A stretch of 48,845 bases of DNA from an uncultured Clostridia bacterium. Its GTDB lineage: Bacteria; Bacillota; Clostridia; Christensenellales; Borkfalkiaceae. Of this stretch, positions 1 through 48,845 are shown piece by piece. The position numbers were made by a program, and so were the translations under genes. How positions within the stretch are numbered: the first letter of the stretch is position 1; each line of letters starts with the position of its first letter. The notes under the pieces were generated by a model. That model was not told the DNA's origin, ran no database searches, and saw only the letters and a program-made list of their open reading frames with translations. The stretch covers positions 50,453 through 99,297 of the forward strand of contig CALVZM010000046.1 in NCBI GenBank assembly GCA_944372515.1, in the 5' to 3' direction.

Positions 1-626
1 TTGCGGAAGGACTTGCCCACTTGCCCGATGCCGAAGGGCACTTTGAGACGGGAAGCGCGCTGGACGTTGAGGAAGTTGACGAAGATGCCCTGTGCCGTTT
101 CGGGGCGGAGATAGACCGTGCTCGCGCTGTCCTCCGTTACCCCCTGGAAGGTCTTGAACATGAGGTTGAATTTGCGGATGGAAGTAAATTCCGACTTGCC
201 GCAGACGGGGCAGGGGATCTTATGCTCGGCGATAAAGGCTTCGAGCGCGTCGTTGTCCATGCCCTCCACCTTGACGTTCAGCCCGTGTTTTTCCGCATAG
301 TTTTCCACAAGGTCGTCCGCGCGGTGGCGCGCCTTGCAGTTCTTGCAGTCCATCAAGGGGTCGGAAAACCCGCCCAGATGTCCCGACGCCTTCCAGGTGC
401 GGGGGTTCATCAAAATGGCGCAGTCCACGCCTGTATTGAGTTTGTTTTCTTGAATGAACTTTTTCCACCAGGCTTTTTTCACGTTGTTTTTGAGTTCCAC
501 GCCCAAGGGACCGTAGTCCCAGGTGTTGGCAAGTCCGCCGTAGATCTCGCTTCCGGGGAAGATGAATCCCCTGTTCTTGCAAAGTGCGGTGAGTTTTTCC
601 ATGGTAACGGCTCTTTTTTCCGCCAT
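1..626 (-). CDS. glyS: Glycyl-tRNA synthetase, alpha2 type (N-terminal 208 residues, runs off the window)
   Basis: Class II aminoacyl-tRNA synthetase that charges tRNA-Gly. Only the N-terminal part is present; the frame is open to base 1. The protein begins [12 protein letters not shown]. Residues 29-42 carry the family motif [14 protein letters not shown], and residues 174-185 carry the catalytic-core motif [12 protein letters not shown]. Two CxxC pairs at about residues 94-97 and 139-142 form the zinc-binding insert of this single-chain type, which is unrelated to the alpha2beta2 GlyQ/GlyS enzyme. The start at 626 follows an AGGAG site seven bases upstream. A perfect-spacing promoter lies 90 bases upstream. 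I see no T-box in the leader, only a small TTTCCCG/CGGGAAA hairpin (640-657) abutting the ribosome binding site. It is divergent from fhs. Confidence 0.95.
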
Positions 627-714
627 AATATCGATCTCCTTTCCCGTCTGCGGGAAATATTTTTTTCTTTCCTTGTAAAAAATGCCCGCGTCCGAAAGGG
701 GACGGGATAAAAGT

Positions 715-743
715 ATTATATATTTTTTCCGTCCGTAAGTCAA
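715..743 (-). promoter_or_regulatory. Sigma-A type promoter of glyS
   Basis: On the minus strand TTGACT (743-738) and TATAAT (720-715) are separated by 17 bases, about 90 bases before the glyS start codon. Confidence 0.8.
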
Positions 744-860
744 ACACATTGCCGCGGGTATGCGCAAATATTACCCGTAAAATTTTTTTTGCCGCGCGGC
801 GGGCGGCTGCCGCACCCCGTTTTCCCGACGGGACTTCTTGCGGGAAGGGGAGAAAAGGGC

Positions 861-889
861 TTTACATTTTCGCCGATTCGCGGTATAAT
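861..889 (+). promoter_or_regulatory. Sigma-A type promoter of fhs
   Basis: TTTACA (861-866), 17-base spacer, TATAAT (884-889). The predicted transcript has a leader of about 108 bases. The 377-base gap between glyS and fhs holds this promoter and the divergent glyS promoter; no other element was recognised there. Confidence 0.75.
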
Positions 890-1003
890 ATCAAAGAGAA
901 TGAAATTTTTTTTACGCAAGAAGGGCAAACTTTCCCGCACCGCGCGCTCCCGTGCGGTCGGCGCGGTTTTTTCAAGCCCGGAAAAAGGAGGTCGTTGCAG
1001 GTC

Positions 1004-2656
1004 ATGTTGAGCGATATAGAAATTGCAGAGAGCGTGCAGCCAAAGGACATACGGGAAGTCGCCGCGGAACTCGGGCTCGGCGGGGACGAGATCTCTCCCT
1101 ACGGCAGGTATAAGGCAAAGATCGACGTTCCGCCCGCAGGCAGGCAGGGCAAACTCATTCTGGTTACCGCCATCAACCCCACCGCTTCGGGCGAGGGAAA
1201 GACGACCGTTTCCATCGGGCTTGCCGACGGCATGCGCCGCATCGGCAAAAAAGTGTGTCTTGCCCTGCGCGAACCCTCCTTGGGTCCCGTGTTCGGCATC
1301 AAGGGCGGCGCGGCGGGCGGCGGCTATGCGCAGGTCATCCCCATGGCGGACATCAATCTGCACTTCACGGGCGATCTGCATGCCATCACGTCGGCGAACA
1401 ATCTGCTCTGCGCCCTCGTGGACAACCATATCTTCCGCGGCAACGGACTGAAAATCGACCCGCGGCATATTTTCTTCCATCGCTGTATGGACATGAACGA
1501 CCGCAGCCTCACCAACATCACGATCGGGCAGAAGGGGCGGGGCGCCGAGCGGGAAGAGCATTTCGACATCACCGCCGCAAGCGAAGTCATGGCGATCCTT
1601 TGCCTCGCCCGCGACTACCGCGATCTCAAAGAACGGCTGGGCGGCATCATCGTGGGACTGAATACGGACGGGGAATATGTCTTTGCGCGGGACATCCCGG
1701 GCGCGGTCGGGTCCATGGCGGTATTGCTGAAAGACGCCCTGCAACCCAACCTGGTGCAGACGCTCGAAGGCACGCCCGCCATCGTGCACGGCGGACCGTT
1801 CGCCAACATCGCGCACGGCTGCAATTCCGTCCGCGCAACCTATGCCGCCATGCGCCTTGCCGATTATGCCGTAACCGAAGCGGGCTTCGGCGCCGATCTC
1901 GGGGCGGAAAAATTCCTGGACGCCAAGTGCCGCATTGCGGGCATCGAGCCGTCCGCCGTCGTCATCGTGGCGACGGTCAAGGCGCTGAAACTGCACGGCG
2001 GCGCGGAAAAATCCACGCTTTCCGAAGAAAATCTTACCGCATTGGCGGGGGGCATGCCCAACCTTTTCAAGCATATCGAAAATATGCAGCAAGTCTATAA
2101 AAAGCCCGTCGTCGTCGCGATGAACCGCTTTGAAAGCGACACGCCCGCGGAGATACAATACGTCATCGACGAAGTGGAAAAACGCGGCGTGCAGGCGATA
2201 TTTACTGACGTATTCACCCAAGGCGGCAAGGGTGGCGAAGCGCTCGCCCGCGCCGTCGTTGCGGCGTGCGACCTTCCTTCCGCCTTGCAGTATGCCTATG
2301 CTTTGGACTCGTCCGTGCAGGAAAAGATCGCAGGGGTGGCGACCCGCGTCTACGGGGCGGACGGCGTGGACTATGCGCCCGCCGCGCTGGAAAGCATCGC
2401 TCGCATCGAGGCGCGCGGATTCGGGCATCTGCCCGTGATCATCGCCAAGACGCAATATTCCCTTTCCGACGACGAAAAACTCCTGTCCCGCCCGACGGGT
2501 TTCCGCATCCGGGTACGGGACGTCGTCTTAAAAGGCGGCGCGGGGTTCATTGTCGTCATTGCAGGTAAGATCATGCTCATGCCCGGTCTTTCCGCCCACC
2601 CTTCCGCCGAGCGGATCTCCCTTGACGACGACGGAAATATCCATGGTCTGAGTTGA
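1004..2656 (+). CDS. fhs: Formate-tetrahydrofolate ligase
   Basis: Makes 10-formyltetrahydrofolate from formate, tetrahydrofolate and ATP, feeding one-carbon units to purine synthesis and, in acetogens, the Wood-Ljungdahl methyl branch. The 550-residue length fits the family. The ATP-binding loop SGEGKTT is at about residues 62-68, followed by EPSLGPVFGIKGG and the conserved stretch ending DINLHFTGD at about 90-124. The frame is open far upstream to 749, but the start at 1004 is chosen because an AAAGGAGG site ends 12 bases before it and the promoter at 861-889 lies downstream of the upstream candidate starts. The stop is followed within 17 bases by the palindrome block. No classical terminator separates it from glnS. 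Confidence 0.95.
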   Translation: MLSDIEIAESVQPKDIREVAAELGLGGDEISPYGRYKAKIDVPPAGRQGKLILVTAINPTASGEGKTTVSIGLADGMRRIGKKVCLALREPSLGPVFGIKGGAAGGGYAQVIPMADINLHFTGDLHAITSANNLLCALVDNHIFRGNGLKIDPRHIFFHRCMDMNDRSLTNITIGQKGRGAEREEHFDITAASEVMAILCLARDYRDLKERLGGIIVGLNTDGEYVFARDIPGAVGSMAVLLKDALQPNLVQTLEGTPAIVHGGPFANIAHGCNSVRATYAAMRLADYAVTEAGFGADLGAEKFLDAKCRIAGIEPSAVVIVATVKALKLHGGAEKSTLSEENLTALAGGMPNLFKHIENMQQVYKKPVVVAMNRFESDTPAEIQYVIDEVEKRGVQAIFTDVFTQGGKGGEALARAVVAACDLPSALQYAYALDSSVQEKIAGVATRVYGADGVDYAPAALESIARIEARGFGHLPVIIAKTQYSLSDDEKLLSRPTGFRIRVRDVVLKGGAGFIVVIAGKIMLMPGLSAHPSAERISLDDDGNIHGLS

Positions 2657-2672
2657 GCGTGAGCCCGTTAAA

Positions 2673-3169
2673 CGCGGGCATGCCCCGCATGGGATTTTCA
2701 AGGGACGTTGTTCCTTGAACGGGGCTTGTAAGGGGCGGCGCCCCTTACAAAAGAAATAAAATTTTGGAAATCGGAATAAAGTTCCGCACCGATCGCCCGA
2801 CGGGCGATAACATGGGTTTCCAAAGGGGTATGCCCCTTTGGCGAGGGCGCGGGAGCGGCGTTCCCGCATAAAATAAGCCTTTGGACGGCGAAGCGAATGC
2901 TTCGCGCAAAATCGCCCGACGGGCGATAACATGGGATTTTCAAGGGACGTTGTTCCTTGAACGGGGCTTGTAAGGGGCGGCGCCCCTTACGAAAGAAATA
3001 AGCCTTTTGAAATCGGAATAAAGTTCCGCACCGATCGCCCGACGGGCGATAAGCCGCAAGGCACAGTCTTGCCTGAGCGTTCGGGAAGAAACGGAGGGCG
3101 CCGCCCTCCGGACCACCCGCGAAGGGACAATGTCCCTTTCGACACCCGCGTTGCGCGGCAGGGCGCCGC
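2673..3169. repeat. Block 1: mosaic array of short palindromes between fhs and glnS
   Basis: About 17 short inverted repeats follow one another, each with 6-8 base arms and a 2-5 base loop. Examples: 2673-2688 (CGCGGGCATGCCCCGC), 2699-2717 (CAAGGGAC/GTTCCTTG), 2728-2748 (GTAAGGGGC/GCCCCTTAC), 2772-2786 (CGGAA/TTCCG), 2792-2808 (ATCGCCC/GGGCGAT), 2820-2841 (CCAAAGGGG/CCCCTTTGG), 2849-2867 (GCGGGA/TCCCGC), 2888-2905 (GCGAAGC/GCTTCGC), 3056-3072 (GCAAGGC with GTCTTGC), 3093-3109 (GGAGGGC/GCCCTCC) and 3121-3140. No convincing gene lies in this 545-base gap, although open frames run through it on the minus strand. The same words recur at 45.2 and 48.6 kb. I do not recognise a named repeat family. 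Confidence 0.8.
2689..3051. repeat. Long direct repeat inside block 1 (two copies of about 120 bases)
   Basis: Bases 2689-2809 and 2931-3051 are nearly identical at a constant offset of 242. Each copy carries the CAAGGGAC, TAAGGGGC, CGGAATAAAGTTCCG and ATCGCCCGACGGGCGAT words in the same order. This points to a recent duplication or insertion of a multi-word segment. Confidence 0.8.
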
Positions 3170-3201
3170 CGAACAGTCTGAAAACAACGGAGAATGATAT
3201 C

Positions 3202-4842
3202 ATGACAGAAATCGAAACGACCAATTTCATCGAACAGATCGTCAAAGAGGACCTCGAAGAGGGAAAAGTCGGCGGGGTGCAGACCCGCTTCCCGCCCGAG
3301 CCGAACGGGTATCTGCACATCGGGCACGTCAAGAGCATGCTCGTCAATTTCGGCACGGCGCTCAAATTCGGCGGCAAGTGCAACCTCTTTTTCGACGATA
3401 CCAATCCTTCCAAGGAAAAGACCGAGTTCGTCGACGCCATCCGTCGGGACATCGAATGGGTGGGGTATCGCTGGGCGAAGGAAGTGTATGCTTCCGACTT
3501 TTTCGACGTCATCTATGACTATGCCGAAAAACTCATCCACATGGGCAAGGCGTTCGTGTGCGACCTCTCCGCCGAGGAGATCTCCGCTTCGCGCGGCACG
3601 CTCACCGAGCCTGGTAAAGAGAGTCCGTACCGCAACCGCACGGCGGAAGAAAATCTGCGGCTCTTCCGCGAGATGAAGGCGGGCAAATATCCCGACGGCA
3701 GTAAGTGTCTGCGCGCCAAGATCGACATGGCGTCCCCCAACATCAACCTGCGCGACCCCGTCATCTACCGCATCCTGCGCGCCACCCATCACCGCACGGG
3801 GGACAAGTGGTGCATCTATCCCATGTACGATTACGCGCACCCCATCTGCGACTATCTCCAAGGCGTTACCCATTCGCTCTGCACGCTGGAATTTGAAGAT
3901 CACCGTCCGCTCTATGATTGGGTGGGCATCACGCTTGGTTTTTCTCCCAAACCCCGCCAGATCGAATTTGCCCGCCTGAACATCACCAACACCGTGATGA
4001 GCAAGCGTTACCTCAAAAAACTCGTCGAGCAGGGGCTGGTGCACGGCTGGGACGATCCGCGCATGCCGACCATTGCGGGACTGCGCAACCGCGGCATCCC
4101 GCCCAAGGCGCTTTTGTCGTTCTGCGCGGCGGCGGGGATCTGCAAGGCGGATTCCGTCTGCGAACAGAGTTATCTGGAACATTTCGTGCGCGATGAGTTG
4201 AACGCATCCGCCGAGCGCGCAATGGCGGTCGTGCATCCTCTGAAAATGACGATCGTCAATTATGAAGGGGAAGAGGAAACGGAGTTTGCCGTCAATCCCA
4301 CGCTGGAAAATTCCCCCGTGCGCAAGATTCTTTTCGGTAAAAATCTGTACATCGAGGAAGAGGACTTCTCCCTCGCCCCGCCGCCCAAATATAACCGTCT
4401 CAAAGAGGGGGGATATGTGCGGCTCAAAGGGGCATATATCGTCCGCTGCGACGAAGTTGTCAAAGACGGGGAGGGGAACGTCGTCGAGGTGCGCTGCACT
4501 TATATCCCCGAAAGCCGTTCCAACCACGACACCAGCGGGCTGAAAGTCCGCGGCACCATCCATTGGGTCAACGCCGACCGCTGCGTGGACGCGGTGGTGA
4601 AAAATTATGAATGCCTTTTGAATGACGCCGCCTATGACGGACAGGATTTCGACGAGCGCATGAACCGCGAAAGCGAAAAGGTCATCGAAGGGGTCAAAGC
4701 CGAACCCTACCTCGCCGCCGCGGCGGACGGCACGCCCTTCCAACTCCTGCGCACGGCGTATTATAAGAAGTGCACCGAAGCAAACGGCAAACTCTGCCTC
4801 TCCTTCATCGTGTCCATGAAAGACAGTTATAAAAAATCATAA
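3202..4842 (+). CDS. glnS: Glutaminyl-tRNA synthetase
   Basis: Class I synthetase that charges tRNA-Gln directly. At 546 residues it matches the bacterial GlnRS size. The ATP-binding signature PPEPNGYLHIGH is at residues 31-42 (HIGH 39-42), and the KMSKS-loop equivalent VMSKR is at 265-269. The TRFPPEPNGYLHIGHVKS context and the fused anticodon-binding beta-barrels favour GlnRS over GluRS. The start at 3202 has a GGAG site nine bases upstream. The frame extends upstream into the palindrome block, but those codons are not credible coding sequence. I find no good promoter between fhs and glnS, so transcription probably reads through the palindrome array from fhs. A strong terminator follows. 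Confidence 0.95.
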   Translation: MTEIETTNFIEQIVKEDLEEGKVGGVQTRFPPEPNGYLHIGHVKSMLVNFGTALKFGGKCNLFFDDTNPSKEKTEFVDAIRRDIEWVGYRWAKEVYASDFFDVIYDYAEKLIHMGKAFVCDLSAEEISASRGTLTEPGKESPYRNRTAEENLRLFREMKAGKYPDGSKCLRAKIDMASPNINLRDPVIYRILRATHHRTGDKWCIYPMYDYAHPICDYLQGVTHSLCTLEFEDHRPLYDWVGITLGFSPKPRQIEFARLNITNTVMSKRYLKKLVEQGLVHGWDDPRMPTIAGLRNRGIPPKALLSFCAAAGICKADSVCEQSYLEHFVRDELNASAERAMAVVHPLKMTIVNYEGEEETEFAVNPTLENSPVRKILFGKNLYIEEEDFSLAPPPKYNRLKEGGYVRLKGAYIVRCDEVVKDGEGNVVEVRCTYIPESRSNHDTSGLKVRGTIHWVNADRCVDAVVKNYECLLNDAAYDGQDFDERMNRESEKVIEGVKAEPYLAAAADGTPFQLLRTAYYKKCTEANGKLCLSFIVSMKDSYKKS

Positions 4843-4900
4843 AAACGCGGGCATGCCCCCCTTCAAAATGCGGGCATATCCGTTGTCGGAGAATAAAAAA

Positions 4901-4940
4901 GCCGCGCGGCGCCTTCAAAAAAGGGCGCCGCGCGCTTTTC
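4901..4940 (+). terminator. Rho-independent terminator of glnS
   Basis: A ten-base-pair stem GCGCGGCGCC (4904-4913) / GGCGCCGCGC (4924-4933) is followed by GCTTTTC. Confidence 0.8.
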
Positions 4941-5016
4941 AAAAAAATTTTCCCTTTTTTGCATAGACCGTGCCGAAAGAGGGGCATACTGTTTGGGTAA
5001 GGGAGATAAAAAGCAT

Positions 5017-5613
5017 ATGCAATTCGACAGAACGGAAACATTTTTGAACCTTGCCCGCGGCTTTGCGGGCGAATCGCAGGCAGGCATGCGCTATCAACTC
5101 ATCGCGCAGCAGGCGACGGGACAGGGGTTAAAGACCCTCGCGGACACCATCCGCGCCATTGCCAAGAACGAGACCAATCACGCCCGCATTTTCTTTGAAT
5201 ACATGCAGAAATACGCGGGCAGCACGGACAACGTCGACGTGCACGCGGGCTATCCCTTCCATGCGGGGGATCTTAAAGAAAATCTGCGTCTGGCGTCGCT
5301 CGACGAGCGCGAAGAGGAAGCGCGCATCTATCCCGCTTTTGCGAAAAAGGCAGAGGAAGAAGGATTTGCGGACATTGCGCGTTCCTTCCGTCAGATCGCC
5401 GTCATCGAGAGCAATCATAACATTATTTTCAACTATCTGTATGAAGCGGTCAAGAACGGAACGCTGTACAAGAATGAAACGCCCATGCTGTGGATCTGCT
5501 CGGAGTGCGGATACATGCACACCGCCGAAGAGGCGTGGAAGATCTGCCCCGTCTGCCGTCAGCCGCAGGGCTATGTCGAACTGCATATCCCCTTTCAAAA
5601 GGAGAAACTGTAA
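5017..5613 (+). CDS. rbr: Rubrerythrin
   Basis: Non-haem iron peroxidase that reduces hydrogen peroxide in anaerobes using electrons from rubredoxin. The 198-residue protein has an N-terminal ferritin-like four-helix domain. Its diiron ligands are visible as ESQAGMRY, NETNHARIFFEYM, EREEEARIYPAFA and IESNHN. A C-terminal rubredoxin-like domain carries CxxC pairs at residues 161-164 and 177-180. The ATG at 5017 is preferred over the in-frame TTG at 4993 because a GGGAGA site lies ten bases before it. The last base of its stop codon begins the next small gene. A Fur/PerR-type regulator lies about 1.4 kb downstream, which fits peroxide control, but I see no clear PerR box here. Confidence 0.95.
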   Translation: MQFDRTETFLNLARGFAGESQAGMRYQLIAQQATGQGLKTLADTIRAIAKNETNHARIFFEYMQKYAGSTDNVDVHAGYPFHAGDLKENLRLASLDEREEEARIYPAFAKKAEEEGFADIARSFRQIAVIESNHNIIFNYLYEAVKNGTLYKNETPMLWICSECGYMHTAEEAWKICPVCRQPQGYVELHIPFQKEKL

Positions 5614-5798
5614 TGAAAAACAAGACGAAAAACGCAAAAACGACGCAAAGCGGCAGATGCTGTAACGGCAGCGGCCGCGCACAGAACGGTCAGAGCGGGC
5701 AGAACGCACAGAACGGTCAGAGCGGGCAGAACGCACAGGACTGCCACGGAAAAAGAAGCGGCGGAAGCGGCGCGCGGGCGCAGCACGTAGAGAGATGA
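5613..5798 (+). CDS. Small Gln/Gly/Asn-rich protein, 61 residues, unknown
   Basis: The ATG overlaps the last base of the rubrerythrin stop (TAATG) and has an AAAGGAG site upstream. The product is basic and low in complexity, with a Cys pair near residue 16 and two copies of the nonapeptide QNGQSGQNA. The repeat is also exact in the DNA: a 27-base unit occurs twice in tandem at 5681-5734. Its stop overlaps the start of the next small gene as ATGA. I recognise no domain. The ribosome binding site and coupling on both sides argue that it is translated; the low complexity is the reason for caution. Confidence 0.5.
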   Translation: MKNKTKNAKTTQSGRCCNGSGRAQNGQSGQNAQNGQSGQNAQDCHGKRSGGSGARAQHVER

Positions 5799-5947
5799 CG
5801 GCGCCGAAAAAGGGCGGTAAAACGCCGCGCAAAAAACCCTTTATCCCGGACATGCGTTCGGCGGCGGACGCCGAGGGGAGTTATACGGGCGTGCCGCAGA
5901 AAAAGCCTTTCGGCGCTTCGCCCGTGCAGGACGCGGACGATCTGTAA
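5795..5947 (+). CDS. Small basic/acidic protein, 50 residues, ending PVQDADDL
   Basis: The frame runs from an ATG overlapping the previous stop by four bases (ATGA) to the TAA at 5945-5947. The N-terminus is basic (PKKGGKTPRKKPF), the middle reads EGSYTGVPQ, and the C-terminus is acidic, ending PVQDADDL. The GSYTGV and PVQDADDL segments look like a conserved signature of short clostridial proteins, but that is an impression I could not check by a search. It is probably made by translational coupling from the rubrerythrin message. Confidence 0.55.
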   Translation: MTAPKKGGKTPRKKPFIPDMRSAADAEGSYTGVPQKKPFGASPVQDADDL

Positions 5948-5960
5948 AACGGCATAAACT

Positions 5961-5998
5961 TTTTAAGGACGGGATTCTCACGAATACCGTCCTTAAAA
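5961..5998. repeat. Twelve-base inverted repeat downstream of the small genes
   Basis: TTTTAAGGACGG (5961-5972) and CCGTCCTTAAAA (5987-5998) form a perfect stem with a 14-base loop. No T-run follows on the plus strand, so it is at best an atypical terminator. The 397-base gap 5948-6344 also holds an orphan minus-strand promoter and the trmL promoter; otherwise it is AT-rich and appears non-coding. Confidence 0.6.
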
Positions 5999-6081
5999 AA
6001 AATGAGAAAAAATATGGGTAGTGTAAGCAAAAGAAAGATATCGTCAAAAAATCGCTATGTTTTTATCCGATAATTGCGCTT

Positions 6082-6110
6082 ATGATACCATAAAAGAAGG
6101 GGCTTGTCAA
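6082..6110 (-). promoter_or_regulatory. Orphan minus-strand promoter
   Basis: On the minus strand TTGACA (6110-6105) and TATCAT (6087-6082) are separated by 17 bases. No gene with a ribosome binding site lies downstream on that strand. A transcript would begin near 6075 and run antisense towards the 50-residue gene. Confidence 0.55.
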
Positions 6111-6180
6111 CCGTTTGATTGTCCTAATTTTTGAGTAATTTGTCTTTTTTTGAAAAATTTGCGCCCGCACGGCGCTTTTC

Positions 6181-6209
6181 TTGCCATTTTTTCGGCTTTG
6201 TATTATAAT
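6181..6209 (+). promoter_or_regulatory. Sigma-A type promoter of trmL
   Basis: TTGCCA (6181-6186), 17-base spacer, TATAAT (6204-6209). Confidence 0.7.
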
Positions 6210-6344
6210 AAAAACCGACGCGCGGGGAAGGGGAGATCTTTTCCGTCCGGCAAGAGGCGCTCTCTCGCTTTCCGCGCAGTTTTTACCCGTTCGTGCGGCG
6301 GAAGAAAAAATCTTTGTTCCGCGCACAAAAAGGAGAGTTTTCCC

Positions 6345-6839
6345 GTGTTCAACATCGTTCTCGTGGAGCCGGAGATCCCGCAGAATACCGGCAACATCGT
6401 GCGCACCTGCGCGGCGACGGGCTGCCGGCTGCACCTTGTGCGCCCGCTGGGCTTTTCCGTGTCCGATAAATACTTAAAGCGCGCGGGGCTCGATTATTGG
6501 CACTATGTGGACATTACATATTATGATTCCCTTGCCGATTTTTTGCAGAAAACGGAAGGGGCGCGCCGCTTTTTCTTCACGTCCAAGGGTCGTCGCGCGC
6601 ACAGCGCGGCGGCGTTCCGCGCGGGAGATTTTCTCGTGTTCGGCAAGGAGACGGCGGGACTGCCCGAAGAACTCCTGCACGGGCAGGAAGCCTTTTGCGT
6701 GCGCATTCCCATGCGCGAAGGGGTGCGCTGCCTCAACCTCTCCAACGCCGTCGCCGTGGCGGTATACGAGGCGTTCCGCCAGAACGACTATGCCGGGCTG
6801 ACCGCCGCGGGGGAGTTGCACCGCCTGCATTGGGATTGA
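6345..6839 (+). CDS. trmL: tRNA (cytidine/uridine-34-2'-O)-methyltransferase
   Basis: SPOUT-fold methyltransferase that 2'-O-methylates the wobble base of leucine tRNAs using S-adenosylmethionine. The 164-residue protein opens MFNIVLVEPEIPQNTGNIVRTC, with the hallmark PEIPQNTGN at residues 9-17. The SAM-knot motifs FGKETAGLPEE and the RIPM..VRCLNLSNAVAV segment follow towards the C-terminus. The start is a GTG at 6345, selected because AGGAGA ends eight bases before it and the family begins at this point. Upstream in-frame ATGs lie before or inside the promoter region. Confidence 0.93.
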   Translation: MFNIVLVEPEIPQNTGNIVRTCAATGCRLHLVRPLGFSVSDKYLKRAGLDYWHYVDITYYDSLADFLQKTEGARRFFFTSKGRRAHSAAAFRAGDFLVFGKETAGLPEELLHGQEAFCVRIPMREGVRCLNLSNAVAVAVYEAFRQNDYAGLTAAGELHRLHWD

Positions 6840-6908
6840 GCGCCGCCTTTTTCTTACTCCCGAAAAACCCTTCTTTCATAAAATCCCCGTTTTTCCGCCT
6901 TGAATGTC

Positions 6909-6938
6909 TTGACAAGGGGGCTTTTTTTCTGTTATAAT
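6909..6938 (+). promoter_or_regulatory. Promoter of the Fur/PerR-family gene
   Basis: TTGACA (6909-6914), 18-base spacer, TATAAT (6933-6938). Just downstream TGTC (6938-6941) and GACA (6952-6955) form a weak dyad that might be an autoregulatory site. Confidence 0.7.
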
Positions 6939-6980
6939 GTCTGCTATATAGGACAGAGTATTGTTATTGGAGAAAAAATC

Positions 6981-7397
6981 ATGTTGCAGAGGCAGACGAG
7001 ACAGAAGCAGATCATTCTGGAAGCGTTACCCAAACTCAATCATCCGACGGCGACGGCGGTCTACGAATACATTCACGGGGAGCATCCGACCGTTTCCCGC
7101 GCGACCGTTTTCCGCGTACTCAAACAGGCGGAAGAGAACGGGCGCATCATGCGGCTGAGTTTTGCGGGGGGCGAGGATCGCTTCGACCATAATCCCGCGC
7201 CGCACTATCATGTGCGCTGCGTCCGCTGCGGCAAGGTGTGCGATGTCAAAATGCCCTTTTTGTACGGGCTGGAAGAGGCGGTGGAGGATGCCGACGGATT
7301 TGTTTTGCAGACGCACGACATCGAATTCAAGGGCATCTGTCCTCTCTGCCGTGCGGCGGCGACGGACGGCGGAAAGAGCGCTTGCCGCATCGATTGA
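6981..7397 (+). CDS. Fur-family metal-dependent repressor, PerR-like
   Basis: DNA-binding repressor of the Fur superfamily, 138 residues. The N-terminal winged helix includes HPTVSRATVFRVLKQAEENG. The dimer domain has the metal-site region EDRFDHNPAPHYH. Two CxxC pairs at residues 80-83 and 120-123 match the structural zinc site of PerR/Fur proteins. The Asp in RFDHN and the HYH cluster resemble the peroxide-sensing site of PerR, and the nearby rubrerythrin supports that reading. Fur or a related sensor cannot be excluded. The start has a TTGGAG site and the gene has its own promoter and terminator. Confidence 0.85.
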   Translation: MLQRQTRQKQIILEALPKLNHPTATAVYEYIHGEHPTVSRATVFRVLKQAEENGRIMRLSFAGGEDRFDHNPAPHYHVRCVRCGKVCDVKMPFLYGLEEAVEDADGFVLQTHDIEFKGICPLCRAAATDGGKSACRID

Positions 7398-7478
7398 CCG
7401 TCTTGCGGGCGGCGCTTTGCGGCGTTCGGGTTTGTCAAAAATATACGCAATAAATCGGCGGTTTTTTGCCGCGTTTCC

Positions 7479-7510
7479 ACCCGTTCCGCTCGGAACGGGT
7501 CTGTTTTTTT
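7479..7510 (+). terminator. Terminator of the Fur/PerR-family gene
   Basis: A nine-base-pair stem ACCCGTTCC / GGAACGGGT with loop GCTC is followed by CTGTTTTTTT. Confidence 0.85.
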
Positions 7511-7540
7511 CTTAAAATGTCATAAAAAATAATTACATCG

Positions 7541-7569
7541 TTGACAAAAGTCATAAAAAGTAGTATAAT
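7541..7569 (+). promoter_or_regulatory. Promoter of the large secreted protein gene
   Basis: TTGACA (7541-7546), 17-base spacer, TATAAT (7564-7569). Two copies of GTCATAAAAA (from 7519 and 7550) flank and overlap it and could be regulator half-sites. Confidence 0.75.
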
Positions 7570-7650
7570 GGGAAGCAATTTGAGCCCGAATGTTTTGTAT
7601 GCGGGCGGCGCCGCGGGAAAAGCGCGGCGGCGGAAAAGGAGAAAAACAGG

Positions 7651-10600
7651 ATGAAAAAATCGCTGATCATCAAAGTATTGGCGGGGGTTCTGGCGGTGTC
7701 CGTCCTTTCGACGGGCGCGGTGCTGGCGCTGAAAAAAGCGCCGCCCGCGGCGGAGAACGAGATCACGGCGGGGCACACCGCCATGGCAGAGCCGCCCGCC
7801 GACGGTTCTTTGCCGACCGACCACGGCGGCACGGAAAATTTATCCTATATGGCGTATAACCTGCGGCATACCGCCGCTTACCGGACGGAGGCATACAGCA
7901 CCGTCGAGACCAAAGTGGGATTCATCTCTTACACCCAGCGGGTGGAGACATATAAAGATTATGCAGACGGCGTGATGATCTGCGAGGACATCGCCAAAAG
8001 CAGTCTGGTCAACAGCGCCATGCAGACCTGTTTCGCGGACGGGCGGGTGCTCTGGCGGGGACCCGCTTCGGGACGCGCCGAGGATTGGCAGGGGAAGGAC
8101 ACCGCCTGGGCGGAGAGCGTGCCGTCCAATTATTCCGAATCGGAATACATGCGCATTTACGGTCTGCCGTCCACGGAGTTTTCCGTATACGTCCTGAATG
8201 CGGACACCGTGCGGGAGTGCTCTCCCGTAACGGATAACGGCGACGGAACGTACACGCAGACCTTCTATCCCGACACGCAGACGGCGGGGCAGTATTATGT
8301 GCGCCGCATGAAGACCATGGGCTCTCTGTCCGAGTATCCGTCTTTCAACAGCATCGAGATCACCTATACGTTCGACGGCGCGTGGAACGTGCTTGCCGCC
8401 CGCACGGTCGAAAATTATGCCGTGAGCATGGGGGTTCTCCGTGCGGATAACTGCACGGCGGTAACCGAACAGACCTATTTTTACGGCGCGGACGGCACGG
8501 ACATCTCCGATTACGAAGGGTTTTTCTCTCGCTATCTCGACAGGCAGAGCGAGGGGGAGATCTCCCAGGAGCGCGAACCTTCCGCCGCCGATTACCTTTC
8601 GGCTGCGTTTTCTCCCGTTTTGACGGGCGCGGTGCAGTTCGACGTGGAAGCGGAGATCGGGGATACGCCGCTCTCCGGCAAGGTATATCTGGACATGGGT
8701 GGCTCCTCTTTGCAACTCCGCGCGAAGTTCGGCGACCTCTCTTTCTGGTATGAGGACGGCACGGTGTACGCAAAGATCGGGCGCAACGTCGTCCGCTGCG
8801 CCGAAGAGACGGCGCTCGGGCTGCTGCGCGCGGCGTTCCCGGGCGGCGATGCGTTTGCGGGACTTGACACGGAGGCGATCCTCGCGCAGTTGAGCGGGGG
8901 AGAACTGCAAACGGGAGAAGGGGGCGCGCTCCTCGTTTCGCACCTTGAAATTGCGGGCATGCACCTGCCCTTGACCTTCTCTTTTGCCCGCGCGGACGGG
9001 GCGATCTCTTTGAATTACGTGGCGTTGACGGACGCGAAGATCGGGGACAAAGCGGTCTCGGCGCGTTTGGCTTATGACACGGGCGCGCCGCTGCCCGCGC
9101 TGACGGCGGCGGAAAGAGAGGCGGCGGTCGGGCTGGACGCTCCGCTTGCGGCGCTCGCTTCGTCCGACGGCAGGACGGAAGTGTGCGGCAGTCTGGATTT
9201 TTCCGTGCGGGGAACGGACATGACCCTGTACATACCGCGGCTGCACATCGAATGGCAGAACGGTCCGGCGCTCTATGCCGAAATGAAGTTGGCTGTGGCG
9301 GGCACGGTGCACGACGTCCGGCTTTCCTGCGATGCAAACGAGATCTGCGTTGCTTACGGCGGCATCGGCATGCGGGTGCGCGCGGACGAGAGCGAGAGGC
9401 TGGCGCAGGCGTTTGCGCAGGCATATGAAAAGATCGCCGCGCAGCGGGATGCCGCCGCGGCGGCGGAAGGGGCTGCCGCGGAACGGGTCGTCGGCTTGTC
9501 CGCCCTTTCCGCGCTGTTTTCCTCCGAGGCGTTCACGTCCTTCCTCGATTCGCTGCGCGTGTACGAGGAAGAGGACGTTTTGCATGCGGCGTTCCGTCTG
9601 CTGTCCTTGGATGCGGCGCTTGCCTATGACGGGGAAAAATTGTCTTTGAACGGCAGCGCGCCCGCGTGGGGATGTCTTTCTTTCCGCCTCACGGTGCAGG
9701 GCGGCGGCGCTATGGGCACAATGCCGTCCGGCACGGACTATCTCACGGCGGACGAACTCTGTCTTTTGTGCGATTACGCCGTGGAACTCTTTGCGCTTTC
9801 GCAGCGCACGGAATGGAATATCGGCTATACCATGACCGTGAATAACGGGGAGAACGGCAATGTTTACGACGTGGACGGGCGCGTGCAGATCGTCGCGGCG
9901 CAGGAGGAGCGTCCCTTTGCCGCGTCGCTCGATCTTGCCGCCGTTCCCGCGGACGGCGCGGGAAAGAGTTACTATCTCTCCTTCACCGTCGATGCGGGGA
10001 AGGTGTATATCGTCGTGAGTTATTATCGGGACGGCGCGGCGGGGCAGGCGGCGTATGACCCGCTCCGTCTGGAAGGGGAACTTTCCTCCGTCTCCCGCAT
10101 GTTGCGTTCGCTCGGCGCCCTGCTCGGCGAGGATGGCTCCTTCCTGCAAACCCTTTCGGCGCCTTTCCTTTCGGCGGCGGAAGGGGGCGGCGTCGGGGCG
10201 GCGGGGTCTTTTGGCGAGATTTTCCGCTCCGTCTCCGTGGACGGACAGGCGATCGTGCTCACGCTTGCGCCCGATGCCCTGCGGGGCGGAACGGAGAGCG
10301 ATTGGCTGACGGCGACCCTCTCCCGCGCGGACGCGGACGGCAATTTCAGCCTTTCCCTTGAAAATCTTCGTTTGGGGAACGTCCGTCTGGACGGATGCTT
10401 GCAGACTGTTTCTACCCCCTGCGCCGTTTCGCCGGAGGAAGGGGAATACATCGACTTTTCTTCGGTCGAAGGACTGCTCGACGGCATGATCGGGAGTTTT
10501 CTCGATTTGTCGGACGGGAAGGCGCAACTTCTGGAGGATTATTATTTCGGCGGCACGATCACGGGCGGCATCGGCGGGATGAACGTATCCTTCGATGTGG

Positions 10601-11193
10601 CGCTCCGCCTGCATCTCTGCGGCGACAGCCCGACCGTCTGCGCGTCGGTTGCCGCGGAGAGTAAATTCGCCGTCAACGGCGGCGCTTACAAGACGTACAT
10701 CACCATCGACCTTTCGACGGGCATGATCTATATGGAACGCGAACAGTATGAATATTACCGTCTTTTCGGCTTCCGCAAATACGATACGCCCGTGCGCACT
10801 TCCCGCGAGATGACGGCGGCGCAGTTTGCCGCCGATTATTGGGGACAAATCGTCTACATCACCAATATGGGCGATACGCTCGCATCCGTGGTGCAGAAAC
10901 TCATCGACGGTTCGACCGCGGAGCCGCCCGCCGCTGCCGACGTGGGGAGTTATCTGCAATCGTATGCCTGCGCGGACGGCGTTTACAGCCTGACGCTCAA
11001 CGGCTCCGTCTTTGCCGATTTCCTCGGCGACATGACGTTGCTTATAACCTGCGACGACGCGGGGCGGGTCGTCCGTATCGCGGGGAGCGTGGACATTTAC
11101 GTCGAACTCTCCTTTGCGTTGGAGTATGAAAACGTAACCAGACCGGAAGGGGACTATTCCCTGTCCGCCGCCCCCTTTGCCGCCGCGGCATGA
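7651..11193 (+). CDS. Large secreted protein of unknown function, 1180 residues
   Basis: The product starts MKKSLIIKVLAGVLAVSVLS, a lysine n-region with a hydrophobic core to about residue 26, so it is exported or membrane-anchored by its N-terminus. There is no lipobox and no LPxTG motif. The rest appears to be several beta-rich modules built on a similar plan. Modules at roughly residues 330-480, 510-600, 725-800 and 965-1170 have alternating hydrophobic strands and phrases such as DGTVYAKIGRN, DAGKVYIVVSYY and STGMIYMEREQYEYY. They recall the repeated LppX/LolA-like barrels of surface lipoproteins, but I cannot assign a family. A Lys/Ala-rich coiled segment lies near 590-625. It has its own promoter and an AAAGGAG site, and the GNAT gene follows 62 bases after its stop. 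Confidence 0.8.
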   Translation: MKKSLIIKVLAGVLAVSVLSTGAVLALKKAPPAAENEITAGHTAMAEPPADGSLPTDHGGTENLSYMAYNLRHTAAYRTEAYSTVETKVGFISYTQRVETYKDYADGVMICEDIAKSSLVNSAMQTCFADGRVLWRGPASGRAEDWQGKDTAWAESVPSNYSESEYMRIYGLPSTEFSVYVLNADTVRECSPVTDNGDGTYTQTFYPDTQTAGQYYVRRMKTMGSLSEYPSFNSIEITYTFDGAWNVLAARTVENYAVSMGVLRADNCTAVTEQTYFYGADGTDISDYEGFFSRYLDRQSEGEISQEREPSAADYLSAAFSPVLTGAVQFDVEAEIGDTPLSGKVYLDMGGSSLQLRAKFGDLSFWYEDGTVYAKIGRNVVRCAEETALGLLRAAFPGGDAFAGLDTEAILAQLSGGELQTGEGGALLVSHLEIAGMHLPLTFSFARADGAISLNYVALTDAKIGDKAVSARLAYDTGAPLPALTAAEREAAVGLDAPLAALASSDGRTEVCGSLDFSVRGTDMTLYIPRLHIEWQNGPALYAEMKLAVAGTVHDVRLSCDANEICVAYGGIGMRVRADESERLAQAFAQAYEKIAAQRDAAAAAEGAAAERVVGLSALSALFSSEAFTSFLDSLRVYEEEDVLHAAFRLLSLDAALAYDGEKLSLNGSAPAWGCLSFRLTVQGGGAMGTMPSGTDYLTADELCLLCDYAVELFALSQRTEWNIGYTMTVNNGENGNVYDVDGRVQIVAAQEERPFAASLDLAAVPADGAGKSYYLSFTVDAGKVYIVVSYYRDGAAGQAAYDPLRLEGELSSVSRMLRSLGALLGEDGSFLQTLSAPFLSAAEGGGVGAAGSFGEIFRSVSVDGQAIVLTLAPDALRGGTESDWLTATLSRADADGNFSLSLENLRLGNVRLDGCLQTVSTPCAVSPEEGEYIDFSSVEGLLDGMIGSFLDLSDGKAQLLEDYYFGGTITGGIGGMNVSFDVALRLHLCGDSPTVCASVAAESKFAVNGGAYKTYITIDLSTGMIYMEREQYEYYRLFGFRKYDTPVRTSREMTAAQFAADYWGQIVYITNMGDTLASVVQKLIDGSTAEPPAAADVGSYLQSYACADGVYSLTLNGSVFADFLGDMTLLITCDDAGRVVRIAGSVDIYVELSFALEYENVTRPEGDYSLSAAPFAAAA

Positions 11194-11255
11194 CGCGCGG
11201 GAAAACGGCACAGACTGTGATCGTATCCAAAAAAGAAGAAAAGGAGAAAACGAAA

Positions 11256-11783
11256 ATGAAAGAGATCCGGTTGCAAAGAGCGGAGAGCGAGGCGGCGTGC
11301 GCGTGGGCATACCGTCGGCTGGAAGAGTCCTTCCCGCCCGAAGAACGGCGGGAGTTTCCCGATTTTCTGCGCATCTGGCGGGAGGAAGAGCGCTTTTCCC
11401 TCTTCTTCGCCTTCGACGGGGAAGAGGAGATCGGGCTGGTAACGATTTGGCAGGGCGAAGGCTTTGCCTATGTCGAGCATCTCGCGGTCTATCCCGAAAA
11501 GCGGAGCGGGGGATACGGCGGCAGCATCCTGCGCTCCCTTGCGGCGGCGCATCCCCTGCTCGTGCTCGAAATCGAGCCGCCGACGGCGGGCGACGCGCTG
11601 CGCCGCTGGGAATTTTACCGCCGCCATGACTTCGTCATGAACGACTGTCTCTATTTTCAGCCCCCGTACCGTGCGGGCGGGGAAAAGTTGGAAATGCGCC
11701 TTTTGAGCCGCCCCATGCCCTTAAAATCGCCCGAAAAGACGATCGCGGAACTGTATCGCATGGTCTACGGCATCAAAGGGTGA
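11256..11783 (+). CDS. GNAT-family N-acetyltransferase
   Basis: Acyl-CoA-dependent acetyltransferase of 175 residues, substrate unknown. The GNAT core is visible as EEEIGLVTIWQGEGFAYVEHLAVYPEKRSGGYGGSIL, where the R-x-x-G-x-G acetyl-CoA loop appears as KRSGGYGG. A WEFYRRHDF segment typical of the fold's last helix follows. An AAGGAG site lies nine bases before the ATG at 11256. The upstream in-frame ATG at 11190 overlaps the end of the secreted-protein gene and has no ribosome binding site. Probably cotranscribed with that gene. Confidence 0.85.
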   Translation: MKEIRLQRAESEAACAWAYRRLEESFPPEERREFPDFLRIWREEERFSLFFAFDGEEEIGLVTIWQGEGFAYVEHLAVYPEKRSGGYGGSILRSLAAAHPLLVLEIEPPTAGDALRRWEFYRRHDFVMNDCLYFQPPYRAGGEKLEMRLLSRPMPLKSPEKTIAELYRMVYGIKG

Positions 11784-11828
11784 AACGGGCGGGAGAAAAA
11801 ATTTTTCGCAAAATTTTTCAAAAAATGC

Positions 11829-11857
11829 TTGCAAAGCCGTCCGATTTATGATAATAT
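11829..11857 (+). promoter_or_regulatory. Probable promoter of the T-box-leuA transcript
   Basis: TTGCAA (11829-11834) and TAATAT (11852-11857) at 17 bases, or GATAAT (11850-11855) at 15. The transcript would begin near 11864, just before T-box stem I. Confidence 0.5.
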
Positions 11858-11867
11858 GAAAATAATA

Positions 11868-12141
11868 AAGCAAATGCGAAGAAGCGGAACAGTAATTTCC
11901 TTATATCCGTTCCAGAGAGCCGTCGGCAGGTGCGAGACGGTGCGGGGGAAGGGGACGAACTCGCCGCGGAGCAGACCGTGCGAAAAAAATTTTTTCGGTA
12001 GTGCGGTACGGGATTTCCCGTTACAGAAAGAGGATATGTCAGTATCCGTAGAGTGCGCGGCGCAAAAACGCCGCGAATGAGAGTGGTACCGCGTCGCCCC
12101 CGACGTCTCTTGCATCCGAGACGGCGGGGGCGTTTATTTTT
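11868..12141 (+). promoter_or_regulatory. T-box riboswitch, leucine specifier, controlling leuA
   Basis: The leader senses uncharged tRNA and controls termination ahead of leuA. Stem I shows the AGTA motif (11891-11894), the CCAGAGAGCCG bulge region and the GGTGCGAG-type distal loop. The specifier loop GAACTC places the codon CTC (Leu) at 11960-11962, matching the leucine gene downstream. The T-box sequence GAGAGTGGTACCGCG is at about 12079-12093 and is followed by a terminator that the antiterminator would disrupt. Uncharged tRNA-Leu (GAG anticodon) is the inferred ligand. Confidence 0.95.
12095..12141 (+). terminator. Regulated T-box terminator
   Basis: The stem CGCCCCCGACGTCTC pairs with GAGACGGCGGGGGCG and is followed by TTTATTTTTT. 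Its 5' arm abuts the T-box sequence, as expected for tRNA-controlled attenuation. Confidence 0.9.
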
Positions 12142-12162
12142 TCCGAGGAGGGAGAAACAACC

Positions 12163-13833
12163 ATGAAGAATTATCAAAAGTACACCAAGCAATATTTCCT
12201 GCCGCCCGTGCCCTGCATGGATTGGGCGAAAAAGGACAGCGTGGAAAGGGCGCCCGTGTGGTGTTCGGTCGATTTGCGCGACGGCAACCAGGCGCTCGTC
12301 GAGCCCATGAGCCTGCAAACCAAAGTGCAGTTTTTCAACCTGCTCGTGGAAGTGGGGTTCAAGGAGATCGAAGTCGGCTTCCCCGCCGCGTCCGAAACGG
12401 AATATGAATTTCTGCGCACGCTCATCGAGAAGAACATGATCCCCGACGACGTAACCATCCAGGTCCTCACGCAGGCGCGCGAACACATCATCCGCCGCAC
12501 GTTCGAGGCGATCAAGGGCGCGAAAAACGTCATCGTGCACGTCTACAATTCCACCTCCCTCGCCCAGCGCGAACAGGTCTTCCGCAAGGATAAGGCGCAG
12601 ATCAAGGAGATCGCCGTGAGCGGCGCGAAACTCCTCAAAGAACTGACAAAAGAGGCGGGGCAGAACTATCGCTTTGAATATTCCCCCGAGAGTTTCACGG
12701 GCACCGAACCCGAATATGCCCTCGAAGTGTGCAACGCCGTGCTGGAAGTCTGGAAGCCCACCGCCGAGCGTAAGGCGATCATCAATCTGCCCGTAACGGT
12801 GGAAAATTCCATGCCGCACGTCTTTGCGCAGCAGGTGGAATATATGTGCAAGAACCTCGTGTACCGCGAAAACGTCGTGGTCTCCCTGCACCCGCACAAC
12901 GACCGCGGCTGCGGCGTCGCCGACTCGGAATTCGGACTGCTCGCGGGCGCCGACCGCATCGAGGGCACCCTCTTCGGCAACGGGGAGCGGACGGGCAACG
13001 TGGACATCGTTACGCTCGCCATGAACATGTATTCGCAGGGCGTCGATCCCTGCCTCAATTTCGAGAACATGCCCTACATCGTGTCCCTCTATAAGACCTT
13101 CACGGGCATGCCCGTGCATCCCCGCCAGCCCTATGCGGGGGAATTGGTCTTCGCGGCGTTCTCCGGTTCGCACCAGGACGCCATCGCCAAGGGCATGGCG
13201 TTCCGCAAAGAGCACAATCCCGAAAAGTGGACGGTGCCCTATCTCCCCATCGATCCCAAAGACGTCGGCAGAGAATACGAGAGCGACGTCATCCGCATCA
13301 ATTCCCAGTCCGGCAAGGGCGGGGTGGGCTATGTCATGGAGCAGAGTTTCGGCATCAAGATGCCCGCCAAAATGAAGGAAGCGATGGGGTATGCGACCAA
13401 GGACGTTTCCGACAAACTGCACAAGGAACTCAAAGCTCCCGAAATTTACGAAGTGTTCAAGGATAAATTCCTCGACAACCGCCGCGTGTTTGACATTGCG
13501 GAAGCGCATTACAGGCAGGTGAACGGCATCGAAGCGGTTGTAACGCTTTCGGTGGACGGTAAAAAAGCCGATGTCGAAGCGCACGGCAACGGTCGTCTGG
13601 ACGCCGTATCCAACGCCGTCAAAAAATATTTCGGCGTGAACTACGTCCTCTCCGGCTATGAACAGCACGCGCTCACCGGCGGCTCGACTTCGCAGGCGAT
13701 CTCCTATGTCGGCGTGGAAAAGGACGGCAAGGTCTATTGGGGGGCGGGCGTGCATGACGACATCATCACGTCGTCCATCCGCGCGCTGGTCAGCGCCGTC
13801 AACAATTGTTTCGAGGGCATGAAAAAGAAGTAA
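12163..13833 (+). CDS. leuA: 2-isopropylmalate synthase (556 residues)
   Basis: First committed step of leucine synthesis: condensation of 2-ketoisovalerate with acetyl-CoA. The TIM-barrel domain has SVDLRDGNQALVEP at residues 35-48 and the metal-binding HPHNDRG (H243, H245). The C-terminal LeuA allosteric domain ends with EQHALTGGSTSQAISYVGVE, the usual leucine feedback region. The N-terminus (YKQYFLPPVP type) matches the long form of the enzyme rather than the 510-residue form. The ATG at 12163 follows a GAGGAGGGAG site. It is preceded by a leucine T-box and stands alone, with no leuB/C/D in the window. Confidence 0.95.
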   Translation: MKNYQKYTKQYFLPPVPCMDWAKKDSVERAPVWCSVDLRDGNQALVEPMSLQTKVQFFNLLVEVGFKEIEVGFPAASETEYEFLRTLIEKNMIPDDVTIQVLTQAREHIIRRTFEAIKGAKNVIVHVYNSTSLAQREQVFRKDKAQIKEIAVSGAKLLKELTKEAGQNYRFEYSPESFTGTEPEYALEVCNAVLEVWKPTAERKAIINLPVTVENSMPHVFAQQVEYMCKNLVYRENVVVSLHPHNDRGCGVADSEFGLLAGADRIEGTLFGNGERTGNVDIVTLAMNMYSQGVDPCLNFENMPYIVSLYKTFTGMPVHPRQPYAGELVFAAFSGSHQDAIAKGMAFRKEHNPEKWTVPYLPIDPKDVGREYESDVIRINSQSGKGGVGYVMEQSFGIKMPAKMKEAMGYATKDVSDKLHKELKAPEIYEVFKDKFLDNRRVFDIAEAHYRQVNGIEAVVTLSVDGKKADVEAHGNGRLDAVSNAVKKYFGVNYVLSGYEQHALTGGSTSQAISYVGVEKDGKVYWGAGVHDDIITSSIRALVSAVNNCFEGMKKK

Positions 13834-13837
13834 AAAA

Positions 13838-13860
13838 CAGACGGGGCATGCCCGCGTCTG
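13838..13860. repeat. Solo GGGCATGCCC palindrome after leuA
   Basis: CAGACG (13838-13843) and CGTCTG (13855-13860) enclose GGGCATGCCC, forming a near-perfect palindrome four bases after the stop codon. The core is the same word found in palindrome blocks 1 and 3. Confidence 0.6.
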
Positions 13861-13888
13861 CACGGTAAAACGATTTTTCCGAAAGGGA

Positions 13889-13927
13889 ACGCCGCCTGCA
13901 CGTTTTTGTGCGGGCGGCGTACTTTTT
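13889..13927 (+). terminator. Terminator of leuA
   Basis: ACGCCGCC-TGCAC pairs with GTGCG-GGCGGCGT (13889-13901 with 13908-13920), followed by ACTTTTTC. Confidence 0.85.
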
Positions 13928-13942
13928 CGGTTTGCGTTTTTC

Positions 13943-14689
13943 TCAGGGACGTAGCAAGGGGAGCGCTGCAAGTTGCGACAGAACATAAGAATACGTTTCG
14001 TATTGATAGTCATCGTAAGTGCCCGAGAGCATGGAAACGAGCACGACGATGAAGATCAGGGAATATATTCCCGCAATGATGACGGCGATCACGCCGACAA
14101 TGACGGCGGCGGTGTTTTTGCTCTTTGCGCCCCGCACCGTGGCGACGATGCCGAGCACGAGGGACACAAAGGGCAGGAAGATGCTCAGCGGAAAAACGTC
14201 CAGGAGAGAGAAGGCGATGAAAAGGAGCCCCAGGGCGACGATGCCTTCGGGAAGTCCTTTTTTCTTGTCCGGAGCGGGCGATACGGGAACGGGCGGCGCG
14301 GGGCGCCCGGGGTCGTATGTATACGGTCGGTTATACCCGTAGGGCGGCGAATAAGGCGCTCTCTCCGCGGGGGCGACGGGCTGACCGCAGAAGGAACAAG
14401 CCGTCTGCCCGGGCGCAAGCCGCTGTCCGCAGCGCGCGCAGAATCCCGTCTGCGGGTGAAATTCTTGTCCGTTTTCGGGAGCGAGCGGGCGTCCCGTCTG
14501 CTCGTCAAAGCGCGGCACCGGCGCACCGCCGGACAGGGGATTGGTTTTTTCTTTGTTTTCGGGCATGGGCTCGCCGTTTTGTTCGGTCATGCGGGGATCG
14601 AGGGACATCGTTGACGGGATCAAAGCGCCGCAGCCGGGACAGCGGGTCTCCCCTCCCGTCAGTTTCCTTCCGCAGTTTTCACAATACAT
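13943..14689 (-). CDS. Double zinc-ribbon membrane protein
   Basis: A 248-residue protein of unknown role. Residues 3-22 (CENCGRKLTGGETRCPGCG) and 84-103 (CARCGQRLAPGQTACSFCG) are two zinc ribbons of CxxC-x11-CxxC form. A Pro/Tyr-rich linker (about 108-140) follows, then two strongly hydrophobic segments: VALGLLFIAFSLLDVFPL with the next stretch, and TAAVIVGVIAVIIAGIYSLIFIVVLV. The ribbons should face the cytoplasm. This architecture is common in Firmicutes stress-type or scaffold membrane proteins. The gene has its own promoter and an AAAGGAG site and is convergent with leuA. Confidence 0.85.
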   Translation of the reverse strand: MYCENCGRKLTGGETRCPGCGALIPSTMSLDPRMTEQNGEPMPENKEKTNPLSGGAPVPRFDEQTGRPLAPENGQEFHPQTGFCARCGQRLAPGQTACSFCGQPVAPAERAPYSPPYGYNRPYTYDPGRPAPPVPVSPAPDKKKGLPEGIVALGLLFIAFSLLDVFPLSIFLPFVSLVLGIVATVRGAKSKNTAAVIVGVIAVIIAGIYSLIFIVVLVSMLSGTYDDYQYETYSYVLSQLAALPLLRP

Positions 14690-14748
14690 AAGTTATCTCC
14701 TTTGTTCTCTTTCGGCTGCGCAGAAAGATCGTCTGCTTCTATGTCTAT

Positions 14749-14777
14749 ATTATACAACGGATCTTTTCTTTTTTCAA
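14749..14777 (-). promoter_or_regulatory. Promoter of the zinc-ribbon gene
   Basis: On the minus strand TTGAAA (14777-14772) and TATAAT (14754-14749) at 17 bases. The 300-base gap 14690-14989 shows only this promoter, a direct repeat AAGTGAAAAA near 14820, and no convincing promoter for the exporter operon; a weak TTTAGA/TATATA pair near 14853-14880 is the best candidate. Confidence 0.75.
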
Positions 14778-14989
14778 TACTTTTTTCATTTTTTCCCGCG
14801 GCGGGCGCGGAAAAATTCAAAGTGAAAAAAAAGTGAAAAACGGAAAAAATGATTTAGATGTCCGAAATTCCGTTTATATATCGTATGTTATTCTATGCTT
14901 TTCCGCGTGCGCCCCGCTTTTTTTTCGGACGGGCGGCGCGGAAGGAACGCGGCGGAAACGCCGTCTTTATATTTTTGAAAGGAGGCAAT

Positions 14990-16750
14990 ATGTTAAAGAC
15001 CTTAGCAAAGAGCGTGCGGCAATACAAGGCAAAGACGATCGCCACGCCGTGCGTCATGGTCGTCGAGGCGGCGATGGAGATCCTCATTCCCTACGTCATG
15101 ACCTTGCTTTTGGGCGTATTGCAGGACGCGCAGGACGCGGGCAGAGCAGTCGATCTCGGCGCCGTATTGTTGTACGGCGGCATCATGGCGGCGATGGCGC
15201 TGCTCTCCCTTGCCGCGGGCGTCATCGGCGGTGCGCTCGCCTCGCAGGCAAGCGCGGGCTATGCCGCCAACCTGCGGCAGGATATGTACGAGAAGATACA
15301 GACCTATTCCTTCTCCAACATCGACCGCTTTTCCACGTCCTCGCTGATCACCCGTCTGACGACGGACATCACCAATGTGCAGATGGCATACCAGATGATG
15401 ACGCGCATGCTGGTGCGCGCGCCCGTCATGTTCGTGTTCGCCGTCATCATGTCCTTCGTCGTCAACGCGCAGATCGCCTGGATCTTCGTCTGTGCGGCGG
15501 TCGTCATGGCGCTCGCCGTGGTGTTCATCATGAGCCGCGCCATCCCGAGTTTCCAGAAAATGCTGGTCAAATACGACGACATGAACGCCGTGGCGCAGGA
15601 AAACCTGACCGCCGTCCGCGTCGTCAAGTCCTATGTGCGCGAAGACCACGAGATCGAGAAGTATCGGAAAGCCACCAAGGCGGCTTACGATTTTTCCGTC
15701 AGGGCGCAGAAATGGCTGGTTACCCTCATGCCCGCCGTGCAGACGATCATCTACATTACCATGTTTCTTCTGTTCCTGGTGGGCGGCAATCAGTTTTTCT
15801 CCGATCGGCTGGCGATCACCGACCTCACCGCGCTGCTCACTTATGCCACGCAGATCTTGACGGGTGTCATGCTCTTTGCCATGGTGCTGAATTTCATGGC
15901 GATCGCAAAGCCCTCCGCCGAACGTATCTGTGAAGTGCTCGAAGAGGAGAGCGACCTCAAAAATCCCGCAGATCCCGTCAAAACGGTCAAAGACGGCTCC
16001 GTCGATTTTGAAAACGTCGGGTTCTCTTACGACAAAAACGCCGACGATGCGGTGCTCAAAGGCATCGATCTGCACATCCGTTCGGGCGAGACCGTCGGCA
16101 TCATCGGCGGCACCGGCTCGGCGAAGAGCACTCTCGTTTCCCTCATCCCCCGCCTGTACGACGCGGCGGAGGGGTGCGTGAAAGTCGGCGGCGTCGACGT
16201 GCGGAAATACGACATCGAAACGCTCCGCAACAACGTCGCCATGGTGCTACAAAAGAACGTCCTCTTCTCCGGTTCCATCGCCGAAAACATGCGCTGGGGC
16301 AAAGAGGACGCCTCTTTGGAAGAAATCCGCGCGGCGTGCCGCGCGGCACAGGCGGAAGAGTTCATCGAGCGCATCCCCGAAAAGTACGACTATGACCTCG
16401 GACAGGGCGGCGTCAACGTGTCGGGCGGACAGAAACAGCGGCTGTGCATTGCGCGCGCCCTTCTGAAAAAGCCGAAGGTCCTCATCTTTGACGATTCGAC
16501 GAGCGCGGTGGATACGCGCACGGACGCCCTCATCCGCGACGCCTTGAAAAAGACCGAACCGGACTGCACCAAGATCATCATTGCCCAGCGCATCGCTTCC
16601 GTGCAGGACGCCGACCGCATCATCGTTATGGACGACGGCAGGATCAGCGGCGTGGGCACGCACGAAGAACTCCTGCGAACCAACGACATTTACCGCGAAG
16701 TGTACCTCTCGCAGATGAAAGGGGGTGAGGAAGATGGCAAGAACGATTAA
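14990..16750 (+). CDS. Heterodimeric ABC exporter, degenerate-site subunit (pair 1)
   Basis: Multidrug/lipid-type ABC half-transporter of 586 residues: an N-terminal six-helix domain (to about 320) fused to an ATPase domain. The Walker A loop is GGTGSAKST (residues 373-381), with Ala378 where Gly is normal. The signature is intact (NVSGGQKQR). Walker B ends D501-D502, with Asp in place of the catalytic Glu, and the H-loop has Gln533 instead of His. This is the classic degenerate half of TM287/288-like exporters. It overlaps the next gene by 17 bases. The ATG at 14990 has an AAAGGAGG site; upstream in-frame codons lack one. It aligns without gaps with the gene at 25509. Confidence 0.92.
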   Translation: MLKTLAKSVRQYKAKTIATPCVMVVEAAMEILIPYVMTLLLGVLQDAQDAGRAVDLGAVLLYGGIMAAMALLSLAAGVIGGALASQASAGYAANLRQDMYEKIQTYSFSNIDRFSTSSLITRLTTDITNVQMAYQMMTRMLVRAPVMFVFAVIMSFVVNAQIAWIFVCAAVVMALAVVFIMSRAIPSFQKMLVKYDDMNAVAQENLTAVRVVKSYVREDHEIEKYRKATKAAYDFSVRAQKWLVTLMPAVQTIIYITMFLLFLVGGNQFFSDRLAITDLTALLTYATQILTGVMLFAMVLNFMAIAKPSAERICEVLEEESDLKNPADPVKTVKDGSVDFENVGFSYDKNADDAVLKGIDLHIRSGETVGIIGGTGSAKSTLVSLIPRLYDAAEGCVKVGGVDVRKYDIETLRNNVAMVLQKNVLFSGSIAENMRWGKEDASLEEIRAACRAAQAEEFIERIPEKYDYDLGQGGVNVSGGQKQRLCIARALLKKPKVLIFDDSTSAVDTRTDALIRDALKKTEPDCTKIIIAQRIASVQDADRIIVMDDGRISGVGTHEELLRTNDIYREVYLSQMKGGEEDGKND

Positions 16751-18683
16751 CATGGGCGGACACGGCAGAGCCGCGCACGGCGGCAGACGGGCGGAAAACC
16801 CCGGCAAGACGTTCAAACGGCTGATGGGATATATGACTTCCCGCTATAAATGGCGGTTCGTTCTGGTGTGCGTCATGATTATCGTCGGCGCGCTGGCGTC
16901 CATCAGCGCCTCGGTGTTCGTCGGGTTCTTCACAGAACATCTCGCCGAGATCGGGATCGGCGGCAGTCCCGACGGAGAATTTTACGGGTTGCTCTTTGCC
17001 ATGCTCGCCATCTATGTATTCGGCATCCTCTGCAACTTTACCTATTCCAGACTGATGGTGTATATCTCCGAGGGGACGATGAAGCGGCTGCGCGACGACA
17101 TGTTCTCCCACATGCAGTCCCTGCCCATCGCCTTCTTTGACGCGCACACGCACGGCGAACTGATGAGCGTCTACACCAACGATACCGATACGCTCCGTCA
17201 ACTTTTGAGCCAGACCATCCCCCAACTCATCTCGTCGGTCGTTACCATCGTGGGCGTGTTCTGCGCCATGCTCTTTTACAGCGTAACCCTGACTGCCGTG
17301 GCGCTCCTCTTTTTGGGTCTGCTCCTCTTCATCGTGGGCAGGCTGAGCGGAAAATCGGGCGGCTATTTCGTCCGCCAGCAGGCATCCTTAGGCACGATGA
17401 ACGGCTACATCGAGGAGATGATCGAGGGGCAGAAGGTCGTCAAGGTGTTCTGCCATGAGGAAAAGGCGGTGGAAAACTTCACCGCACTCAACGAAGACCT
17501 GCGCAGGAACGCCACGGCGGCGAACTCCATCGTCAACGTCATGGGTCCGACGACCAACAACCTCGGCTATGTGCAGTACATCGTGCTCGCCCTCGTGGGC
17601 GTCGTGCTCGCCGGCAGCGGCACGGTGTGGGGGCTCTCCCTCTTCGGCTTCGTTACGGGCGGCAGTTGGGGGCTGACCGTCGCCGCCATCATTTCCTATC
17701 TCACGCTGGCGCGCAGTTTCAATATGCCCGTGCAGCAGGTGGCGCAGCAGTTCAACACCGTCGTCATGGGTATGGCGGGCGCCGAGCGCATCTTTGCCAT
17801 CATCGACGCCGCAAGCGAGGACGAGGGCGGGGATATAACCCTCGTCCGCGTGGACCGGACGAAAACGGGCTATAAAGAGGCGGAAAACGGCAGCCTCTGG
17901 GCGTGGAAAAAACCCGCAAAGGACGGGGGCATGCCCGAGTACGGGCTGTTGCGCGGCGATATCCGTTTCGAGCACGTTACCTTCGGTTATACGGAAGGAA
18001 AAGACGTCCTGAAAGATATTTCCCTGTATGCAAAACCCGGGCAGAAGATCGCCTTTGTGGGCGCGACGGGCGCGGGCAAGACGACCATCACCAACCTCGT
18101 CAACCGCTTCTATGACATCCGTTCGGGGCGCATCACCTATGACGGGCTGGACATCCGTTCCATCCGAAAATCCGATCTGCGTCGTTCTCTCGGCGTGGTC
18201 TTGCAGGACACGCACCTCTTCACGGGCACGGTCATGGACAACATCCGTTACGGCAGGTTGGGCGCGAGCGACGAAGAGTGCATTGCCGCGGCGCGGCTTG
18301 CGGGCGCCGATTCCTTCATACGGCACTTGCCGCAGGGGTATCGGACGGTGCTCCGCGGCGACGGCGCCAATCTCTCGCAGGGGCAGCGCCAACTCCTTTC
18401 CATCGCGCGCGCCATGGTCTCCGACTGCCCCGTGATCATTTTGGATGAAGCCACTTCTTCCATCGATACCCGCACCGAAAAACTCATCGAAGAGGGCATG
18501 GATAAACTGATGGAGGGCAGAACGGTGTTCGTCATCGCCCACCGCCTCTCCACGGTGCGGAATTCGCAGGCGATCATGGTGCTCGAACACGGCGTCATCA
18601 TCGAACGGGGCACCCATGACCAACTCATCGCCCAAAAGGGCAAGTATTATCAACTCTATACGGGCGCATTCGAGTTGGAATGA
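16734..18683 (+). CDS. Heterodimeric ABC exporter, catalytic subunit (pair 1)
   Basis: Partner of the preceding half-transporter, 649 residues. The ATPase domain has Walker A VGATGAGKTT, Walker B with catalytic Glu572 (LDEATSSID) and the switch His603 (IAHRLST). Its signature is degenerate (LSQGQ, 547-551). Together with the intact signature of the partner this gives one functional and one non-hydrolysing ATP site. An acidic insert of about 50 residues (roughly 365-410, including WAWKKPAKDG) lies between the membrane and ATPase domains, as also in the gene at 27289. The start at 16734 is chosen over GTG 16725 because the GGGGGTGAGG site then has normal spacing. Substrate unknown. Confidence 0.92.
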   Translation: MARTINMGGHGRAAHGGRRAENPGKTFKRLMGYMTSRYKWRFVLVCVMIIVGALASISASVFVGFFTEHLAEIGIGGSPDGEFYGLLFAMLAIYVFGILCNFTYSRLMVYISEGTMKRLRDDMFSHMQSLPIAFFDAHTHGELMSVYTNDTDTLRQLLSQTIPQLISSVVTIVGVFCAMLFYSVTLTAVALLFLGLLLFIVGRLSGKSGGYFVRQQASLGTMNGYIEEMIEGQKVVKVFCHEEKAVENFTALNEDLRRNATAANSIVNVMGPTTNNLGYVQYIVLALVGVVLAGSGTVWGLSLFGFVTGGSWGLTVAAIISYLTLARSFNMPVQQVAQQFNTVVMGMAGAERIFAIIDAASEDEGGDITLVRVDRTKTGYKEAENGSLWAWKKPAKDGGMPEYGLLRGDIRFEHVTFGYTEGKDVLKDISLYAKPGQKIAFVGATGAGKTTITNLVNRFYDIRSGRITYDGLDIRSIRKSDLRRSLGVVLQDTHLFTGTVMDNIRYGRLGASDEECIAAARLAGADSFIRHLPQGYRTVLRGDGANLSQGQRQLLSIARAMVSDCPVIILDEATSSIDTRTEKLIEEGMDKLMEGRTVFVIAHRLSTVRNSQAIMVLEHGVIIERGTHDQLIAQKGKYYQLYTGAFELE

Positions 18684-18730
18684 GGCACTTTGCGCTTTTT
18701 GATGAGGGCATGCCTTCATACAATACAAAA

Positions 18731-18762
18731 AAGGAACCGTTTTGCAGGCGGTTCCTTTTTTT
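18731..18762 (+). terminator. Bidirectional terminator between exporter pair 1 and rarA
   Basis: AAGGAACCG / CGGTTCCTT stem with TTTTTTT after it on the plus strand and A-rich sequence before it, so it can serve both convergent genes. A GGGCATGCC palindrome (18702-18719) lies just upstream. Confidence 0.85.
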
Positions 18763-18791
18763 GCGGCGGGGATGGTTTTGCCCGTCGTTTT

Positions 18792-20117
18792 TTATTTTTT
18801 CGTATGCGCTTTTTTCCAGGCGAGGATCTCTTCGAGCCGGTCTTTGAAGCGGGCTTCCACGCCCTCTTCCCCGGGGGTGTAATACCTTCTCCCGACGAGG
18901 TTGTCGGGCAGGCACTGCATATCGGTCAGTTTTTCTTTTGTGTCGTGGGCGAATTGATATTCTTTGCCGTAGCCGAGTTCCTTCATCAGTCCGGTGGGCG
19001 CGTTGCGTATGGCGAGGGGAACGGGCTCGGCGACGGTCGTGAGGGCGTCCTTGCGGGCGCGTGTGTACGCGACGTCCAGGGCGTTGGATTTGGGCGCAAG
19101 GGAGAGATAGACGACGGCTTCGGTGAGGTGGAGCGTGCATTCGGGCATGCCGATGAAACTGCATGCCTGACAGGCGGCGACGGCGATTTCCAGCGCGCGC
19201 GGGTCGGCAAGCCCGACGTCCTCGGCGGCAAACCGCGTTACCCTGCGTGCAACGTACAGAGGGTCTTCGCCCGCTTCCAGCATGCGCGCCAGCCAATACA
19301 CGGCGGCGTCGGGGTCGGAGTTGCGCATGGATTTGTGCAGCGCGGAGATGAGGTTGTAGTGCTCTTCGCCGTTCTTGTCATAGAGCAGGGATTTGCGGGA
19401 AGTGCATTGCTCGATGTCCTCGGCGGTAACAACGGTCTCGTCCCCGTCCGTGCGTGCGTTGAGCACCGCCATTTCGAGCGTGGAGAGCGCGGTGCGCGCG
19501 TCTCCGCCCGCAAAGACGGCGATGGCACGGATTAGGTCGGGCGGGATGGAGATCTTCTGTCCCCCCAGCCCGCGCTCGTCGTGCAGGGCGCGGGTCAGGA
19601 GTTCGCACAGTTCTTCCGTGCTCAGCGCCTGCAACACGAACACCTTGCAGCGGGAGAGCAGCGCCCCGTTGATCTCAAAGGACGGATTTTCCGTCGTCGC
19701 GCCGATGAGGATGATGCTCCCCTTTTCCACAAAGGGGAGAAAGGCATCCTGCTGCGCCTTGTTGAAACGGTGGATCTCGTCCACGAAGAGGATGGTGCGC
19801 CCGCCGAACAGCCTGTTCTTTTCGGCTTGTTCCATGACCTGGCGTATCTCCTTGATGCCGCTGGTTACGGCGGAAAAATCGATGAAATTGGCGCGGGTGC
19901 GCCCCGCGATGATGCGCGCGAGCGTGGTCTTTCCGACGCCGGGGGGACCCCAGAAGATCATGGAGCCGATGTTGTCGCTTTCGATCAGGCGGCGCAGGAC
20001 TTTTCCCTCGCCCAAGAGGTGTTTCTGCCCGCAGTATTCTTCCAGCGTGCGCGGGCGCAGCCGCGCCGCAAGCGGCAGTGCGTTTTCCTTTTCAAAGAGC
20101 GTTCTCTGTTCGTACAT
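18792..20117 (-). CDS. rarA: Replication-associated recombination protein A (AAA+ ATPase)
   Basis: RarA/MgsA acts at stalled replication forks; it is a clamp-loader-like AAA+ ATPase of 441 residues. Walker A is GPPGVGKT at 57-64, Walker B is [15 protein letters not shown] around 110-124, and sensor 1 is [11 protein letters not shown]. The C-terminal family domain is visible as [35 protein letters not shown] and GKEYQFAHD. Start at 20117 with GAGAGGA upstream. The minus-strand gene is convergent with exporter pair 1 and shares its terminator. Confidence 0.95.
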
Positions 20118-20232
20118 GCGCGTATCCTCTCTTGCCGCCGCGGGCTTGTTTGTCCCGTTTTTTTGCGGCGGTTACAGTGTAACACACTTTCCCGTCCCTG
20201 TCAACGCCCTGCAATAAAAACTTCCGCGGCGG

Positions 20233-20267
20233 AAAAAAAGGGCGTTCTTTTTCTTAGAAGCCCTTTT
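20233..20267 (-). terminator. Terminator of the MMPL gene
   Basis: On the minus strand an AAAGGGC / GCCCTTT stem is followed by a T-run (20239-20233). Confidence 0.65.
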
Positions 20268-20280
20268 TCCGAAACCGGGT

Positions 20281-23043
20281 TTATTTTCTCTCGCGGCTGC
20301 CTTTTTTCTTTTTCGGCTTTGCCAGCATGGTTTTTCCGCCCAGCGTGGTTTTGCGGATGATCGGGTCGAAGAGGAGCAAAAGTTGCGGCAGGGCAAGAAC
20401 GACGAACAGGACGGAGATCAGACAGCCGCGCGAGAGGAGATATCCCATCGTCGATATGATGGCGACGCGGCTGATGAGCCCGACGACGAACGCCGCCAGC
20501 ACCAGGATGGAACCGCTCGTGAGGATGGTGATGATGCTCGCGTCGAAGGCGACGGCGATGCTCTTTTTCCTCCCCGCCGTCTGCCGCGCGGCAATGTAGC
20601 GGTCGGTCATCAGAATGGCATAGTCGACGGTCGCGCCCATCTGGATGCACATGACGACGATGAAGGCGACGAAAAACATGGGGGCGTTCATCAGCACGTT
20701 GATGGCACTGCTCACCCAGATCGCGCCCTGGATGAGCACGGTGAGCAGCACGGGCACGGACAGCGAGCGGAAGGTAACGAGAACGATGAGCAGGATGGCA
20801 AAGAAGGAGATGAGGTTGACGACGACGGTGTCTCCTTCAAACGCCGTTTTGATGTCCAGATAGTTGTATGTCTCGCACACGATGTACGATTCGGCATAGA
20901 CGGAGTTTACCAGCCTTTCGATCTCCTGTATGGCGGCAAATGCCTCGTCGGAAGAAATGGGGAGGTCCAGGTTGAACACCAGCCGCGAATAGCGCCCGTT
21001 GTTGAACATGGCTATCTGCGCGTACAGGCTCGCTGCGGCATTTTGCAGTTCGTCCTGCGTTTGGCTTTGCCCGAGCATGGCGGGCAGGGTCTGCAAAATA
21101 TCGGGGTTTTCCGTGAGCAGGGCAAAGAGCGTCGATTGTACCTGCACGATGAAGGCATAGTCCCCGTTGGCGGCAAACGTGCCGTCCGAGGCGGCACGGG
21201 CGGCGATGTCGGCATAGGCGAGCGCGTCGCCTGTCTCCTTTCCGAGCGCCGTCCAAAGATCTTCCGCCTGCGCCGTGGTAACGCCGTAATCGGCATAAGC
21301 CGCGGCAAATTCCGTCGCCGTGTATTCGGTCGTCATCGTCCCTCGGAACAGGGTCGCCGCCAGGGAAAGCATGGTGCCGTTTTCTTCCAGCAGGGCTTGC
21401 AGGTCGCCCGCGCGGCGGTGGAAGAAGTCGCATTGCGCGGCATAGGACACCGCGTCGAACGGGGTCAGGGAATCCGCGGACAGGGGCGTGTAGCCGTCTT
21501 CTTCCATCCAGCCGTTCAATCGTTCCAGGAGGGAAGCGACGGCGGGATCGACGAGCCCGGGAACGAGCCCCGCCAATATGTTCCCCGGCGCAAGCAGAAC
21601 GGCGGCGGCATAATCGCCCGCCTGCGAGGAGAGGGCGGTGATGTCCGTATACAGCCCCATGCTCGCCGCGCCCTGCGCGGAATTGATGACGGCGCTCCCG
21701 CCGTAGGTGTAGGAAAGGAGTTTTTCGGTGAGTTCTTCTTCCTTGGCGGGATCGCCCTGCGGCACGATGACGATGAGGGGGTTCTGCGTCCCGAAGGTTT
21801 CTTCGATCGCCGCGTTTTCGACGTTGATGTCGGCGTCCGCGTATTTTGAAGTGTCGATGACGTAACTGTATTGCAGGTTGGTCTGCACGACGCACCCCGC
21901 GACGATGAGCGCGGCGAGCGCCAGGGAAACGACGAGTTTGGAAGCGTCCTGGAAGTCTGCCAGCGTATGTACTTTTTTGGGCTTTTTGCCGGGGTGGGCG
22001 GCGTTATACCGCGCAAAGCGCACGGCGCGGGCGTCCGCACGGCGGCGCGCGCGTTCTTTTATGGCGGCGTACAGCGATTTATGTTTGGTTTTTCGGATCA
22101 GTTTGGCAAACAGCAGCACAAAGGCGGGCATGAAGAAGAACACGCATAGAAGGGAGATGAGCACGCCTTTGGCGAGTACCATGCCTATATCGAAGCCGAT
22201 GGTGAACTGCATGAACATCAGGGCGACCAGCCCCGCGATCGTCGTCAGGCTGCTTGCCGAAACGGGGGCAAAGGTCTTTGCCAGGGCGGTGGAAATGGCT
22301 TCGCGTTCGTTCAGTCCCTTGTTCGTTTCTTCATCGAAACGGTGGAGCAGGATGATGGAATAGTCCATGGCGAGCGCCAATTGCATGACCGCGCAGATCG
22401 GTTTGGTAACGCAGGAGATCTCGCCGAGGACGAGGTTGGTGCCCCGGTTGAGGACGAGTGCTCCCGCCACCGCGACGGCGAGGAGCAGCACGTCCGCCCA
22501 GGAGTTGGACGTGAGCAGCAGGATGCCGAACACGATGGCGACCGCAACGACGAGAATGACGATCATGTCCGTCGAAACGCCCGTGCGCAGGTATTGCGAC
22601 TGCACCGCCCCGCCGTTCATGGCAACGTCGTGTTCTGCGAGCGCGGCGCGTATGCCTTCGATGACGGCGTCCGTTGCCACTTCGTAATTGCCCGTTTCGA
22701 GGAAGATCTTGTAAAGGGCGCTGCCGTCTTTGTAAGAGGCGGGGTCGTCGGCGTCAAAGACGACGGCGCTCACGCCCGGGACGTTCAAGATGTCCGACAT
22801 GAGCGCTTGCGCGTCTTCTTCCGCGATATTTTCGACCATCAGTTGCGCGGTGCCGACGCTTCCGAATTCCTCTTCCATTTTATGGAGCGAAGAGACGGAC
22901 GGCGCCCCGTCGTCGAGGTATTTTGTCATGTCGTAGTTGGTGTTCACGAAGGGGATCATGAGCGCGCATATGAGGATGAGCACGACATAGATCCCCGTGA
23001 AGGTGTGGCGGTATCGGATGACGAAATCGGCTAATTTTTTCAT
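20281..23043 (-). CDS. MMPL/RND-family transporter
   Basis: Proton-driven RND-superfamily exporter of the MMPL/YdfJ type, 920 residues. It has the duplicated plan: one N-terminal helix (residues 14-32), an extracytoplasmic domain, five or six helices (about 165-330), a charged cytoplasmic loop, then a second helix, a second large extracytoplasmic domain and a final helix bundle (about 730-890). The family motif is seen as ALAMDYSIILLHRFDEET in the first half and GATVDYAILMTDRYI in the second. The C-terminus is lysine-rich. The ATG at 23043 has a GGGAG site and a promoter just upstream; upstream in-frame codons to 23388 are not used. Likely controlled by the divergent TetR gene. Candidate substrates are lipids or drugs. 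Confidence 0.9.
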   Translation of the reverse strand: MKKLADFVIRYRHTFTGIYVVLILICALMIPFVNTNYDMTKYLDDGAPSVSSLHKMEEEFGSVGTAQLMVENIAEEDAQALMSDILNVPGVSAVVFDADDPASYKDGSALYKIFLETGNYEVATDAVIEGIRAALAEHDVAMNGGAVQSQYLRTGVSTDMIVILVVAVAIVFGILLLTSNSWADVLLLAVAVAGALVLNRGTNLVLGEISCVTKPICAVMQLALAMDYSIILLHRFDEETNKGLNEREAISTALAKTFAPVSASSLTTIAGLVALMFMQFTIGFDIGMVLAKGVLISLLCVFFFMPAFVLLFAKLIRKTKHKSLYAAIKERARRRADARAVRFARYNAAHPGKKPKKVHTLADFQDASKLVVSLALAALIVAGCVVQTNLQYSYVIDTSKYADADINVENAAIEETFGTQNPLIVIVPQGDPAKEEELTEKLLSYTYGGSAVINSAQGAASMGLYTDITALSSQAGDYAAAVLLAPGNILAGLVPGLVDPAVASLLERLNGWMEEDGYTPLSADSLTPFDAVSYAAQCDFFHRRAGDLQALLEENGTMLSLAATLFRGTMTTEYTATEFAAAYADYGVTTAQAEDLWTALGKETGDALAYADIAARAASDGTFAANGDYAFIVQVQSTLFALLTENPDILQTLPAMLGQSQTQDELQNAAASLYAQIAMFNNGRYSRLVFNLDLPISSDEAFAAIQEIERLVNSVYAESYIVCETYNYLDIKTAFEGDTVVVNLISFFAILLIVLVTFRSLSVPVLLTVLIQGAIWVSSAINVLMNAPMFFVAFIVVMCIQMGATVDYAILMTDRYIAARQTAGRKKSIAVAFDASIITILTSGSILVLAAFVVGLISRVAIISTMGYLLSRGCLISVLFVVLALPQLLLLFDPIIRKTTLGGKTMLAKPKKKKGSRERK

Positions 23044-23082
23044 GGCTTGCTCCCGAGATGTTTCTTTGTGAAATGCAATTTT

Positions 23083-23111
23083 ATTATAATCCAAAATTTT
23101 ACGTTTTGCAA
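23083..23111 (-). promoter_or_regulatory. Promoter of the MMPL gene
   Basis: On the minus strand TTGCAA (23111-23106) and TATAAT (23088-23083) at 17 bases. Confidence 0.75.
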
Positions 23112-23142
23112 AGCGTTCGGGGCAAATGCTTTTGTATAAATA

Positions 23143-23154
23143 TCCAAATTCGGA
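23143..23154. promoter_or_regulatory. Candidate TetR operator in the MMPL-TetR divergent region
   Basis: TCCAAATTCGGA is an imperfect palindrome midway between the two divergent promoters. ATCCAAA occurs three times in this gap, starting at 23089, 23142 and 23170. Assignment to the TetR protein is inferred from position alone. Confidence 0.4.
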
Positions 23155-23193
23155 CATTTTTTTATTTTTATCCAAAAAAACCGTGCGGGGCGC

Positions 23194-23222
23194 TTTACAA
23201 GGACGGCGAAAAAAGATATAAT
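23194..23222 (+). promoter_or_regulatory. Promoter of the TetR gene
   Basis: TTTACA (23194-23199), 17-base spacer, TATAAT (23217-23222). Confidence 0.75.
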
Positions 23223-23254
23223 GAGAGCGTGGTTTTTTTCGGAGGAAAAAGGGG

Positions 23255-23887
23255 ATGAAAAAAACGGACAAGCCGCTCGGCACGGGGGCGCGGCGCACGC
23301 TGCGATTGCTGTCGGACGCGCTCGGCGAACTCATGGGGAAAAAATCGTTCGACGACATCACGGTCAAGGAGATATGCGCGCTTTCCATGGTGCCGCATTC
23401 GACGTTTTATACCTATTTTGAGGATAAATTCGATCTTTTGCGCTATATGTTTGAAGAGTTTTTCCGCAGTTTCGTGCAGTGGAGCATGGACGAACATTTT
23501 GATTTGCAGAGGATCGAGGAGACGCTGGAAAAGATCGCGCGCTTTTTCCTGGAAAACGAAAGTTTTCTGCGGAAACTCCGGAATGCGGACGCCAACGGCA
23601 CCTTTTCGGAACAGTTGCACGATTATACGGCAAAGGAGATATACCGCAACCTGCTGCAATTGCAGGAAACGGGCGTCTTGCTGCGGCTGCCCGCCGAACT
23701 GCTCGCGGAATATTATGCGGTGAACATCGTTTATCTTGGAAAGTGGTGGCTGCAAAAGGGACGGCAAATACCCATGCCCGAGTTGAAGCGGTATTTGCAT
23801 CTCCTCTTTGCCAACAAGGAATTTTTCCGTTTCGACCCGGAAGGACGGGGAGAGGCGGGCGACGGCGCAGGACATTTTGCGCCGTGA
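23255..23887 (+). CDS. TetR/AcrR-family repressor
   Basis: A 210-residue one-component regulator. The N-terminal HTH is clear: ITVKEICALSMVPHSTFYTYFEDKFDLL at about residues 36-63, with the HSTFYTYFEDK recognition helix typical of TetR. The ligand-binding helical domain (65-190) is not recognisable by substrate. It is divergent from the MMPL transporter with a 211-base shared control region, the classical arrangement for a repressor of its neighbour. A GGAGG site precedes the ATG at 23255. Confidence 0.88.
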   Translation: MKKTDKPLGTGARRTLRLLSDALGELMGKKSFDDITVKEICALSMVPHSTFYTYFEDKFDLLRYMFEEFFRSFVQWSMDEHFDLQRIEETLEKIARFFLENESFLRKLRNADANGTFSEQLHDYTAKEIYRNLLQLQETGVLLRLPAELLAEYYAVNIVYLGKWWLQKGRQIPMPELKRYLHLLFANKEFFRFDPEGRGEAGDGAGHFAP

Positions 23888-23929
23888 AGGGATGTTTGAA
23901 GGATTTTGAGGATCGAAGAGGGAACGGAT

Positions 23930-24634
23930 ATGTTCAAAGCGATTTTTTTTGATATGGACGGCACGCTTCTGCCGATGGACGCGGATGCGTTCACAAAACA
24001 ATATTTCGGTGCGCTCTCGCGCAAATTCGCCCCTTACGGCTATGACCCCCGCGCGATGGCAGACGCCGTGTGGCGCGGCGTGGCGGGCATGGTGAAGAAC
24101 GACGGAAAACGCTCCAACGAAGAGGTGTTCTGGGATATTTTCACCGCGGCTTTCGGCGCGGACGCCCGCGGCGACCGCCCTCTCTTCGACGAGTTTTACC
24201 GGCAGGATTTCGACGCGCTGCGCGCCGCCTGCGGGTTCAATCCGCTGGCGGGCGAAACGGTGGCACGGATCCGTGAGAGCGGCTGCACGCTCGTTTTGGC
24301 GACCAATCCCGTGTTCCCCATGGCGGCGCAGCAAAAGCGCCTTGCCTGGTCGGGCGCCGCGCGGGAGCATTTTTCTTTGATCACCGCCTATGAAAATTCC
24401 CGTTTCTGCAAACCGAATCCGGAATATTACAGGGAAATCCTCCGAAAGATAGGGCATGCCCCCGAGGAATGCCTGATGGTCGGCAACGACGTCGAAGAGG
24501 ATATGGCGGCGGAAAAAGCGGGGATGAAGACTTTTTTGCTGACCGACTGTCTGATCAACCGCGGCAACGCGGACATTGCAAAGTATGCCCGCGGCGGGTT
24601 CGGCGAACTGCAAGCCTTCCTCGGCATCGTCTGA
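23930..24634 (+). CDS. HAD-superfamily hydrolase
   Basis: Phosphatase-type HAD protein of 234 residues. Motif I is FFDMDGTLLP (nucleophile Asp8), motif II is LATNPVFP, motif III is the Lys in KPNPEYY, and motif IV is VGNDVEEDMAAEKAG, binding Mg. An alpha-helical cap lies between motifs I and II, as in phosphoglycolate-phosphatase-like members. The substrate cannot be read from sequence. The ATG at 23930 with AGAGGGA upstream is preferred to the in-frame TTG at 23906. It follows the TetR gene by 42 bases and is probably cotranscribed with it. Confidence 0.88.
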   Translation: MFKAIFFDMDGTLLPMDADAFTKQYFGALSRKFAPYGYDPRAMADAVWRGVAGMVKNDGKRSNEEVFWDIFTAAFGADARGDRPLFDEFYRQDFDALRAACGFNPLAGETVARIRESGCTLVLATNPVFPMAAQQKRLAWSGAAREHFSLITAYENSRFCKPNPEYYREILRKIGHAPEECLMVGNDVEEDMAAEKAGMKTFLLTDCLINRGNADIAKYARGGFGELQAFLGIV

Positions 24635-24696
24635 ACGGGCGGCGGGGCGGCATATATGATTTTCCGATGACGGGAAACCAAAAAACAAAGCAAAAA

Positions 24697-24737
24697 AGGC
24701 GGCGGGGAGCGCGGTATTGCCTCCCGCCGTCTTTTTT
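24697..24737 (+). terminator. Terminator of the TetR-HAD transcript
   Basis: A GC-rich stem (GGCGGCGGGGAG with CTCCCGCCGTC, one bulge) is followed by TTTTTT. Confidence 0.75.
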
Positions 24738-24825
24738 CCGGACGGGAAGGGAAAATAGTCCCTTTCCGCAAAGGGCGGCAGGGAAAAATTTTTTGATAAA
24801 ATTCATTTTTTTCCGCTCGATTTTC

Positions 24826-24854
24826 TTGACAATATTTTTTTTGGTGCATATAAT
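24826..24854 (+). promoter_or_regulatory. Promoter of the marR-exporter operon
   Basis: TTGACA (24826-24831), 17-base spacer, TATAAT (24849-24854), immediately followed by the operator. Confidence 0.85.
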
Positions 24855-24869
24855 GTTAGGTAACCTAAC
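24855..24869 (+). promoter_or_regulatory. Palindromic operator of the MarR regulator
   Basis: GTTAGGTAACCTAAC is a perfect 7+1+7 palindrome that begins at the base after the -10 box and covers the expected transcription start. The position predicts simple repression of marR and the downstream ABC genes. Confidence 0.8.
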
Positions 24870-24903
24870 AAACAGGCACTTTTTTCATTTTCGGGGTAAA
24901 AAA

Positions 24904-25344
24904 ATGGACAAAAGACACGTCGGCGGGGCGGTCAGGACGCTGACGCACCGCATCAACCGGGCGATCGACAACATTCCCGCCGTCAAGGAGAACGAAAGAC
25001 TGACGGGCATCCGCATCTGGATATTGAACTTTCTCTTCCGCAACGAAAGCGCGGACGTGTTCCAAAGGGACGTGGAAGCCGAGTTCGGCGTCAGCCGTGC
25101 GACGGCGACCGTGCTTTTGCAGTCGATGGAGCAGGACGGACTCATCCGCCGTGTGCCCGTGGCGCGGGACGCGCGCCTGAAAAAAATCGAACTGACCGAA
25201 TACGCGCGGGAAGTGCGCCGCCGCTTGCAGGCGCAACTCGAACGGGCGGAAAAACAACTCGTCAAGGGCTTTTCTCAGGAAGAACTTGCGGCGTTTTTCG
25301 ATTATGTCGACCGCTTTCTCCGCAACATGGAAGAATTTGTTTGA
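24904..25344 (+). CDS. MarR-family transcriptional regulator
   Basis: Winged-helix repressor of 146 residues. The recognition region reads VFQRDVEAEFGVSRATATVLLQSMEQDGLIRRVPVARDARLKKIELTE (about 60-107), with the wing carrying DARLKK. A C-terminal helix (111-146) would complete the dimer interface. It is the first gene of the operon with the two ABC half-transporters at 25509 and 27289, and a perfect palindrome overlaps the start of the transcript. The inferred role is ligand-released repression of the exporter. The start is the ATG at 24904 after a weak GGGG site. Confidence 0.9.
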   Translation: MDKRHVGGAVRTLTHRINRAIDNIPAVKENERLTGIRIWILNFLFRNESADVFQRDVEAEFGVSRATATVLLQSMEQDGLIRRVPVARDARLKKIELTEYAREVRRRLQAQLERAEKQLVKGFSQEELAAFFDYVDRFLRNMEEFV

Positions 25345-25397
25345 GCGGTTTTTCGGCGGAAAGCCTTCCGCCGTCAAGCATAAGATACCCCGTTGTT

Positions 25398-25414
25398 TGC
25401 GGGCATGCCCCGCA
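25398..25414. repeat. Solo GCGGGCATGCCCCGC palindrome in the marR-exporter gap
   Basis: The same palindromic word as in blocks 1 and 3, lying in the 164-base gap between marR and the first ABC gene. A second hairpin, CGGCGGAAAG / CTTCCGCCG, lies at about 25354-25373. Confidence 0.6.
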
Positions 25415-25508
25415 TAAAAACGGCGTTTATCCGTTTTCGCCGCCGTTAAAAAACGGTCAGGAAAGGTCAAAACATTGCAAAGAATTCAGCAGTAAAAGGA
25501 GTACAGGA

Positions 25509-27296
25509 ATGATCAGAACATTGGCTAAGAGCATACGGGAATACAAGCGCTCGTCCATACTGTCCCCCGTGTTTGTCTCGCTGGAAGTCGTCATGGAATG
25601 CCTGATGCCTCTCGTCATCATGCAATTCATCGAAGTCATCCAGCGGGAAGAATCGTCCATTTCCATGGGCACGATCGGTTACTACGGCGGCATCCTCATC
25701 GGCATGGCGCTCTTGTCTTTGGCGTTCGGCATGCTTTCGGGCAGGTTTGCGGCAAGGGCAAGCGCGGGATTTGCCAAAAATCTGCGTAAAGATATGTATT
25801 ACGCCATCCAGGACTATTCGTTTTCAAACATCGACAAATTTTCCACGTCCAGCCTGGTAACCCGTCTGACGACGGACGTAACCAACGTGCAGATGGCGTT
25901 CATGATGATCATCCGCGTCGCCATCCGCTGCCCGCTCATGCTCATCTTTTCGCTCGCCATGGCGTTCACGGTCAACGTAACCATTTCCTTTGTGTTCGTC
26001 GCGCTCATCCCCGTGCTGGCGGGGGTGTTGGTGTTCGTCATCCTCAAAACGCATCCCATTTTCGACCGCGTTTTCAAAAAATACGACAACATGAACCGTT
26101 CGGTGCGTGAAAACATCAAGGGCATCCGCGTGGTCAAGGCGTTCGTGCGCGAGGAGCATGAAGAGCAAAAATTCGGCAGGGCGTCCGAGGACGTATGCCG
26201 CGACTTCACCCTCGGCGAACGCATCATGGCGGTCAACCACCCCGCCATGCAGTTCTGCATCTGGCTTTCCTTCCTGCTCATCTTCCTTCTGGGCGCGCTT
26301 CTGACGCGCAACAACCTTTCCGACCCCGTGCAGGAAGCGGACATCACCGTCCTCATCATGTATGCGTCCCAGATCCTCTCCGCCATCATGCAACTTTCCA
26401 TGGTGCTCGTCATGATCATCATCGCGCGCACGTCGGGCGAACGCATCGTGGCGGTGCTCTCCGAAAAGAGCAACATTCTCTCCCCCGACAATGCCGTGAA
26501 AGAAGTCAGGGACGGCGACATCGTTTTCGACAACGTCAATTTCAAATATTCGCCGACCGCCGAGCGGTTTGCCCTTTCGGGCGTCAACCTGCACATCCGT
26601 TCGGGCGAGACCATCGGCATCCTCGGCGGCACGGGTGCCTCCAAATCCACCCTCGTCAATCTCATCCCCCGGCTCTATGACGCCACGGAAGGGGCGGTGT
26701 ACGTCGGCGGCGTCAACGTCAAGGATTACGACATCGAATCGCTGCGCAACAAGGTCGCCATGGTCCTGCAAAAGAACGTGCTCTTTTCGGGCACCATCAA
26801 GGAGAACCTGCGCTGGGGCAAGAAGGACGCGACCGACGAGGAGATCGAGCGGGTCTGCCGCCTCGCCTGCGCCGACGACTTCATTCAGGCGTTCCCCGAT
26901 AAATACGACACCTACATCGAACAGGGCGGCACCAACGTTTCGGGCGGACAGAAACAGCGCCTGTGCATCGCGCGCGCCCTGCTGAAAGACCCCAAAGTGC
27001 TCATCCTCGACGACTCGACGAGCGCCGTGGACACCAAGACGGACGCCCTCATCCGCCGCTCTTTCCGCGACGAGATCCCGTCGGTAACCAAGATCATCAT
27101 CGCGCAGCGCGTCTCTTCCGTGCAGGACGCCGACCGCATCATCGTCATGGACGGCGGCAGGATCGACGCCATCGGCACGCACGAGGAACTCCTGGCGGGC
27201 AACGAGATCTATAAGGAAGTATATTATTCGCAGAACAGGGCTTCGGAGACGGACGTCCCTGCAAAAAAGGAAGAAGGAGGGGAAGACAATGAGTAA
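25509..27296 (+). CDS. Heterodimeric ABC exporter, degenerate-site subunit (pair 2)
   Basis: ABC half-transporter of 595 residues, a close paralogue of the gene at 14990; the key motifs fall at the same residue numbers. Walker A is GGTGASKST with Ser378 where Gly is normal. The signature NVSGGQKQR is intact. Walker B is D501-D502 (Asp for Glu) and the H-loop is Gln533. It therefore supplies the non-hydrolysing nucleotide site and the good signature loop. Six helices span roughly residues 15-320. The acidic tail KKEEGGEDNE overlaps the start of its partner by eight bases. The ATG at 25509 has an AAAGGAG site. Controlled by the MarR gene upstream. Confidence 0.92.
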   Translation: MIRTLAKSIREYKRSSILSPVFVSLEVVMECLMPLVIMQFIEVIQREESSISMGTIGYYGGILIGMALLSLAFGMLSGRFAARASAGFAKNLRKDMYYAIQDYSFSNIDKFSTSSLVTRLTTDVTNVQMAFMMIIRVAIRCPLMLIFSLAMAFTVNVTISFVFVALIPVLAGVLVFVILKTHPIFDRVFKKYDNMNRSVRENIKGIRVVKAFVREEHEEQKFGRASEDVCRDFTLGERIMAVNHPAMQFCIWLSFLLIFLLGALLTRNNLSDPVQEADITVLIMYASQILSAIMQLSMVLVMIIIARTSGERIVAVLSEKSNILSPDNAVKEVRDGDIVFDNVNFKYSPTAERFALSGVNLHIRSGETIGILGGTGASKSTLVNLIPRLYDATEGAVYVGGVNVKDYDIESLRNKVAMVLQKNVLFSGTIKENLRWGKKDATDEEIERVCRLACADDFIQAFPDKYDTYIEQGGTNVSGGQKQRLCIARALLKDPKVLILDDSTSAVDTKTDALIRRSFRDEIPSVTKIIIAQRVSSVQDADRIIVMDGGRIDAIGTHEELLAGNEIYKEVYYSQNRASETDVPAKKEEGGEDNE

Positions 27297-29235
27297 CCGG
27301 ACACAGGCAAAACCCAAAGTGCACACCTTCAAGACGCTTGCGCGGCTGCTGGGTTATCTCTTCCACTATTATAAATGGCGCATGATCTCCGTGTTCGTCT
27401 GCATTGCGATCACGGCGGTGGCGGGCATCAGTTCCACCTTCTTCATGGGGCAGGTGCTCGAACAGGTCATCAACCCCCTCGTGGGCAATCCCGCCCAGGG
27501 CATTGCGCCCGTTCCGTGGGAACAGGTCTCGGACAATTTGTTCCTCATCATCGCGGGCATGGCTGCCATGTATGTCCTCGCTCTCACCGCGTCGGCATAT
27601 TACAACCAGACCATGGCGATCGTAACGCAGGGCTTTTTGAAACATGTGCGCAACGACATGTTCGACCACATGCAGGACCTGCCCATCCGCTTCTTCGACA
27701 CGCACACCCACGGCGACATCATGAGCGTCTACACCAACGATACCGACGCCCTGCGCCAACTCATTTCCATGAGCATTCCGCAGGTGTTCTATTCGATCAT
27801 CGCGGCGGGCGCGCTGCTCGTCTATATGTTCCTTTACAGCCTTTGGCTGCTGCTCGTGGTCATTGCGGGCGTGCTTTTAATGGCGTTCGTCGCCAAGTTC
27901 GTGGGCAGCCGCAGCGCGCGGCAGTTCGTCCGCCAGCAGGCGGTTACGGGCAAGGCGGAGGGCTTCATCGAAGAGATGATCGGCGGACAGAAGGTCATTA
28001 AAGTCTTCTGCCACGAGGAAGAGGCAAAGAAGGGCTTCGACAAGATCAACGAAGAACTCTGCGACGCTTCCGACCGCGCCAACACCTACGGCAACATCCT
28101 CATGCCCGCCGTCATGAACATCGGGCACTTCGTCTTTGTCATCACGGCGATCGTCGCGGGCATCCTCGTCAATCTGAAAGTGCACAATCTCGCCATCACG
28201 GGCTGGTCGGCGGGCATCATCTCGACCACGGTCATCGCCATGTTCCTCAACATGTCCCGCCAGTTCTCCCTCAACATCGGGCAGGTCTCCATGCAGATCA
28301 ACTCCGTCGTCATGGGTCTTGCGGGCGCCGAGCGTATCTTCATGCTCCTCGACGAAAAGCCCGAAGAGGACAACGGCTATGTCAAACTCGTCAATGCGCG
28401 GATCGATGAAAACGGCAACATCACCGAAACGCAGGAACGTACGGGCAAATGGGCGTGGCGGCATCCCCATCAGGCGGACGGAACGGTTACGTACACCGAA
28501 CTCAAAGGCGACATCCGCCTCTTCAACGTGGATTTCGGCTATGTGCCCGAAAAGATCGTGCTGCACGACGTGAGCATCTATGCCAAACCCGGACAGAAGA
28601 TCGCCTTCGTCGGCTCCACGGGTGCGGGCAAGACGACCATCACCAATTTGCTGAACCGCTTCTACGACATCGCCGACGGCAAGATCCGCTATGACGGCAT
28701 CAACATCAATAAGATCAAAAAGGACGACCTGCGCCGCTCCATGGGCATCGTGTTGCAGGACACCAACCTGTTCACGGGCACCATCATGGAGAACATCCGT
28801 TACGGCCGTCTGGACGCGACGGACGAAGAGTGCATCGCCGCGGCGAAACTCGCCAACGCGCATGACTTCATCACCCGCCTGCCCGAGGGCTACAACACCG
28901 TGCTGCGGCACGAGGCTTCCAATCTCTCGCAGGGGCAGCGCCAACTCCTCTCCATCGCCCGCGCGGCGGTCGCCGATCCGCCCGTCATGATCCTCGACGA
29001 GGCGACCTCTTCCATCGACACCCGCACCGAGGTGCTGGTGCAGAAGGGCATGGATGCCCTCATGAAGGGCAGAACGGTCTTTGTCATCGCCCACCGCCTC
29101 TCCACCATCCAGAACTCGGACGCCATCATGGTGCTCGACCACGGCAGGATCATCGAGCGGGGCAATCACGAGCAACTCATCGCGCAGAAGGGCGTGTATT
29201 ATCAACTCTACACGGGCGCGTTTGAACTCGAATAA
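27289..29235 (+). CDS. Heterodimeric ABC exporter, catalytic subunit (pair 2)
   Basis: Partner half-transporter of 648 residues, paralogous to the gene at 16734. It has canonical Walker A (VGSTGAGKTT), catalytic Glu571 in LDEATSSID, switch His602, and a degenerate LSQGQ signature. A charged insert with WAWRHPHQADG joins the membrane and ATPase domains. GAAGGAGG precedes the ATG. Being controlled by a MarR regulator suggests an inducible efflux pump for a toxic compound, but the substrate is unknown. Confidence 0.92.
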   Translation: MSNRTQAKPKVHTFKTLARLLGYLFHYYKWRMISVFVCIAITAVAGISSTFFMGQVLEQVINPLVGNPAQGIAPVPWEQVSDNLFLIIAGMAAMYVLALTASAYYNQTMAIVTQGFLKHVRNDMFDHMQDLPIRFFDTHTHGDIMSVYTNDTDALRQLISMSIPQVFYSIIAAGALLVYMFLYSLWLLLVVIAGVLLMAFVAKFVGSRSARQFVRQQAVTGKAEGFIEEMIGGQKVIKVFCHEEEAKKGFDKINEELCDASDRANTYGNILMPAVMNIGHFVFVITAIVAGILVNLKVHNLAITGWSAGIISTTVIAMFLNMSRQFSLNIGQVSMQINSVVMGLAGAERIFMLLDEKPEEDNGYVKLVNARIDENGNITETQERTGKWAWRHPHQADGTVTYTELKGDIRLFNVDFGYVPEKIVLHDVSIYAKPGQKIAFVGSTGAGKTTITNLLNRFYDIADGKIRYDGININKIKKDDLRRSMGIVLQDTNLFTGTIMENIRYGRLDATDEECIAAAKLANAHDFITRLPEGYNTVLRHEASNLSQGQRQLLSIARAAVADPPVMILDEATSSIDTRTEVLVQKGMDALMKGRTVFVIAHRLSTIQNSDAIMVLDHGRIIERGNHEQLIAQKGVYYQLYTGAFELE

Positions 29236-29260
29236 AACACAGGGCTCTTTCGGTAACATC

Positions 29261-29299
29261 GCCGCCCGCGGGAAAATTTTTCCGCGGGCGGCTGTTTTT
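29261..29299 (+). terminator. Terminator of the marR-exporter operon
   Basis: GCCGCCCGCGG (29261-29271) pairs with CCGCGGGCGGC (29282-29292), followed by TGTTTTTT. Confidence 0.88.
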
Positions 29300-29346
29300 T
29301 CGCCCGATTTTCACAAAACCGACGCCTGCCCGTGATAGAAGGCGGT

Positions 29347-29455
29347 TATAATCAAAGAAAAAATACAGAATATACACAGCGATCTCCTGAAAAATTTTTC
29401 ATTCCAAGCGGCGGGGCGCACCTTGCAAAGGTGGCGCCCCGTCGCTCTTTTTTTT
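29347..29455 (+). ncRNA. Candidate small RNA with its own terminator
   Basis: A TATAAT (29347-29352) is followed about 55 bases later by a strong stem (GCGGGGCGC-ACCTT / AAGGT-GGCGCCCCG, from 29411 to 29441) and TTTTTTTT (29448-29455). No ribosome binding site or frame lies between. A transcript of about 95 bases starting near 29359 is inferred. The weak point is that I see no good -35 box. The 453-base gap 29236-29688 also contains two direct repeats and the start region of the next gene. Confidence 0.35.
29408..29455 (+). terminator. Strong terminator hairpin without an assigned gene
   Basis: A long GC-rich stem with inner ACCTT/AAGGT and a GCA loop is followed by eight T residues. It comes after the exporter terminator, so it needs a transcript of its own. 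Confidence 0.8.
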
Positions 29456-29460
29456 ACAAT

Positions 29461-29545
29461 TTTTCACAAAAAGAAGAAACGCAATATAACCGTGGAAGAA
29501 CTGCAATTTTTATATTTTTTCACAAAAAAGGAAGAAATGCAAATG
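29461..29545. repeat. Imperfect direct repeat upstream of the 29689 gene
   Basis: TTTTCACAAAAAGAAGAAAC (from 29461) recurs as TTTTCACAAAAAAGGAAGAA (from 29517), about 56 bases apart. It lies before the TATAAT at 29559-29564, which is the likely promoter of the next gene. Confidence 0.5.
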
Positions 29546-29688
29546 ACAGCGGGGGGGGTATAATGCCATATGGTCGAGCGTGAAATTCCGCGGTAGTTTT
29601 TGTTAATTTCTAACATCATCCCGGGCGAAGTCCGAACGGCAAAACGGGCGGGGTCTTGCGCTTGAACGACTTATTTCAGGAGGGTTCA

Positions 29689-30276
29689 ATGAAGATTCTG
29701 AAAAAACCTTTATGGATCACGCTGACGGCTGTATTTGCCGTTCTGCTCGCCGCACTCATCGTCGGCGGCGTGATCGCAAACTCGCTGCAAAGGACGATCA
29801 ACAGTTATTTCCAACTGCCGAACTACCGGACGGAAACCGTGGCGACGGACGAATGGCGGGACAGTGAATATTACAAATCCGACTATGTGCAGAAGAACGC
29901 CGACGGCAACATCACGCTGAAACTCAATTCGACGGCTGCCGTCAAAGCCGACTTCATCCTCTGCATCGGACGGCAATCCGCGGAGTATCAGTTCAATGCC
30001 ACGCACACGCTGACCGTCAACGGCGAACAGGCGACCATTGCCGACGACGTGGTGATCGAATCCACCACCGTCAATCCGTGGCTTGACTGGAAGGAATACA
30101 CCATCGCCGAGATCGAACTCAAAGCGGGCGAAAATATCATCGTCCTGTCGAACAACAGCATCAATCCCGGTGCGGACAATTCGGCGCCTTCCGGCAACAT
30201 GGACTATTTCACGTTGCGCGTGTATGACGCCGCTGCCGTGCTCACACAATTGGACGCGATCACTCCCGATCAATAA
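29689..30276 (+). CDS. Membrane-anchored protein with a carbohydrate-binding-like beta-sandwich
   Basis: A 195-residue protein. Residues 10-32 form one transmembrane or signal-anchor helix after KKP. The exterior domain resembles a CBM6/35 galactose-binding fold: strands NITLKLNSTAAVKADFILCIGR, then NPWLDWKEYTIAEIELKAGENIIVLSNN, and the closing NMDYFTLRVYD. The W-x-W-K-x-Y and 'L-x-A-G-E-N-x-I-x-L' phrases are typical of that superfamily. No catalytic domain is attached, which is unusual, so it may act as an adhesin or a scaffold for cell-wall glycans. AGGAGG precedes the ATG at 29689. Family assignment is by pattern only. Confidence 0.7.
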   Translation: MKILKKPLWITLTAVFAVLLAALIVGGVIANSLQRTINSYFQLPNYRTETVATDEWRDSEYYKSDYVQKNADGNITLKLNSTAAVKADFILCIGRQSAEYQFNATHTLTVNGEQATIADDVVIESTTVNPWLDWKEYTIAEIELKAGENIIVLSNNSINPGADNSAPSGNMDYFTLRVYDAAAVLTQLDAITPDQ

Positions 30277-30296
30277 CTTTCCTTCCCCGGAAACAT

Positions 30297-30337
30297 AAAA
30301 AAGATATCCCCTTCCTTCCCGAAGGGGATATCTTTTT
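30297..30337 (+). terminator. Bidirectional terminator after the CBM-like gene
   Basis: A 14-base-pair stem AAGATATCCCCTTC / GAAGGGGATATCTT is flanked by A- and T-runs. Confidence 0.85.
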
Positions 30338-30482
30338 GCATAAACGGCGGCGGAGCGGCATAGAGTAGACTATACCGTTCCGCCGTTCTTTTTTACGGCA
30401 GAAAGATCCGACGAAAAAAGTGCGGAAACGACAAAAAATTCTGCTGCGGACGGTAAATTTTTCCGTATAATAGGGTGGTCAG

Positions 30483-31253
30483 ATGAAATCCGGTATCCCG
30501 ATGAAGAGAGTGCCTTTCGTGCTGGGGGCGGCGGCGGTCTTTCTCGCCTGTCTGCTTGCCGTGCGCACTTCGGGGGCGTATGCCGTGTTTTTCGGCGGAA
30601 CGGTGCGTTCCCTGCCCATTTACAGCGTGGAAAGGCAGGACAAAAAGATCGCCATCACCTTCGACTGCGCCTGGGGGACCGAACACACCGACGGCATTTT
30701 GTCGGCGCTGTCCGCGGCGGACGTGAAAGCGACCTTTTTCATGGTGCAGTTCTGGACGGAGAAATATCCCGATTACGTCCGCAAGATCGACGCGGCGGGC
30801 ATGGAGATCGGCACGCATTCCGCCACGCACTCCTATATGAGCCGACAGTCCGCGGAGGAGATCGAGCGGGAACTGACCTCGTCCTCCGCCGCCATCCGCG
30901 CGGTTACGGGCAAGACGGTCGATCTCTTCCGCCCGCCTTACGGCGACTATGACGATCTGCTGATCGACACGGCGACGGCGCTCGGCTATTACACCATCCA
31001 ATGGGACGTCGATTCCCTGGATTGGAAGGACCTGAGCGCGACGGACATTTCCCTGCGCGTCGTCAACGGCGTGCGGGACGGCTCCGTCATCCTCTGCCAC
31101 AACAACGGTCTGCACACCGCAGAAGCGCTGCCCCTGCTTCTTTCCACACTGAAAAACCGCGGGTATACCTTCGTAACGGTGGGGGAACTCATTTATCGGG
31201 AAAACTATGGCATGGATGCCACGGGCAGACAGATTCCGAGCGAAGAAAACTGA
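30483..31253 (+). CDS. Polysaccharide deacetylase (PdaB/NodB type)
   Basis: Predicted extracellular NodB-domain deacetylase of 256 residues that would remove acetyl groups from peptidoglycan or another glycan. Residues 10-35 form a signal anchor. Motif 1 is TFDCAWG with Asp61; the usual second Asp is Cys, as in the PdaB branch where this motif is variable. The metal His pair is H112 and H116 in THSATH. Motif 3 is RPPYG (150-154), motif 4 is WDVDSLDW and motif 5 is LCHN with His206. A TATAAT at 30466-30471 lies only 11 bases before the ATG, so the leader is very short. The alternative start at 30501 lacks a ribosome binding site. The two-OB-fold gene follows after 19 bases. Confidence 0.88.
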   Translation: MKSGIPMKRVPFVLGAAAVFLACLLAVRTSGAYAVFFGGTVRSLPIYSVERQDKKIAITFDCAWGTEHTDGILSALSAADVKATFFMVQFWTEKYPDYVRKIDAAGMEIGTHSATHSYMSRQSAEEIERELTSSSAAIRAVTGKTVDLFRPPYGDYDDLLIDTATALGYYTIQWDVDSLDWKDLSATDISLRVVNGVRDGSVILCHNNGLHTAEALPLLLSTLKNRGYTFVTVGELIYRENYGMDATGRQIPSEEN

Positions 31254-31272
31254 AAGAACGAGGGAGGTTATC

Positions 31273-31974
31273 ATGAATTACGCAGCGGAAAAGAACAACA
31301 AAGTTTTTGTTATGGGAGAGATCGTCTCCGAAGCCGTATTTTCGCACGAGGTGTACGGCGAAGGGTTTTATGAATTTTTTGTCAGCGTCGCACGCCTTTC
31401 GGGGCAGCGGGATATTTTGCCCATCACCGTTTCCGAACGGCTCATCGCGGCGGGCAGCCTCCGCCCGGGTGCGTCCGTCTGCGCGCTGGGACAGTTCCGC
31501 AGTTACAACAAGTTGGAAAACGGCAGATCGCGGCTCATGCTCACGGTGTTCGTGCGCGAACTCCTGCCCGAAGCGCCCGCCCGCAACCCCAACAGCATCG
31601 TTTTGAGCGGCTACATCTGCAAGCCGCCCGTCTACCGCACCACGCCTTTCAACCGCGAGATCGCCGATATCCTCATCGCCGTCAACCGCGCTTATAACAA
31701 GTCGGATTATATCCCGTGCATCGCGTGGGGACGCAACGCCCGTTTCGTGCGGGGGCTCAACGTCGGGGACAGGATCGCCCTGTCGGGCAGGATCCAGTCG
31801 CGGGAATACCAGAAGCGGCTTTCGGAAAACGAAGTGAAGACCATGACGGCTTATGAAGTTTCCGTCTCCAAACTCGCCGCCTTCGATTCGGCGGAAGAGT
31901 TCGACCTCGATGCCGAGTTCGATCTCTATCTCGCGCAGGGCGAAAACAAGGATAAGGACGCCGCCCGCCTGTGA
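31273..31974 (+). CDS. Tandem OB-fold protein related to single-stranded DNA-binding proteins
   Basis: A 233-residue protein with two SSB-like OB folds. The first is at residues 10-98, from VFVMGEIVSEAVF to LMLTVFVREL. The second is at 107-215, from NSIVLSGYICKPPVYRTTP through PCIAWGRNARFVRGLNVGDRIALSGRIQSREY. The second contains the SSB-type pattern 'AWG..A......GD.....GRIQSREY'. The acidic C-terminus lacks the DDDIPF tail of canonical SSB, so it is probably not the main SSB. It may be the clostridial two-OB variant of unknown role. GAGGGAGG precedes the ATG. Confidence 0.8.
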   Translation: MNYAAEKNNKVFVMGEIVSEAVFSHEVYGEGFYEFFVSVARLSGQRDILPITVSERLIAAGSLRPGASVCALGQFRSYNKLENGRSRLMLTVFVRELLPEAPARNPNSIVLSGYICKPPVYRTTPFNREIADILIAVNRAYNKSDYIPCIAWGRNARFVRGLNVGDRIALSGRIQSREYQKRLSENEVKTMTAYEVSVSKLAAFDSAEEFDLDAEFDLYLAQGENKDKDAARL

Positions 31975-32015
31975 GAGGGACCGGGCGGGGACTGCATTTT
32001 TCCCGCGGCGCCCTG

Positions 32016-32025
32016 CAAACGCTTG
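32016..32025 (+). promoter_or_regulatory. CAAACGCTTG box at the ribU promoter
   Basis: The 10-mer, within TGCAAACGCTTGACA, overlaps the -35 box (32023-32028). The centre AACG.TT resembles LacI/CcpA-family operators. It recurs exactly at the icd promoter and twice at the pyr promoter. Confidence 0.55.
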
Positions 32026-32051
32026 ACAGCGGGCGGGGAAAGGGATATAAT
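32023..32051 (+). promoter_or_regulatory. Promoter of the FMN riboswitch-ribU transcript
   Basis: TTGACA (32023-32028), 17-base spacer, TATAAT (32046-32051). Confidence 0.85.
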
Positions 32052-32065
32052 AAAGACAGATTGAA

Positions 32066-32188
32066 ATTCTTTGGGGCGGGGTGAAATTCCCCACCGGCAG
32101 TAGAGTCTGCGAAGCCGCGCGGCGCCACGCCGCAACGCCCGAACGGGTGCGATTCCCGTACCGACGGTATAGTCCGGATGAAAAAAGA
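32066..32188 (+). promoter_or_regulatory. FMN riboswitch (RFN element)
   Basis: The conserved RFN sequences are plain: GGGGCGGGGTGAAATTCCCC, ACCGGCAGTAGAGTCTGCGA, AGCC, GTGCGATTCCCGTACCGACGG and the closing TATAGTCCGGATG. The variable arm is CGCGCGGCGCCACGCCGC-like. FMN binding is expected to favour the terminator at 32215-32253 and switch off ribU. Confidence 0.97.
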
Positions 32189-32214
32189 TTTTTTTCAAAC
32201 GCGGAAAATTTTCC

Positions 32215-32253
32215 GCGCCCCTTCGGCATTTTCCGAAGGGGCGCTTTGTTTTT
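32215..32253 (+). terminator. Expression-platform terminator of the FMN riboswitch
   Basis: GCGCCCCTTCGG (32215-32226) pairs with CCGAAGGGGCGC (32233-32244), then TTTGTTTTT. An upstream hairpin GCGGAAAA / TTTTCCGC (32201-32216) shares bases with its 5' arm. Confidence 0.88.
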
Positions 32254-32304
32254 CACGGTCAAAGAACTTCAATAAAAAAATTCTATACAAAAAGGAGATG
32301 TTTT

Positions 32305-33009
32305 TTGACCATGGAACCGATGCAAAAGAAGGAAGAAGGGCGCGCGCTGCACGTTCCCGCGGGGGAAGAGGGCGCAAGGGCGGAAAAGGCGCCTGCGGCA
32401 CACCCCGCCTCAAAAAATCACCCGGCGCGGTATTTTGCCAAAGTCGGCGTGTTTGCCGCCCTGGCGTATGTATTGTACCTCTTTCCGAAATTTCCGCTCT
32501 CCGTCCTGTTCCCGTCCTGGCTGGAACTGAACTTTTCGGACGTTCCCGCGCTCATCGGCACGTTCGCGCTCGGTCCGCTCGGCGGCAGCATCATCGTGCT
32601 CGTCAAGATTCTGCTCAAACTGCCCCTGTCCACGACGGGTTTTTCGGGGGAATTTTCCGATCTTCTGTGCGGGCTGGCGCTCGTCTTGCCCGCGGGGCTG
32701 ATCTACCGCTACCGCCGCACCTTCAAAGGCGCCCTGCTCGCCATGGCGGTCGGCGGCGTCGCTTCCGCCCTTTTCGCCGTGTTCACCAACCGCTTCATCG
32801 TCGTGCCGTGGTTCATCAACGTCATGGGCGGCTGGGAGCCGATCCTGGGCATGATCCGTCCGCTCTTCCCCGCGATTACGGCGGACACGTTCTACGATTA
32901 TTACCTTTGGCTGTCGGTCATTCCCTTCAATCTCCTGCGCTGTCTGATCGCGTCGGCGGCGACCGCGCTGGTCTATAAGCGGATATCCAAGTTCCTCGCA
33001 AAATTCTGA
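32305..33009 (+). CDS. ribU: Riboflavin ECF transporter substrate-binding subunit
   Basis: S component that binds riboflavin in the membrane and works with the ECF energising module, which is not in this window. It has about six hydrophobic segments after a charged, Ala/Glu-rich N-terminal extension of 40-50 residues. The family signature is seen in FPSWLELNFSDVPALIGTFALGPLGGSIIVLVKILLKL, with PLSTTGFSGEFSDLLCG following. The FMN riboswitch upstream confirms the vitamin. The start is uncertain: TTG 32305 is seven bases from AGGAG and ATG 32311 is thirteen. Confidence 0.93.
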   Translation: MTMEPMQKKEEGRALHVPAGEEGARAEKAPAAHPASKNHPARYFAKVGVFAALAYVLYLFPKFPLSVLFPSWLELNFSDVPALIGTFALGPLGGSIIVLVKILLKLPLSTTGFSGEFSDLLCGLALVLPAGLIYRYRRTFKGALLAMAVGGVASALFAVFTNRFIVVPWFINVMGGWEPILGMIRPLFPAITADTFYDYYLWLSVIPFNLLRCLIASAATALVYKRISKFLAKF

Positions 33010-33035
33010 AAGACATAAAAATCAAATCAAATAAC

Positions 33036-33064
33036 TTGCAAAATGCGGTCATAAGGTATATAAT
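33036..33064 (+). promoter_or_regulatory. Promoter of the tsaE operon
   Basis: TTGCAA (33036-33041), 17-base spacer, TATAAT (33059-33064). The start codon of tsaE begins seven bases after the -10 box, so the transcript is probably leaderless. Confidence 0.75.
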
Positions 33065-33070
33065 ACGGTT

Positions 33071-33484
33071 ATGACCGTATTTTTCTCGTCCTCGGCAGAG
33101 GAGACAACCGAATTGGCGCGCCGTTTCGGCGAAAGGCTCAAAAGGGGGGACACCGTCCTGCTCCTCGGCGACCTCGGCGCGGGCAAGACCCTCTTTGCCA
33201 AGGGCGTTGCGCTGGGCATGGGTGTGTCGGAAGAGGTTACTTCCCCGACCTATGCCTACATGAACGAATACGAGGGCAAGACCTGTCCGTTGTATCATTA
33301 CGACTGTTACCGCATCGAGAGTGCGGCGCAGGCGGAAGGGCTGGGGCTCGCCGATTATTTCGATGCGGGCGGCGTTTGCCTCGTGGAGTGGCCGGACCGC
33401 ATCGCGGAACTTCTGCCCGCCCGCTGCATACGGGTGAGCATTGAAAAAACGGGAGAAAATACAAGGGAGATCAGGATCGGATGA
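33071..33484 (+). CDS. tsaE: tRNA t6A biosynthesis ATPase TsaE
   Basis: P-loop ATPase that works with TsaB and TsaD to make threonylcarbamoyl-adenosine at tRNA position 37. The 137-residue length fits. Walker A is GDLGAGKT (33-40). The family motifs SPTYAYMNEY and LYHYDCYRI follow, and LVEWPDRI is the C-terminal hallmark. There is no Shine-Dalgarno site; the -10 box ends six bases before the ATG. The stop overlaps tsaB by four bases. Confidence 0.95.
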   Translation: MTVFFSSSAEETTELARRFGERLKRGDTVLLLGDLGAGKTLFAKGVALGMGVSEEVTSPTYAYMNEYEGKTCPLYHYDCYRIESAAQAEGLGLADYFDAGGVCLVEWPDRIAELLPARCIRVSIEKTGENTREIRIG

Positions 33485-34113
33485 AGAGTTTTCTGGCGGT
33501 GGACACCGCCGCGGAATATCTGACGGTCATCGCGCGCGACAAGGCGGGAAAGATCTATACATCTTACCTGCCCGACTGTGCCATGCGGCACTCCGTCGTG
33601 CTGCTCGATACCGTGGAACAAACCTTAAAAAAGGCGGGCATGGGTCTTGCCGATTGTGATTTTTTCGCCTGCGTTTCGGGCGCGGGCTCCTTCACCGGCA
33701 TCCGCATCGGCATTGCCACGGTCAAGGGGTTCTGCACGGCGCTTTCCCGTCCCGCCCTGCCCGTAACCTCTTTTGAAGCCGCCGCATATACTACGGGTAG
33801 AGTCAGAACGCTCGCGCTCTTTCCCGCGGGGCATGACTGTTTTTACGCCGCTGGGTTTGACGAAGACAAGGCGCCGCTCTTGCCCCCGTCCCATCTATCT
33901 CGGGAAGAGGCGGCGGCGCTTGCCGCCGCGGAGGGATATCTCATCGCGGGGCACGGGGCGTTGCCCTTTGCGGGGGCGGTTTCCGCCGACATGCAGGCGG
34001 GACTTTTGGCGGCGGTCGAGGCAAAGAGCCGGGTGCGGGACAATTTCGTGCCGCCCGAAGCCCTGCGGGCGGTCTATGTGCGCCGCAGCCAGGCGGAGGA
34101 GAACCGCCGATGA
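33481..34113 (+). CDS. tsaB: tRNA t6A biosynthesis protein TsaB
   Basis: Inactive ASKHA-fold partner of TsaD, 210 residues. It starts MKSFLAVDTAAEYLTV, with the first phosphate-binding turn AVDTA, and carries the family segment VSGAGSFTGIRIGIATVKGF at about 64-83. The ATGA overlaps with tsaE before it and rimI after it indicate translational coupling. tsaD is not in the window. Confidence 0.93.
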   Translation: MKSFLAVDTAAEYLTVIARDKAGKIYTSYLPDCAMRHSVVLLDTVEQTLKKAGMGLADCDFFACVSGAGSFTGIRIGIATVKGFCTALSRPALPVTSFEAAAYTTGRVRTLALFPAGHDCFYAAGFDEDKAPLLPPSHLSREEAAALAAAEGYLIAGHGALPFAGAVSADMQAGLLAAVEAKSRVRDNFVPPEALRAVYVRRSQAEENRR

Positions 34114-34577
34114 TTTACAGGAGTTGGGATTATACCGATATTCTCTCTATCGCCGCGCTGGAAAGAGAGTGCTTTGCGGGAGAGAGTTGGGATTATCAGA
34201 TGTTTGCCTCTTCCTTTTCGCAGCCCGGTTTTTTCGGGGAACTCTGTGAAGAAGAGGGGAAAGACGGGGAAGAAAGGCACCTTGTCGCCTATGGCTGCGT
34301 GCAGTGTGCCGTGGACACCGCCGACCTTCTGAACATTGCCGTTGCGCCCGCCTTCCGCGGCCGCGGCATCGGCAGGACGATGGTGCGGCGGCTGATCGGC
34401 GGTGCCCGCCGCCGCGGCATGAAAGAGTTGTTTCTGGAAGTGCGTCCGTCCAACGCGCACGCGCGGCAACTTTACGAAAGCGAGAGTTTCCGCGCGATCT
34501 CCGTGCGAAAACATTACTATCCGGACGGCGAGGACGCCCTCGTCATGGTCAGAAAACTTTCGGACGAAAAAATCTGA
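34110..34577 (+). CDS. rimI: Ribosomal-protein-alanine N-acetyltransferase, RimI-like
   Basis: GNAT protein of 155 residues, usually credited with acetylating the N-terminus of ribosomal protein S18. The acetyl-CoA loop RGRGIG is at 83-88, preceded by LLNIAVAPAF. The family phrase LEVRPSNAHARQLYESESF precedes the C-terminal strand KHYYPDGEDALVM. The tsaE-tsaB-rimI order is widespread in bacteria and supports the name. The start overlaps the tsaB stop as ATGA. Confidence 0.9.
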   Translation: MIYRSWDYTDILSIAALERECFAGESWDYQMFASSFSQPGFFGELCEEEGKDGEERHLVAYGCVQCAVDTADLLNIAVAPAFRGRGIGRTMVRRLIGGARRRGMKELFLEVRPSNAHARQLYESESFRAISVRKHYYPDGEDALVMVRKLSDEKI

Positions 34578-34617
34578 AAACCGAACAAGGGGGGGAAGGA
34601 CGACGGCGAGCCGCATT

Positions 34618-35307
34618 TTGCAGCGCGGGACGGGCAGGGATCTGTTGTTCCTGCACGGTTACGGCGCGAGAAAGGAATGTTTTTTACCCCAGATCGATCA
34701 TTTTTCCCGTTTTTTTCGGGTTACGGCTTTTGATTTTTCCGGATTCGGCGACGCGCCGCCGCTGTCGGCGCCGTGGGCGGTGGAAGAATACGCCGAAGAG
34801 GCGCGCGGGCTGGTCCGCTCGCTCCGTCTGGTCCGCCCGCACGTGCTTGCCCATTCGTTCGGGGCGCGCGTCGCGGTCAAGATCGCCGCGGCGGACGGGG
34901 ATTTTTTCGATCGGATGATCCTGACGGGCGCGGCGGGCATCGTGCCCCGCCGCACGGCGGCGTACCGCGCGAAAGTGGGGGCGTATCGCTTTGTGCGGCG
35001 TTTTTTTCCCGCATTTGCCGATCGGCATTTCGGTTCGGCGGAATACCGTGCGCTGCCGCCCGTCATGCGGGAGAGTTATAAAAAGATCGTCAACGAGGAT
35101 CTGCGCGCCGCGGCGGCGAAGATCAAAAATCCCGTCCTGCTTTTATACGGCGGGGCGGACGGCGAGACGCCGCCTGCGGCGGGGGCGGTCTATCACGCGG
35201 CGATCGAGGGCAGCCGTCTGGAAATTCTGCCCGCTTGCGGGCATTTTGCCTTTCTCGACGACCCGCTTTCCTTCAATGCGCTCGTCGAGGAATTTTTGGA
35301 ACTTTGA
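34618..35307 (+). CDS. Alpha/beta-hydrolase fold protein
   Basis: Serine hydrolase of 229 residues, substrate unknown. The oxyanion-hole segment is LLFLHGYG (9-16). The nucleophile elbow is AHSFGAR with Ser80, where the first Gly of G-x-S-x-G is Ala. The likely acid is the Asp in YGGADGETPP and the base is the His in CGHFAFLDDP. The N-terminus is short, and the only usual start codon near the GGGGGGAAGGA site is the TTG at 34618, 17 bases away, so the true start is uncertain. It lies between rimI and murF in the same orientation, 40 and 80 bases apart. Confidence 0.8.
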   Translation: MQRGTGRDLLFLHGYGARKECFLPQIDHFSRFFRVTAFDFSGFGDAPPLSAPWAVEEYAEEARGLVRSLRLVRPHVLAHSFGARVAVKIAAADGDFFDRMILTGAAGIVPRRTAAYRAKVGAYRFVRRFFPAFADRHFGSAEYRALPPVMRESYKKIVNEDLRAAAAKIKNPVLLLYGGADGETPPAAGAVYHAAIEGSRLEILPACGHFAFLDDPLSFNALVEEFLEL

Positions 35308-35387
35308 GGGCACGGGGCAATACCATGCCTTGTTTTAACGGGGAAAAGAGAGGATAAAAAACCAATCGGGAGGTTGAACGGAATACC

Positions 35388-37013
35388 ATGGAACCTTTGA
35401 GTCTGCCTTATGTTTTGGAATATGCGGGGACGGCGATCGTGCTGGCGGTCCTCTTCACCGCCTGTTCCTATAAGCCGCTGGCGATCTTGCAGCAGAGCGG
35501 TTACGTCGGTAAAAAAATGCTCGCCTGGTATGCGCGCAGGGAGAACATGCTCTTCCAGCAATATTGCCTTCTCGCACTCATGCTCATCCTGCTCGTCGGG
35601 CTTTTGGGGGTCTGTTTCTCCTTCCTGGGCGAAGAAGCGGCGTTCCGCATCGCTGCCCTGCCCTTTTTGTTCTTCTGCGTCGCGTTTGCCGTGGCGGACA
35701 GAAAATATGCGCTCAAAGTCCCCGCCGCCCGCACGCCGCGGCTAAGCCGTCTTTTTTTGGTGTATTTCTTCCTGCTTGCCGTCCTGCTCTATGCGGCGGT
35801 GGCGGCGCTCAACGTCATCGCGTATTATGCGGAGAGCACCCTCTTCGGCGTCTGGCGGTATGCGCCCCTCGCCCTGCTGCCCTTTGCCCTGCCGCCGCTT
35901 GCGTGCCTTGCCAACCTGATCGCAAGCCCCTTTGAAAAGCGGCGCAACCGAAAGTATATCGCGCGGGCGAAAGAAATGTTAGACGAGCGGAAGGACTGCG
36001 TCCGCATCGGCATCACGGGGAGTTTTGCCAAAACTTCGGTGAAACACATCCTGGCGGCGATGCTTTCCGAAAAATACACCGTCTTTGCCACGCCCGCGTC
36101 CTACAACACGCCCATGGGCATCGCGAAAAGCATCCACGAATACAAGGGCGCGCCCTATGACGTATTCATTGCCGAGATGGGAGCGAGAAACCAAGGGGAC
36201 ATTGCCGAACTTTGCGCGCTCGTCCGCCCGCAGTATTCCGTTTTGACGGGCATCTGCGCCCAGCACCTCGAATCGTTTGGAAGCATGGAAAACGTCATCG
36301 CCGCCAAGAGCGAGATATTTGCGGGCACGGCGGCGGACGGGGCGGTCTTCGTCGGTATGGACGAAAATACGGAGAAGGCGCTGGAAAACGCCTGCGGACG
36401 GGAGATCGTCCGCGTGGACGAGAGTGCATACAGGGACGTCGTGTCCGATGAAAACGGCACGTCCTTCACGCTCCTTGCCGACGGAAAGGAAGCCGGAATA
36501 CGGACCGTTCTTTTGGGTCGGCACACGGCAAAGAACATCGCCCTGGCGGCGGCGCTTGCTTTGCGTCTGGGGGTAACGTGCGAACAGATCGCCGAAGCCT
36601 GCCGCAAATTGGAGTATGTGCCGCACCGCCTGCAAGTTCTGCGCCGCGACGGCGTTACGGTCATCGACGACAGTTACAACGCCAATCCCGTCGGCGCGGC
36701 GGACGCGGTGGAAACGCTGCGCGGGTTTTCGGGGAAGAAGATCATCGTTACGCCCGGGCTCGTCGAGTTGGGCATACTTGAAAAGGAATCGAACGAAGCC
36801 TTCGGCGCGTCCCTTGCGGGGCTGGACGAAGTGGTGCTGGTCGGGGATACTTTGGTCGGCGCGGTGAAACGGGGGTATCTTGCCGCCGGCGGCGACGAGG
36901 CGAAAGTGCACATATTCCCCACGCTGCGCCAAGCGCAGGATGCGCTGCCGTCGCTGATTTGCGAGAGTGCCGTTGTGCTCTTTCTCAACGATCTGCCCGA
37001 CATCTATGCCTGA
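35388..37013 (+). CDS. murF: MurF-like Mur ligase with an N-terminal membrane domain
   Basis: Mur-family ligase expected to add D-Ala-D-Ala to the UDP-MurNAc-tripeptide. The 541-residue protein has an N-terminal domain of about 180 residues with four or five hydrophobic helices (roughly 12-28, 60-80, 88-104, 122-147, 158-178) in place of the soluble MurF substrate domain. The ATP loop is GITGSFAKTS (208-217), with Ala214 where Gly precedes the Lys in ordinary Mur ligases. AQHLESFGSMENVIAAKSEI and VIDDSYNANPVGAADAVETL are family landmarks, and ELG in TPGLVELG closes the C-terminal domain. ddl is next, which fits the pathway. It could be a paralogue rather than the sole MurF. Confidence 0.82.
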   Translation: MEPLSLPYVLEYAGTAIVLAVLFTACSYKPLAILQQSGYVGKKMLAWYARRENMLFQQYCLLALMLILLVGLLGVCFSFLGEEAAFRIAALPFLFFCVAFAVADRKYALKVPAARTPRLSRLFLVYFFLLAVLLYAAVAALNVIAYYAESTLFGVWRYAPLALLPFALPPLACLANLIASPFEKRRNRKYIARAKEMLDERKDCVRIGITGSFAKTSVKHILAAMLSEKYTVFATPASYNTPMGIAKSIHEYKGAPYDVFIAEMGARNQGDIAELCALVRPQYSVLTGICAQHLESFGSMENVIAAKSEIFAGTAADGAVFVGMDENTEKALENACGREIVRVDESAYRDVVSDENGTSFTLLADGKEAGIRTVLLGRHTAKNIALAAALALRLGVTCEQIAEACRKLEYVPHRLQVLRRDGVTVIDDSYNANPVGAADAVETLRGFSGKKIIVTPGLVELGILEKESNEAFGASLAGLDEVVLVGDTLVGAVKRGYLAAGGDEAKVHIFPTLRQAQDALPSLICESAVVLFLNDLPDIYA

Positions 37014-37165
37014 GCGGGCGGCGCAGCGCCGCGGCGCGGGACCGCTTTGAAAACGGGATGATTTTGAAAAAAAGAAAAAACGCGGCGTTTTTCTGCCGCG
37101 AACAAAACGAAACACCAAAGCAGGACGAAAGAGGAAAAATCTGTTTCTGCGGAGGTGTTTTTTGT

Positions 37166-38329
37166 ATGGACATTCGGCGCACGAAAAAGGGAAAAAAGGG
37201 GGAGCGTCCGCCGCGCAAAACCGTGGCGGTGCTCTTCGGCGGACCGTCCTTTGAACACGAGATCTCCGTTCTCACGGGGGTATTCGTCCTCAACATTCTC
37301 AAACGGCAGGCATATGACCTTCTGCCCGTCTACATCGACAGAGAGGGGGATTTTTTTACTTCGCCTGCCATGTTCGACGTCAAAAGTTTTTCCCGCGGGG
37401 ACACGGCGGCGTTCACGAAAATATTGTTTGTGCGGGGCACGGTCTGCCGTTTCGGCAAAAAACTCCAACCCCTGGCGCACGTGGACTGTGCCTTCAACTG
37501 CTGCCACGGCGGCTGGGGGGAAGGGGGCGGCGTCGCCGCGCTCATGCGCATTTACGACATCCCGCTCGCTTCGCCCGACGCCGCGCTGTCGGGCGTGTTC
37601 ATGGATAAGTTGCTTTCCAAGCCGTTGATCGCGGGCATGGGCATTCCGTTTTTGCGTTATACGGCGCTAAAAGAGCCGTCCTTTTGTGCCGATCCCGCGG
37701 GGGAAGCGGCGCGGGTGGAGCGGACGCTCGGCTATCCCGTCATCGTCAAGCCCGCGCGGCTCGGTTCGAGCATCGGCGTGGGCGTCGCGCGGGACGAAAA
37801 GGAACTGATCGCCGCGGCGGCACAGGGGTTTGCCTTTGACGGGCGCCTGCTGGTCGAGGAATACCTGCCCGACAAGCGGGACATCAATTGCGCGGCATAT
37901 GCCGCGGACGGGGAGATATACGTCTCCGAATGCGAAGAGCCGCTCTCCAAAGAGGAGATCCTCTCTTTCCGCGAAAAATATATCGCGGGGGGAAAGAGCC
38001 GTAAAAGCACCTTCCCCGCCGTCTTGCCCGCGGGGGTGGCGGAACAGATCAAAGAATACACGCGCCGCATTTACAAAGAACTCAATTTTTCGGGCATGGT
38101 GCGCGCCGATTACCTTGTCAGCGGCGAAAAGGTCTATTTTTCGGAGATGAACACCGTGCCGGGTTCTCTCTCCTACTATCTCTTCACCGAAAAATTTTCG
38201 GCGGCGGGCAAACTGTTTTCTTCGCTCATAGAAGAGGCGTTTCACGCCGCGGCGTATAAAAAACGGAGTTATCCCGCGACGGGCATTCTCTCTTCCCTGC
38301 CCGCGGTCGGTGCAAAATCCCCCCGCTGA
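37166..38329 (+). CDS. ddl: D-alanine-D-alanine ligase family protein (atypical)
   Basis: ATP-grasp ligase of 387 residues joining two D-amino acids for peptidoglycan. VLFGGPSFEHEISVLTG (23-39) is the standard N-terminal motif. YPVIVKPARLGSSIGVGVA and LLVEEYLP are ATP-grasp signatures, and the C-terminal metal region reads YFSEMNTVPGSLSYYLF. Two sites differ from ordinary Ddl: HGGWGEGGGVAAL (114-126) replaces the usual HGxxGEDG, and MNTVPGSLSYYLF replaces INTxPGFTxxSxYP. The second D-residue may therefore not be D-Ala. A basic N-terminal tail (RRTKKGKKGERPPRK) is extra. GGAGG lies ten bases before the ATG. It is 152 bases downstream of murF. Confidence 0.82.
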   Translation: MDIRRTKKGKKGERPPRKTVAVLFGGPSFEHEISVLTGVFVLNILKRQAYDLLPVYIDREGDFFTSPAMFDVKSFSRGDTAAFTKILFVRGTVCRFGKKLQPLAHVDCAFNCCHGGWGEGGGVAALMRIYDIPLASPDAALSGVFMDKLLSKPLIAGMGIPFLRYTALKEPSFCADPAGEAARVERTLGYPVIVKPARLGSSIGVGVARDEKELIAAAAQGFAFDGRLLVEEYLPDKRDINCAAYAADGEIYVSECEEPLSKEEILSFREKYIAGGKSRKSTFPAVLPAGVAEQIKEYTRRIYKELNFSGMVRADYLVSGEKVYFSEMNTVPGSLSYYLFTEKFSAAGKLFSSLIEEAFHAAAYKKRSYPATGILSSLPAVGAKSPR

Positions 38330-38379
38330 TCTTTGTGCGGCAGGGCAAGGGGAAGGGCAAGGGGACAAAAAACCGCCCG

Positions 38380-38389
38380 CAAACGCTTG
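38380..38389 (+). promoter_or_regulatory. CAAACGCTTG box at the icd promoter
   Basis: An exact copy of the 10-mer seen at ribU and pyr, overlapping the first bases of the -35 box. Confidence 0.55.
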
Positions 38390-38415
38390 TAAATCATTTC
38401 CGTTTTTGGTATAAT
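38387..38415 (+). promoter_or_regulatory. Promoter of icd
   Basis: TTGTAA (38387-38392), 17-base spacer, TATAAT (38410-38415). The -10 box lies in the loop of a 12-base inverted repeat. Confidence 0.8.
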
Positions 38416-38438
38416 GGAACGGAAATGATTTTTTTATT
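38391..38438 (+). terminator. Inverted repeat spanning the icd promoter; possible ddl terminator
   Basis: AAATCATTTCCG (38391-38402) and CGGAAATGATTT (38420-38431) are perfect complements around a 17-base loop that contains the -10 box, and TTTTTATTT follows. RNA coming from ddl could form a terminator here, whereas RNA started at the internal promoter would contain only the 3' arm. It could instead be an operator. Confidence 0.55.
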
Positions 38439-38458
38439 TCGGAGGAAACAACGCGATC

Positions 38459-39667
38459 ATGAGTAAAATTCAGATGACGACCCCCCTCGTGGAGATGGAC
38501 GGCGACGAAATGACCAGAGTGCTCTGGGGCTGGATCAAGGACATCCTCATCCTGCCCTATGTCGACCTGAAAACGGAATATTACGATTTGGGGCTTGAAA
38601 ACCGCGACCGGACGGACGACAAGATCACCGTCGAGGCGGCGGAAGCCAACAAAAAATACGGCGTGGCGGTCAAGTGCGCGACCATCACGCCCAATGCCCA
38701 GCGCGTGGAGGAATATCACCTCAAACAGATGTGGAAGAGCCCCAACGGCACCATCCGCCGCATCCTGGACGGCACGGTGTTCCGCGCGCCCATCCTCTGC
38801 AAGGGCATCACGCCCTACGTCCCCGGCTGGAAGAAGCCCATCGTGCTCGCCCGTCATGCTTACGGGGACATCTACAACTCGGTGGAGGACCGCATCGGGG
38901 CGGGGGAGAAGGCGTATCTTGTCGTGGAGGATAAGGAAGGCAAAGAAGTCCGCCGCCGTCTCGTGCATGACTTTGCGGGCGGCGCGGGCATCGTGCAGGG
39001 GGTGCACAACGTGGACAGATCCATCGAAAGTTTTGCCCGTTCCTGTTTCAATTATGCCCTCGAACAGAAGATGCCCATGTACTTTGCGACCAAGGACACC
39101 ATTTCCAAGACGTATGACCATCATTTCAAGGACATCTTCAACGATCTGTACGAACGGGAATACAAGGAAAAATTCGAGGCGGCGGATATTTGGTTCATGT
39201 ATACCCTCATCGACGACGTCGTGGCGCGCGTCATCCGCAGCGAAGGCGGCTTTTTGTGGGCGTGCAAGAACTATGACGGCGACGTCATGAGCGACATGGT
39301 CGCCACGGCATACGGCTCTCTCGGCATGATGAGTTCGGTGCTCGTGTCCCCGGACGGCAACTATGAATACGAGGCGGCGCACGGCACCGTTACGCGGCAC
39401 TATTATAAGTACCTCAAAGGTGAAACGACGTCCACCAATTCGGTGGCGACTATCTTTGCCTGGACGGGCGCGCTCCGCAAGCGGGGCGAACTTGACGGCA
39501 ACAGGGAACTTTCCGCGTTTGCCGACAGGCTGGAAAAAGCCACCGTCGAAACCATCGAAGAGGGGAAGATGACGGGCGATCTCATCCCGCTCTTCCGCCG
39601 CGAAGGCGTTGCGCCCGTCAAACTCGATTCCAAGGAATTTTTGCAGGCGATCGCGCAGAAACTTTGA
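38459..39667 (+). CDS. icd: NADP-dependent isocitrate dehydrogenase (eukaryotic-type)
   Basis: Oxidative decarboxylation of isocitrate to 2-oxoglutarate with NADP. The 402-residue protein belongs to the homodimeric type shared with eukaryotes: [18 protein letters not shown] at the start, then [41 protein letters not shown] (the substrate-binding Ser/Asn/Arg loop), RHAYGDIY, the metal site [33 protein letters not shown], and [11 protein letters not shown] near the cofactor. GGAGGAAACAACGCGATC precedes the ATG. It stands alone with its own promoter and a very strong terminator. It probably makes 2-oxoglutarate for glutamate and NADPH, since no other citrate-cycle gene is near. Confidence 0.95.
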
Positions 39668-39700
39668 TGCCGGCAGAAAAGAACGGCTCGAAATACAATT

Positions 39701-39741
39701 TTACCCGCCGCCGTTTTCAAAACGGCGGCGGGTAATTTTTT
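39701..39741 (+). terminator. Terminator of icd
   Basis: A 17-base-pair perfect stem TTACCCGCCGCCGTTTT / AAAACGGCGGCGGGTAA is followed by TTTTTT. Confidence 0.92.
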
Positions 39742-39812
39742 ATCCGTTTTTTTGCTTTATCGGGGAAAGGGAGCCGCTGCATTCGTTTTCTCCGTTCGTT
39801 CCCGCCTCGGGA

Positions 39813-39843
39813 ATGCACGAAAAATCCCGTTCGTGCATAGGAT
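39813..39843 (+). promoter_or_regulatory. Hairpin and possible sporulation-type -10 before the 39873 gene
   Basis: ATGCACGAA (39813-39821) and TTCGTGCAT (39830-39838) form a perfect inverted repeat. Its end overlaps CATAGGATA (39835-39843), which fits the CATAnnnTA -10 of mother-cell sigma factors, with AC at 39817-39818 at the right distance. No TATAAT box is evident. This is a weak-consensus match only. Confidence 0.3.
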
Positions 39844-39872
39844 AGAGTAATCATTACAATCGGAGGTAAACA

Positions 39873-40526
39873 ATGTCATTTTTCTCGAATTTCCAGTCGG
39901 ATAAGTGTCCCGGTCCCGTTACCGGCAATCCGATGGCGGGATTGACCGAAAAAGTGTGCATTCAGGCGGAAAAGGTATTCGACGCCTGCATCAAGCAGAA
40001 CCGGCTTGAAAACTATGCGCTCACCCTTTCGGATTTCACGCCGGCGGACCCCGCTTTTCCGCTGACGTTTATCAGCGCACGCTCCTCTTCTTCCAAGGGC
40101 GCGGTGGAAAATCTGAGTGTGGACCGCCAGGCGGATAAACAGTGCGCCCGCGTTTCCTGCACCGTGGTCATCCCCATGCAGGTGGTCTATGTGGACGCGG
40201 CGGGCAAGGAAGGAACGGCGCAGGCGAGCATCTCGGTGCCCGCGGATGTGCTTCTCTTCGTTCCCGCGCCGTCGATCATGCCCTATAACGTCAAGGCGAT
40301 CGTTTCGGCGGTCGCGCCCGAAGGCGCGTTCGTTTCGCAGAACGGCACCTTCAACGTCAATTGCTGCGTAACCGTCATCCTCAAAGTATCCATGCCCGTG
40401 GAATTGCTCGTTCCCGCTTACGGCTATTGCGCCATTCCGCCCGCGCAGGAATACTCGCACGAGGTCTGCGCCGGATTCTTTGAACTGCCGCTCTATCCGC
40501 AGGGGAGCAGGAACTGCTGCAAATAA
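39873..40526 (+). CDS. Conserved-looking protein of unknown function, 217 residues
   Basis: The start MSFFSNFQSDKCPGPVTGNP is followed by GLTEKVCIQAEKVFDACIKQ, a segment that recurs in uncharacterised Firmicutes proteins in my recollection. The middle (about 75-180) is beta-rich with hydrophobic strands (CTVVIPMQVVYVD, VPADVLLFVPAPSIMPYNVKAIVSA, CCVTVILKVSMPVELLVPAYGYC). The C-terminus ends GSRNCCK. There are eight or more cysteines but no CxxC pair and no signal peptide. The Cys content and repeated strands suggest a structural or coat-type role, which is inference. GGAGG lies six bases before the ATG. It is isolated between icd and a convergent regulator gene. Confidence 0.75.
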   Translation: MSFFSNFQSDKCPGPVTGNPMAGLTEKVCIQAEKVFDACIKQNRLENYALTLSDFTPADPAFPLTFISARSSSSKGAVENLSVDRQADKQCARVSCTVVIPMQVVYVDAAGKEGTAQASISVPADVLLFVPAPSIMPYNVKAIVSAVAPEGAFVSQNGTFNVNCCVTVILKVSMPVELLVPAYGYCAIPPAQEYSHEVCAGFFELPLYPQGSRNCCK

Positions 40527-40591
40527 CATACCCCTTTTTTCCTGCGGGACCGTACATATTTGCAACGCATCGGACGTTCTCTTTTGAATGT

Positions 40592-40636
40592 ATGCCGCGC
40601 GGCTTTTGTCCGCGCGGCATATTGCCGTTTTTTTTC
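40592..40636 (+). terminator. Terminator-like hairpin after the 39873 gene
   Basis: ATGCCGCGCGG (40592-40602) pairs with CCGCGCGGCAT (40610-40620). The T-run begins eight bases after the stem, so its efficiency is uncertain. Confidence 0.6.
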
Positions 40637-40668
40637 GGGGAGGAACGGGCGGGCGCGGCGGGGGAAAC

Positions 40669-40872
40669 TCAGCCGCCGTTTTCCTGCACTTTGACCAGAC
40701 GGATGGCTTCTTCCAGCAAAATGTTGATGACTTCGTTGCGCGAGCGGTTGCTTTTGGCGGCGATCTCTTCCAGTTTTTGCATCACTTCTTCCTTCATGCG
40801 CACGGAGATGATTTTATATCCATCGTCTCCCTTTTTCTTTTCTTTGCGGCTGATTCTGATTTCTTTCACCAT
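40669..40872 (-). CDS. Small ribbon-helix-helix protein
   Basis: A 67-residue Arc/MetJ-type DNA-binding protein. The pattern is a basic lead (RISRKEKKKGDDG), a strand YKIISVRM, then helices KEEVMQKLEEIAAKSNRSRNEVINILLEEAIRLV. The RSRNEVI turn is characteristic of the fold. No toxin partner lies next to it. The ATG at 40872 is chosen; a GTG twelve bases upstream with better ribosome-binding-site spacing would add four residues (VHAI). A TATAAT lies upstream on the minus strand (40919-40914) without a clear -35. Confidence 0.82.
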   Translation of the reverse strand: MVKEIRISRKEKKKGDDGYKIISVRMKEEVMQKLEEIAAKSNRSRNEVINILLEEAIRLVKVQENGG

Positions 40873-41040
40873 GATTGCATGCACTCTTTTCCTGTTTTTT
40901 TCTATTATACAGGTTTGCGTTAAAAAATAATATATTAAAAATATATAGTATAATATTGAATATAAAAATGTAATATATGCAAAAAAATCGCTTTTCGACA
41001 AAACTCGACGGTATGCGACAAAAGCAGACAGGAAAAATCT

Positions 41041-41070
41041 TTGACTTGCGCGAACGGTGTCGGTTATAAT
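41041..41070 (+). promoter_or_regulatory. Promoter of the 54-residue gene
   Basis: TTGACT (41041-41046), 18-base spacer, TATAAT (41065-41070). Confidence 0.8.
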
Positions 41071-41102
41071 AGAAGTATAAAAAATTTACGGAGGAAGAAG
41101 AC

Positions 41103-41267
41103 ATGAAAGCAAGTATAAGGGAAGAAATTTTGTATGCGATCGGGGAATTTCTGATGACGGAAACGGAAAACGTGGAGGACGTGCGCTATCCGCGGGGAGA
41201 GGAGGACTGTCTTTACGCCGTTCTGACGGACGGCAGAAGGCTGCGGGTGAGCGTGCGGGAGAAATGA
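41103..41267 (+). CDS. Small acidic protein, 54 residues, unknown
   Basis: Runs from the ATG at 41103 to the TGA at 41265-41267, with an ACGGAGGAAG site nine bases upstream and a near-consensus promoter. The product starts MKASIREEILYAIGEFLMTE and contains ENVEDVRYPRGEEDCLYAVLTDGRRLRVSVREK. It looks like one helix followed by a three-strand sheet. The last half (YAVLTDGRRLRVSV) is shaped like a small Ala/Asp-Gly hairpin. No family is recognised. The control signals make it a strong small-gene candidate. Confidence 0.75.
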   Translation: MKASIREEILYAIGEFLMTETENVEDVRYPRGEEDCLYAVLTDGRRLRVSVREK

Positions 41268-41401
41268 CGGCTGCGAACAAAGTTTTGCCTTTTCAAAGAA
41301 CGTAAAGGGCTTGTCCGAAAAAAGTGCCAGCCGCCGCGCTCATCCGGGACGGGTTATTGCGGCAACGGGTCGCCGTCCCTTCGCCGCCCCCGGTAAAATC
41401 G

Positions 41402-41430
41402 TTTACAAAACGGGAAAAAAGTGATATAAT
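41402..41430 (+). promoter_or_regulatory. Promoter of the metallophosphoesterase gene
   Basis: TTTACA (41402-41407), 17-base spacer, TATAAT (41425-41430). The ATG begins eight bases after the -10 box. Confidence 0.75.
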
Positions 41431-41437
41431 TTTCCCC

Positions 41438-42136
41438 ATGGATATCTATGCGGTTTCCGATCTGCACCTTTCGGGCAAAGCCGACAAGCCCATGAACGTG
41501 TTCGGCGAAGGCTGGGAAGGGCATTTCGAAAAGATAAAAAAGGACTGGAAAGAAAAGGTAAAGCCGGACGATGCGGTGCTCATCGCGGGGGACATCAGTT
41601 GGGGCATGCGCCCGGAAGAGGGGATGTATGACGTCTGTTCCCTGGCGGGACTGCCGGGGAAAAAGATATTCATCCGCGGCAACCATGATTATTGGTGGAA
41701 CGGCATCACCAAGATCCGCGCGATGGCGCCCGACGACAGTTTTATTTTTTTGCAGAACGACTGCGTGAAGATCGGCAAATACATCTTTGTCGGCTCCCGC
41801 GGCTGGGTATGCCCGGACAGCAACGAATTTCAGGGCGAAGCGGACGAAAAGATCTACCTGCGGGAAGCCGAGCGCTTCCGCCTTGCCTTTGCCGCGGCGG
41901 AAAAGATCCGCGCGGCGGGGGACGAACTCATCGCCATGATCCACTATCCGCCCTTCACGGCGCACAAAGAGGACACCCTCTTTTCCCGTCTGTTTGAAGA
42001 ACACGGCGTGAAAGCCGTCGTCTTCGGGCATGTGCACGGCACCTTTTACTATCCGTCGGAGAGCGAGAAAAACGGCGTGAAATACTATCTCACGTCCTGC
42101 GACAAACTCGGCTTCCGTCTGAAAAAAATATTGTGA
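41438..42136 (+). CDS. Calcineurin-like metallophosphoesterase
   Basis: Dimetal phosphoesterase of 232 residues with all family motifs: SDLHLSG (Asp8, His10), GDISWG, GNHDYWW, the His in MIHYPPF, and FGHVHG. The overall form matches predicted serine/threonine-phosphatase-like proteins of Firmicutes, but the substrate is unknown. The start is the ATG at 41438, because the family begins MDIYAVSDLH. The upstream in-frame codons lie before the promoter. No ribosome binding site is present, so the message is probably leaderless. A terminator follows. Confidence 0.9.
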   Translation: MDIYAVSDLHLSGKADKPMNVFGEGWEGHFEKIKKDWKEKVKPDDAVLIAGDISWGMRPEEGMYDVCSLAGLPGKKIFIRGNHDYWWNGITKIRAMAPDDSFIFLQNDCVKIGKYIFVGSRGWVCPDSNEFQGEADEKIYLREAERFRLAFAAAEKIRAAGDELIAMIHYPPFTAHKEDTLFSRLFEEHGVKAVVFGHVHGTFYYPSESEKNGVKYYLTSCDKLGFRLKKIL

Positions 42137-42138
42137 GC

Positions 42139-42178
42139 GCAAAAGAGCCCGCGGCTTTGCCTTGGGGACTCTTTTTGC
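42139..42178 (+). terminator. Terminator of the metallophosphoesterase gene
   Basis: GCAAAAGAG pairs with CTCTTTTTGC (one extra T) around a GC-rich loop. A second perfect stem GGGGAAAA / TTTTCCCC (42186-42193 with 42203-42210) lies just before the pyr promoter. Confidence 0.6.
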
Positions 42179-42209
42179 TTTCGGCGGGGAAAATATTTTT
42201 TGTTTTCCC

Positions 42210-42230
42210 CAAACGCTTGACAAACGCTTG
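42210..42230 (+). promoter_or_regulatory. Tandem CAAACGCTTG boxes at the pyr promoter
   Basis: Two exact copies (42210-42219 and 42221-42230) are offset by 11 bases, about one helical turn. They cover the -35 box and the first part of the spacer. Single copies occur at ribU and icd. Confidence 0.6.
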
Positions 42231-42245
42231 CGGCGGTAGTACAAT
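42217..42245 (+). promoter_or_regulatory. Promoter of the pyr operon
   Basis: TTGACA (42217-42222), 17-base spacer, TACAAT (42240-42245). Confidence 0.85.
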
Positions 42246-42251
42246 GAAGAC

Positions 42252-42388
42252 AGTTTGAAAGCGGTACGGAGATGCCGCGCTACGGTACGGAGATACCACA
42301 ACGTTGTTCCCGCAAGATGAAATAGACCTTCCGTCAGGAAGGATTGTACCGTCAGCCCCGCGTATCGCCGTATACGCGGGGCTTTTTT
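42252..42388 (+). promoter_or_regulatory. Attenuator leader of the pyr operon
   Basis: The leader ends in a strong terminator before pyrR, as expected for PyrR/UMP-controlled attenuation. It contains two copies of CGGTACGGAGAT (42262-42273 and 42283-42294). GTACCG(T) at 42346-42352, just before the terminator stem, can pair with either copy, so long-range alternative folds are possible. A CCTTCC-GTCA-GGAAGG hairpin lies at about 42328-42343. I do not see the Bacillus PyrR-binding consensus, so the binding site remains open. Confidence 0.65.
42354..42388 (+). terminator. pyr operon attenuator terminator
   Basis: AGCCCCGCGTAT (42354-42365) pairs with ATACGCGGGGCT (42372-42383), then TTTTTT, 30 bases before the pyrR start. 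Confidence 0.9.
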
Positions 42389-42417
42389 GCGGTCAAAAGC
42401 AGAGGTGGAGAACGCTT

Positions 42418-42960
42418 ATGAACAATACGGTCATTCTGGACAAAAATGCCGTGCGCCGCACGATCATACGGCTTTCGCACGAGATCTTGGAGCGCAATTC
42501 GGATATGCGGAACGTGGTGCTCGTCGGCATCAAGCGCGGCGGCGAGGTCGTCGCCAACCGCGTGCGGCGGTATCTTGCGCAGCAGGAGGGCGTCGACATC
42601 CCGTGTGCGGGCATCGACATCGGCATATATCGGGACGATCTGGTGTCTTCCTTTTTCGTGCCCGACGCGACGGTCAACCGCTTCCCCTTTGACATAACGG
42701 ACAAGACGGTCGTGCTCTGCGACGACGTTCTGCATACGGGCAGGAGCGTGCGCGCCGCCATCGAAGGGCTTTTTGCCATGGGCAGACCGGGGAGCATACA
42801 ACTCCTGATCCTCGTGGACCGCGGCGGACGGGAAGTGCCCGTGCGCGCCGATTTCGTCGGCAAAAACGTTCCCACGTCCCGTTCGGAGCGCATCGAGGTC
42901 GATTTTGAGGAGTTCGGTGCGCAGGAGGACAGGCTCTACATCACCAAACTCGGAAAATAA
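42418..42960 (+). CDS. pyrR: Pyrimidine operon attenuation regulator / uracil phosphoribosyltransferase
   Basis: PyrR senses UMP and PRPP and binds pyr mRNA to promote termination. It often retains uracil phosphoribosyltransferase activity. The 180-residue protein has the type I PRTase PRPP loop VVLCDDVLHTGRSVRAA (98-114), the GIKRGGEVVANR segment and the C-terminal VDRGGREVPVRADFVGKNVPTS typical of PyrR. GGTGGAG lies before the ATG at 42418. It is first in the pyr operon, directly after the attenuator. Confidence 0.95.
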   Translation: MNNTVILDKNAVRRTIIRLSHEILERNSDMRNVVLVGIKRGGEVVANRVRRYLAQQEGVDIPCAGIDIGIYRDDLVSSFFVPDATVNRFPFDITDKTVVLCDDVLHTGRSVRAAIEGLFAMGRPGSIQLLILVDRGGREVPVRADFVGKNVPTSRSERIEVDFEEFGAQEDRLYITKLGK

Positions 42961-42973
42961 TCAGGGAGGGCGT

Positions 42974-43903
42974 ATGTTAAAACGCAAAGATCTCATCGGG
43001 CTTTACGATCTTTCCGCCGAAGAGATAACCGAAATTCTCGACGTGGCGGAGAACATGAAAAAACTGCTCCGGCAGGGCATCAAAAAACTGCCGCACCTGC
43101 AAGGCAAGACAGCAACCATCCTCTTTTACGAGAACTCCACGCGCACGCGCACGTCCTTTGAACTTGCCTGCAAATACATGGGCGCGAGCTGCATCAATAT
43201 TTCCGCAAGCACCTCTTCGGTCAAGAAGGGCGAAACGCTCATCGACACGGGTGAAACGCTCGACGCCATGAAGAACGATTTCATCATCATGCGCCACTCC
43301 ATGGGCGGCGCGCCCAAACTCCTTGCCGAGCACGTCCGCGCCAGCGTCATCAACGGCGGCGACGGCATGAACGAACATCCCACGCAGGCGCTGCTCGATA
43401 TGTGCACCATGCGCGAGCGCTTCGGGCGGATCAAGGGGTTAAAGGTCGCCATCCTCGGCGACATCGCGCACTCCCGCGTGGCAAAGTCCAACCTCTTCGG
43501 GCTCAAAAAATTGGGCGCGGAAGTTACGATGTACGCCCCCGAAACGCTCATCCCCAAAGGCATCGATCGGATGGGCGCCAAGATATGCAGGAGCCGGGAA
43601 GAGGCGGTGGAGGGCGCCGACGTGGTGATGGGGCTTCGGATCCAACTCGAACGCCAGCAGGCGGGCAACTTCCCTTCCCTCGGCGAATATGCCCGTTTTT
43701 ACGGCGTCAACCGTGAGATTTTCTCCCGCGCCAAGCCGACGGCGATCATCATGCACCCCGGTCCCGTCAACCGCGGCGTGGAGTTGACGGGCAGCCTCAT
43801 CGACGACAACGCCAGCTTGATCCTCGACCAGGTATTGAGCGGCGTCGCCGTGCGCATGGCGGTGCTGTTCCTCATCACGCAGTACAGAAACCAGCAAATG
43901 TGA
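42974..43903 (+). CDS. pyrB: Aspartate carbamoyltransferase, catalytic subunit
   Basis: Joins carbamoyl phosphate and aspartate, the first committed pyrimidine step. The 309-residue protein has the carbamoyl phosphate loop STRTRTSFE (55-63), HPTQALLDM, the LGDIAHSRVAKSN segment and HPGPVNRGVE. No pyrI regulatory chain is adjacent, so it should be the unregulated trimeric type. The start at 42974 has a GGGAGGG site and is 13 bases after pyrR. Confidence 0.96.
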   Translation: MLKRKDLIGLYDLSAEEITEILDVAENMKKLLRQGIKKLPHLQGKTATILFYENSTRTRTSFELACKYMGASCINISASTSSVKKGETLIDTGETLDAMKNDFIIMRHSMGGAPKLLAEHVRASVINGGDGMNEHPTQALLDMCTMRERFGRIKGLKVAILGDIAHSRVAKSNLFGLKKLGAEVTMYAPETLIPKGIDRMGAKICRSREEAVEGADVVMGLRIQLERQQAGNFPSLGEYARFYGVNREIFSRAKPTAIIMHPGPVNRGVELTGSLIDDNASLILDQVLSGVAVRMAVLFLITQYRNQQM

Positions 43904-43932
43904 AGATCATCGATTAAGGAGAAATAAAGGAT

Positions 43933-45204
43933 ATGTTGATCAAAAACGCGAAAATTGTTTTGCTCGACGGCGTCAGGGACGGCGATATTCTGGTGAAGAA
44001 CGGTAAGATCGTACGGATCGCGGAAAACATTCCCGCGGACGGGGAAAAAGAGAAGATCGATGCAAGCGGGCTGTATGCCTTCCCGGGGCTCATCGACATG
44101 CACGTGCATTTGCGCGAGCCGGGGTATGAATACAAAGAGGACATTCAAAGCGGCTCCGAGGCGGCGGTGCACGGCGGGTTCACGCAGGTCTGCTGCATGC
44201 CCAACACCAATCCCGTGGCGGACAACAAGGCGGTGGTGGGGTATATCCGCCGCCGCGGCGAAGAGGTCGGGCTCTGCAAAGTCCGTCCCATCGGCGCCAT
44301 CACGCGCGGGGAGAAGGGAGCCGAACTTGCCGACATCGGCGAAATGAAGGCGGAAGGGGCGGTCGCCCTCTCGGACGACGGCGTTTCCGTCGTCAATTCC
44401 CGCCTGATGCGCCTCGCCATGGAATATGCCTCCGGCTTTGGCATGGTATGCCTCTGTCATTGTGAGGACAAGGTCCTTGCCGACGGCGGCGTGGTCAATG
44501 AGGGGTACAATTCCACGCTGACGGGGCTCAAAGGCATTCCGCGTGCGGCGGAGGACATCATGATTGCCCGCGACATCTGCCTGGCGCAAAGCCTGGACGT
44601 GCCCGTGCACATCTGCCACGTTTCGACGTACAGCGGCGTACAACTCATCCGTGCCGCCAAGGCGGGCGGCGTCAAAGTTACCGCCGAGACCTGCCCGCAT
44701 TACTATGCGGCGACCGACGATATCATCCGCGGTTTTTCCACCGACACCAAGGTCAACCCGCCCATCCGCGAAGAGAGGGACCGTCAAGCCCTGCTCGAAG
44801 GGCTCAAAGACGGCACCATCGACTGCATCGTAACCGACCATGCCCCGCACCACAAGAACGACAAGGACGTGGAGTATGACCTGGCGGCGTTCGGCATCAG
44901 CGGGATAGAGACGTCTTTCGGCTTTGCGATCACCTATCTGTATAAGACGGGCATTCTGACGCTGAGCGAGATCGCCGACAAAATGAGCCGCAACCCCGCC
45001 CGCATCCTCGGGCTTGAAGGGGGTGAACTGAAAGAGGGCGCCGCGGCGGACATCCTGCTTGCCGACCTGGACAAGAAATGGACGGTCGACCCCGCCGCTT
45101 TCCGTTCCAAGGGCAAGAATACGCCGTTTGCGGGGTATGAACTCTGCGGCGAAGCGGTCTGCACCATCGTCGACGGAAAGATCAAATATCGCAGAGAGAA
45201 TTGA
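43933..45204 (+). CDS. pyrC: Dihydroorotase (class I)
   Basis: Cyclises carbamoyl-aspartate to dihydroorotate. It is an amidohydrolase of 423 residues with the metal motif DMHVHLREPG (55-64), the substrate region MPNTNPV, metal histidines in LCHCED and ICHVST, and the catalytic Asp in VTDHAPHH. It lies 29 bases after pyrB with AAGGAG upstream. The next gene is separated by a 321-base palindrome array. Confidence 0.96.
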   Translation: MLIKNAKIVLLDGVRDGDILVKNGKIVRIAENIPADGEKEKIDASGLYAFPGLIDMHVHLREPGYEYKEDIQSGSEAAVHGGFTQVCCMPNTNPVADNKAVVGYIRRRGEEVGLCKVRPIGAITRGEKGAELADIGEMKAEGAVALSDDGVSVVNSRLMRLAMEYASGFGMVCLCHCEDKVLADGGVVNEGYNSTLTGLKGIPRAAEDIMIARDICLAQSLDVPVHICHVSTYSGVQLIRAAKAGGVKVTAETCPHYYAATDDIIRGFSTDTKVNPPIREERDRQALLEGLKDGTIDCIVTDHAPHHKNDKDVEYDLAAFGISGIETSFGFAITYLYKTGILTLSEIADKMSRNPARILGLEGGELKEGAAADILLADLDKKWTVDPAAFRSKGKNTPFAGYELCGEAVCTIVDGKIKYRREN

Positions 45205-45493
45205 CCCATGCCCGCGCGGAACGGGTCAATCCGCAAGCCGCCCGCAGGGGGCGAAAGGCGGGATTCCAAAGGGGTGCTCCCCCTTTGGCAAGGGTGCGGG
45301 AACGGCGTTCCCGCAGAAAAACGCTCCTTCCGGTTGCGGAGCAAGGCTCCGCGATCATCGCCCGCAGGGGGGGAAGGCGCAAGGCGCCGCCTTGCGTCAT
45401 AACGTCCGATGTTGAGGGGCTGCCCGCCTCTTTCACCCCGCCAAAGGGTCCATGACCCTTTGGAAACCCGTATTGCGCAAGGCACAGCCTTGC
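45201..45493. repeat. Block 2: palindrome array inside the pyr operon
   Basis: Fills the 321-base gap between pyrC and pyrF; no gene is seen. The words are TTGACCC/GGGTCAA (45201-45229), CCAAAGGGG/CCCTTTGG (45266-45288), GCGGGAAC/GTTCCCGC (45296-45314), GCGGAGC/GCTCCGC (45336-45352), CGCAAGGCG/CGCCTTGCG-like (45378-45396), CCAAAGGGTC/GACCCTTTGG (45441-45463) and GCAAGGC/GCCTTGC (45477-45493), with GCCCGCAGGGGG segments between. No promoter or T-run terminator is evident, so the array is probably transcribed as part of the operon mRNA. Confidence 0.8.
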
Positions 45494-45525
45494 TTTGAAA
45501 AAAATCAATAAAGGAGAGACAGGGA

Positions 45526-46416
45526 ATGCCCGTCATCGACCAACTCATCGAAAAAATCATCGACACACAAAATCCCACCTGTGTGGGATTGGACACCATC
45601 GCCGACTATCTGCCCGAAGACCTCATCGCGGGGGCGGATACGCCCGCCGCGATCGCCGAAAGGATCTATGCGTTCAATCAAAAAATCATCGACAGCGTGT
45701 GCGATATCGTGCCCGCCGTCAAGATACAGATCGCCTGTTATGAAATGTACGGCGCGGCGGGGATCGACTGTTTCGAGCGCACGGCGAACTATGCCAAGGA
45801 TAAGGGATTGTTCGTCATTGCCGACGGCAAGCGCAACGACATCGGCAATACGGCGGGGTTCTATGCCGCCGCATTCCTCGGCGAAAAGGCGACCTGCGCC
45901 GTCGATTTCCTCACCGTCAACGGCTATCTCGGCACGGACGGCATACAGCCCTTCGTCGACGTGTGCAAACGGAACGAAAAGGGGCTTTTTGCCCTCGTCA
46001 AAACGTCCAATCCGTCGAGCGGGGAATTGCAGGACCTTCTTTTGCAGGACGGACGCACCGTCTATGAATACATGGGCGGGCTGGTCGAAAAATGGGGAGC
46101 GGAACTCGTCGGCAGATACGGCTATTCTTCGGTCGGCGCCGTCGTGGGGGCGACCCATCCCATGCAGGCGGCACGGCTGCGCGAGCGTTTCCCCGGTATG
46201 TTTTTCCTCATTCCCGGTTACGGCGCGCAGGGCGGCAACGCCGGCATGATCCGCTACTCTTTCGACATCCGCGGGCTCGGCGGCATCGTCAACAACTCCC
46301 GCGGCGTGCTCTGCGCCTATAAAAAGAAGGGAGGCACGTATTATGAAGCCGCGCGGCAGGCTTGTATCGATATGCAAAAGGACCTTGCCGCCGTCATCGG
46401 CCGTATGGGAAAATAA
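45526..46416 (+). CDS. pyrF: Orotidine 5'-phosphate decarboxylase
   Basis: Final step to UMP. The 296-residue protein is the longer PyrF variant. Catalytic residues lie in VKIQIACYE and in ADGKRNDIGNTA (the D-x-K-x-x-D-I motif). LIPGYGAQGGNAG binds phosphate near the C-terminus, followed by NNSRGVLCAY. AAAGGAG precedes the ATG at 45526. It follows the palindrome array and is 18 bases before pyrK. Confidence 0.95.
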   Translation: MPVIDQLIEKIIDTQNPTCVGLDTIADYLPEDLIAGADTPAAIAERIYAFNQKIIDSVCDIVPAVKIQIACYEMYGAAGIDCFERTANYAKDKGLFVIADGKRNDIGNTAGFYAAAFLGEKATCAVDFLTVNGYLGTDGIQPFVDVCKRNEKGLFALVKTSNPSSGELQDLLLQDGRTVYEYMGGLVEKWGAELVGRYGYSSVGAVVGATHPMQAARLRERFPGMFFLIPGYGAQGGNAGMIRYSFDIRGLGGIVNNSRGVLCAYKKKGGTYYEAARQACIDMQKDLAAVIGRMGK

Positions 46417-46434
46417 CGGAAAGGATTTGTTGTT

Positions 46435-47193
46435 ATGAAAGAGATCGTTGCAAACATTCTGGAAAACAAACCGATCGCAGAGGGGATATATGCCTTGACC
46501 TTTGCAACGGGCACACCCATGCCCGTGCGGGCGGGGCAATTCGTCAACCTCGGCGTGGGAGACGGGGCGCACCTTCTGCGCCGTCCCATCGCCGTCTGCA
46601 AGGCGGAAGGGGAAAGGATCACCGTCTGTTATCAGTTGAAGGGCGAGGGGACGCATCTTTTGTCCGCTCTGCCCGCCGGAGGGAAATTGAGCGTTCTTCT
46701 GCCCCTCGGCAACGGATTTTTCGTGCGTGAAGAGGAAAAGAGGATCGCGCTCGTCGGCGGCGGCGTGGGGATCTTCCCCATGATCTCCGTTCTGCGCGAA
46801 TATCTGCCCAAGGGCAAAGAGATCCATTCCTATATCGGGTTTCGCGGTCGAAATGCCGTCTGCTGTCTGGACGAACTGCAAAAATCGACGTCGCTCACCG
46901 TGGTTACGGACGACGGGTCTTATGGCAAAAAAATGAACGCCGTGCAGGCGTTCGCCGCGGACATGGACAGGGTCAGACCGGACGTCGTGCTCTCCTGCGG
47001 ACCTCTTCCCATGCTCCGCGCGCTCAAAGAAAAAATGCGGGGAACGGGCATTCCCTGTTTCGTATCGTTGGAAGAGCGCATGGGCTGCGGCATCGGCGCC
47101 TGCCTCGTGTGCGTCTGCAACAAAACGGAAGGTGCCCATGCCCGCGTCTGCAAGGACGGTCCCGTGTTCAATATCGAGGAGGTGGTCTTATGA
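46435..47193 (+). CDS. pyrK: Dihydroorotate dehydrogenase B, electron-transfer subunit
   Basis: FAD and [2Fe-2S] subunit that passes electrons from PyrD to NAD. The 252-residue ferredoxin-reductase-like protein has the FAD motif RRPIAVC, the NAD-binding GGGVGIFPM, and the C-terminal cluster MGCGIGACLVCVCNKT...ARVC, the C-x4-C-x2-C-xn-C ligand pattern. It overlaps the next gene by four bases (ATGA). Its presence shows that PyrD is the NAD-linked class 1B enzyme. Confidence 0.95.
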   Translation: MKEIVANILENKPIAEGIYALTFATGTPMPVRAGQFVNLGVGDGAHLLRRPIAVCKAEGERITVCYQLKGEGTHLLSALPAGGKLSVLLPLGNGFFVREEEKRIALVGGGVGIFPMISVLREYLPKGKEIHSYIGFRGRNAVCCLDELQKSTSLTVVTDDGSYGKKMNAVQAFAADMDRVRPDVVLSCGPLPMLRALKEKMRGTGIPCFVSLEERMGCGIGACLVCVCNKTEGAHARVCKDGPVFNIEEVVL

Positions 47194-47642
47194 CAGAAGT
47201 CATCGCACGGACAAAAAAATCTCTTTTTTGGCTGTATTTGGGGTGCGGCGTTTTTGTGCTGGCAGTCATCGGCGTCGGGCTCGGGCTATGTGCCGCTTTC
47301 GGCGGGATCGACACGATTTTGGCGGGGATCATTCCTTGCGTTTTGCTGGTTTTGTTTATGTTTGTGCTCTGTCTTTGGTTCTGCATCCGCATCTATCGCG
47401 CACCCGAAAATATCATCGTGCGGGAAGGGAACAATCTGATTCTGCCCGACGGGATTTGTCCGTTGCGGGAGTTGCAGAACGTCATTTGCCGCAGGGTTAA
47501 CAATGCGCGCGGGTGGTCTGCCCGCTGGGGAACGATCATTTTACAGACAACGCAGGGAGAGAAAAAATATGAATACGTCGCTGACGTGGAAGCGGTGCAT
47601 AACCGCCTCATCGAACTGATGATGCAAACAAAGGAGAATTAA
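47190..47642 (+). CDS. Small membrane protein of unknown function within the pyr operon
   Basis: A 150-residue protein translationally coupled to pyrK (ATGA, with GAGGAGG upstream) and ending three bases before pyrD. Two transmembrane helices are clear: LFWLYLGCGVFVLAVIGVGLGL (about 13-34) and ILAGIIPCVLLVLFMFVLCLWFCI (about 43-66). The cytoplasmic part (about 70-150) has the pattern of a bacterial PH-like domain: NIIVREGNNLILPDGICPLRELQNVICRR, then WGTIILQTTQGEKKYEYVADVEAVHNRLIELM. I know no pyrimidine role for such proteins. It could recruit PyrK-PyrD to the membrane or be unrelated. Confidence 0.82.
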   Translation: MTEVIARTKKSLFWLYLGCGVFVLAVIGVGLGLCAAFGGIDTILAGIIPCVLLVLFMFVLCLWFCIRIYRAPENIIVREGNNLILPDGICPLRELQNVICRRVNNARGWSARWGTIILQTTQGEKKYEYVADVEAVHNRLIELMMQTKEN

Positions 47643-47645
47643 AAA

Positions 47646-48557
47646 ATGGCAGATTTATCGGTCGCATTGTGCGGCATCAATTTCAAAAACCCCGTCATCG
47701 GTGCGTCGGGCACGGTGGGGTTCGGCAGGGAATTCGATGAAATTTACGACATTTCCGTGCTCGGCGGGCTCTCCACGAAAGGACTGACGTTGGAGCCCCG
47801 TCCCGGCAACGCCGTTCCGCGCATCGCCGAGAGCCGCGGGGTCATCCTGAACGCCGTGGGACTGCAAAATCCCGGGGTGGAGAGTTTCATCTCGCACGAT
47901 CTGGATTGGCTGAAAAGCAAGAACATTGCGGTCATTGCCAACGTCGCGGGCAGCACGCTGGAAGATTATGAAAAGATCTGTGCCCGCCTGGACGGGCTTG
48001 TGGACATGGTGGAATTGAACATCTCCTGTCCGAACGTGCGTTGCGGCGGCATGGCGCTGGGCATCCGTCCCGAAAACGTCAAAGAAGTTACCCGTCTTTC
48101 CAAATCGGCGCTCAAAAAGACGCCGCTGATGGTCAAACTCTCGCCCAACGTGGAAAGTATTGCCGTCAACGCCCGTGCGGCAGAAGAGGGCGGAGCGGAC
48201 TGTCTGTCCCTCATCAACACGCTGACGGGCATGGCGGTGGATATCGAGCGCCGCCGTCCCGTTCTTGCCAACAACACGGGCGGCGTATCGGGGGCGGGCG
48301 TCAAACCCGTAGCGGTGCGCATGGTCTATGAGGCGGCGCACGCCGTTTCCCTGCCCGTTGTGGGCATGGGCGGCATCACTTGTGCGGAGGACGCTTTGGA
48401 ATTCATCATGGCGGGGGCGACGGCGGTGCAGGTCGGCACGGCAAATTTCACGGACACGCTTGCCATGCCGAAGATCGTCGAAGGCTTAAACGCCTGGTGC
48501 GACCGCCACGGCGTGGCGCGTCTTGCGGATTTGCGCGATACGCTGACGCTTAACTGA
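47646..48557 (+). CDS. pyrD: Dihydroorotate dehydrogenase B, catalytic subunit
   Basis: FMN TIM-barrel enzyme oxidising dihydroorotate to orotate. The 303 residues show the class 1B pattern: NPVIGASGTVGFGREF, GLQNPGVESF, NISCPN with the catalytic Cys128, KLSPNV, NTLTGMAVD, NNTGGVSGAGVKPVA and GMGGI...FIMAGATAVQVGTAN. Partner of PyrK. GGAGAATTAAAA precedes the ATG. It is the last operon gene visible; pyrE is not in the window and may follow beyond the end. Confidence 0.96.
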   Translation: MADLSVALCGINFKNPVIGASGTVGFGREFDEIYDISVLGGLSTKGLTLEPRPGNAVPRIAESRGVILNAVGLQNPGVESFISHDLDWLKSKNIAVIANVAGSTLEDYEKICARLDGLVDMVELNISCPNVRCGGMALGIRPENVKEVTRLSKSALKKTPLMVKLSPNVESIAVNARAAEEGGADCLSLINTLTGMAVDIERRRPVLANNTGGVSGAGVKPVAVRMVYEAAHAVSLPVVGMGGITCAEDALEFIMAGATAVQVGTANFTDTLAMPKIVEGLNAWCDRHGVARLADLRDTLTLN

Positions 48558-48595
48558 TTTGCTCTTTCTTTACGGCGGCAATAAGGATAAGTTTT

Positions 48596-48840
48596 GGCAA
48601 GGCTGCGCCTTGCCCAGTATGGGATTTCAAAGGGTCGATGACCCTTTGGCGGGGTCAAAGGGGCGGGCAGCCCCTTATGATAAAGAAGCCTTATAAAGCG
48701 GAACGGAGTTCCGCGCCCGACGCGGGCATGCCCGCGTTCAACCGCCCGCAGGGCGGTAAATAGCGCAAGGCAAAGCCTTGCTTCAAAGGTCATTAAGGGG
48801 CGCCGCCCCTTCAACCCCGTTCAAGGGACAATGTCCCTTG
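48596..48840. repeat. Block 3: palindrome array after pyrD
   Basis: Nine palindromic words in the 288 bases to the window end: GGCAAGG/CCTTGCC (48596-48614), CAAAGGGT/ACCCTTTG (48628-48648), AAGGGGC/GCCCCTT (48658-48676 and 48795-48811), GCGGAAC/GTTCCGC (48698-48714), CGCGGGCATGCCCGCG (48721-48736), ACCGCCC/GGGCGGT (48741-48757), GCAAGGC/GCCTTGC (48765-48781) and CAAGGGAC/GTCCCTTG (48822-48840). Here the arms are perfectly complementary. No gene is seen. The array may continue past the window. Confidence 0.8.
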
Positions 48841-48845
48841 AAAAT

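Follow-up and report, generated by a model that had tools for sequence, protein, structure and literature searches.

Ordered intergenic arrays of a GGGATT-tagged double-hairpin repeat in Christensenellales genomes

What are the dense strings of short palindromes that occupy three gaps between genes in the genome of an uncultured Clostridia bacterium? We analysed the 48,845-nucleotide stretch that carries them (the window), which is the right half of contig C46 (G000:C46:50453-99297) of a 1.57-Mb MAG (G000) in 96 contigs, approximately 90% of whose sequence was covered as stretches. A preliminary description had read the three blocks as strings of short inverted repeats drawn from about nine separate words in differing order, and had proposed either a modular mobile or recombining repeat system or a combinatorial hairpin code. 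Blocks 1, 2 and 3 contained 9, 6 and 9 perfect hairpins (stem of at least 6 bp, loop of 3-5 bases), where dinucleotide shuffles gave 0.65, 0.5 and 0.26 (at most 3, 3 and 2 in 200 shuffles), in agreement with the reading as strings of inverted repeats. Across G000, hairpins with a stem of at least 8 bp numbered 402 as against 98 in shuffled sequence, and 300 of the 402 were intergenic.

The repeated unit, which we call U, is 55 bases long and consists of an unpaired GGGATT tag, a first hairpin, an unpaired CGGGG and a second hairpin. Hairpin 1 has a stem of 9-10 bp and a triloop (for example TTCAAGGGAC gat GTCCCTTGAA); hairpin 2 is also a triloop hairpin, with 6-8 bp (for example AAGGGGC ggc GCCCCTT). 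The inner hairpins are 3 (GCGGAAC, GCGGAGC), 4 (ATCGCCC) and 5 (GCAAGGC), which run 5-4-3 when the element is reversed. An element comprises U, a core of either hairpins 3-4-5 or a short linker, and an inverted U, with the tags facing outward. All three blocks shared this syntax: an opening U (U+), then hairpins 3, 4 and 5 in set order, and the inverted unit (U-) last. The differences between blocks amounted to tandem repetition and missing members.

Block 1 (window positions 2673-3169; this and all following features are on the plus strand except the U- units, which are on the minus strand) fills the gap between fhs (formate--tetrahydrofolate ligase) and glnS and reads U+ 3 4, U+ 3 4, U+ 3 4 5, U-, the U-3-4 part occurring three times before hairpin 5 and U-. 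Its first U (2691-2747; C46:53143-53199), with tag, hairpin 1, CGGGG and hairpin 2, is followed by hairpin 3 (CGGAATAAAGTTCCG, 2772-2786) and hairpin 4 (ATCGCCCGACGGGCGAT, 2792-2808). The second copy (2814-2867; C46:53266-53319) is of a CCAAAGGGG / GCGGGAGC subtype and precedes a variant hairpin 3 (GCGAAGCGAATGCTTCGC, 2888-2905) and hairpin 4 (2911-2927). The third (2933-2989; C46:53385-53441) is almost identical to the first and leads into hairpin 3 (3014-3028), hairpin 4 (3033-3049) and hairpin 5 (GCAAGGCACAGTCTTGC, one of its pairs being G.T, 3055-3071). The closing U- (3092-3147; C46:53544-53599) belongs to the half that is orthologous to an array upstream of glnS in G004. Separately, positions 5678-5738 hold 2.3 tandem copies of a 27-base repeat, with 100% identity between copies.

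Block 2 (45201-45493) lies in the pyrC/pyrF gap and reads U+ 3 (4 decayed) 5 U- 5, with U at 45260-45314 (C46:95712-95766), hairpin 3 at 45336-45352 (GCGGAGCAAGGCTCCGC), hairpin 5 at 45378-45396 (CGCAAGGCGCCGCCTTGCG) and U- at 45414-45469 (C46:95866-95921). Block 3 (48596-48845), downstream of pyrD, reads 5, U+ 3 (6) 4 5 U-. It contains U (48621-48677; C46:99073-99129), hairpin 3 (GCGGAACGGAGTTCCGC, 48698-48714), an extra hairpin (ACGCGGGCATGCCCGCGT, 48720-48737), hairpin 4 (ACCGCCCGCAGGGCGGT, 48741-48757), hairpin 5 (GCAAGGCAAAGCCTTGC, 48765-48781) and a U- cut by the contig end (48794-48845; C46:99246-99297). Because block 3 runs into the end of contig C46 (base 99297), its length is a lower bound. 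A fourth array was located 9 kb to the left of the window (C46:41125-41449).

When hairpins were labelled, the order U+ 3 4 5 U- or its reverse was found in 33/33 intervals with at least two inner words, and 17 of these 33 colinear intervals had all three inner hairpins. The claim that word order differs between blocks is thus contradicted and, since the order is fixed, the combinatorial code is rejected. Nor are there about nine separate words: CAAGGGAC, CCAAAGGG and others are same-place alleles of one hairpin, linked by paired stem changes, so that the nine words reduce to alleles of approximately five hairpins at set places, plus an occasional sixth. That the words recur beyond the blocks was borne out by approximately 61 copies of U in G000, in 19 arrays on 8 contigs; block 1 alone as query gave 48 matches. 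The spacers recur too, as had been noted, and this, together with repeats that vary by paired changes, upholds the distinction drawn from CRISPR.

Four further members of the genus of G000 (G001 to G004) were available for comparison. Every one of the 161 U in the stretches of G000, G003 and G004 was intergenic. The multi-unit arrays of G000 had U+ first in 16/17 and U- last in 16/17. Adjacent U+ U- occurred 25 times in G000, 38 times in G003 and 6 times in G004, forming tandem arrays; G003 carried a short-core version, in which U+, approximately 18 bases and U- recur as a group every 148 bases or so, with at most five groups in a row. The genes beside arrays were housekeeping genes (lysS, PEPCK, dnaN, jag, holB, ricT, ksgA, alaS, cysS, ruvB, queA, tgt, leuB, pepF, fhs and pyr genes). 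In these MAG assemblies a number of arrays coincide with contig ends, so the arrays help to explain the broken assemblies of carrier genomes.

Sequence variation among the units preserved their stems. In 73 units 98.9% of stem positions were paired, with 266 two-sided changes where shuffles had 88, and pairing fell to 60% when the partner was displaced by a single column. Likewise, 43 units from several families of the order displayed 143 two-sided changes versus 34. Loops were mostly of three bases and freely variable, and triloops made up 142/187 array hairpins (76%) as against 245/1121 isolated hairpins (22%). Departures from Watson-Crick pairing were asymmetric. On the tag-first strand there were 47 distinct G.T or T.G pairs versus 8 A.C, and in other families 15 versus 1, these counts being distinct per array and position and not wholly independent by descent. 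A transcript-level constraint would track gene direction; the ratio of G.T to A.C was 21:3 in sense and 13:3 in antisense orientation to neighbouring genes, and the bias, equal both ways, is therefore tied to the strand of the element. Such an excess is as expected for constraint, or cytosine deamination, on a single exposed strand of the element. The bias agrees with the strand-specific single-strand recognition of TnpA_REP (PMC8266576), without proving the same for U. Alternatively, hairpin-templated correction, or selection for a function other than movement, could account for the compensated stems.

The same data bear on a possible role as RNA, in which transcribed arrays would tune mRNA stability or the expression of flanking genes through their hairpins. 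Many arrays lie between co-directional genes and some within operons (pyrC-pyrF), G.T pairs are tolerated in stems, and the RNA fold of block 1 greatly exceeded that of shuffled sequence in stability (z -9.6). However, its DNA fold was equally exceptional (z -9.6), the G.T excess tracked the element strand and not transcription, U orientation to transcription was mixed (57 sense, 45 antisense), and arrays were also found where the neighbouring genes diverge or converge. Block 1 had no promoter match and no sense-strand intrinsic terminator; the search for a GC-rich hairpin with a T run gave one match, on the minus strand, versus 1.5 in shuffles. No Rfam family matched the arrays, and at gathering score the whole window yielded only a T-box leader (11870-12113) and an FMN riboswitch (32063-32193), both outside the arrays. 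We consider an RNA-level function unlikely.

Comparison of orthologous sites pointed to a mobile repeat; the sites were compared between species of these gut bacteria, mobility being inferred from this cross-species comparison only, and insertion versus loss was polarised only via array-free outgroups. The fhs-glnS site spans 497 bp in G000 and 242 bp in G004, where the right half is orthologous, holds another subtype of approximately 130 bp in G003, and is without U in G001 and in G002 (72 bp in G002). At the yidD-yidC junction G003 carries an array, G004 carries one with another core and G000 is empty, and several further sites occupied in G003 or G004 lack an array in G000. At other orthologous sites unit numbers were 10:2, 8:4 and 6:1; orthologous arrays were thus present, absent or 2- to 6-fold apart in unit number. 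Units of the same type in G000 were more alike within than between arrays (type A, 0.90 versus 0.82; type B, 0.95 versus 0.89), and it follows that arrays grow locally. Filled, empty and differing sites and the likeness of units within arrays favour the modular mobile or recombining system that had been proposed.

A MITE-like element, whose terminal inverted repeats would be the substrate of a DDE transposase, would also be mobile. With GGGATT...AATCCC at its ends, the element has imperfect terminal inverted repeats of 57 bases that enclose the core, and both filled and empty sites are known. Against this, the ends have diverged from each other although the internal hairpins of each are preserved, the annotated genes flanking arrays included no transposase gene, and other families commonly have solitary U as well as same-orientation and tags-inward pairs. 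No target-site duplication was recognisable at the compared orthologous sites, which are old, with diverged empty sites and blurred exact junctions. A MITE-like origin appears highly improbable.

Repeats of the REP kind are usually linked to a Y1 transposase (RAYT), and such a link had been suggested in the preliminary description. We looked for it and found no association. PF01797 was absent from G000 and from the strong carriers G234 (a near-complete genome in 3 contigs), G512, G335, G417, G389 and G535, and it was found in 22/55 U carriers versus 137/396 genomes of the order sample. RAYT/IS200 was rejected as the mover, given this lack of association and IS200 ends in G002 and G003 that are unlike U. 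The IS200-type Y1 transposases of G003 (C1, C2 and C30) and G002 (C58) have ordinary IS200 terminal hairpins, and two of the G003 IS200 copies encode identical proteins. Reverse transcriptase (PF00078) was absent from G000-G004. An origin-near gene of G000 (L063:9384-10445, contig C78) that is flanked by two U arrays encodes a predicted protein of 353 aa with no Pfam or NCBIfam match.

How far does the repeat extend? A covariance model of U (R2), built from this genus only, matched 55/396 genomes and 34/143 genera of the order, strongly so in many families besides its own, with a best E outside the genus of approximately 4e-14. Twenty loci taken from the order-wide matches shared the consensus GGGATTC..AAGGG...CCCTT..GCGGGGT..GGGGC AGC GCCCC, and GGGATT was kept across families. 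Within its own family U was strong only in G000, G003 and G004, with a distant form in genus g3. This divergent relative (G177, G192, G006 and G123; loci L240-L254) has hairpin 1, CGGG and hairpin 2, and its arrays contain further triloop hairpins, many of the later ones being GNA-type triloops closed by C-G, which are unusually stable in DNA. The best-named relatives of glnS came from uncultured Clostridia MAGs and Candidatus Borkfalkia, a name that points to Borkfalkiaceae/Christensenellales. A scan of the glnS locus across relatives found no hairpin clusters. In the phylum sample 7/397 other genomes gave weak matches (best E 2e-5), possibly remote relatives or chance. An exact pattern had 0 matches in viral contigs, and annotated phages gave a single weak match. 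Weak look-alikes on plasmids of Pseudoroseomonas and Streptomyces were excluded from membership; those of Pseudoroseomonas cervicalis, an alphaproteobacterium (L300, L301), are intergenic double hairpins of the form GGGGTCC-HP-GCGGGGTCC-AGGGGCnnnGCCCCT. We found no description of the GGGATT family in the open-licence literature.

The arrays of G000 were unevenly placed. They occupied 8/96 contigs, compared with a random expectation of 16.3 and a minimum of 9 in 20,000 simulations, and 8/19 arrays lay on two origin-region contigs (C78 and C14; 4% of the genome; expected 0.8) that carry dnaN-yidC-jag and holB-ricT-ksgA. In the 1.9-Mb genome G025, 14/14 U fell inside 98 kb around dnaA (C1:55944-154219); in G234 (C3), 6/6 chromosomal U loci were within approximately 0.65 Mb of dnaA; and G512 had a U cluster on its dnaA contig. 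E. coli BIMEs bind gyrase, and U arrays might similarly bind a protein, such as gyrase or an origin-region factor, and be selected near the replication origin, as the concentration in these four genomes would suggest. However, among the matches listed for G417, G496, G335, G436 and G286, U was dispersed or not found on the dnaA contig, the sister species G001 and G002 have no U, which is therefore dispensable, and clusters are equally expected from local spread of one founder. We judge selected protein binding distinctly unlikely. Origin clustering is a lead and no general rule, and a founder's local spread explains it as well as function does. A more specific proposal, which we regard as rather doubtful, is that machinery other than Y1/RAYT moves an order-wide hairpin family by recognising the GGGATT double hairpin as ssDNA, with insertion favouring single strands exposed at the origin and so giving origin-centred arrays.

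We conclude that the arrays are likely to represent a non-autonomous, probably mobile REP/BIME-like repeat whose tag is new and whose unit combines two hairpins. The tagged strand, folded while single-stranded, would be recognised by a trans-acting enzyme or a replication-linked process that copies the element into intergenic sites, and arrays could then arise through slippage or unequal exchange. The case that the system works like REP/BIME is strong. U is a short, extragenic palindrome in many copies (four genomes had between 11 and 75 each), and its inverted units around a linker, often in tandem, follow the REPIN/BIME layout. The preliminary contrast with REP as usually one or two units was too narrow: BIMEs consist of REPs and inverted REPs in tandem mosaics (PMC8266576), clusters, inverted dimers and stem-alternative subfamilies are known among REPs (PMC3733652), and tandem arrays also occur in REPINs (PMC3116915). 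With REPINs/BIMEs and their TnpA_REP (RAYT) (PMC3116915, PMC8266576) U shares inverted pairs, a variable linker, tandem clusters and compensatory linker changes, and strand-specific recognition of a tagged hairpin is known for that system. In contrast to it, U lacks a Y1 association and its core has ordered hairpins of its own.

With GTAG and CGTC REPs (PMC3733652) U has in common extragenic palindromes with a 5-13 bp stem, a short loop and an unpaired conserved end tag, as well as alternative complementary stem residues, frequent GT pairs, inverted dimers, clusters and a patchy distribution. In that survey both families were reported from phyla other than Bacillota; GTAG families were tied to RAYTs, and CGTC REPs, like U, were without a dedicated transposase (PMC3733652). 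In contrast to both, U has GGGATT and a second tag, CGGGG, two hairpins and a Bacillota host, and no GTAG or CGTC tag was found at the hairpin foot. The GGGATT-tagged double-hairpin repeats are outside the GTAG/CGTC superfamilies and not RAYT-linked. The double-hairpin elements and GC clusters of fungal mitochondria (PMC4478555; Paquin et al. 2000, cited there) are similarly described as GC-rich, intergenic, sporadic and apparently mobile with no known dedicated enzyme; they reside in organelle genomes, and the likeness is one of description, with no sequence relation claimed.

BOX elements of Streptococcus pneumoniae are modular (boxA-boxB(n)-boxC) and intergenic, and the number of boxB copies in the middle varies. 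Compared by description, they differ in sequence, and in U arrays the end unit recurs inverted and every module forms a hairpin of its own. REP/BIME are among the commonest short repeats in many bacteria. Here a REP-like family that has a distinct tag, two hairpins per unit, a set multi-hairpin grammar and no associated Y1 transposase extends over dozens of Christensenellales genera, and the GGGATT family makes the spread of transposase-less REPs testable in new hosts.
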